A DNA stretch of 32,741 bases from the NCBI GenBank assembly GCA_017883165.1, contig JADGOC010000026.1, positions 1-32,741 on the forward strand. The letters are read 5' to 3'. This document shows positions 1 through 32,741 of the stretch, piece by piece. The position numbers and the translations under genes were made by a program. Each line of letters opens with the position of its first letter. The stretch's first letter is position 1. The stretch comes from Acidobacteriota bacterium. GTDB taxonomy: Bacteria; Acidobacteriota; Vicinamibacteria; Vicinamibacterales; CAVVIG01. The notes under the pieces were generated by a model. The model was not told the DNA's origin, searched no databases, and saw nothing but the letters and a program-made list of their open reading frames with translations.

Positions 1-19
1 GGCTCCGACAACGATTGCG

Positions 20-193
20 TCAGAAATTCTGAGCAATGGGTTGCCAGAAGACGTTGGTGATGGTGCTGCCGAGCGACGTCACGCCGGCGATCACGACGAT
101 GGCGATCAGCACGGCCAGAAGCCCGTACTCGAGCAAGTCCTGTCCGTCGTCGCGACGAACCAGGTGGCTGACGGCAGCGAGCACGCGTTTCAT
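20..193 (-). CDS. flp: Flp-family type IVb pilin (57 aa)
   Basis: Major pilin subunit of a Tad (tight adherence) system, expected to be cleaved by a TadV-type prepilin peptidase and polymerised at the inner membrane. The 57-residue length is normal for Flp. A basic N-terminus (MKRVLAAV, then LVRRDDG) is followed by the Flp processing motif G/QDLLEYG, with Glu at +5 and Tyr at +6 after the predicted cleavage Gly, and then one hydrophobic helix (LLAVLIAIVVIAGV). A GAGG Shine-Dalgarno-like sequence lies about 6 nt before the ATG. It is the second of two tandem minus-strand pilin genes and is separated from the first by a hairpin. It is too short for many gene callers. Identification is secure from the motif; which of the two copies is the major pilin cannot be told. 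Confidence 0.88.
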   Translation of the reverse strand: MKRVLAAVSHLVRRDDGQDLLEYGLLAVLIAIVVIAGVTSLGSTITNVFWQPIAQNF

Positions 194-215
194 GGAGACC
201 TCGCAGAATGTGATG

Positions 216-239
216 GGGGCGGGACGTGGGTCCCGCCCC
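216..239 (-). terminator. Strong inter-pilin hairpin (attenuator or partial terminator)
   Basis: A perfect inverted repeat with two 10-nt arms (GGGGCGGGAC at 216-225 and GTCCCGCCCC at 230-239) and a 4-nt loop. It lies between the two pilin genes, 20 nt after the stop of the upstream pilin and 22 nt before the start of the downstream one. In the direction of pilin transcription no U-tract follows it, so a strong intrinsic terminator is unlikely. An mRNA-stabilising or attenuating hairpin that sets the ratio of the two pilins is more plausible (inference). Confidence 0.55.
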
Positions 240-259
240 TTTGACGATCGCTAGCCTCC

Positions 260-433
260 CTACGTCGCCAACGCGGTTGCGATTCTCGAGAAGATCGAGT
301 TGACGTTGGTGCCCGCCGAGGTGATGGCGACAACGCAGACGAGCGCGATGAGCGCCACGAGCAGCGCGTATTCGAGCAGGTCCTGCCCTTCGTCGTGGCG
401 CGCCAGCGTGCGGAGATACGTAACCAGACTCAT
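260..433 (-). CDS. flp: Flp-family type IVb pilin (57 aa)
   Basis: Second Flp-type pilin, first in transcription order. The start is the ATG at 433, chosen because GGGAGGAAG lies just upstream and because it gives 57 residues, identical in length to its neighbour; a longer in-frame extension upstream lacks pilin features. The sequence shows a basic leader (TYLRTLARHDEG), the Flp motif G/QDLLEYALL with Glu at +5, and a single hydrophobic helix rich in Val, Ile, Ala and Leu. The C-terminal tail is short (TNVNSIFSRIATALAT). The two pilins share the ARHDEGQDLLEY/VRRDDGQDLLEY core but differ downstream, so they are old paralogues and not a fresh duplication. They probably form a Tad/Flp fibre together with the TadE/TadG-type proteins encoded at 8502-11037. 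Confidence 0.9.
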   Translation of the reverse strand: MSLVTYLRTLARHDEGQDLLEYALLVALIALVCVVAITSAGTNVNSIFSRIATALAT

Positions 434-847
434 GACTTCCTCCCGGCGCGCATCACCGCGCCATGTGCGTGTGCCAATTGCGGTCACGCGTCATCGCGTG
501 ATCGCGCGGCATCACCCACCATCGCAACGGCCGTACCACGACGCGCGACGCGCCATCGCCGCGCATCGGCAACTCGTTGCGCGCACGAGCGCTTACGACG
601 CGGCCGGTACGCGGCGCACCGGTGCCGGCGGCGGCGCGTCGTCACGCCGCGGGTCTGCACATTCGTAATGCCGCACGCACTTTTCGTGCGAACGAGCCGG
701 CTCGAAACGGCACACGCGACGACCGCATTTATGTGATCGTGGAAAAGCGCGAGCAAAAATGTCACCTCGCCGGCGCAATCGTGTCCAACGTCTTCAGGAA
801 CGGGATTTGCCATATCAACGGATGGCGTGATCTAAGAGGTGATGGTG
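434..847. other. Intergenic region between divergent pilin and membrane-protein genes
   Basis: This 414-nt region separates the minus-strand pilins from the plus-strand genes and must hold both promoters. I see no convincing ORF: the open frames here are overlapping and of low complexity. It holds an inverted repeat at 484-501 (listed separately), a short stem-loop at 676-690 (CGCAC, 5-nt loop, GTGCG), and an AT-richer patch near 725-765. A weak GG-N10-GC pattern at 740-755 is too degenerate to call a sigma-54 promoter. The Shine-Dalgarno of the next gene (AAGAGG, 834-839) closes the region. Confidence 0.5.
484..501. repeat. Inverted repeat upstream of the pilin genes
   Basis: TCACGCG (484-490), a TCAT spacer, then CGCGTGA (495-501) form a perfect 7-bp dyad. 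It lies about 50-70 nt upstream of the first pilin start on the minus strand, a position suited to an operator or activator site for the pilin promoter. That role is inferred; no regulator is encoded beside it except the degenerate receiver-domain protein at 1125-2216, which has no DNA-binding domain. Confidence 0.35.
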
Positions 848-1123
848 ATGCGGCGTGCGATCGGTGACGCGATGATGACGGCGGGCAGCGCGTTGACACT
901 CGTGCTCGCGCTCGTCCTGCTCGACGATCGCGTCCGCGACCAGATCGGCGCCGTCGTCGACCCGCGCCATCCCAGCGCCGCCCTGGCCGACTTGGGCCAC
1001 CGCGTCAACCAGATCGCGGCGATTGTGGCCGTCGCCGCGCGCAGCCAGAGCATCGATCACGCGCCGCTCGTGATCTTCGCGCTCGCGGCGACCGTGCTCG
1101 TGCTCTTCATGCTTCGAACCTGA
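848..1123 (+). CDS. Small two-helix membrane protein, unknown function
   Basis: A 91-residue protein with two hydrophobic segments: roughly residues 10-26 (MTAGSALTLVLALVLL) and 73-89 (APLVIFALAATVLVLF). They are separated by a polar stretch rich in Asp, Arg and Ala. I chose the ATG at 848 because AAGAGG lies 8 nt upstream; GTG 839 and ATG 842 are in frame but too close to that Shine-Dalgarno. The stop is followed after 1 nt by the start of the receiver-like protein, so the two are almost certainly co-transcribed and translationally coupled. I do not recognise the family. Small two-helix proteins of this kind are common in Tad and secretion loci, and the neighbourhood suggests an envelope role, but no function can be assigned. 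Confidence 0.6.
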   Translation: MRRAIGDAMMTAGSALTLVLALVLLDDRVRDQIGAVVDPRHPSAALADLGHRVNQIAAIVAVAARSQSIDHAPLVIFALAATVLVLFMLRT

Positions 1124-1124
1124 C

Positions 1125-2216
1125 ATGCCGCTGATTCTTGCCATCGAACCCGACCGACGCCAGGCGTCGCAGCTGAAGCGTCTGACGCGCGGCTGCGCCG
1201 CCGATCTGGTCCTCGCCGATACGACCGAGCACGCGCTCGAGGCGATCGGCAATCGCATTCCGGATCTCGTGCTCGTGCCCGCGCTCCTCTCGCCGCAGGA
1301 CGATGCGGCGCTGGCGACGGCGCTGCGCGTCATCGCGGCCGCGGCCCACGTGCAGACGCTGACGATTCCCGTGTTTGCCGCTCCCGTCGCACCCACCCGC
1401 GGCGGCGTGCTGGCCAAATGGCGGCGGGGCCGCGCCACACCCGCCTCCTCGCAGGGCTGCGACCCCGCCGTGTTCGCCGAGCAGATTGCCGCGTATCTGG
1501 CGGAGGCGGCTGTCGCCCGCGAGGCGCTGACGCCGGCCGAAGAGATTGCCGAGGAGCCGGCCCGGCCCGTTCAACCGGCCGAACCGGCGCCCGAGCCGCC
1601 GGCGGAGCCCGAAGAAGAGGAGTGGGAGCCGATCGTCCTTGAGGCGGAGCCGATCGTCCTTGAGGCCGAGCCGATCGTTGTCGCTACTGACCCGGAACCC
1701 GTGCAGGAGCCGGTGCCGGAACCGGTTCCGCGAGCAGCGCAGACCGAACTGTGGGCGTCGCTGTCACTCGCGCCGCACCGATGGCCACGGCTCGACGCCA
1801 TGCTGGCGGAACATCACAGCGTCACGCTCGCGCCGGACGCGGCTGTCGCGCAGCCGGAGACGGTCGCCGCCGCCCCGTCGCGGTCGGAGCCCGCGCGGCC
1901 CGAACCCGCGCGGCCCGAGTGGCTCGACATGCTCGACGCGCTCCGCCACGACATCGACCGCCTGCGCATCGAGCGGACTGAAGCCGCCGCGCCGGCGCCG
2001 ATCGATCGCGCTCAACCGGTTGCGCAGGCAAGGCCGGTCGCGCCGGTCGCGCCGGCCGCGCCGATCGCCACAGGGCCAACGGCCTCGCCGCGCAAACCAA
2101 AGCGGAAGAAGGACCCGCCGCCGGTTCAGGACGAGTGGGGATTTTTCGATCCGCAGCAGTGCGGGTTCACGGCGCTTCTTGCCAAACTCGACGAGATCAA
2201 CGATTCGAGCCAGTAA
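1125..2216 (+). CDS. Degenerate receiver-domain protein with Pro/Glu-rich linker and short conserved-looking C-terminal motif
   Basis: A 363-residue protein in three parts. Residues 1-125 begin like a response-regulator receiver domain (MPLILAIEPDRRQASQLKRL) with an alternating alpha/beta pattern, but the expected phospho-acceptor position (PDLVLVPALLSP, about 46-57) has Val/Pro and no Asp, so it is probably a pseudo-receiver. Residues 140-330 are a low-complexity linker rich in Pro, Glu and Ala, with tandem EAEPIVL units and PARPEPARPE repeats, and look disordered. The last ~30 residues switch to an ordered, aromatic segment (DEWGFFDPQQCGFTALLAKL) after a Lys/Arg-rich patch (RKPKRKKD). No output domain is present. 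It follows the small membrane protein by 1 nt. A scaffold or TadZ/CpaE-like localisation factor for the pilus is possible but speculative. Confidence 0.6.
   Translation: MPLILAIEPDRRQASQLKRLTRGCAADLVLADTTEHALEAIGNRIPDLVLVPALLSPQDDAALATALRVIAAAAHVQTLTIPVFAAPVAPTRGGVLAKWRRGRATPASSQGCDPAVFAEQIAAYLAEAAVAREALTPAEEIAEEPARPVQPAEPAPEPPAEPEEEEWEPIVLEAEPIVLEAEPIVVATDPEPVQEPVPEPVPRAAQTELWASLSLAPHRWPRLDAMLAEHHSVTLAPDAAVAQPETVAAAPSRSEPARPEPARPEWLDMLDALRHDIDRLRIERTEAAAPAPIDRAQPVAQARPVAPVAPAAPIATGPTASPRKPKRKKDPPPVQDEWGFFDPQQCGFTALLAKLDEINDSSQ
1626..1678 (+). repeat. 21-nt tandem repeat inside the linker of the receiver-like gene
   Basis: Two near-perfect 21-nt copies (1626-1646 and 1647-1667, differing at the last base) and a partial third (1668-1678). 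Each begins GAGCCGATCGT and encodes the heptad EPIVLEA. The repeat is in frame, so copy-number change would lengthen or shorten the disordered linker without breaking the gene. Confidence 0.8.
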
Positions 2217-2333
2217 CCGGACCGCTTCTTGCCACGGCTCGTCTCGTCGCCGCTCCGATTGACGTAAACACCCGAGAAACGCGCCGCGCCGGCATGCGCG
2301 CGGCGGCATCTGCACGCGAGCGGCCGACGCGCG

Positions 2334-4826
2334 ATGCAGAAATCGCCATCAGAGCAGGTCAGGCCTGGAGATCTCGTTCGCGTCCGCCGCCGCCGCTGGC
2401 GTGTCCTCGACGTGCGTGCACACGATACGTGTCAAGTGCTGACGCTTGCCGCCGTCGGCGCTTCCGAAGGCACGGCCAGCAACATCCAGCGTGTCATCGC
2501 TCCATTCGACACCATCGAGCGGATCGAACGGCCAACGCGGCTGCGCCTTGTCGCGCGCCGACGATGGCGGCGCGCCTGCCGCGCCCTCATCGCCGACCAC
2601 ACGCCGCCGGGCGCGCTGCGCAGCGGGCGCCGGGCGCGCATCGATCTGCTGCCACACCAGCTCGAGCCCGCGCTCGCCATCGTCCGCGGCCTCGGATCGC
2701 GGCTGCTCTTGGCGGACGATGTGGGGCTTGGGAAGACGATACAGGCGGGCCTCGTGTTGTCTGAGCTACGCGCGCGGGCGGCGATCGAGCGCGCGCTGAT
2801 CCTCACTCCGGCGGGCCTGCGCGAGCAATGGGTTGGCGAGCTCGCGGAGCGCTTCGCCGTCACGGCCGCCATCGCCGACGCGGGCGAGATGCGCCGGCGC
2901 GTGGCGGCGCTGCCGGTCGGCGTCAACCCGTGGTCGACAATCGACGTGGCGATTGCGTCGTTCGATTACGTCAAGCGGCCCGACATTTTCGCGGCGGCCG
3001 CCGCCTGCCGATGGGATGTGTTGATCGTCGACGAAGCGCACGGCGTCGCCGGCGACAGCGGCCGCCACGAGGCGATTGCCGCCCTCGCCGCTAGCGCGCC
3101 CTACGTGCTGCTGCTCACGGCCACGCCACACTGCGGCGATCGACGCGCGTTTCTGTCGCTGTGCCGCCTGGGGCAACATGGCGATCGGTTACTGCTGTTC
3201 CGGCGCACACGCCTCGACGTCAGGCTCGGCGCCGGCCGGCGCGTGCGGCGGCTGCTCGTTCGGCCGAGCGCCGCCGAGCTGCAAATGCACGCGCTCGTGA
3301 CGCGCTTCAGCCGCGCAGTCCTCCAGGACAAGCGAACAGATCGGCTTCAACAGGACGCGTCGAGGTGGCTCGCCATCGCGGTGCTCAACAAACGCGCGCT
3401 GTCGAGCGCGCGGTCGCTCGCCGAAACGGTCGAGCGGCGTCTGGCGGCGCTGGAGTCGAGCGCCCCGCGTCCTTCCCCTGCCGCAATCGACCCCTGGCAG
3501 CCGGCGTTGCCCCTTCCGGATCCCGACGACGAAACAAACGATGCCGATCGAGCGCCCGATCTGGCCGGTCTGGCGCTTGGGGATCCCGCGCGCGAGCACG
3601 CGATGCTCCGCGAGCTCGCCGCATCCGCGCGGCAGGCCGCGCAGCACGAAACCAAAATCGCGGCGCTCATCAGATTTCTCGATCGTGTCAATGAGCCGGT
3701 CATCGTCTTCACCGAGTACCGGGACACTCTCGTGCTGCTGCGCGATGCCATCCGCGCACCAGCCGCCGTGTTGCACGGCGGTCTCGATCGCGCCGAGCGC
3801 ATCTCGGCGCTCGGCGATTTCATCGACGGCCGCCGCGCCATTCTGCTCGCCACTGATGCCGCAGGCGAGGGGCTCAACCTCCATCACAACTGCCGCATCG
3901 TCGTCACTCTCGAGCTGCCGTGGAATCCGATGCGCCTGGAACAGCGAATTGGACGCGTCGATCGCATCGGCCAGCGCCGTACGGTTCATGCCCTGCATCT
4001 CATCGCGCGCGACACAGGAGAGACGCGCATTCTCGATCGGTTGCGGATGCGGATCGCCCAGGCGCGGGCCGACGTCGGCGCTGCCGATCCGCTCGGATCT
4101 CACGACGACGATCTCGCGACCGCGAGGCTGGTGATCGACGGCGCGGCGGACGACGGCGGCGCGCCCTGCGTTCTATCAGAGCCGGATCCTCACGCTCCGA
4201 TTCCAACCGTCTTGCGCGGCGAGGCCGACGCCGAGTCGGCACGCCTCGCGCTGGCGCGCCGCTTCGCGATCGGCCGTCCGTCAAGCTCGCAAGAGGACCA
4301 GCTTGTCGGATGGCTCGAATCCGATGGCGCGTGGCTGTCGTTTTCGCGCGCATCGCGCATGCTCGCGCGAACACGCATCCTGATGATTCTGAAAGTGGCG
4401 TATGAGGACGCAACCGGCCGGCCCATTGAATCGATGCTCGTCCCGGTGACGATTGCGTCCGCCCGGACGCAGCCGCCCTTCGAGAACAGACGATGCGTCG
4501 ATGATGTCGTGAAGTCGGCGATGGCCAACCTGGGCCCAAGGATCGAGCTTGCGGTGGGGTCCTGGCGAGATGCGGCGCTGGCATGCACGCGCGCATTCTT
4601 CGACACGCGGCTGACGAGGGAGCGCGCCATCGCCGCGATCGACATCACATCGCCGACGGCTTTTCAGCCAGGCCTCTTCGACCATCGGTCCACACATCAG
4701 CATCTGACGATGCAAGGTGTCGTTGCCGATGCGGGCGCCGAAATGTCGCGCCGCCTCATCGCGCTCGAGCAGGCGTCGTGCGTTCTGGCACGGCCTGCGC
4801 AGCTTCTCCTCGTGCTCGCTCCCTGA
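2334..4826 (+). CDS. SNF2-family DEAD/DEAH helicase, DrmD-like
   Basis: An 830-residue superfamily 2 helicase/translocase. Visible motifs: Walker A DDVGLGKT (128-135), motif Ia LILTPAGLREQW (~155-166), DEAH (233-236), motif III LLTATPH (260-266), motif V ATDAAGEGLNL (506-516) and motif VI RIGRVDRIGQRR (538-549). The N-terminal ~100 residues are Arg-rich and the C-terminal ~250 carry no domain I know. This arrangement fits SNF2-like translocases found beside adenine methylases in defence loci, most closely DrmD of class 1 DISARM. It probably moves along or remodels DNA using ATP. The methyltransferase gene starts 2 nt after its stop, so they form one translational unit. No nuclease motif is visible. 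The ATG at 2334 has no good Shine-Dalgarno; a start slightly downstream is possible. Confidence 0.85.
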   Translation: MQKSPSEQVRPGDLVRVRRRRWRVLDVRAHDTCQVLTLAAVGASEGTASNIQRVIAPFDTIERIERPTRLRLVARRRWRRACRALIADHTPPGALRSGRRARIDLLPHQLEPALAIVRGLGSRLLLADDVGLGKTIQAGLVLSELRARAAIERALILTPAGLREQWVGELAERFAVTAAIADAGEMRRRVAALPVGVNPWSTIDVAIASFDYVKRPDIFAAAAACRWDVLIVDEAHGVAGDSGRHEAIAALAASAPYVLLLTATPHCGDRRAFLSLCRLGQHGDRLLLFRRTRLDVRLGAGRRVRRLLVRPSAAELQMHALVTRFSRAVLQDKRTDRLQQDASRWLAIAVLNKRALSSARSLAETVERRLAALESSAPRPSPAAIDPWQPALPLPDPDDETNDADRAPDLAGLALGDPAREHAMLRELAASARQAAQHETKIAALIRFLDRVNEPVIVFTEYRDTLVLLRDAIRAPAAVLHGGLDRAERISALGDFIDGRRAILLATDAAGEGLNLHHNCRIVVTLELPWNPMRLEQRIGRVDRIGQRRTVHALHLIARDTGETRILDRLRMRIAQARADVGAADPLGSHDDDLATARLVIDGAADDGGAPCVLSEPDPHAPIPTVLRGEADAESARLALARRFAIGRPSSSQEDQLVGWLESDGAWLSFSRASRMLARTRILMILKVAYEDATGRPIESMLVPVTIASARTQPPFENRRCVDDVVKSAMANLGPRIELAVGSWRDAALACTRAFFDTRLTRERAIAAIDITSPTAFQPGLFDHRSTHQHLTMQGVVADAGAEMSRRLIALEQASCVLARPAQLLLVLAP

Positions 4827-4828
4827 TC

Positions 4829-7800
4829 ATGCTGCCAGGGTTCGGCGGACATCTCGTTTCAGAATTCTTCATCGAATCGCGTCTGGCCGCTGGCGCGGGC
4901 GCTGGAGAGAGTGACGAATTCGACACCGTCCGCGCCGAGGCGGTCCGCCGGCAGCTGGCGCGGTGGCGGAGAGGATCCCGCTCGCTTGGCCCGGCTTCGA
5001 GCGTGCGCGCGCTGCTCGAGAGCGGCGCGGCGCCGCTGGTCGACGCGCTCGGCTTTGACCCGCCAGCTTTTATCAATCAAATCGAACCGTCGCTTGCTGT
5101 CGCGAGTCTCCGTGCCGGCCCACACATCGTCGTGCTCGTCGTGGCACCGTGGGGCGAGCGTCTTGATCGGCTGTGGCGGCCCGCGGTCACTCATGCCATC
5201 CACCGAGGCGCCTCGTGGTGCCTCGCCTTCAACGGCACGCACCTTCGCAGCATCTCGGCCGCGCGGCCATATGCGCGGCGCTACTTCGAGTTCGACGTCG
5301 ATCTGGCGATCGACGATCCCCGTACGTTTTCCGCGCTCTGGTGGCTGAATCGCGCCGACCGTGTCGAGCGTCTTGATTCCATCGTCGACGCGTCGGAGCG
5401 GCACGCATCGGGCGTGTGCCGATCGCTCAGAGACGGTGTCCTCGCCGCGTCGGCCGACGTCCTCGGCGCGCTCATTGGACGCGCCGTGCGCGGACCGGCC
5501 AACGATGCCGGGATCCCCAACGGTTCGCCGGATGCGTTCGAGCAGGCGCTGACGATCGTCTACCGCCTGCTCTTTCTCCTGTTTGCCGAAGCGCGCGGAC
5601 TCGTCCCGCTCTGGCATCCCGTCTATCGCGAGAGCTACAGCATCGACGCGGTGCGGGCCGCAGCCGAACACCCGCACGGCGCGCCGGGCCTCTGGGACGC
5701 TCTGCGAGCCATCGCCAGGTTGGCGCATGCCGGCTGCCGCGCGGGCGATTTGCGAGTGACGCCGTTCAACGGCCGCCTGTTCGCGCCGTCGCGCACACCG
5801 CTCGCCGACCGGCGCGATCTCGATGACCTAGCGGCAAGACGCGCCGTGCTGGCGCTCTCGACTCGCGCGACGCCGGACAGAGCCGGCCGCGAGCGCATCG
5901 CCTACCGCGATCTCGGCGTTGAGCAACTGGGTGCGGTGTACGAAACACTGCTGGACTACGAACCGCGCGTCGCCGCTCCCCCGCCGCGGACCCCCAGGGG
6001 CCGACGCCACGAGTCGCGGCCACTCGTCTCGCTCGAGCCAGGCTCGGGCGTCCGCAAGGCGACCGGTACGTTCTACACGCCGCAGCCAATCGCCGAGTAC
6101 TTGATTCGCCGAACGATCGGTCCACTCGTGCGCGACGCGTCACCCGACCGCATTCTCGGCCTGCGCATCGTTGACCCGGCGATGGGGAGCGGCGCGTTTC
6201 TCGTCGCCGCCTGCCGGTTTCTCGCCGCGGCATACGAGACCGCGCTCGTCAACCACGGCGGCTACCACGGCAGCGATTTCGGTGAGCCCGAACGGACGGC
6301 GATCCGACGCACGATCGCCGAACGCTGCCTGTACGGCGTGGATCTGAATCCGATGGCGGTACAGCTTGCGCGTCTGTCCATCTGGCTGGCGACGCTCGCC
6401 GCCGATCGGCCGCTGACGTTTCTCGATCACCGCTTGCAGGTCGGCGACAGCCTCCTCGGCGCGTGGCTCAGCCAGATGCACCAGCCACCGGCCGTTCGCC
6501 CACGAAAACGGCGCGCGGATCCGTCCTCGCTCCCACTCTTCAATGGTGACGAGATGCGGCGTGCCCTCGCGGACGCGTTGCCGGTTCGCTTCACGCTCGA
6601 GTCGGTGCCGGACGACACGCTCGACCAGGTGCGGGCGAAGGAGCGCGCGCTCGCGGGTTTGAACCGGCGCGACGGCGCGTTGGCGAAGTGGAAGCGCGTC
6701 TGCGACCTCTGGTGCGCGTCGTGGTTTTCACAAAGCGGTGAATTCCGGGTACCATGCTCGGCTTTCAGTGCGCTTGCCGACGCGATTCTCGCCGGCCATG
6801 GCGCGCTGTCGCGCGCGACGGCTGATGCGTATCTCCGACACGCGGACGCGATCGCCCGGTCGCGACGCGTCTTTCACTGGGAGCTGGAGTTCCCTGAGGT
6901 GTTCTTCGCGTCCAACGGCGCGCGACTGCCCATGGGTGGATTCGACGCGGTGATCGGCAACCCGCCATGGGACATGGTCCGCGCGGACGCCGGATCCGCC
7001 AATGCCCGCGCGCGATCGCGAGACGACATCGCGCAGTTCTTGCGATTCACGCGCGACTCGGGCGCTTACGACTCGCAATCGGACGGCCACGCCAACCGGT
7101 ACCAGCTGTTTCTCGAACGGGCGATGTCGCTCACGCGAACCGGTGGACGCCTGGGCCTCGTGCTCCCGTCGGGACTCGCAACCGATCACGGCAGCTCGCG
7201 CCTGCGATCGCGCCTGCTGGGCCGCTGTGATGTCGACGCCCTCGTCGGCTTCGACAACCGGCGCGGCGTCTTTCCGATCCATCGCAGCGTCCGCTTCCTG
7301 CTGCTGACGGCAACCGCCGGATCGTCCACACGCGCGATCGCGTGCCGGCTTGGCGAACACGATCCTGCGGTACTCGAAGGGATCGGCGACGAGCCGGCGG
7401 ACACGAATCCGTCATTCCCGCTTCGGATCACGACGGCGCTGCTCGAGCGGATCTCCGGAGAGGAGCTCACGATCCCCGATTTCCGCAGCGCCGTTGACCT
7501 GGCGATCGCCGAACGCGCTGCGGCCCTCTTCGCGCCGCTCGGCAGCCACGCCGGCTGGGCCGCGCATTTCGGCCGCGAGCTGAATGCGACCGACGACCGC
7601 GCACATCTTCACGATGCCGGCGGCGGGCTGCCGATCATCGAAGGCAAGCAGGTCGAGCCGTTTCGCGTCGCGGTCGCTTCATCTCGCCACGCCGTCGCCG
7701 CCGGCGACGCGCGCCGACTCCTCAAGTCGAGCCGCCACGAACGCCCGCGGCTCGGCTATCGCGATGTGGCCAGCGCGACAAACCGCCTCACCCTGATCGC

Positions 7801-8203
7801 GGCGATCCTTCCGGCGGGATGCGTCTCGACGCACACGGTGTTCTGCTTGCGGACGCCGCTGCCGCTCCCCGCGCAGCACTTCCTGTGCGGAGTCTTCAAC
7901 AGCTTCGTCGTGAACTATCTGGTACGGCTCCGCGTGACGACGCACGTCACGACAGCGATGGTGGAGCGGCTGCCGATCCCGCGGCGCGATGACGGTCCGC
8001 GCGCGTTCCGCGAGATCGCGGCGCTTTCCCGCCTTCTTGCCCGCCGGCCGGATCCGGCCGCATCGGCGCGCCTGCAGGCGCTCGTCGCCGGGTTCTATCA
8101 GCTGACCGTAGAGGAGTTCGAGCACATCCTCGGGACGTTTCCGCTGATCCCGCGGGAAGAGCGGGACGCGGCGCTCGAGCGATATACGAAGACACAGAGA
8201 TGA
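4829..8203 (+). CDS. Eco57I-type adenine-N6 DNA methyltransferase, DrmMI/type IIG-like
   Basis: A 1124-residue DNA methylase; the start is the ATG 2 nt after the helicase stop (the frame stays open upstream, but that part overlaps the helicase). Residues 1-180 resemble the N-terminal nuclease-like fold of type I/IIG enzymes (VVLVVAPWGERLDRLW, then WCLAFNGTHLR and PYARRYFEFD), but without a recognisable E-x-K active site. Residues ~410-820 are the methylase: motif X-like TGTFYTPQPIAEYL (412-425), AdoMet motif I VDPAMGSGAFLV (448-459), YGVDLNPMAVQLA (502-514), and catalytic motif IV NPPW (711-714), which indicates N6-adenine methylation. Residues ~930-1060 look like a TaqI-type target-recognition domain (IIEGKQVEPFRV, VERLPIP). 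Together with the helicase it forms a two-gene DISARM-like or type ISP-like module. A modification-only or regulatory function cannot be excluded. Confidence 0.85.
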   Translation: MLPGFGGHLVSEFFIESRLAAGAGAGESDEFDTVRAEAVRRQLARWRRGSRSLGPASSVRALLESGAAPLVDALGFDPPAFINQIEPSLAVASLRAGPHIVVLVVAPWGERLDRLWRPAVTHAIHRGASWCLAFNGTHLRSISAARPYARRYFEFDVDLAIDDPRTFSALWWLNRADRVERLDSIVDASERHASGVCRSLRDGVLAASADVLGALIGRAVRGPANDAGIPNGSPDAFEQALTIVYRLLFLLFAEARGLVPLWHPVYRESYSIDAVRAAAEHPHGAPGLWDALRAIARLAHAGCRAGDLRVTPFNGRLFAPSRTPLADRRDLDDLAARRAVLALSTRATPDRAGRERIAYRDLGVEQLGAVYETLLDYEPRVAAPPPRTPRGRRHESRPLVSLEPGSGVRKATGTFYTPQPIAEYLIRRTIGPLVRDASPDRILGLRIVDPAMGSGAFLVAACRFLAAAYETALVNHGGYHGSDFGEPERTAIRRTIAERCLYGVDLNPMAVQLARLSIWLATLAADRPLTFLDHRLQVGDSLLGAWLSQMHQPPAVRPRKRRADPSSLPLFNGDEMRRALADALPVRFTLESVPDDTLDQVRAKERALAGLNRRDGALAKWKRVCDLWCASWFSQSGEFRVPCSAFSALADAILAGHGALSRATADAYLRHADAIARSRRVFHWELEFPEVFFASNGARLPMGGFDAVIGNPPWDMVRADAGSANARARSRDDIAQFLRFTRDSGAYDSQSDGHANRYQLFLERAMSLTRTGGRLGLVLPSGLATDHGSSRLRSRLLGRCDVDALVGFDNRRGVFPIHRSVRFLLLTATAGSSTRAIACRLGEHDPAVLEGIGDEPADTNPSFPLRITTALLERISGEELTIPDFRSAVDLAIAERAAALFAPLGSHAGWAAHFGRELNATDDRAHLHDAGGGLPIIEGKQVEPFRVAVASSRHAVAAGDARRLLKSSRHERPRLGYRDVASATNRLTLIAAILPAGCVSTHTVFCLRTPLPLPAQHFLCGVFNSFVVNYLVRLRVTTHVTTAMVERLPIPRRDDGPRAFREIAALSRLLARRPDPAASARLQALVAGFYQLTVEEFEHILGTFPLIPREERDAALERYTKTQR

Positions 8204-8501
8204 ATTCGCGGATGCGACGTCGATGTCTGTACGGTAACCAGAATGGCACTTTCTTCCGAAGCATCCACGATGGGCCAAACGGACGCGACGCCACACTCCC
8301 CCGGCGCCAGATATTTCCGCGGTCGATGTCTTTCCTAAGTAACGCCTCGTCAGTGCTTTAGAAATCGTGGCACTCGGCGTCGCGTAGCGGGCCCATACGA
8401 ATCCGTGTGCTGGTTACGGACTTTGTAATTGAAGAGGCGCTGGCACAACGGGTGCACCGCATACAGCATATTTTCGGCGGTCCGTTGGATAGGAACAACG
8501 T
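8204..8501. other. Intergenic region between methyltransferase and tadE
   Basis: This 298-nt stretch is visibly less GC-rich than its flanks and has no supported gene. It marks the right junction of the helicase/methylase pair with the pilus genes. It contains the sigma-54-like element at 8441-8456 and, about 20 nt upstream of that, a short dyad (TCCGT, 9-nt gap, ACGGA at 8402-8420). I found no inverted or direct repeats typical of an insertion-sequence end and no tRNA fragment. Confidence 0.5.
8441..8456 (+). promoter_or_regulatory. Sigma-54-like -24/-12 promoter for the tadE-tadG operon
   Basis: TGGCAC at 8441-8446 and GTGCA at 8452-8456 match the -24/-12 consensus (TGGCACG-N4-TTGCA) with the required spacing of 10 nt between the invariant GG and GC. 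Two consensus positions differ. Transcription would start near 8468, giving a leader of about 34 nt before the tadE ATG, whose AGGA Shine-Dalgarno lies at 8491-8494. Being the only such match in the region, it is credible but unproven. Confidence 0.45.
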
Positions 8502-8996
8502 ATGACACGTCATGTCCGACATCGGCTCTTCAGACGGCTCCTCGACACCGCAGGGTCCAACCTGCTCGAAGCGGCGATCATCACGCCGCTGCTCCTGCTG
8601 CTGACGCTCGCCGTCGTGGACTTCGCGTCGCTCTTTTACGTGTACCTCGCGCTCGAGAACGGCGTCAGCCAGGCCACGCGCTACGGCGTCACCGGCAATT
8701 TGATGGACGACCCGCTGCATCCCGGCACGCCCCTTTCGCGCGAGGACTCGATCAAGCTCGCCATGCGCCAGGCCACGCCGAGCCTCACGATTGCCGACAG
8801 CGCCTTCACCTTCAGCCATCTCCCGGCCGGCTCCGGCGCCTGGGCCGGCGGGACGGGCGGGCCGACCGACATCGAGAAAGTCCAGATCGACTACACGTGG
8901 ACGCTCTTGACGCCGCTCGTCAGCCCGTTTTTCAACGGCGGGCAGATCCACTTCACCGTCGATTCCGCGATGAAGAACGAAGGCAGATTCCAATGA
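8502..8996 (+). CDS. tadE: TadE-like pseudopilin
   Basis: A 164-residue minor pseudopilin of the Tad apparatus. The N-terminal segment carries the TadE signature: a basic stretch (RHRLFRRLLD), then G/SNLLEAAIITP with Glu at +5 of the predicted prepilin-peptidase site and the Pro-containing helix start, followed by one transmembrane helix (LLLLLTLAVVDFASLFYVYL). The ~110-residue remainder would lie outside the inner membrane and is rich in Gly, Thr and Asp (PAGSGAWAGGTGG). The ATG has AGGA 7 nt upstream. The stop overlaps the next start as ATGA (8993-8996), so translation is coupled to the second TadE-like protein. It is first in the tadE-tadE-tadG operon behind the sigma-54-like promoter. Confidence 0.85.
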   Translation: MTRHVRHRLFRRLLDTAGSNLLEAAIITPLLLLLTLAVVDFASLFYVYLALENGVSQATRYGVTGNLMDDPLHPGTPLSREDSIKLAMRQATPSLTIADSAFTFSHLPAGSGAWAGGTGGPTDIEKVQIDYTWTLLTPLVSPFFNGGQIHFTVDSAMKNEGRFQ

Positions 8997-9571
8997 AGAA
9001 GGGTCTCTCCAGCTCCAGCGGCCAGAGCATCGTCGAATTCGCGCTGATTCTGCCGCTCGTCATGGTGGTGCTGCTCGGCGTCATCGAGTTGAGCTACGCG
9101 CTGCTCGACGAGCACGTCGTCACCAAGCTGACGCGGGAGGGCTCGAACCTGATTTCCCGCGATACGAGCCTTCAGGACGCCGCCACGGCGATGCGGAGCA
9201 TGAGCACGCGCCCGGTGAATTTCGACACCAGCTCGAAAGTGATCTTCTCGGTGGTCAGACGGGTCGCGACGACAGGAGCGAGCAACTTCAACAGGGACGT
9301 CCTGTACCAACGCTACGAGTACGGCGCGCTCTCGGCGACGAGCCAGTTGACGACGCGCGGGGCCGGTTCGTTTGGACCCGCTCCCGACTATCAAGCCGCC
9401 AACTCGGACAACGACACGAGCCTCCAGCTCACGAATCTGCCGTCCAACCTGCTGATCACGGGCGGCATGCTGTACGTCACCGAGATCTACACCACGCACA
9501 CGCTCATCACGCCGTTCGACCGGTTCGGAATCTCCGTGCCGAGCACACTCTATTCGATTGCCTATTTCTGA
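8993..9571 (+). CDS. Second TadE-like pseudopilin (TadF-type)
   Basis: A 192-residue protein starting at the ATG within the ATGA overlap; the frame remains open upstream but that part is antisense or overlapping and is not used. The N-terminus is MKKGLSSSSG/QSIVEFALILP, a textbook TadE/TadF processing motif with Glu at +5, and then a transmembrane helix (LVMVVLLGVIELSYALL). The exported domain (~45-192) has polar Ser/Thr/Asn-rich segments and a hydrophobic C-terminus. Two TadE-like proteins followed by a TadG-like protein is the usual TadE/TadF/TadG set. Calling this copy TadF rests on order only. It is 14 nt upstream of the VWA gene. Confidence 0.83.
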   Translation: MKKGLSSSSGQSIVEFALILPLVMVVLLGVIELSYALLDEHVVTKLTREGSNLISRDTSLQDAATAMRSMSTRPVNFDTSSKVIFSVVRRVATTGASNFNRDVLYQRYEYGALSATSQLTTRGAGSFGPAPDYQAANSDNDTSLQLTNLPSNLLITGGMLYVTEIYTTHTLITPFDRFGISVPSTLYSIAYF

Positions 9572-9585
9572 AAAGGCTGACCGAC

Positions 9586-11037
9586 ATGAAGAGACACACA
9601 TCCGATCGCGCCAGACAAGACGGTTTCGCGCTTGTGTATATGGCGGTGACGCTGACCGGCTTGCTGATCTTCACCGGGCTGGCCGTCGACAGCGGCCGAG
9701 CCTATGTGGTGAAAGCGCAGTTGACCAAGGCGGTCGACGGCGCGGCGCTCGGAGCCGCGCGCAATCTCAACAGCGGCGATCCCAGGGGCGAAGCGACGCG
9801 GATCTTCCAGGCCAACTTCCCTGCCGGGTACATGGGCACGTCGTCGGCAACCGACCCGACGTCCGACCCTGGTTTTTTCTCGCTGGCCACTGATGCCGGC
9901 ACCGGCGTGAACACCGTCACCGTCACCGCCGCGGCGGTGCTGCCGACGACGTTCATGAAGCTCGTCAATTTCAATCAGGTGACGGTGGGCAGCTCCGGGC
10001 AGGCCACGCGGCGGATGGTGGACTTGTCGCTGGTGCTGGACGTGTCGAGTTCGATCGGATCGCAGTGGACCACCGTCCGAGACGCCGTCAGAGAGTTCGT
10101 GAATTCCTTCGATCAACTCCACGATCGCATGGCTCTACTGACGTTCAGCAACGGCGCGCAAGTGTTGGATGCGATGCCGGCAGGCCGCGGGTTCGACAAG
10201 ACGAGAATCATGAGCGACGTGCCCAATACGCTGCCCGGCGGCAGCACGAACATGGTGGAGGGCTTGTATCGAGGGTGGGACGAGCTGCGTTCCGTCCCGC
10301 TCGGCACACAGTCTGGCGTGCGTGTGATCGTGCTGTTCACCGACGGCGCCTCCAACGGCGTGCCGGGCAACTGGGATGGCGCGGCGTTCGCCAAGTCGAT
10401 CAGGACAGCCGATTTCCCGAAGAACCTTCCTGATCCGGACGGCCAGACCTGGATGGCCCCGGCGTTCGGCGGCCTCTTCAATACAGCGACAGGCGCGCAG
10501 GCTGGAGTCGTGAACGCAACCGGCGACGCGACGAGCAAGCCAGCCATGAAATCCGTCGTGCTTCCGTCTCCGTACCAGTTCATGCCGCCGACGACCTGGC
10601 ACACGCAGAGTCGCAGCGCCGGCATCCCGACAACGTTCCCATTCCAGACCAACGGCTTGAATGTGAATGGCGTGGCGCAGAGCACCCAGCGTCCCATGAT
10701 CCCGGATCCCGTGACCGGGAAGTACAAATCGACCTTGTGGAACATCAACAACGCCGCGCGGAATGTCCTCGAAATCATCGCAGACCAGGCGCGGAACGAC
10801 AACGGCGACTACCGCATCCGCGTCTACACGATCGGCATGGGCGACCTGGTGCGCTATGTCCTCGGCACGATGCCGGAAAGGCCAGAGGACATTCTCAAAC
10901 GCATCTCGAACGACGCGTCATCGCCGGACTTCAACAGCGCCCAACTCGAAGGCAGGTATTTCTTCGCGCCGACGGCGGCCGACGTGTCGCCGGCGTTTCA
11001 GGGCATCCAGAATCAGATTCTGCGGTTGAGCAGGTAA
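9586..11037 (+). CDS. tadG: TadG-like pilus assembly protein with VWA domain
   Basis: A 483-residue protein. Residues 12-40 form the TadG N-terminal transmembrane helix (GFALVYMAVTLTGLLIFTGLAVDSGRAY, broken here for description), followed by the typical VKAQLTKAVDGAALGAAR segment. From about residue 145 there is a von Willebrand factor A domain: the MIDAS motif DVSSS (152-156, D-x-S-x-S), a downstream GGSTNM Thr (~222) and VIVLFTDGASN with the third metal-site Asp. A ~100-residue insertion between the DG motif and the domain end (IRTADFPKN to NINNAARN) is rich in Pro, Thr and Asn. Such proteins are thought to anchor or mature the Tad fibre at the envelope. The gene ends 25 nt inside the 3' end of the convergent GT87 gene. 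Confidence 0.85.
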   Translation: MKRHTSDRARQDGFALVYMAVTLTGLLIFTGLAVDSGRAYVVKAQLTKAVDGAALGAARNLNSGDPRGEATRIFQANFPAGYMGTSSATDPTSDPGFFSLATDAGTGVNTVTVTAAAVLPTTFMKLVNFNQVTVGSSGQATRRMVDLSLVLDVSSSIGSQWTTVRDAVREFVNSFDQLHDRMALLTFSNGAQVLDAMPAGRGFDKTRIMSDVPNTLPGGSTNMVEGLYRGWDELRSVPLGTQSGVRVIVLFTDGASNGVPGNWDGAAFAKSIRTADFPKNLPDPDGQTWMAPAFGGLFNTATGAQAGVVNATGDATSKPAMKSVVLPSPYQFMPPTTWHTQSRSAGIPTTFPFQTNGLNVNGVAQSTQRPMIPDPVTGKYKSTLWNINNAARNVLEIIADQARNDNGDYRIRVYTIGMGDLVRYVLGTMPERPEDILKRISNDASSPDFNSAQLEGRYFFAPTAADVSPAFQGIQNQILRLSR

Positions 11038-12143
11038 CACGCGATCGCGACCGCCGGCGTCATCCACAGAAACGCCGGCTGCGGCGCGCCGGCCGCGTGC
11101 ATCGCGAACGCCACGCCGGACACTCCGACGAACGCGGCGACGGCCGCGCTGACGATCGCCCGGCGGCCACTGCGGACCACCCGCGCCGCCGTGGCGAGGA
11201 CTGGGATCAGAAGGACGACGAGATCGAAGGCCCAGCCGCCGTACGAGGTCAGGAAGCACGAGATCAGCACGAGTCCGGGAAGTTGACTCGTCCACTCCCA
11301 GCCGGCCCGCGTGCGAAACCACATCAGACCGACCACCACGGCCCCCAGACACGTCGGAACAAACTGCGGCCAACTGCTCGCCGTGCCCATCGCGGCACGG
11401 AAGATCGTCGCAAGGTTCGGCGATTCGAACGTCAGTGTCGGCGGAGCCGACGCAATCAAATAGTGATACTGCCCGAACACCCGTGGGTTGGTCGATATCG
11501 CCACGAGGCTCGCGCCGGCGACCGCGCCAATGGCTCCTGCCAGAACCTTCCAGCGTCTCTCGACGATCGTCCACGGAACAAACGGCACCCACACCAACGC
11601 CACGAGCTGCGGCTTGACGAGCGTCAGCGCGAAGAAGACGCCGGCCGCGAGCTCGCGATGCCGCGCCAGCGCCCACAGGAATCCGACCAGTCCCAGCAGG
11701 ATGATCGGACTCAACTGGCCCATGCGAAGCGCGATGAGGGTCGGCATCCACAGCAGCGCCAGTCCGCACGCGCGGGCGCTGTGGATGGGTGAGCCACCGT
11801 AGAGGATCCAGAGCGTCGACGCACACCAGAGCGTGATGACAAGTTGGACCGGGAGCCAGATCGACCGGGCAATGTGAAAACTGACCGCGCCGATGGGCAT
11901 GGCGAGCGCCAGCGTCCAGGGCGGGTTGTACATCATGTCGGGATCGGGATGTTGCCAACCGATCTCGCGTTCTTCCTGGAGCATGGCCGCGGGCTCGTAT
12001 GGATTCTGCCCGCTCGCGTTCAGCCGGCCGGCCGCCCAGTACTCCGCGAAATCATCGAGCGGCCATTCGATCGGTAATGCCGCCAGGACGAGAAATAGGG
12101 AGAAGACCGCGGCAGCGAGAGAGAACGCGCGGCGCGGCGACAT
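11013..12143 (-). CDS. GT87-family (DUF2029) integral membrane glycosyltransferase
   Basis: A 376-residue polytopic membrane protein with about 9-10 hydrophobic helices. It carries the GT87/GT-C hallmark after helix 1: an acidic, aromatic loop (PLDDFAEYWAAGRL, residues ~28-41) and NPYEP, equivalent to the catalytic Asp loop of PimE-type polyprenyl-phosphate-mannose-dependent mannosyltransferases. A YNPPW and a VKPQ motif follow, also typical. It would transfer a sugar from a lipid-linked donor to an envelope acceptor on the outer face of the inner membrane; the actual sugar is unknown. It lies 6 nt downstream of a second GT87 gene on the same strand, forming an operon. Its 3' end overlaps tadG on the opposite strand by 25 nt. 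Confidence 0.8.
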   Translation of the reverse strand: MSPRRAFSLAAAVFSLFLVLAALPIEWPLDDFAEYWAAGRLNASGQNPYEPAAMLQEEREIGWQHPDPDMMYNPPWTLALAMPIGAVSFHIARSIWLPVQLVITLWCASTLWILYGGSPIHSARACGLALLWMPTLIALRMGQLSPIILLGLVGFLWALARHRELAAGVFFALTLVKPQLVALVWVPFVPWTIVERRWKVLAGAIGAVAGASLVAISTNPRVFGQYHYLIASAPPTLTFESPNLATIFRAAMGTASSWPQFVPTCLGAVVVGLMWFRTRAGWEWTSQLPGLVLISCFLTSYGGWAFDLVVLLIPVLATAARVVRSGRRAIVSAAVAAFVGVSGVAFAMHAAGAPQPAFLWMTPAVAIACYLLNRRI

Positions 12144-12149
12144 CGGCCG

Positions 12150-13400
12150 CTACACCGCGGCGGTCAGAGCGCACGCTCCGACAAGGCCGCGATCGTTTAC
12201 GCTGTGCCACAAAACAAAGAGAAGCCCCACCATCGTTCCGACGGTGAGCTGCATCCTGAACATCGCCGGAAGGCCGCCGCAGATCGGGGCGATGAACGAG
12301 GCGCACAACAACCCCGCGAGCGCGGCGCGGTGTGTGATGTCGGCCGATCGCGCGAGCCAGTTCGACAGGAGAAAATAGACCGGCGCGAGCAAAACGAGAT
12401 CGTAGGCGCCGACGTGTGGGCTGATGAGCACGAGCGCCAGCACGGCCGCCGAGTACCGGACCTCGATTGGCGCGCGGCTTCTCCAGATGCCCGACGCCAC
12501 GACCAGCGTCGCGATCGCCGCCATGCCGTAGAGCGCGACGGCCAGCGCATCGGACGGCATCAGCAGCGTGAAGAGGCCGCGCAGCGAGTCGCTTGGCCGC
12601 GGCTCCAGAAGCGCCGCGATTCGAGGAAGCGATCGCAGAGCCTGCCAGTAAGCCGCCATGACGCGAGACCCCACCACGACAGAAGTCGCGGCGAGCTGCC
12701 CTGCCGCGCAGACGAGGGTGCCCGCCACCACCCGCCACTCGCGCGCGGCCAGAAACACCGCAGCGGCCGCCGCGACCCAATGAGGCTTGAAGACGAGCAG
12801 GCCGAGGGCGAGACCGGCCGTGAACCTCCATCCGCGGCGGAGCGCGAAGAGCGCCGCGGCCACGCAGGCCAACCCCAGCGAGGACAGTTGGCCGTGCAGC
12901 ACCACGCTGTACAGACCGGGGAACGCCATGCAACTCGCCACCACCAGGTAGCGATGATCGCGCAGCGCGCGGCAGTCTCTCCACATCACCGCGCAGGACC
13001 CTGCGTAAAGAAGAATGATGATGGCCAGCCAGACGACCAGGGCGGCCTCGTAGTGACGAGCGGCCAGCGGCGCCACGAGCAGCGCCGCCTGCGGGCTCTC
13101 GATTGGAATGAACAGCGTGTCCGGCGAGGCCGGCGCCACGGCCTGCGCGCGCGCGTATTGCGCGCGCACGTCGTACAACTGATCCCAGCGGCCGTCGCGC
13201 GCCAACGATCCGGTGACATAGAAATGAAGGAAATCGGTGCCCTTGACCTTGCCGAGGCGATCGATGGGACCCTCGACGCTGAAATCAACGGCCAGGATCG
13301 TCCAGATACAGACCGCGATCAGCGTCGTATACGCGCGGAGCCGCTTCAGAGTGATCGGCGACGTGTCATGGATCACGGCCTCATGAGAACCGCAAGCCAT
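12150..13400 (-). CDS. GT87-family (DUF2029) integral membrane glycosyltransferase, paralogue
   Basis: A 416-residue relative of the downstream gene and first in the pair. After the N-terminal helix (AYTTLIAVCIWTILAVDF) come the GT-C loop GTDFLHFYVTGSL and LYDVRAQ, containing the likely catalytic Asp. Further helices and a VFKPHW motif match VKPQ in the neighbour. The shared architecture with low sequence identity suggests an ancient duplication with separate acceptor specificities. Start ATG 13400 is the longest choice; the first ~17 residues (MACGSHEAVIHDTSPIT) are polar and a later start is possible. Its start is 49 nt from the divergent Fe-S/NrfD gene. No clear Shine-Dalgarno is visible. 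Confidence 0.78.
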   Translation of the reverse strand: MACGSHEAVIHDTSPITLKRLRAYTTLIAVCIWTILAVDFSVEGPIDRLGKVKGTDFLHFYVTGSLARDGRWDQLYDVRAQYARAQAVAPASPDTLFIPIESPQAALLVAPLAARHYEAALVVWLAIIILLYAGSCAVMWRDCRALRDHRYLVVASCMAFPGLYSVVLHGQLSSLGLACVAAALFALRRGWRFTAGLALGLLVFKPHWVAAAAAVFLAAREWRVVAGTLVCAAGQLAATSVVVGSRVMAAYWQALRSLPRIAALLEPRPSDSLRGLFTLLMPSDALAVALYGMAAIATLVVASGIWRSRAPIEVRYSAAVLALVLISPHVGAYDLVLLAPVYFLLSNWLARSADITHRAALAGLLCASFIAPICGGLPAMFRMQLTVGTMVGLLFVLWHSVNDRGLVGACALTAAV

Positions 13401-13414
13401 GTGCCAGCCCGCTT

Positions 13415-13429
13415 CGCCGTTTTTCGGCG
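13415..13429. repeat. Perfect hairpin dyad in the divergent promoter region
   Basis: CGCCG (13415-13419), five T residues, then CGGCG (13425-13429). It abuts the extended -10 of the Fe-S/NrfD gene and so overlaps where a -35 or an operator would be. It could bind a regulator of both divergent genes; that is inference from position only. Confidence 0.35.
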
Positions 13430-13438
13430 TGATATAGT
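13430..13438 (+). promoter_or_regulatory. Extended -10 promoter of the Fe-S/NrfD gene
   Basis: TGaTATAGT is an extended -10 element (TG at 13430-13431, TATAGT at 13433-13438). No recognisable -35 lies 17 nt upstream, which is usual for extended -10 promoters. The box ends 11 nt before the GTG start, so the leader would be only a few nucleotides long and carry no Shine-Dalgarno. Confidence 0.45.
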
Positions 13439-13449
13439 CAGTTCTGTCC

Positions 13450-14985
13450 GTGGCGAACTACGGTTTCGCAATCGATCTTCGAAAATGCATCGGCTGCCAC
13501 GCCTGCACCATTGCGTGCAAGGCTGAGCATCAGATTCCGGTCGGCGTCAACCGCTGTTGGGTCAAGACGGTCGAAAAAGGCACCTTCCCCAATACCCGCC
13601 GATTCTTCTTCCCCGTTCTCTGCAATCAATGCGACGAAGCGCCCTGCGCGCGCATCTGTCCGACCAACGCGCTCTTCAAGCGCGCCGACGGCATCGTCGA
13701 TCTTCACGGCGATTCGTGCGTCGGATGCCGCGCGTGCATGGTGGCGTGCCCGTACGATCAGCTGTTCATCGATCCGAACACGCATACCGCCGAAAAATGC
13801 AACTTCTGCGCGAACCGCGTCGAGAACAGGCTCCAGCCGGCCTGCGTGAGCGTATGCCCAACCGAGTGCCGCATCTTCGGCGACCTCGACGATCCGGAAA
13901 GCGAAGTGGCCAGGATCGTCCAGCGCGAGGCGTTCACCGTCCGCAAGCCCGAGAAGGGCACCATCCCGAAGGTCTTCTACATCGCCGCCGAGGAAAGCGC
14001 AATCCAGCCGGAGATCGCCACGCGGCCGTTCATCTATAAAGAAGGTCAGGTTCTGCTGAGGCCGCTCGGCTCGCCGACCGCCGATCCCTCCCGCCCGGGC
14101 GACCCGCGCGTCGACTACGACGTGCCGCACGTCAAACCGTGGGGCCTCGACATGGCGTTCTACCTCCTCACGAAAGGCATCGGCACGGGCGCCATGTTCC
14201 TGAGCGCGCTCTTGTGGTTCATCGGCGTTCGCACGCCGTTGACGATGGTGGTGGGCCCGGCGATTGGATTGGTGTTCGTGACGCTGACGGCCGCTATCCT
14301 GATCGTCGATCTCGAGCGGCCCGAGCGCTTCCTGTTCATCCTCTTCCGCCCGAACTGGCGATCGTGGATGGTCTGGGGCGCGTACTTTCTGACCGCGCAC
14401 GGCGCGATCGCGACCGGGTGGATCCTTGCCGGCTGGTTCGGTCTGAACGGCGTGCTCGCAATCCTCGCGATTCCCGCGATGGTCGCGTCGGTTCTTGCCA
14501 CCTCGTACACCGGATTTCTGTTCGCACAGGGGCTCGCGCGCGACCTCTGGCAGGGGCCACACGCGGCGTTCGATTTGCTGGCACAGGCGATCATCGAAGG
14601 CGCGGCCGCGATGCTGATCGCGCTGGCGCTGGCGCCGCCGGTACGCGCGGGCGGCCACGCCGCCGCGGCGCTCGGCCTGGCGCTCGGCGCCGCGCTGGCC
14701 GTGCACCTGCTGATTCTGGCGATCGAACATCTCACGCCGAGCCCGACCCGCCATCACGAGCTGGCGGCGCGTGCGATCAGCCGCGGGGCGTTCGCGACCT
14801 ATTTTTGGGGGGGCGCCATCGTCGGCGGCGGCGTGCTCCCGCTGGCGCTGCTCGGCGCCGCGTCGGTCGTTGGGACGCTGCAATCGCCGGCGCTCGCCGT
14901 CGGTATTTCGCTGCTCTCGCTCCTCGGCGCCTTCGCGTGGGAATACGTGTGGGTGGAGGCAGGCCAGAGCGTGCCGCTGTCATGA
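13450..14985 (+). CDS. Fused ferredoxin (PsrB/SoeB-like) and NrfD/PsrC-like quinone-reactive membrane subunit
   Basis: A 511-residue fusion. Residues 1-185 are a four-cluster ferredoxin: Cys 13/16/19/23, 58/61/66/70, 90/93/96/100 and 117/120/132/136, ligating four [4Fe-4S] clusters as in DmsB/PsrB/SoeB. After a ~50-residue linker, residues 235-511 contain eight hydrophobic helices of the NrfD/PsrC type, the quinone-binding anchor of complex-iron-sulfur-molybdoenzymes. In most organisms these are two separate proteins. It starts with GTG, and there is no Tat or Sec signal. The catalytic subunit gene follows after 3 nt, so this is the electron conduit between molybdenum site and quinone pool. 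Order BC-A differs from the usual ABC. The physiological substrate is unresolved; sulfite is favoured by context. Confidence 0.9.
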   Translation: MANYGFAIDLRKCIGCHACTIACKAEHQIPVGVNRCWVKTVEKGTFPNTRRFFFPVLCNQCDEAPCARICPTNALFKRADGIVDLHGDSCVGCRACMVACPYDQLFIDPNTHTAEKCNFCANRVENRLQPACVSVCPTECRIFGDLDDPESEVARIVQREAFTVRKPEKGTIPKVFYIAAEESAIQPEIATRPFIYKEGQVLLRPLGSPTADPSRPGDPRVDYDVPHVKPWGLDMAFYLLTKGIGTGAMFLSALLWFIGVRTPLTMVVGPAIGLVFVTLTAAILIVDLERPERFLFILFRPNWRSWMVWGAYFLTAHGAIATGWILAGWFGLNGVLAILAIPAMVASVLATSYTGFLFAQGLARDLWQGPHAAFDLLAQAIIEGAAAMLIALALAPPVRAGGHAAAALGLALGAALAVHLLILAIEHLTPSPTRHHELAARAISRGAFATYFWGGAIVGGGVLPLALLGAASVVGTLQSPALAVGISLLSLLGAFAWEYVWVEAGQSVPLS

Positions 14986-14988
14986 AAC

Positions 14989-17730
14989 ATGTCTGAATTC
15001 CGAACGCATCCGGATCCGTCGACCTGGGATGACTACGTCGACTTCGAGTCGACGAGCTGGCCGACAAAAGATCGGCGCCACTACTGGATCATTCCGAGCA
15101 TCTGTTTCAACTGCGAGTCGGCGTGCGGCATTCTGGCCTACGTCGACAAGGAACAGCTGACCGTCCGCAAGGTCGAGGGCAACCCGGTGCATCCCGGCAG
15201 CCGCGGCCGCACGTGCGCCAAGGGCGTCGTCACGCCGAACCAGCTCGAGGATCCCGATCGCATTCTCTATCCGCTCGTGCGCGACGGCGAGCGCGGATCG
15301 GGTAAATGGCGGCAGGTCTCATGGGACGAGGCGCTCGACGACATCGGCGGCCGCATTCGCAAGGCGATCGTCGAGAACCGCCGGCACGAAATCATGTATC
15401 ACGTCGGGCGGCCCGGCGAGGACGGCTACGTGAACCGCGTGCTGCAGGCGTGGGGCATCGACGGCCACAACAGCCACACGAACGTCTGCTCTTCGTCGGC
15501 GCGGCTCGGCCATTTTCTCTGGACCGGCAACGACCGCCCGTCGCCCGACTACGCCAACGCGCAGACGATTCTGCTGCTGTCGTCGCATCTCGAGACGGGC
15601 CACTACTTCAACCCTCACGCGCAGCGGATCATCGAAGGCCAATCGAACGGCGCCGCGCTCATCGTCATCGATCCGCGGCTGTCGAACACGTCGGCCAAGG
15701 CCGACATGTGGCTGCCGGCGTATTCCGGCACCGAAGGCGCGCTCCTGCTCGCGATGGTGCGCGTGCTGCTCGAGGAAGAGCTCTACGATCGCGAGTTCGT
15801 CCGGCAGTGGGTCGACTGGCGGACGTATCTGAGGGCCGAACGTCCCGACCTCGCCGTGACCTTCGACAACTTTATCGTCGCGCTGAAGGAACTGTACGCG
15901 GAGTTCACGCCGGAATTCGCCGCGGAGGAAACCGGCGTCGATGCGGAGCTGATCGTCCGATCGGCCCGCGCGATCGGGCGGGCGGGCAGCCGCTTCAGCA
16001 CGCACAACTGGCGATCGGCGGCGGCCGGCAATCTGTGGGGCTGGCAGATCACGCGCTGCTTGTACCTGCTGGTCGTGCTCACCGGATCGGTCGCGACCAA
16101 GGGCGGCGTGAACCTACACCTCTCGAACAAGTTCGTGCCGAAGCATCCGACGCAGCCTCCGCCGGCCACGTATTGGAACGAGCTGCTGTTTCCGCGCGAG
16201 TATCCGCTCGCCTATTTCGAGATGAGCTTTCTGCTGCCGCATTTCCTAAAAGACAATCGCGGCAAGATCGACGTGTACTTCACGCGCGTCTACAACCCGC
16301 TCTGGACCAATCCTGACGGCTTCTCCTGGATGGAGATGCTGCAGGACAAAGAGAAGATCGGGCTGCACGTCGCGCTGACGCCGATCTGGAGCGAAACCGC
16401 GTGGTTCGCCGACTACATCCTGCCGATGGGCCTTGGCACCGAGCGCCACGACATGATGAGCCAGGAAACGCACGCCGCGCAGTGGCTCGGTTTCCGCCAG
16501 CCGGTGCTGCGCGTCGCGCGCGAAAAACGGGGCGAGAAGATCAACGCGACCTACGAGGCCAACCCCGGCGAGGTCTGGGAAGAAAACGAGTTCTGGGTGG
16601 CGCTGAGCTGGCGGATCGATCCGGACGGATCGCTCGGCATCCGCAAGCACTTCGAGTCGCCGTACCGGCCCGGCGAACCGGTAACGCAGGACGAGTACTA
16701 CGGCTGGGTGTTCGAGAATTCCGTCCCCGGCTTGCCCGACGCGGCGGCGAAGGAGGGGCTCACGCCGCTCGCCTACATGCGCAAGTACGGCGCGTTCAAG
16801 GTCAAGGACAACGTCTACAAGATGCACGAGCAGCCGCTCGCCGCCGACGCGCTCGCGGGCGCGACCGTCGACACGTCCGAAGAAGCGGTGGTCAAAGACG
16901 GCAAGACGATCGGCGTGTTCGTCGACGGGGTCGCGCGCGCCGGCTTCAACACGCTGTCGCGGCGCCTGGAGTTCTACGCCAAGACGCTCGTCGACTGGGG
17001 CTGGCCCGAACACGCGGTGCCCCGCTACGTGCCGGGGCACGTGCACTGGCGGACGATCAAACGCGAGGAAGGCGAATTCGATCTGCTGCCGAACTTCCGG
17101 CTGCCGACGCTCGTCCACACCCGTTCGCCGGTGAAGTGGCTGTACGAGATCTCGCACAGTAACCCGCTCTGGATCGCAACCGGCGATGCGCGCCGCTATG
17201 GAATCGAGACGGGCGATCTCGTGAAGGTCAACACGCGGATCGGATACTTCGTCACGCGCGCGTGGGTCACCGAAGGGATCCGGCCGGGCGTGCTCGGGAT
17301 GTCACACCATCTCGGGCGCTGGCGGCTGCACGAGGACGTCGGCAACCGCAACGCCTCGGCGCTCGTCCGGATCGATCGCGAGGGCTCGGGCTACAAGGTC
17401 TCGCAGATCCACGGCGCGCAGCCCTTCGAGAGCGGCGACCCCGACAGCGCGCGCATCTGGTGGAGCGAGATCGGCGTTCACCAGAACCTCACCTTCCCGG
17501 TGCAGCCCGATCCGGTCAGCGGGATGCACTGCTGGCATCAGCGCGTGACGCTCGAGAAGGCCGGGACGGACGACAAGTACGGCGACATCTTCGTCGACAC
17601 CGACAAGTCGCACGCGGTGTACAGAGAATGGCTGGCCATGACGCGGCCGGCGCCTGGGCCTGGCGGGCTGAGAAGGCCGCTCTGGTTCGATCGGCCGCTC
17701 CGGCCCGCACCGGACACGTACAAGCTCTAG
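14989..17730 (+). CDS. Molybdopterin oxidoreductase catalytic subunit (DMSO reductase family), SoeA/PsrA-like
   Basis: A 913-residue catalytic subunit. The N-terminal [4Fe-4S] site is formed by C39, C42, C46 and C76 (CFNCESAC, then GRTCAKG). The likely molybdenum ligand is C167 in TNVCSSSARL, a Cys-type site as in thiosulfate/polysulfide/tetrathionate reductases and SoeA and unlike the Ser of DMSO reductase. Residues ~170-560 carry the bis-MGD-binding domains, and the C-terminal third (~740-880) has the molydopterin dinucleotide beta-barrel (SNPLWIATGDARRYGIETGD, and GVLGMSHHLGRW). No twin-arginine signal is present, so the enzyme should face the cytoplasm, unlike exported PsrA, PhsA or TtrA but like SoeABC sulfite dehydrogenase. 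Combined with the sulfurtransferase and TauE genes next door, sulfite oxidation is my best guess; thiosulfate or polysulfide chemistry remains possible. Its stop is shared with the convergent gene in a CTAG. Confidence 0.88.
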   Translation: MSEFRTHPDPSTWDDYVDFESTSWPTKDRRHYWIIPSICFNCESACGILAYVDKEQLTVRKVEGNPVHPGSRGRTCAKGVVTPNQLEDPDRILYPLVRDGERGSGKWRQVSWDEALDDIGGRIRKAIVENRRHEIMYHVGRPGEDGYVNRVLQAWGIDGHNSHTNVCSSSARLGHFLWTGNDRPSPDYANAQTILLLSSHLETGHYFNPHAQRIIEGQSNGAALIVIDPRLSNTSAKADMWLPAYSGTEGALLLAMVRVLLEEELYDREFVRQWVDWRTYLRAERPDLAVTFDNFIVALKELYAEFTPEFAAEETGVDAELIVRSARAIGRAGSRFSTHNWRSAAAGNLWGWQITRCLYLLVVLTGSVATKGGVNLHLSNKFVPKHPTQPPPATYWNELLFPREYPLAYFEMSFLLPHFLKDNRGKIDVYFTRVYNPLWTNPDGFSWMEMLQDKEKIGLHVALTPIWSETAWFADYILPMGLGTERHDMMSQETHAAQWLGFRQPVLRVAREKRGEKINATYEANPGEVWEENEFWVALSWRIDPDGSLGIRKHFESPYRPGEPVTQDEYYGWVFENSVPGLPDAAAKEGLTPLAYMRKYGAFKVKDNVYKMHEQPLAADALAGATVDTSEEAVVKDGKTIGVFVDGVARAGFNTLSRRLEFYAKTLVDWGWPEHAVPRYVPGHVHWRTIKREEGEFDLLPNFRLPTLVHTRSPVKWLYEISHSNPLWIATGDARRYGIETGDLVKVNTRIGYFVTRAWVTEGIRPGVLGMSHHLGRWRLHEDVGNRNASALVRIDREGSGYKVSQIHGAQPFESGDPDSARIWWSEIGVHQNLTFPVQPDPVSGMHCWHQRVTLEKAGTDDKYGDIFVDTDKSHAVYREWLAMTRPAPGPGGLRRPLWFDRPLRPAPDTYKL

Positions 17731-18014
17731 CGCACCGCCGCGAACACGCCGGCCGCGAGCTCGCACAGCACGATCGTCGTCAACACGACGAACAGCCAGT
17801 CGCGCTCGAGGGCGTACTCGCCCACCGAAATCACGACGCGGCCAACCGGCGTCGCCATGAGAATGATGAGGCCGGCATTAAGGAGAAAATGCGCCGGGCC
17901 CGCCGCCGACGGCAGCATCGACAAGCCTAAACCGGCCGCCAGACACACCGCGCTCGCCGCCACACCGATGCGCAGCACGAGGCCGACCGCCGCTTCGAGC
18001 CGGAGGTCGCTCAC
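17727..18014 (-). CDS. DUF1634 membrane protein
   Basis: A 95-residue protein with three hydrophobic helices (around residues 8-28, 41-57 and 73-92), matching the small DUF1634 family usually encoded beside TauE/SafE transporters. The start is a GTG at 18014 in a 4-nt GTGA overlap with the transporter stop, a typical coupled arrangement. The frame stays open upstream but that extension is antisense-like and Arg-rich and is not part of the protein. It may be an accessory subunit of the transporter. The stop codon (TAG) lies in the CTAG that also stops the convergent molybdoenzyme gene. Confidence 0.75.
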   Translation of the reverse strand: MSDLRLEAAVGLVLRIGVAASAVCLAAGLGLSMLPSAAGPAHFLLNAGLIILMATPVGRVVISVGEYALERDWLFVVLTTIVLCELAAGVFAAVR

Positions 18015-18844
18015 TGGTTCCCCCGCACGAACATGAGTGCCGAGACGATCAGCAGGACCACCGCCATCAGCAGCTTGAGCCACTTGGCCTGCGTCCGCGC
18101 ACCGATGCGCAGCCCGCTCCAGGATCCGACCTGCACGCCGAGAACCGCCGCAGCGGCGAGCGGCGCGTTCAGCTGTCCGTGTCCGTAATAGACGACCGCG
18201 CCGCTGGTCGCGGTGACACCGATCATGAACGCGCTCGTCGCGGCCGCCGCGCGCAACGGCACGCCGCACCACGCGTTGAGCGCCGGCACTTTGATGACGC
18301 CGCCGCCGATGCCGAGGAGTGACGAGACGTTGCCGGCGACAAACGAGGCGCCGAGCGCGATCGGCAGGCGCCGGACACGATACGTGACGGTCCCGCCGCT
18401 CTCGTCTTCGTAATAGCGGCCGCCGAGGACGCCTGGGTCGGCCGCCGGATCGAGCAGGACGTTCCGCCGGCGCATGCGCGTGACCATGATCGCCGCCACG
18501 ACGGCGGCCACCACGCCGAACACTCGCTCGAGCGTCGCCTCTCTGAGATGCTGCGCGGTGACGGCGCCGAGGAGGCTGCCGGCCACGGTGGCCACTTCGA
18601 GCACCATGCCGAGCCGCAAGTTGATCAGGTGCTTGCCCGTCCGCCCCGCCGAGACGGCGCTCGACGTCGCGATGACGGTCGTCAGGCTGATGGCCGCCGC
18701 CGCCGTGAAGGGGAAGTTGAGCACGAGGGTGAGAAACGGCACGAGGAACACGCCGCCGCCGATCCCGAGCAGGGCGCCGAGGCTGCCCGCCAGGGCGCCC
18801 GCCCCGAAAATGACCAGCGCGATCGCGGCCGTTATAGGGGGCAT
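18011..18844 (-). CDS. TauE/SafE (TSUP) family sulfite/organosulfur exporter-type permease
   Basis: A 277-residue membrane protein with seven to eight helices. It shows the two internally repeated TSUP motifs: GSLGALLGIGGGVFLVPFL near residue 20-38 and NVSSLLGIGGGVIKVPAL near 172-190, each with the GIGGG signature. A ~35-residue cytoplasmic loop (RMRRRNVLLDPAAD to YRVRR) separates the halves. Members export sulfite, sulfoacetate or other sulfur anions. Placed between a sulfurtransferase and DUF1634, and facing a SoeA-like enzyme, it could remove excess sulfite from the cytoplasm. The ATG is 1 nt downstream of the preceding gene stop, so translation is coupled. Confidence 0.87.
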   Translation of the reverse strand: MPPITAAIALVIFGAGALAGSLGALLGIGGGVFLVPFLTLVLNFPFTAAAAISLTTVIATSSAVSAGRTGKHLINLRLGMVLEVATVAGSLLGAVTAQHLREATLERVFGVVAAVVAAIMVTRMRRRNVLLDPAADPGVLGGRYYEDESGGTVTYRVRRLPIALGASFVAGNVSSLLGIGGGVIKVPALNAWCGVPLRAAAATSAFMIGVTATSGAVVYYGHGQLNAPLAAAAVLGVQVGSWSGLRIGARTQAKWLKLLMAVVLLIVSALMFVRGNQ

Positions 18845-18845
18845 G

Positions 18846-19067
18846 TCACGTCGTAAACCTGCGCGTCTGGCTGAGGTAACGTTCGGCTTTCGCGAGCGCC
18901 AGCCGTTCCGCTTCCTCGCGCGTCGTCCCGTCCGCGCGCGCGAACCGCGCGCCCGGATCGACGTTGGCGATCGTGCAGTGATACACGTCGCCCAGCTTGT
19001 AGGTTTCGATCGTGATCGCCCAGCCGGCGAGTTCCTGCTGATGGCGCGAGTAGTCTTCTGGTTTCAT
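18846..19067 (-). CDS. Small conserved-looking hypothetical protein (73 aa)
   Basis: A soluble 73-residue protein between the sulfurtransferase (4 nt upstream) and TauE (1 nt downstream) genes, so clearly a member of this operon. The sequence has an N-terminal amphipathic helix (PEDYSRHQQELAGW), a central beta-rich segment (AITIETYKLGDVYHCTIANVDPG) and a C-terminal helix (TREEAERLALAKAERYL), an alpha-beta-alpha pattern like a small single-domain binding protein. It has one Cys (in VYHCTIAN). I do not recognise a family. A role in sulfur handling or in regulating the transporter would be inferred only from position. Confidence 0.65.
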   Translation of the reverse strand: MKPEDYSRHQQELAGWAITIETYKLGDVYHCTIANVDPGARFARADGTTREEAERLALAKAERYLSQTRRFTT

Positions 19068-19071
19068 CTCT

Positions 19072-19911
19072 TTACGGCTTCTCCACCTGGACGCCGACGA
19101 GGTTGCCCCACTCGGTCCACGAACCGTCGTAGTTCTTCACATTGTCAAACCCGAGCAGATACTTCAGCACGAACCAGGTGTGGCTCGAGCGCTCGCCGAT
19201 GCGGCAGTACGCAATCACCGGCTTATCGGCGGTGATTCCCTGCGCGCCGTACAGTTTTTTCAGATCCTCATAGCTCTTGAACGTCCCGTCGTCGTTGCAC
19301 GCCTTCCCCCACGGGATGCTCTTCGCACCGGGAATGTGGCCGCCCCGCTGGCACGTCTCGGGCAATCCGGGCGGCGCAAGAATCTCGCCCGTGAATTCCT
19401 GCGGGCTGCGCACGTCGATGAGCGCGGTGCTCTTGCTCTGCATCGCGTTCTGAACCTCGGGCAGAAACGCGCGCAGCGACAGGTCCGGCGCCTTCACCTT
19501 GTAAGTCTTCTCCGGGAACGCCGGCTTGTCCGTCGCGAGATCGCGGCCTTCGGCGAGCCACTTCTTGCGGCCGCCGTCCATGATGCGCACGTCCTGGTGA
19601 CCGTAGATCTTGAGCTGCCAGAACGCCCAGGCCGCGAACCAGTTGTTGTTGTCGCCGTAGAGCACGATGGTGGTCTTGTTATCGATGCCGGTCTTCCCGA
19701 GAAGCGTCTCGAGCGCCGCGAGGGGGACGATGTCTCGGACGACGGTGTCGCAGAGCTCGGTGGACCAGTTCCAGCGGGCGGCGCCAGGCACGTGGCCCTG
19801 GTCGTATGCGGTCGTGTCGACGTCCACTTCGACGACGCGGACACCGGTATCGGTCGCGTGCTGGGCGACCCAGTCAGTCGTGACGAGTACGTTCGGAAGT
19901 GTGGGTGACAT
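19072..19911 (-). CDS. Thiosulfate/3-mercaptopyruvate sulfurtransferase (two-domain rhodanese)
   Basis: A 279-residue tandem rhodanese. The N-terminal inactive domain (~1-130) includes YDQGHVPGAARW and LYGDNNN, with no Cys at the loop. The C-terminal domain has DVRSPQEFTGE, GHIPGAKSIPWG and the active-site loop C236-R-I-G-E-R-S, the form known from mycobacterial CysA/SseA-type thiosulfate sulfurtransferases. Length is typical (270-290). It would move sulfane sulfur from thiosulfate or mercaptopyruvate to an acceptor, releasing sulfite when thiosulfate is used. It leads the minus operon sulfurtransferase-73 aa-TauE-DUF1634. A GAGGA Shine-Dalgarno lies about 6 nt before the ATG, and a TAAAAT -10-like box further upstream. 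Confidence 0.9.
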   Translation of the reverse strand: MSPTLPNVLVTTDWVAQHATDTGVRVVEVDVDTTAYDQGHVPGAARWNWSTELCDTVVRDIVPLAALETLLGKTGIDNKTTIVLYGDNNNWFAAWAFWQLKIYGHQDVRIMDGGRKKWLAEGRDLATDKPAFPEKTYKVKAPDLSLRAFLPEVQNAMQSKSTALIDVRSPQEFTGEILAPPGLPETCQRGGHIPGAKSIPWGKACNDDGTFKSYEDLKKLYGAQGITADKPVIAYCRIGERSSHTWFVLKYLLGFDNVKNYDGSWTEWGNLVGVQVEKP

Positions 19912-19944
19912 GACGATCCTCGCTGTCCAAGTTCAGAGCTGATG

Positions 19945-19950
19945 ATTTTA
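19945..19950 (-). promoter_or_regulatory. Putative -10 box of the sulfurtransferase operon
   Basis: On the minus strand TAAAAT (19950 to 19945), preceded by TG, lies 33 nt before the sulfurtransferase ATG, with the GAGGA Shine-Dalgarno between them. The -35 position would fall in the GC-rich hairpin that ends panE and shows no match to TTGACA. A weak but plausible promoter. Confidence 0.35.
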
Positions 19951-19965
19951 CACCGGCCTATGTGG

Positions 19966-19986
19966 CGCGGGCCTCTCAGGCCCGCG
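19966..19986 (-). terminator. Terminator-like hairpin at the end of panE
   Basis: A perfect 8-bp inverted repeat (CGCGGGCC at 19966-19973 and GGCCCGCG at 19979-19986) with a 5-nt loop, in which the panE stop codon (19976-19978) sits. No U-tract follows in the direction of transcription, only CACATAGG, so it may be an mRNA 3'-end stabiliser or Rho-associated terminator more than a classical intrinsic one. Confidence 0.5.
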
Positions 19987-20914
19987 ATCGTGGCGTCCCC
20001 GCGGCATGCGGCTTCAGCACGGCGTACAGCGCAGCCATGACTGGCGTCGGCGTCCGCGTCTTCGCCGCGCGGCGCACGACCGCTCCAAGGAGCGCCTCGA
20101 CTTCGATCGGCTTCCCTTGCTGGAGATCGATCAGCAGCGACGACCTGGTGTCGGGCGGAATCGCATCGACGTACGGCAGGATCCGGTCGACAACGTCCGC
20201 CGGCAGCGCGATCCCGCCCGCGCGCGCCACCGCCTCGACCTCGCGGAAGGCGGCGATCACCTGCGCCCGCCCGAATGGATCCGCCCACAGCGGGCCGATC
20301 GGCAGCCTGGCGGCGCCGGTGAACGCGGCAAACGGCGCGAGAAAGCAGAACTTCTCCCAGATGGCCACGCGCGCGTCGGCGACCGGCTCGGCGATGATGT
20401 CGGCGCCGGTGAACGCATCGCTGATTCTCTGCACGCGCTCCGAGACGCGCGAGGTGTCGCCGGACACCTCGCCGAACACGATGCGCCGGTGTGTGCCGGT
20501 TTGCTCGATCACGCCCGGCTCACGGAGCGCCGTCGCGATATAGGTCGATCCGCCGAGCACGCGCGACGCACCGACCAGCGCCGCGATCTCGTCCACGCTC
20601 TCGACGCCGTTCTGCAGCGTCAGCGCCGTGGTCCCCTCGCCGACGAGCGCCTTCAAGATCGGCAGCGCGTCGTGGTTGCTGTACGCCTTGACGGTGAAGA
20701 TGGCGACGTCAACCGGCGGGACCTGCGCCGCGTGCTCTTCCGCGCGCGCCTTGACCACGAAGCCGCCGAGCGGACTCTTGATCGCCAGCCCGCGTTCGCG
20801 TATCGCGGCCAGATGCGCGCCGCGCGCGATGAACGTGACGTCGTGGCCGGCGCGCGCCAATTTCGCGCCGTAGTAACCGCCGACCGCGCCGGAGCCGACG
20901 ATGGCGAATTTCAT
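19976..20914 (-). CDS. panE: 2-dehydropantoate 2-reductase (ketopantoate reductase)
   Basis: A 312-residue NADPH-dependent reductase of the ApbA/PanE family. It shows the Rossmann motif IVGSGAVGGYYGAKLA (5-20), FTVKAY with K76, QNGVES (101-106), the catalytic Lys in WEKFCFLA (K188) and the C-terminal SSLLIDLQQGKPIEVEALLG with the conserved Glu. It would make pantoate for coenzyme A synthesis or reduce a related 2-oxo acid. The start is the ATG at 20914 in a 4-nt ATGA overlap with the upstream gene; the reading frame stays open far upstream but antisense to the DUF4760-like gene. It is last in a minus operon with the DUF4760-like and M14 genes. As PanE paralogues vary, the exact substrate is uncertain. 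Confidence 0.85.
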   Translation of the reverse strand: MKFAIVGSGAVGGYYGAKLARAGHDVTFIARGAHLAAIRERGLAIKSPLGGFVVKARAEEHAAQVPPVDVAIFTVKAYSNHDALPILKALVGEGTTALTLQNGVESVDEIAALVGASRVLGGSTYIATALREPGVIEQTGTHRRIVFGEVSGDTSRVSERVQRISDAFTGADIIAEPVADARVAIWEKFCFLAPFAAFTGAARLPIGPLWADPFGRAQVIAAFREVEAVARAGGIALPADVVDRILPYVDAIPPDTRSSLLIDLQQGKPIEVEALLGAVVRRAAKTRTPTPVMAALYAVLKPHAAGTPRSRA

Positions 20915-21354
20915 CCGCGCACGCGCGCGCTGAAGGCCTGATACGCGCCAGGCGCCTGCTTGTTCCACCAGTCGATATACGCGTGGGCCACGCTCTCGAG
21001 GTTTCTGAACTCGATCGGATTCTTGTTCGCCTCGCGGATCTGCGGCAGCACGTCGCGTATGCGCTCCCAGCAGAGCAGCAGCTCGCGGCCGCTCTCGAAG
21101 AACAACTCCTGGCTGAGCACGCCGCTCGTCATGAACGACGCCACCATTTCCCAGTAGGTCGTCACCATGCGGTACGAGGCGTTCGGCTCGCTGCCCGGCG
21201 GGCAGAGCGCGTTGAACGCGTCGAGCGTCTTGACCTTGAACGACGCGACGAACCACCGCCGCGCTTCCCGCAAACGATCTTCGCGCCGCACTTCATACAG
21301 CGTTAGCAGCAGCTTCACATCGTCGTATGTCGCTCTCGGTACACCGCTCATCAT
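20911..21354 (-). CDS. DUF4760-like protein of unknown function
   Basis: A 147-residue soluble helical protein. The composition (charged helices REDRLREARRWFV, EMVASFMTSGVLSQELFFESG, WERIRDVLPQIREA) and the motif YRMVTTYWEMVASF resemble the DUF4760 family, which I recognise only tentatively. Two Met codons begin the frame (21354 and 21351); AGGA is 9 nt before the first. The stop overlaps panE (ATGA), and it begins 11 nt after the M14 gene stop, so the three are one transcript. No catalytic motif is evident. Confidence 0.6.
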   Translation of the reverse strand: MMSGVPRATYDDVKLLLTLYEVRREDRLREARRWFVASFKVKTLDAFNALCPPGSEPNASYRMVTTYWEMVASFMTSGVLSQELFFESGRELLLCWERIRDVLPQIREANKNPIEFRNLESVAHAYIDWWNKQAPGAYQAFSARVRG

Positions 21355-21365
21355 GGTCGTGGATC

Positions 21366-22430
21366 CTACTTCTTGGCCGGCCGGACGAGGCCGACATTGG
21401 CAATCGTATCGCCCTTCTTCAGCGACGGCAGCGCGCGGACAAACAGAATGATGCCGGTATCGGGCGCCACGATTTCCTGCAGCTGACGATTCAGGTAATC
21501 GGTGACCACGCCGATCTTGGCGCCCTTGACGACGCGGGCGTCGCGGTCGACGAGCGGCTGAAACACGCCGTCCTGTTCCGCCGCAATCGTCACGACCTTT
21601 TCGATCCAGACCGGGGCATGCACCGGTGTCCCCGCCGGCGGCGTCATCTTGAGATGGGCCATCACGCCCCGCACGCCGTTGACGAGCATCGCCACGTCAT
21701 GTGCCTGGACCGGGCCCGAGCGGCCGGCCTCGGCCGTGAATGACGGCTTGCCTCGCGTGGATGCGGCATTCTCGAGGTACCGCGCGGCGTTCGGATCCTT
21801 GGGACGATCGGCGGAGATGATGATGTGGTCCAGACCGAACGCCAGGACCATGGCGCGCGACGCCTCGTCCTGCTTCTGATTGCCGGTCACCGTCCAGTAG
21901 CTGTACGGGCGGAGGTTTTCGTCGAGGTCGCCCCCGTGCAGGTCGATCAGATGATCGCACCTCTCCACGACCTCTTTCGTGATGACGTACGACGCGCGAT
22001 CGGTCTGCGTCCCGTTCGGATCGCCCGGATAGAACCGGTTCATGCTTTTGTTGTCGGTCGGGTTGACGTGCGGCACAATCTTCTCGAACGACGGGATGTT
22101 GACGATCGGAATGAGCACAAGCGTGCCCGAGAGCTCGCGGGGATTGACGCTGTTGATCAGGCGCTCGACGGCCATGATCGACGCGTACTCGGTGCCGTGG
22201 GCTCCGGAGACCACGGCGAGCACCGGACCCGGCTTCGCGCCGTGAAGGACGGCGACCGGAATGTCGTAGCCCGCATCCGAGCCGGCCGGCACCGTGAGGA
22301 CGCCGAGCGCTTTCTGTCCCCGCGCGGCGGTCGCGGTCCCGACCGTAAATGATGGACGGGCGTCCTGTGCAACCACAAGACCTGGCGCCAATAACAGGAC
22401 GACCGACGTCAACGCGGCACGTGTCAGCAT
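21366..22430 (-). CDS. Secreted M14-like succinylglutamate desuccinylase/aspartoacylase family protein
   Basis: A 354-residue zinc hydrolase-like protein. It has a clear Sec signal peptide (MLTRAALTSVVLLLAPGLVVAQ, cleavage near AQ-D). Zinc ligands expected for the family are visible: H78 and E81 in SGAHGTEY, and H165 in LIDLHGGD; the general-base Glu is E234 in FTAEAG. A C-terminal ~60-residue all-beta extension (QPLVDRDARVVKGAKIGVVTDYLN) is typical of this subfamily. Acting in the periplasm, it would cleave an N-acyl amino acid or a related amide; the substrate is not predictable. It is first in the minus operon and diverges from the aldehyde dehydrogenase gene, with GAGAGAG before the start. 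Confidence 0.82.
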   Translation of the reverse strand: MLTRAALTSVVLLLAPGLVVAQDARPSFTVGTATAARGQKALGVLTVPAGSDAGYDIPVAVLHGAKPGPVLAVVSGAHGTEYASIMAVERLINSVNPRELSGTLVLIPIVNIPSFEKIVPHVNPTDNKSMNRFYPGDPNGTQTDRASYVITKEVVERCDHLIDLHGGDLDENLRPYSYWTVTGNQKQDEASRAMVLAFGLDHIIISADRPKDPNAARYLENAASTRGKPSFTAEAGRSGPVQAHDVAMLVNGVRGVMAHLKMTPPAGTPVHAPVWIEKVVTIAAEQDGVFQPLVDRDARVVKGAKIGVVTDYLNRQLQEIVAPDTGIILFVRALPSLKKGDTIANVGLVRPAKK

Positions 22431-22452
22431 GGTTTACTCTCTCGCCAGCAAC

Positions 22453-22482
22453 TTTACAACGGTTCGAGCAACTGAATATAGT
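22453..22482 (+). promoter_or_regulatory. Sigma-70-type promoter of the aldehyde dehydrogenase gene
   Basis: TTTACA at 22453-22458 and TATAGT at 22477-22482 are separated by 18 nt, a good -35/-10 pair. Transcription would start near 22489, giving a leader of only ~10 nt before the GTG start and no Shine-Dalgarno. On the opposite strand a TAAAGT-like box lies in the same region and could serve the M14 gene. Confidence 0.5.
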
Positions 22483-22498
22483 TGACTGTTGCGACCGC

Positions 22499-23962
22499 GT
22501 GAAATCCCAGCTTCTGTATATCAACGGTGAATTCGCGGAGGCGTCCTCCGCCGCCGTGCTCGACGTGATCGATCCGGCGACGACCGAGGTGATCGCGCGG
22601 GTGCCGGACGGCACCGCCGCCGACGCCGGCCGCGCCGTGAAGGCGGCGCGGGCCGCCTTCGACCACGGGTCGTGGAAAGACGCGACGGCCCAGGATCGCG
22701 GCCGCGTGCTTTTCAAGCTCGCGCAGATCGTGCGCGACCGCGCGACCGAGTTGGCCGAGCTCGAGACGCGCAACAGCGGCAAGCCGATCGTCGAGGCCGA
22801 GTTCGACATCGCGGATGTCGCCACGTGCTTCGAGTACTACGGCGGCCTCGCGACCAAGATTCAAGGCGACGTGCTGCCGGTGCCCGACAACGCGATGAGC
22901 CTCGCGCTGCGCGAGCCGATCGGTGTCGCCGGCCAGATCATTCCGTGGAACTATCCGCTGCTCATGGCGGCGTGGAAGCTGGCGCCCGCGCTCTGCGCCG
23001 GCTGCACGGCCGTGCTGAAGCCGGCCGAGCAGACGCCGCTCACGATTCTCGCGCTCGCGTCGAGCTTCGCCGACGCCGGTCTGCCTCCGGGCGTCGTCAA
23101 TATCATCACGGGCCGCGGCGAGACGGCGGGCGCGGCGATCGTCGAGCATTCCGACGTCGACAAGATCGCGTTCACCGGCAGCGTCGAGGTCGGCAAGATC
23201 ATCATGCGCGCGGCGGCGGCCACGCTGAAGAAGATCTCGCTCGAGCTCGGCGGCAAGTCGCCGAACATTTTTTTCGCCGATGCCGATTTCGAAACCGCGG
23301 TCGAAGGCGCACTCTTCGGCGTGTTCTTCAACCAGGGCGAGATCTGCTCGGCCGGCAGCCGCATTCTCGTGCAGCGGCCGATCTACAGGAAGTTCCTCGA
23401 CGCGATGGTCGAGAAGGCGCGCACGATCAAGCTCGGCCCGGGCATCGACCGCGACACGAAGATGGGTCCGCTCATCAGCCGCGAGCAGCTCGATCGCGTG
23501 CAGACGTATCAGGCGATCGGCAAGACGGAAGCCAAGGTCGCGCTCGGTGGCGGCCGTCCGAGCGGCGGCGCGCTCGATCGCGGGTATTTCATCGAGCCGA
23601 CGATCTTCTACGACGTCGACAATTCCGCGCGCATCGCGCGCGAAGAGATCTTCGGCCCGGTCGCCTGCGTCATGCCGTTCGACGACGAAGCGGACGCGAT
23701 CCGGATTGCCAACGACACGTACTACGGCCTCGCCGCGGCCGTCTGGACGCGCGACATCTTCCGCGCGATGCGCACCGTCAAGAACCTGCGTGCCGGCATC
23801 GTGTGGGTGAATCACATGCAGCCGACCTATGTCGAAGCGCCATGGGGCGGCTACAAGCAGAGCGGCATCGGCCGCGAGCTCGGCAAGTGGGGCGTCGAGG
23901 AATATCTGAACGTGAAGCAGGTGTACATCAACCTGAGCGAAGAACCGATCAACTGGTACTAA
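22499..23962 (+). CDS. NAD-dependent aldehyde dehydrogenase, betaine-aldehyde-dehydrogenase-like
   Basis: A 487-residue ALDH superfamily enzyme. Catalytic residues are all visible: N151 in IPWNYP, K174 in LKPAEQTP, general base E249 in LELGGKSP and nucleophile C283 in NQGEICSAGSR; cofactor motif FTGSVEVG at ~225-232. The C-terminus (VYINLSEEPINWY) is like betaine-aldehyde and omega-amino-aldehyde dehydrogenases. It oxidises an aldehyde to the acid with NAD(P). Start is GTG 22499, giving a standard length; the frame is open upstream but that would overlap the divergent gene start. It is followed 17 nt later by the DinB gene. With the Rieske oxygenase at 26539 it suggests choline/betaine or polyamine-aldehyde metabolism, which is inference. 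Confidence 0.88.
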   Translation: MKSQLLYINGEFAEASSAAVLDVIDPATTEVIARVPDGTAADAGRAVKAARAAFDHGSWKDATAQDRGRVLFKLAQIVRDRATELAELETRNSGKPIVEAEFDIADVATCFEYYGGLATKIQGDVLPVPDNAMSLALREPIGVAGQIIPWNYPLLMAAWKLAPALCAGCTAVLKPAEQTPLTILALASSFADAGLPPGVVNIITGRGETAGAAIVEHSDVDKIAFTGSVEVGKIIMRAAAATLKKISLELGGKSPNIFFADADFETAVEGALFGVFFNQGEICSAGSRILVQRPIYRKFLDAMVEKARTIKLGPGIDRDTKMGPLISREQLDRVQTYQAIGKTEAKVALGGGRPSGGALDRGYFIEPTIFYDVDNSARIAREEIFGPVACVMPFDDEADAIRIANDTYYGLAAAVWTRDIFRAMRTVKNLRAGIVWVNHMQPTYVEAPWGGYKQSGIGRELGKWGVEEYLNVKQVYINLSEEPINWY

Positions 23963-23979
23963 GTCAGAAGGAGGGCTCT

Positions 23980-24528
23980 GTGACGTACTACAGCGGCAAA
24001 GACATGGCGCGCAGCTTCAGAACGGTCCGCGAGAATACCATGAAGATCGCGGAAGAGATCCCAGAGAACAAGTACGATTTCCGCGCGTCGCCAGACACGA
24101 AGACCATCGGGCAGATGCTCGCGCACATCGCGCTCGGGCCGCGCTTTCAGCTGTACACGCAGACCAACAAGATCGACGACCTGAAGAAGGTCAACTTCCC
24201 CGAGCTGATGGCGAAGTTCGGGCCTGAGGAGGCGAAGCCGCGCAACAAGGCGGAGATCATCGCGCTGCTCAAGGCAGAGGGCGAGAAGTTCGCGTCGTAT
24301 CTCGAGAGCGTGCCAGACGCATTCCTCGCCGAGCAGGTCAAGATGCCGCCCGGCGCGCAGCCGGTGGCCAAAACGCGCTTCGAGATGCTGCTCGGGCCCA
24401 AGGAGCACGAGATGCACCATCGCGCGCAGCTCATGGTCATGCAGCGCATGATCGGGCTGGTCCCGCACCTGACGCGCCAGATGCAGGAGCGGATGGCGCA
24501 GCACGCCGCCGCACAGCCCGCGCGGTAA
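23980..24528 (+). CDS. DinB-family protein (four-helix metal-binding enzyme)
   Basis: A 182-residue DinB/YfiT-type protein. The expected metal-binding His triad is visible: H49 in MLAHIALG, and H143/H147 in KEHEMHHRAQ. The rest is helical. Bacterial members include thiol-transferases (bacillithiol or mycothiol dependent) and uncharacterised proteins; the substrate is unknown. The start is GTG 23980, 5 nt after a strong GGAGG (23970-23974) and 17 nt after the ALDH stop, so it is co-transcribed with the ALDH. The frame extends upstream through the ALDH gene, but this is only a shadow. Confidence 0.82.
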   Translation: MTYYSGKDMARSFRTVRENTMKIAEEIPENKYDFRASPDTKTIGQMLAHIALGPRFQLYTQTNKIDDLKKVNFPELMAKFGPEEAKPRNKAEIIALLKAEGEKFASYLESVPDAFLAEQVKMPPGAQPVAKTRFEMLLGPKEHEMHHRAQLMVMQRMIGLVPHLTRQMQERMAQHAAAQPAR

Positions 24529-24532
24529 CCAC

Positions 24533-25216
24533 GTGGCGACGCGTGTCTCGTGCTTCCCTCCGGAGGCGCTCGCGTTTCTGCGCGCGCTGAAGCGGAACAA
24601 CCGCCGAGAGTGGTTCAAGCCGCGCAAGGAGGAGTACGAGACGCTCGTCCGCGCGCCGATGATCGCGATCGTCGAACGGCTGGCCGACGATTTTCGGACG
24701 TTTGCGCCGGATCTCGTCGTCAGCCCGAAGACGTCGGTCTACCGCGTCTACCGCGACACGCGTTTCTCCGAGAACAAAACGCCGTACAAGACGCACGTCG
24801 CGGCGATCTTTCCCAGCCGCGGCCTGCCGAAGCATCAGGGCGCCGGGCTCTATTTCCACGTGTCGCCGGAAGAGGTGTGGGTGGGCGGCGGCATGTACGC
24901 GCCCGACACGTCGCAGCTCCAGGCCGTCCGCGAGCACCTCGCGAGCCATCTCAAGCGGCTGAAGAGCATCGTCGAATCGCCGGCGTTCAGGCGTGAGGTC
25001 GGTTCGCTCGAAGGCGAACGCCTGAAGCGCGTGCCGCGCGGTTTTCCTGGCGATCATCCCGCAGCCGATTACCTTCGCTACCGCCAGTTCATCGTCGGGC
25101 GCGAATTCCCGGCGGCGTTCGCGACGAGTCCGCGTTTCTACGACGCCATCCTGAAGCTGTTTCAACGGGTCGCGCCGTTCAGCCGATTCTTGAACGAGCC
25201 GTTGCTGAAGGGTTGA
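24533..25216 (+). CDS. DUF2461 (TIGR02453) family protein
   Basis: A 227-residue protein of the widespread DUF2461 family of unknown function. Typical features are FLRALKRNNRREWFKPRKEEYE near the N-terminus, DTRFSENKTPYKTHVAA (~75-91) with conserved basic and aromatic residues, the GLYFHVSPEEVWVGGGMY segment (~103-120), and RVPRGFPGDHPAADYLRYRQFI (~165-186). It starts with GTG 4 nt after the DinB stop, making a third gene in this operon. Its last 38 nt lie antisense to the 3' end of the permease gene. It has no signal peptide or membrane segment. Confidence 0.85.
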   Translation: MATRVSCFPPEALAFLRALKRNNRREWFKPRKEEYETLVRAPMIAIVERLADDFRTFAPDLVVSPKTSVYRVYRDTRFSENKTPYKTHVAAIFPSRGLPKHQGAGLYFHVSPEEVWVGGGMYAPDTSQLQAVREHLASHLKRLKSIVESPAFRREVGSLEGERLKRVPRGFPGDHPAADYLRYRQFIVGREFPAAFATSPRFYDAILKLFQRVAPFSRFLNEPLLKG

Positions 25217-26501
25217 GGACGAACAGCAGCGCACCGGCTGCGAGCGCCGCGAGGCCGCCGACGAGCTGCTCGCGCGTGGCGCCGGCGACGACCGCCGCGG
25301 ACACGGCGATGGCGACGATCGGCACGGCGGATCCGAGCGGAGCGGTGAAGGTCGCCGGCTTCACGGACCCGGCGAACGAGGGCGAGCGCAGCCGAAGCGT
25401 GGCGGCGCACGCACCCGTGTAGGTGACGAGCCGCGCCAGCGCGCTCACCACCGCCAGCTTCGCGAACGATCCGCTGAGCGCCAGCGCGAGCGCCACCGCC
25501 GACGTGAACACGATCGCCAAGGCCGGCGTGCGGAAGCGCGCGTGAATGCGGCCGAGGAAGGCCGGCAGCTCCCCGTGCTCGGCGAGCGCAAAGAGCATGC
25601 GCGATCCGGTCAGCACCTGCCCGGCGTTGTTGCCGGTCATCGAAATCACCGACCCCACGCCGACCAGGAGCGCTCCGCCGGCGCCGAGCATCAGCGCCGC
25701 GGCGTCGGCGATCGGCGTCGCGTGCGCCGCGAGATTCGGCAGCACGCCCTGCGCCACGATCTGCGCCAGCGTCATCACGATCGTGACCGACACGATCGTC
25801 GCGATGAGCGCAAATGGCACGTGGCGGCGTGGATCGAGCGCCTCACCCGCCGGCACCGGCACGACGTCATAGCCGCCGTACACGAAGATCAGCAGCAGCG
25901 CCGCAGTGGATGCCTGGTGAAACGAGATCGGCGGCAGCGTGGTGAGCCGCGCCGGATCGACATACGCCACGCCGACGATGATGAAGAGCGCGAGCGGCAG
26001 GAGTTTGCCGATCGTCAGCGCGTTCACGACCCAGGCGCTCTGCCGGATGCCGCGCACGTTGATCCATGCGAGCGCCGCCGTCACCGCGGTGAGCACCAGG
26101 TGGCGCGGCCAGCCCGACGTCATCACCGGCCAGTAGTAGCCGAGCGCCACCGCGATGCCCGCCATGACGCTCGCCTGGCTGGCCGCGCGCGTGAACCACT
26201 GCATCCAGCCGACCTCGAACGCAACGAAGCGGCCGAACGCGGCGCGGGTATAGAGATATGGTCCGCCGGTGCCCTCGAAGCGGCTGCTCACTTCGGCGAA
26301 GCAGAGCGCCACCGACAGCGACGCCAGCCCCATCAGCACCATGCCGATCGGACCCCACGGACCGATCTGCGCCGCGAGCTGCGACGGCATCAGGAAGATC
26401 GCGCCGCCGATCACCTGGTTGACGCCGATCGCCGTCAGATCCCAGCGTCCGAGCGCGCGGCGAAGCGTCGGCGCGACAGACGAAGTCGTCGAGGCGGACA
26501 T
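25179..26501 (-). CDS. APC-family amino acid/polyamine permease
   Basis: A 440-residue APC superfamily transporter with about 12 hydrophobic helices. The helix 1 signature GVNQVIGGAIFLMPSQL (26-42) carries the APC unwound-helix consensus, and the PYLYTRAAFGRF segment (~81-92) follows in helix 3. It likely imports an amino acid, polyamine or methylated amine in exchange or with protons. The gene diverges from the Rieske oxygenase gene with only 37 nt between starts, so the two probably share a regulatory region and a substrate. Its end overlaps the DUF2461 gene on the other strand. No Shine-Dalgarno is visible, but a GATACA-like box lies ~11 nt before the start. Confidence 0.87.
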   Translation of the reverse strand: MSASTTSSVAPTLRRALGRWDLTAIGVNQVIGGAIFLMPSQLAAQIGPWGPIGMVLMGLASLSVALCFAEVSSRFEGTGGPYLYTRAAFGRFVAFEVGWMQWFTRAASQASVMAGIAVALGYYWPVMTSGWPRHLVLTAVTAALAWINVRGIRQSAWVVNALTIGKLLPLALFIIVGVAYVDPARLTTLPPISFHQASTAALLLIFVYGGYDVVPVPAGEALDPRRHVPFALIATIVSVTIVMTLAQIVAQGVLPNLAAHATPIADAAALMLGAGGALLVGVGSVISMTGNNAGQVLTGSRMLFALAEHGELPAFLGRIHARFRTPALAIVFTSAVALALALSGSFAKLAVVSALARLVTYTGACAATLRLRSPSFAGSVKPATFTAPLGSAVPIVAIAVSAAVVAGATREQLVGGLAALAAGALLFVLNPSATARSRIG

Positions 26502-26514
26502 GGTGGGTGGGTTG

Positions 26515-26520
26515 TATCAT
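26515..26520 (+). promoter_or_regulatory. Putative -10 box between permease and Rieske genes
   Basis: TATCAT (26515-26520), preceded by TTG, lies 18 nt before the Rieske ATG. Read on the other strand the same segment (ATGATACA) gives a GATACA -10-like box ~11 nt before the permease start. The 37-nt divergent space leaves no room for separate promoters. No -35 was identified. Confidence 0.3.
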
Positions 26521-26538
26521 GACTGCTCCGGAACGGGT

Positions 26539-27633
26539 ATGCACAAGACGTTGCCGCGACATTTCTACGCCGATCCGGCGTTCTACGAGGCGGAGCTCGA
26601 GCGCCTGTATTTCACACGCTGGATCTGCGCCGGGCGCACCGACCAGATTCCGAATGCGGGCGATTTCTTCACGCGCACGATCGGCGACGAGAGCCTCATC
26701 ATCACGCGCGACGGCACCGGCGGGATACACGCCGTGTTCAACGTCTGCCGTCATCGGGGCACGCGGATCTGCGCTGACGCCGAAGGCCATTTCGTCGACC
26801 GCATTCAATGCCCGTATCACGCGTGGACGTACGACCTTCAGGGACAGTTGCTCGCCGCGCCGCACATGCCGCCGGAGTTCTGCAAAGCGGACTACCCGCT
26901 GCACCGCGCCGGATGCGACGTGTGGGACGGCCACATCTTCATGCACCTCGGCATCCGCCCTCCGGCCCTTCCCGCCCGTCCCGCCCTTCGCGCCCAGCTC
27001 GCCGATCTTCCCCAGCGCTTCGCGGCGTGGCGAATGGCGGATCTCCGTCTCGGGCGGCGCATCGTCTACGACGTGAAGGCGAACTGGAAGCTCATCGTCC
27101 TCAACTTCAACGAGTGTCTGCACTGCCCGACGCTGCATCCCGCGCTCAATCGCCTGCATCACTATCTCGGCGCCGACAACGTCGAGCCGACCGCGTGTTA
27201 CGTCGGCGGCGCGATGGGGTTTCGAGACGGCGTGGAAACGATGAGCATGGACGGCAAGCGGCGGCGCGATTATCTGCCCGGCCTGAACGCGTCGCAGCGC
27301 CAGCAGGTGTTCTACTTCGCGATCTATCCCAATCTGCTCCTGAGCCTGCACCCCGACTACATGATGACGCACACGTTGTGGCCGCGCGCGCACGACCGCA
27401 CCGAGATCGTCTGCGAATGGCACTTTCATCCTGACGAAATGGCCAGGCCGGGCTTCCAGGTCGACGATGCGATTGAGTTTTGGGATCTGACGAACCGCGA
27501 GGATTGGTGGATCTCGGAACGATCGCAGGCCGGCATCAGCTCGCGGGCCTACGAGCCGGGACCGTACTCGGAGCGGGAAGAACTGCTGTGGCGTTTCGAC
27601 GAGATGATTAGGACCGAGGCTGGGGACGGCTAG
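26539..27633 (+). CDS. Rieske non-heme iron oxygenase, alpha subunit (GbcA/choline-monooxygenase-like)
   Basis: A 364-residue oxygenase. The Rieske [2Fe-2S] ligands are C70-x-H72 (CRHRG) and C91-x2-H94 (CPYHAW). The catalytic domain has NECLHCPTLHP (191-201) with mononuclear iron ligands H195 and H200, and the third acidic ligand is probably the Asp of EFWDLTN. The N-terminus (LPRHFYADPAFYEAELERLYFTRW) is typical of the glycine betaine/choline-type and N-demethylating branch. It probably hydroxylates an N-methyl group, releasing formaldehyde; ring hydroxylation is the alternative. A partner reductase is not present nearby. ATG 26539 gives family-normal length. The gene is convergent with the nitrilase-like gene (6 nt between stops). 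A C-rich 9-nt repeat tract lies at 26966-26992. Confidence 0.87.
   Translation: MHKTLPRHFYADPAFYEAELERLYFTRWICAGRTDQIPNAGDFFTRTIGDESLIITRDGTGGIHAVFNVCRHRGTRICADAEGHFVDRIQCPYHAWTYDLQGQLLAAPHMPPEFCKADYPLHRAGCDVWDGHIFMHLGIRPPALPARPALRAQLADLPQRFAAWRMADLRLGRRIVYDVKANWKLIVLNFNECLHCPTLHPALNRLHHYLGADNVEPTACYVGGAMGFRDGVETMSMDGKRRRDYLPGLNASQRQQVFYFAIYPNLLLSLHPDYMMTHTLWPRAHDRTEIVCEWHFHPDEMARPGFQVDDAIEFWDLTNREDWWISERSQAGISSRAYEPGPYSEREELLWRFDEMIRTEAGDG
26966..26992 (+). repeat. Three imperfect 9-nt repeats within the Rieske gene
   Basis: CCCTTCCCG, CCCGTCCCG and CCCTTCGCG run in tandem at 26966-26992. They encode the low-complexity segment PALPARPALRAQ between the Rieske and catalytic domains, a plausible expandable linker. 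A similar 9-nt repeat occurs at 32309-32326. Confidence 0.7.
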
Positions 27634-27639
27634 TCGTGA

Positions 27640-28461
27640 TCACCGCCCCACCCAGTCGCCGTAGAGCTCCGGCCGGCGGTGTTGTAGGAACAACTGGCGT
27701 GCGTGGGACGAAGCGTTCTGCGCGAAGTCGACCTCGGCGTAGAGAATCGTGTCCGCGCCGCCCGGCGCGCGCGCGATGACGCGTCCATCCGGCCCGCAGA
27801 CAAACGATTCGCCGCCGAAGGTCAGCTTCTCCTCACGTCCGACCCGGTTGCAGAGCGCTGTGAAGTAGCCGTTCTGAAACGCCGCGACGCGCATTTCCGC
27901 TTCGTACAATCCTTCCGGCCACTCGCCGACCGACCCGGCTTGCGGGACGATGACCAGATCGGCCCCGCCGACGGCGAGCGCGCGCATGTATTCCGGATAG
28001 TGCCGGTCGTAACAGATCGCGACGCCGATCGCGCCCGCGCGCGTGCGATAGACCGGTGCGCCCGTGTCGCCAGGGGTGTAGTAGCCCTGTTCGTGAAAGC
28101 ACGCGTACTCGGTGATGTGCACCATGCGCGTGCGGCCGGCCAGCGTCCCGTCGGCGTCGATCACGGGCGAGCAGTCGAACGTGCGATCGCTGGCGCGCTC
28201 GAAGAGATTGAGGACGGCGACCACGCCGAGCTCGCGCGCCTTGGCGGCAAACGCGTCGGTCGTCGGGCCGGGCACCGGCTCCGCCTGGCCGCGCGACCCG
28301 GGTCCGGCCGGATGCTGCGGATAGAACGGCTCGAAGGCGAGCTCGGCGAAGCCCACGAGCGCGGCACCTGCGCGCGCGGCGGTTTCGAACGCGCGAAGAC
28401 CGCGCGCGACGTTTTCCGCCTTGTTGACGGTCGCGTGCTGCTGGACGAGCGCGATCTTCAT
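27640..28461 (-). CDS. Nitrilase/carbon-nitrogen hydrolase family protein lacking the catalytic Lys
   Basis: A 273-residue protein of the C-N hydrolase fold, similar to N-carbamoylputrescine amidase and beta-ureidopropionase. The Glu (E40, GFAELAFEPF) and Cys (C150, GVAICYDRHYPE) of the Glu-Lys-Cys triad are present. The Lys motif normally read as YRKxHIP is here TRMVHIT, so Met113 replaces the Lys in an ungapped alignment (GRTRMVHITE to TPGDTG). The later conserved Glu (FHEQGYYTPGD) is kept. So it may hydrolyse by a modified mechanism or bind a ligand without catalysis. It starts at ATG 28461 with AAGG upstream and is 26 nt downstream of the GcvT-family stop, so both belong to one minus operon. 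Convergent with the Rieske gene. Confidence 0.85.
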   Translation of the reverse strand: MKIALVQQHATVNKAENVARGLRAFETAARAGAALVGFAELAFEPFYPQHPAGPGSRGQAEPVPGPTTDAFAAKARELGVVAVLNLFERASDRTFDCSPVIDADGTLAGRTRMVHITEYACFHEQGYYTPGDTGAPVYRTRAGAIGVAICYDRHYPEYMRALAVGGADLVIVPQAGSVGEWPEGLYEAEMRVAAFQNGYFTALCNRVGREEKLTFGGESFVCGPDGRVIARAPGGADTILYAEVDFAQNASSHARQLFLQHRRPELYGDWVGR

Positions 28462-28487
28462 TCTTTACCTTCTTGGCGACTATCTAC

Positions 28488-29684
28488 TTAGAGCGGCATA
28501 GCTGTCTTACGAGCGGGGTTGAAAAACGGCGTCTTCACCACCAGGGCCGGCACGTGGTGTCGCACCGCTTCGACAGTCACTTCAATTTCAAGGGTCGTCC
28601 CTTCGGCACAATGCGGCGCCGACACAGTCGCCAGGGCGATCAATTTCTTCAACACCGGCGACCACGTCGTCGTCGTCGCGCGCCCGATCTGGCGGCCGTT
28701 CCGGTAGACGGGAACCGGCACGCGGGACGCGGTCGCCGCCAACTGCGGCGCCAGGCCGAGGCCATCGTACAGCCGCTCGACCGCTGGCCAGCTGATCTCG
28801 AGGCCGACGATCTGCCGGGCCGGTCCGCGGCGCTGTTCGTCGGCGAGCGCGGCGCGGCCGACAAACGGCCGCTTGTCGAGCTGCACCAGACGGCCGAGCC
28901 CCATTTCGAACGGCGAGTACTTCTGCGACTCGATCAGCGCCTTCTTGCTGCTGTTGAAATCGACGTCGATGAGGAGCAGGCCCGCTTCGACGCGCGCGAC
29001 GTCGAGCGCCAACATCCCGGCGGGATGAATGTCGAACGCGCGGCCGCCTGTCATCAGCGCGTCCCAGACATCGACGGCGCGATCCCACGGCATCCAGATC
29101 TCAAAGCCCAGATCGCCGGTGTAGCCGGTGCGTGAAATTTCGACCGGGACGCCGGCGATCCGCCCGCGCGTCATGCGAAAGTATTTCAAGTGTCGGATGT
29201 CGGCGTCCGCCACCGCATCGAGGAGACGCGCGGAGGTGGGCCCCTGCAGCGCCAGCGCCGCCATCTGTTCGGAGATGTCGTCGATGGTGACGTCGAGGCC
29301 GATCGCATTCTGCGTGAACCAGCGCAGGCTCGGGTCGGCGGCGGTCCAGCGGAAGGTGTCTTCTCCGACGCGCGTCACGGTCCCGTCGTCGATCACCTTG
29401 CCGTGCTCGTCGCACCACGGCGTGTAGTAGACCTGGCCGGCGGCGAGCTTCTGCGCGTCGCGCGTGATCACGCGGTCGACAAGCTTCACGGCGTCCTTGC
29501 CGCTGATCAAATACTTGAAGAGCGGCGACACATCGATGAGCGCCGACGCGTTGCGAATGGCGTTGTATTCGTGTTCGTGGTGCGCTTCGTACGCGCTGAC
29601 GGCGTAGTAGCCGGACCACTCGCGAAAGCTCAGGCTCTCGCAGAGCGGAAACGTGCGTTCGTGGACCGCGGTTCCAATCGGCAT
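28488..29684 (-). CDS. GcvT-family folate-dependent aminomethyltransferase/demethylase
   Basis: A 398-residue protein of the GcvT fold (aminomethyltransferase, dimethylglycine/sarcosine dehydrogenase C-terminal domains, tetrahydrofolate demethylases). The KVIDDGTV segment contains the catalytic Asp (D99/D100), and RTGYTGDLGFEIW (185-197) is the folate-pocket motif with E195. Length is close to the glycine-cleavage T protein, but no gcvH, gcvP or lpd is nearby, so glycine cleavage itself is less likely. It would transfer a one-carbon unit from a methylated amine to tetrahydrofolate. I place the start at the ATG at 29684 (MPIGTAV); the ATG at 29693 overlaps a TATAAT -10 box, which suggests it is not used. 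Divergent with the FAD oxidoreductases and followed by the nitrilase gene. Confidence 0.85.
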   Translation of the reverse strand: MPIGTAVHERTFPLCESLSFREWSGYYAVSAYEAHHEHEYNAIRNASALIDVSPLFKYLISGKDAVKLVDRVITRDAQKLAAGQVYYTPWCDEHGKVIDDGTVTRVGEDTFRWTAADPSLRWFTQNAIGLDVTIDDISEQMAALALQGPTSARLLDAVADADIRHLKYFRMTRGRIAGVPVEISRTGYTGDLGFEIWMPWDRAVDVWDALMTGGRAFDIHPAGMLALDVARVEAGLLLIDVDFNSSKKALIESQKYSPFEMGLGRLVQLDKRPFVGRAALADEQRRGPARQIVGLEISWPAVERLYDGLGLAPQLAATASRVPVPVYRNGRQIGRATTTTWSPVLKKLIALATVSAPHCAEGTTLEIEVTVEAVRHHVPALVVKTPFFNPARKTAMPL

Positions 29685-29691
29685 GCGCCGC

Positions 29692-29699
29692 ATTATAGT
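29692..29699. promoter_or_regulatory. Overlapping divergent -10 boxes for GcvT-like and FAD oxidoreductase genes
   Basis: On the plus strand TATAGT (29694-29699) ends 8 nt before the ATG at 29708. On the minus strand TATAAT (29697-29692) ends 7 nt before the ATG at 29684. Both are positioned so that transcripts would start at or within 1-2 nt of the start codons, that is, leaderless. No Shine-Dalgarno is evident for either gene. The -35 regions are weak. Confidence 0.5.
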
Positions 29700-29707
29700 A
29701 GGGCAGC

Positions 29708-31282
29708 ATGCGCTACGACGCCATTGTGATTGGCGGTGGCCATAACGGCCTGACCGCCGCCGCTTACCTCGCGCGCGCGGGACGCAAGGTCCTCGTCCTC
29801 GAGCGCCGCCACATCGTCGGCGGCGCGGCGGTCACCGAAGAGGTCTTCCCCGGCTTTCACTTTTCCGTGTGCTCCTATGTCGTCTCGCTGCTCAGGCCGG
29901 AGATCATCCGCGAGCTCGACCTGCCACGCCACGGCCTCGAGATCCTGCCGCTCGACGGCACGTTCACACCGATGCCGAGCGGCGATTACCTGTGGCGTGT
30001 GAACGATCACGCCAAGACCCGGCGCGAGATCGCGCGCCACTCGAAGCTCGACGCGGAAGCGTATGACGAGTACGGCAAGGCGATGGTGGAGATGGCGCGC
30101 TTCGTCAAGCCGATCCTGAACATGACGCCGCCCAATCCGCTCACGCTCGATCCGCGCGAGCTGATGAAGCTCCTGTTCCTCGGCAAGCGCTTCCGCGGCC
30201 TCGCCGACGGCGATCGCTACAACCAGGTTCAGTTGATGACGATGAGCGCGATCGACTTTCTCGATCAATGGTTCGAGACCGATGTGCTCAAGGCGACGAT
30301 GTCCGCGTCGGGGATCATCGGGACGTTTCTGGGCGTGCGATCCCCAGGCACCGCGTACGTACTCCTCCACCACTACATGGGCGAGATCGACGGTGCGTTC
30401 CGGTCGTGGGGGTTCGCGCGCGGCGGCACCGGCGCGATCTCGAATGCGATTGCGAGCGCGGCGCGCGAGGCGGGCGTCGAGATCCGCACGGACACCTCCG
30501 TCGCGCGGATCGCCACCCGGAACGGCCAGGCGACCGGCGTCGTGCTGACCAACGGCGACGAGCTGTCGGCCGGCATGGTGCTCTCCAGCGTCGACCCGAA
30601 CCTCACATTCCTGACGTTCATGGACGCGAAGGACTTGCCGGACGACTTTGTGGACGACGTCCGGCGCTACAAGTATCGCGGCTCGTCGGGCAAGGTGAAC
30701 CTGGCGCTCGACGCGCTGCCAGATTTCACGTGCCTGCCGGGGCCGGGCCCACACCTGCGCGGCGCGATTTCGATCTCTCCGAGCGTCGACTACATGGAGC
30801 GCGCGTACGACCAGGCGAAGTACGGCGAGTTCTCGCGGCGTCCGTACATCGACATGGTCATTCCGACGCTGACCGATCCGTCGGTCGCGCCGGCGGGCAA
30901 GCACATCCTGTCGTGCTTCGTGCAATACGCGCCGTACAAGCTGGCGTCGGGCACCTGGGACGATCAGCGCGAGGCGTTTGGCGACGCCGTCATCGACACA
31001 ATCGCCGAGCATGCGCCCAACATTCGCGACATCATCCTGCATCGGCAAGTGCTGACCCCGCTCGATCTGGAGCGCGAGTTCGGGCTGACCGAGGGCAATA
31101 TTTTCCAAGGCGAGCTGACGCTCGAGCAGTTGTTCTTCTTGCGGCCGGCGCCGGGCTGGGCGCAGTACGCGACGCCGATCAAGAACCTCTGGATGTGCGG
31201 GTCGGCGACGCATCCGGGCGGCGGCATCATGGGCGCGCCGGGGCGCAACGCGGCGCTGAAGATCCTGGGGCGGAGGGCGTGA
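29708..31282 (+). CDS. PYROXD2/phytoene-desaturase-like FAD-dependent oxidoreductase
   Basis: A 524-residue flavoprotein. The N-terminal dinucleotide-binding motif is VIGGGHNGLTAAAYLARAGRKVLVLERR (6-33; GxGxxG with an acidic end at strand 2). The C-terminal FAD-contact segment is LWMCGSATHPGGGIMGAPGRNAA, as in PYROXD2 and CrtI-type proteins. The middle has the FARGGTGAISNAIASAA motif and a SSVDPNLTF segment. It may oxidise an amine or an unsaturated substrate. The stop overlaps the start of a closely related downstream paralogue by 1 nt (TGATG), so the two are co-translated. It is divergent from the GcvT gene; a role in methylated amine oxidation upstream of folate transfer is inferred from neighbourhood only. 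No carotenoid genes are near, so phytoene desaturation is unlikely. Confidence 0.82.
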   Translation: MRYDAIVIGGGHNGLTAAAYLARAGRKVLVLERRHIVGGAAVTEEVFPGFHFSVCSYVVSLLRPEIIRELDLPRHGLEILPLDGTFTPMPSGDYLWRVNDHAKTRREIARHSKLDAEAYDEYGKAMVEMARFVKPILNMTPPNPLTLDPRELMKLLFLGKRFRGLADGDRYNQVQLMTMSAIDFLDQWFETDVLKATMSASGIIGTFLGVRSPGTAYVLLHHYMGEIDGAFRSWGFARGGTGAISNAIASAAREAGVEIRTDTSVARIATRNGQATGVVLTNGDELSAGMVLSSVDPNLTFLTFMDAKDLPDDFVDDVRRYKYRGSSGKVNLALDALPDFTCLPGPGPHLRGAISISPSVDYMERAYDQAKYGEFSRRPYIDMVIPTLTDPSVAPAGKHILSCFVQYAPYKLASGTWDDQREAFGDAVIDTIAEHAPNIRDIILHRQVLTPLDLEREFGLTEGNIFQGELTLEQLFFLRPAPGWAQYATPIKNLWMCGSATHPGGGIMGAPGRNAALKILGRRA

Positions 31283-32741
31283 TGCATGACGTCGTCATCA
31301 TCGGCGCTGGCCATAACGGCCTCATCACCGCCGCGTTTCTCGCGAAAGGCGGCCTGAAACCACTCGTGCTGGAGCGCGCCGAGCGCGTGGGCGGTTGCGC
31401 AATCACCTCGGAGATCGCGCCGGGCTTCCGCTGTCCCACGCTCGCGCACGCGGCCGCGATCGATCCGGCCATCGTGCGCGCGCTCGCACTCGATCGCCAC
31501 GGGCTGCACATCATCAGACCGCAGGCGCACGTGTGCGCGCCGTCGCTCGATCGGCGCGCGCTCGTGCTCTGGGCCGATGCGCGGCGCGCCGCCAAAGAGA
31601 TCGCGAGCTTCTCCGCTCGCGACGCCGAACAGTATCCGCGCTTTCTGGACAGCTTCGCGCGGATCGCGGGCGTCCTCCGGGCGATGAGCGCGACGCCGCC
31701 GCCGTCGATCGACGATCCGACGACGGGCGATCTGATCGAGCTGCTCAAGACGGGACGCCGATTCCGCGCGCTCGGGAAAGCCGACGCGTACCGGCTGCTG
31801 CGGTGGATGCCGATGGCGGTCGCCGATCTCATGAGCGAATGGTTCGAGAGCGAACCGCTCCGCGCGACGGTCGCGGCCGGCGGCCTGCTCGGGGCGTTCT
31901 TGGGTACGAGATCGGCGGGCAGCGCCGCGCAGCTGCTGCTCCTCGGCGCGGGTGAGGGACATCCAATCGGCGCCGGCTGGTTCGCCCGCGGCGGCACGGG
32001 CGCGGTCAGCGACGCGCTCGCCGGCGCGGCGCGCGAGGCCGGCGCCGAGATCAGAACCGGCGTCGAGGTGCAGGCGATCAGCGTCGCCGGCGACACGGCG
32101 ACCGGCGTTGTGCTCTCGAGCGGCGAGTCGATCGCCGCGCGCGCGGTGATTTCGAGCGCCGATCCGAAACGGACGCTCCTCGGCTTGATCGATCCGGTGC
32201 ACCTGGCCCCCGAATTCCTTCAGCGCGTGCAGAACATCCGGATGCACGGCACGCTGGCCAAGGTGAACTACGCGGTCGCGTCGCTGCCGCGCTTTGAGAG
32301 CCTGGGGGGCCCGGGAAGCCCGGGAAGCGAAGCTGTCCAGCAGCACGCCGCCGCCCTGTCGGGCCGCATCCGGTTGAGCCGCGACCTCGACACCATCGAG
32401 CGCGCGTTCGACGCGGCAAAATATGGAGGTTACGCCGGGGAGCCCTGGATCGAACTGACGATTCCTTCCGTCAGCGACACCGCGCTCGCTCCGTCGGGCG
32501 CCCACGTGATCTCGGCGTACGTCCAGTTCGCCCCGTATCACCTGCGCGGCACGACGTGGGACGCCGAGCGCGATCGGCTCGGTGACGCGGCCACGCGCAC
32601 CATCGCGGCATACGCGCCGGGCTTCGAATCGACGATCGTCGCGCGGCAGGTCATCACCCCGCTCGATCTCGAGCGGACCTTCGGGCTGACCGGCGGACAT
32701 ATTTTCCACGGCGAGCTGTCGCTCGACCAGCTCTTCATTAC
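31282..32741 (+). CDS. Second PYROXD2-like FAD oxidoreductase, truncated by the window end
   Basis: Open reading frame from ATG 31282 (an A shared with the preceding TGA) to the end of the window with no stop, 486 complete codons. The N-terminus VVIIGAGHNGLITAAFLAKGG has the FAD motif. The central FARGGTGAVSDALAGAA and SSADPKRTL segments and the late QVITPLDLERTFGLTGGHIF stretch parallel its neighbour (QVLTPLDLEREFGLTEGNIF) throughout, and the end HGELSLDQLFI parallels QGELTLEQLFF. Only about 55 C-terminal residues should be missing by comparison. The frame is intact, so this is a real gene and not a pseudogene. A Gly/Pro/Ser-rich insertion (SLGGPGSPGSE) is coded by a short 9-nt tandem repeat. 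It probably forms a heterodimer or parallel step with the first paralogue. Confidence 0.82.
   Translation, partial: MHDVVIIGAGHNGLITAAFLAKGGLKPLVLERAERVGGCAITSEIAPGFRCPTLAHAAAIDPAIVRALALDRHGLHIIRPQAHVCAPSLDRRALVLWADARRAAKEIASFSARDAEQYPRFLDSFARIAGVLRAMSATPPPSIDDPTTGDLIELLKTGRRFRALGKADAYRLLRWMPMAVADLMSEWFESEPLRATVAAGGLLGAFLGTRSAGSAAQLLLLGAGEGHPIGAGWFARGGTGAVSDALAGAAREAGAEIRTGVEVQAISVAGDTATGVVLSSGESIAARAVISSADPKRTLLGLIDPVHLAPEFLQRVQNIRMHGTLAKVNYAVASLPRFESLGGPGSPGSEAVQQHAAALSGRIRLSRDLDTIERAFDAAKYGGYAGEPWIELTIPSVSDTALAPSGAHVISAYVQFAPYHLRGTTWDAERDRLGDAATRTIAAYAPGFESTIVARQVITPLDLERTFGLTGGHIFHGELSLDQLFI
32309..32326 (+). repeat. Two 9-nt tandem repeats within the second PYROXD2-like gene
   Basis: GCCCGGGAA occurs twice in tandem (32309-32317 and 32318-32326), preceded by a run of six G. 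It encodes part of GGPGSPGSE, which is absent from the paralogue, pointing to a slippage-type insertion that kept the frame. Confidence 0.7.

What the first reader, a model, noticed from the sequence alone, without database searches (positions are those of the whole stretch)
2334..8203. Two-gene helicase/methylase module resembling DISARM accessory genes but without the core or a nuclease
A SNF2 helicase with complete motifs is coupled (2-nt gap) to an Eco57I-type adenine methylase with NPPW. In class 1 DISARM, drmD and drmMI accompany drmA, drmB and drmC. Here none of the core genes is present within the ~8 kb on the right side, and no PLD, HNH, GIY-YIG or PD-(D/E)xK nuclease motif is evident. 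It could be a minimal stand-alone defence or epigenetic system, or a remnant.
Basis: partly seen in the sequence, partly recalled or inferred. Interest (0 to 1): 0.6.

Follow-up and report, generated by a model that had tools for sequence, protein, structure and literature searches.

The report
Order-wide helicase–DNA methylase pair lacking effector
Two coupled genes, a DNA motor and a DNA-tagging enzyme related to those of the anti-virus systems ARMADA and DISARM, have been kept together at a stable chromosomal place through most of one bacterial order without the attack component, so they look like a defence module that lost its weapon and became a resident DNA-marking device.

Summary
The pair is real and intact: a RapA/BrxHII/DrmD-like Swi2/Snf2 motor (2334-4826) and, after 2 nt, an Eco57I/PglX-like adenine methylase with NPPW (4829-8203). 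No DISARM core exists anywhere in this genome: its only DUF1998/MZB protein is a repair-type helicase on another contig. It is not a remnant. The helicase is found in about 100 of 162 genomes of the order (Vicinamibacterales, Acidobacteriota). The pair is single-copy, in shared synteny, under purifying selection (dN/dS 0.18-0.34), and its divergence tracks rpoB (Mantel r 0.82). The nearest relatives elsewhere are not DISARM but ARMADA (ArmA-ArmB-ArmC; Bell et al. 2025 preprint): 22 of 26 long outside loci carry the DruE/ArmC-like third gene, while 0 of 69 Vicinamibacterales stretches do. The methylase's N-terminal domain looks like a PD-(D/E)xK fold without catalytic residues. Best reading: an ARMADA-related motor plus methylase without effector, now a resident, vertically inherited helicase-assisted m6A marker; stand-alone defence is the main rival. 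A GxxExxY (PD-(D/E)xK) gene follows the pair in 9 of about 55 loci, not here. Function is untested and no methylome was available. New variant of a known kind.

The parts
2334..4826 (+). Swi2/Snf2 DNA translocase, BrxHII/RapA/DrmD/ArmA-like, 830 aa
   Evidence: PADLOC DrmD 2e-83; Pfam SNF2-rel_dom, Helicase_C; AlphaFold model pLDDT 80, best PDB match RapA E 2e-27
2370..2522 (+). N-terminal small beta domain (residues 13-63), probably the Tudor-like domain described for BrxHII/RapA
   Evidence: strands 14-17, 20-29, 34-40, 51-56 in the model; BrxHII Tudor described in PMC12839542; assignment inferred
2724..2738 (+). Walker A (GxGKT) of the helicase
   Evidence: G131, G133, K134, T135 invariant in A2
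3030..3041 (+). DEAH box of the helicase
   Evidence: D233-H236 invariant
4209..4823 (+). C-terminal module (residues 626-830) with a conserved LFD motif; encoded as a separate ORF in some same-family relatives
   Evidence: disordered linker 587-624 before it; separate homologous ORFs in L063-L072
4829..8203 (+). Eco57I/PglX-type N6-adenine DNA methyltransferase, DrmMI/ArmB-like, 1124 aa
   Evidence: PADLOC DrmMI 2.6e-106; Pfam Eco57I 6.8e-22; model pLDDT 84.7 matches CamA (Z 25) and BrxX (Z 23.7)
4997..5296 (+). N-terminal alpha-beta-beta-beta-alpha-beta domain (residues 57-156), PD-(D/E)xK-like topology without catalytic E-x-K
   Evidence: secondary structure of the model; residues at the expected sites are not acidic/lysine in the order nor in ARMADA relatives
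6173..6199 (+). SAM-binding motif I (DPAMGSGAF)
   Evidence: DP[AS]MGSGAF in 53 of 61 sequences, near variants in the rest
6959..6970 (+). catalytic motif IV NPPW
   Evidence: 61 of 61 in the order
7316..7978 (+). putative target recognition domain (residues 830-1050)
   Evidence: aligned with the part of CamA and BrxX that follows the methylase domain; diverges in step with the rest of the protein in the order

Best explanation
A two-gene module related to the ArmA-ArmB part of ARMADA: a RapA/BrxHII-type Swi2/Snf2 double-strand DNA translocase and a PglX-like adenine methylase, without the YprA/ArmC helicase-nuclease. I propose it was fixed early in Vicinamibacterales and kept as a resident device that places an N6-methyladenine mark on a fixed target sequence, with the motor (through its C-terminal module) activating the methylase or clearing proteins from its sites. 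SHOWN: homology, intact catalytic motifs, absence of ArmC and of the DISARM core, vertical inheritance at a shared locus, purifying selection. INFERRED: that ArmC was lost rather than never present, that the two proteins act together, that methylation is the output, that the role is marking rather than restriction.
For: Homology and architecture. Strong methylase matches in 29 of 42 sampled genomes of the order and none in the same class outside it; helicase in about 100 of 162; helicase immediately upstream in every locus long enough to show it. Shared neighbours (ntrC-type regulator, queF, M14 peptidase, panE, tauE, NrfD/Mo oxidoreductase) across families. Distances of methylase and helicase follow rpoB, Mantel r 0.82, p 1e-4; each other 0.93. 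One clade, next to actinomycete ARMADA proteins. 0/69 stretches with ArmC against 22/26 outside. dN/dS 0.18-0.34. No sign of target-domain swapping, whereas close ARMADA relatives show it (e.g. core 88%, N-terminus 91%, target domain 50%). No relative over 36% identity on viral contigs. Closest structure CamA, an orphan regulatory methylase. BrxX alone does not methylate and needs partner proteins (PMC11842806), which makes a partner-dependent methylase plausible.
Against: Not universal: about 60 of 162 genomes lack it, including whole families, and G293 shows a clean empty site, so it is dispensable. Both proteins evolve faster than their neighbours (38-46% identity where the Mo oxidoreductase next door is 75%), as defence genes often do. 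The target-domain test depends on where the domain is cut (p 0.0003 to 0.09) and for residues 830-1050 is not significant against the catalytic core. No methylome or target motif. A GxxExxY nuclease-superfamily gene follows the pair in 9 of about 55 loci. A trans partner cannot be excluded: a YprA/MrfA-type helicase is present in nearly all genomes of the order.
Confidence: 0.5

Rival explanations
1. Minimal stand-alone anti-phage defence: the methylase recognises unmodified sites and the motor blocks or disrupts phage replication without cutting DNA.
For: Homologues act in BREX, DISARM and ARMADA; in ARMADA type II the Walker motifs of ArmA and the NPPW of ArmB are needed for defence (PMC12458937). 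Fast sequence evolution and patchy loss.
Against: [quoted passage not shown] Vertical inheritance at a housekeeping locus and no sign of mobility are unusual for a defence system.
Confidence: 0.27
2. Effector in trans: the pair is the sensing and marking half of a restriction system whose nuclease lies elsewhere (the near-ubiquitous YprA/MrfA-type helicase, GxxExxY proteins, or a sporadic DruE/ArmC-like system).
For: A YprA/MrfA-like helicase with MZB domain exists in this genome and nearly all of the order; a GxxExxY gene with PD...ExK is the next gene in 9 of about 55 loci; one GxxExxY copy lies elsewhere in the window's genome.
Against: The YprA-type gene is equally present in genomes without the pair and looks like a repair helicase (TIGR03817-like, WHD_HRQ1); strong ArmC-like genes are sporadic and unlinked; 11 of 30 genomes lack any GxxExxY.
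Confidence: 0.13
3. Decaying remnant of a DISARM/ARMADA system without function.
For: Core genes missing; G385 holds only a broken 3' piece of the methylase; G229 has a split helicase ORF.
Against: Intact NPPW in 61 of 61 methylases, dN/dS 0.18-0.34, retained across about ten families.
Confidence: 0.05
4. Split type ISP/IIG restriction-modification enzyme whose nuclease is dead, now a plain protective methylase.
For: Fold shared with LlaGI/LlaBIII, MmeI, DrdV; PD-(D/E)xK-like N-terminal domain lacks catalytic residues.
Against: Sequence relatives with this gene pair carry ArmC, not a fused type ISP polypeptide; catalytic residues are already absent in the ARMADA relatives.
Confidence: 0.05

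Closest known systems
ARMADA type I (Bell et al. 2025 preprint, PMC12458937): ArmA BrxHII/RapA-like helicase, ArmB PglX-like methylase, ArmC YprA helicase-nuclease
   Same: Helicase-methylase order and coupling, best sequence relatives of both proteins outside the order (methylase 32-34% in Streptomyces, Nocardia, Verrucosispora, Actinomadura), N-terminal nuclease-like domain without catalytic residues
   Different: No ArmC in any Vicinamibacterales locus; shorter helicase (830 vs ~985 aa) and methylase (1124 vs ~1280 aa); fixed chromosomal locus and vertical inheritance; no target-domain swapping seen
DISARM class 1 (drmD, drmMI with drmA, drmB, drmC)
   Same: Best named profile hits are DrmD and DrmMI
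   Different: No drmA/B/C in the locus or, by DUF1998/MZB, in the genome; score far under the NCBIfam DrmD equivalog cut-off
BREX (PglX/BrxX; BrxHII of type 3)
   Same: Fold of the methylase (BrxX, Z 23.7) and of the motor (RapA-like with a Tudor-like N-terminus)
   Different: No PglZ in the genome
CamA, orphan adenine methylase of Clostridioides difficile
   Same: Closest solved structure over the methylase and target domains (Z 25); an orphan methylase with an epigenetic role in sporulation (PMC13395437 abstract)
   Different: CamA is half the size and, to my knowledge, has no partner motor

Membership tests
DISARM class 1 | drmA and drmB (DUF1998/MZB) in the locus or genome | tested here: not met
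   Only MZB protein in the genome is the repair-type helicase at G000:C26; the DrmA-labelled PADLOC profile hits only the pair itself and two weak helicases
DISARM class 1 | drmC (phospholipase D-type) in the operon | tested here: not met
   PLD proteins of this genome lie only on other contigs, C178 and C273; no PLD in the window's first ten genes
DISARM class 1 | DrmD helicase at equivalog level | tested here: not met
   NF038317 317 bits, cut-off 610
ARMADA | ArmA-like BrxHII/RapA helicase coupled to ArmB-like PglX methylase | tested here: met
ARMADA | YprA-family helicase (ArmC) in the operon, the protein by which ARMADA was defined | tested here: not met
   0 of 69 stretches; none in own genome except the repair-type helicase
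ARMADA | anti-phage activity | not testable with these tools
   needs an experiment
BREX | PglZ | tested here: not met
   PF08665 absent from the genome
Type IIG / ISP restriction-modification | active nuclease domain fused to the methylase | tested here: not met
   N-terminal domain lacks catalytic residues across the order
Orphan (solitary) adenine methyltransferase | methylase active without a cognate nuclease | not testable with these tools
   no cognate nuclease found at this locus; activity needs a methylome

The most novel reading that the evidence does not exclude
An order-wide, vertically inherited epigenetic system in which a Swi2/Snf2 remodeller-type motor is the obligate partner of an adenine methylase: a bacterial parallel to remodeller-assisted DNA methylation, formed by taming a defence operon that lost its effector.
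Probability: 0.35. Interest if true: 0.75.

Novelty: new variant of a known kind. Interest (0 to 1): 0.5.

Why it matters
ARMADA was defined through its YprA helicase, so a form without it would be missed by a YprA-based search. If the pair is an active marker, it shows a defence operon being domesticated into a chromosomal methylation system across an order, and gives a simple two-protein setting in which to ask how Snf2-type motors control PglX-like methylases, which in BREX are inactive alone.

Tried and rejected
A first rpoB comparison used wrong reading frames and was redone. PADLOC's 'DrmA' profile PDLC02572 hits general helicases (13 of 14 control genomes) and cannot be read as evidence for DrmA. 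No conserved third gene was found next to the pair except GxxExxY in a minority. QueF upstream in several loci was considered as a sign of a 7-deazaguanine (Dpd) link and set aside: DpdE hits are weaker than DrmD and no queF was seen next to the pair in the window. Plasmid records hold only distant methylases (the best about 26-32% identity). No paper on Luteitalea methylation is in the library. The helicase structural search lists many chromatin remodellers after RapA; that reflects the shared Swi2/Snf2 motor, not function. The PD-(D/E)xK reading of the N-terminal domain rests on topology; it was not folded or searched alone.

Full report
Observation. The window holds two coupled genes exactly where reported: a helicase at 2334-4826 and a methylase at 4829-8203. 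Pfam finds SNF2-rel_dom, Helicase_C, Eco57I and N6_Mtase; PADLOC's best names are DrmD and DrmMI, followed by BrxHI/II and type IIG. The window is one whole contig (C186) of a 4.24-Mb, 334-contig genome; neighbours are an Flp pilin, TadE, TadG, GT87 and a Mo oxidoreductase operon, not a defence island.

Absence of the core. In the same genome the only protein with a DUF1998/MZB domain is an ~815-aa helicase on C26 with a HRQ1 winged helix, scoring best with TIGR03817; it also occurs in relatives without the pair. There is no PglZ, and PLD proteins lie on other contigs. So no DISARM, ARMADA or BREX core was found in a genome estimated 100% complete.

Distribution. In an even sample of the phylum, 29 of 42 genomes of the same order have a strong methylase match (E below 1e-160), none of the four genomes of other orders in the class, and elsewhere only weaker matches to other methylases. 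In the order the helicase is found in 103 of 162 genomes; three of these, in family f6 at E 1e-41 to 1e-51, are probably other helicases.

Fixed locus and vertical inheritance. The helicase precedes the methylase in every locus long enough to tell. Recurrent neighbours are an ntrC-type regulator, queF, an M14 peptidase, panE, an amidohydrolase, tauE and the NrfD/Mo oxidoreductase pair. In G293, which lacks the pair, M14 peptidase and panE are adjacent with about 125 bp between them and no remnant. Pairwise distances of methylase and of helicase follow rpoB (Mantel r 0.82 each, p 1e-4) and each other (0.93). dN/dS is 0.18-0.24 for the methylase and 0.24-0.34 for the helicase. G385 keeps only a broken end of the methylase, so loss does happen.

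Closest relatives. The methylases of the order form one clade (support 100), next to proteins of Streptomyces, Nocardia, Verrucosispora and Actinomadura (midpoint root, for drawing only, so loss of ArmC as against never having had it is inferred). In those and most other outside loci the pair is next to a third gene of about 1640-1830 aa that hits DruE profiles, with DEAD, Helicase_C and MZB domains and, in Streptomyces, a DUF559-type nuclease end. This is the gene set of ARMADA (PMC12458937). 22 of 26 outside loci of at least 14 kb have it; 0 of 69 Vicinamibacterales stretches do. Some genomes of the order carry a separate, unlinked DruE/ArmC-like gene (roughly 15-20 of 162).

Anatomy. The methylase model (pLDDT 84.7) matches CamA (Z 25), LlaGI (Z 23.8) and BrxX (Z 23.7). 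Residues 57-156 have PD-(D/E)xK-like topology, but the expected acidic and lysine residues are missing across the 61 sequences of the order and also in ARMADA relatives; the domain assignment rests on topology and alignment, not on a separate fold search. The helicase model (pLDDT 80) is closest to RapA, with a small N-terminal beta domain like the Tudor domain described for BrxHII (PMC12839542). A disordered linker (587-624) precedes a C-terminal module; in several same-family relatives this module is a separate ORF between motor and methylase, which suggests that it is a functional unit.

Target domain. Among close ARMADA relatives the putative target domain can be far more diverged than the rest (core 88%, N-terminus 91%, target domain 50%), as expected if specificity is swapped. 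Among 61 Vicinamibacterales sequences no such case is seen. With disjoint pairs the difference from the N-terminal part is significant for residues 830-1050 (p 0.01) and 901-1050 (p 0.0003) but not for 830-1000 (p 0.09), and not against the core for 830-1050. I treat it as only suggestive of a fixed target sequence.

Mechanism. BrxX alone does not methylate and needs partners (PMC11842806). With ArmC and PglZ absent, the co-inherited motor is the obvious candidate activator. I therefore think most likely that the motor engages DNA, activates the methylase or clears its path, and a fixed adenine motif is marked. Stand-alone defence is the chief rival, since both proteins evolve fast and are lost patchily, but in ARMADA type II removal of any gene abolished protection.

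A minority feature. A GxxExxY protein gene (PF13366, PD-(D/E)xK superfamily, D...ExK present) matches from about 58 nt before to 84 nt after the methylase stop in 9 of about 55 distinct loci in two families, not in the window. With none to eight copies per genome, this adjacency is more than chance, though shared descent may explain part of it.

Noticed in passing
L036, L041, L046, L047, L052, L064, L065, L070, L072, directly downstream of the methylase: GxxExxY (PDDEXK_3, PF13366) gene as the next gene in the operon in a minority of relatives; a possible accessory nuclease.
   Followed up: partly
L063, L064, L065, L066, L070, L072, between helicase and methylase: In a subclade of the window's family the helicase C-terminal module with its QPGLFDRR motif is a separate ORF of about 200 aa.
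   Followed up: partly
window 1-450 and 8429-11037: Flp pilin genes to the left and TadE/TadG-VWA genes to the right: in this genome the pair sits inside a Tad pilus locus.
   Followed up: no
L182 (G116), L184 (G514), L188 (G441): DruE/ArmC-like genes in other genomes of the order, some with their own helicase or methylase, unlinked to the resident pair; G116 holds both.
   Followed up: partly
L067, L085, L098, L091: Public bins titled Acidimicrobiia or Gemmatimonadaceae carry the Vicinamibacterales pair and look misnamed.
   Followed up: no
L037:3697-4056, L041, L044 and others: queF (7-deazaguanine/queuosine pathway) is a frequent upstream neighbour of the pair; probably only shared synteny.
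   Followed up: no
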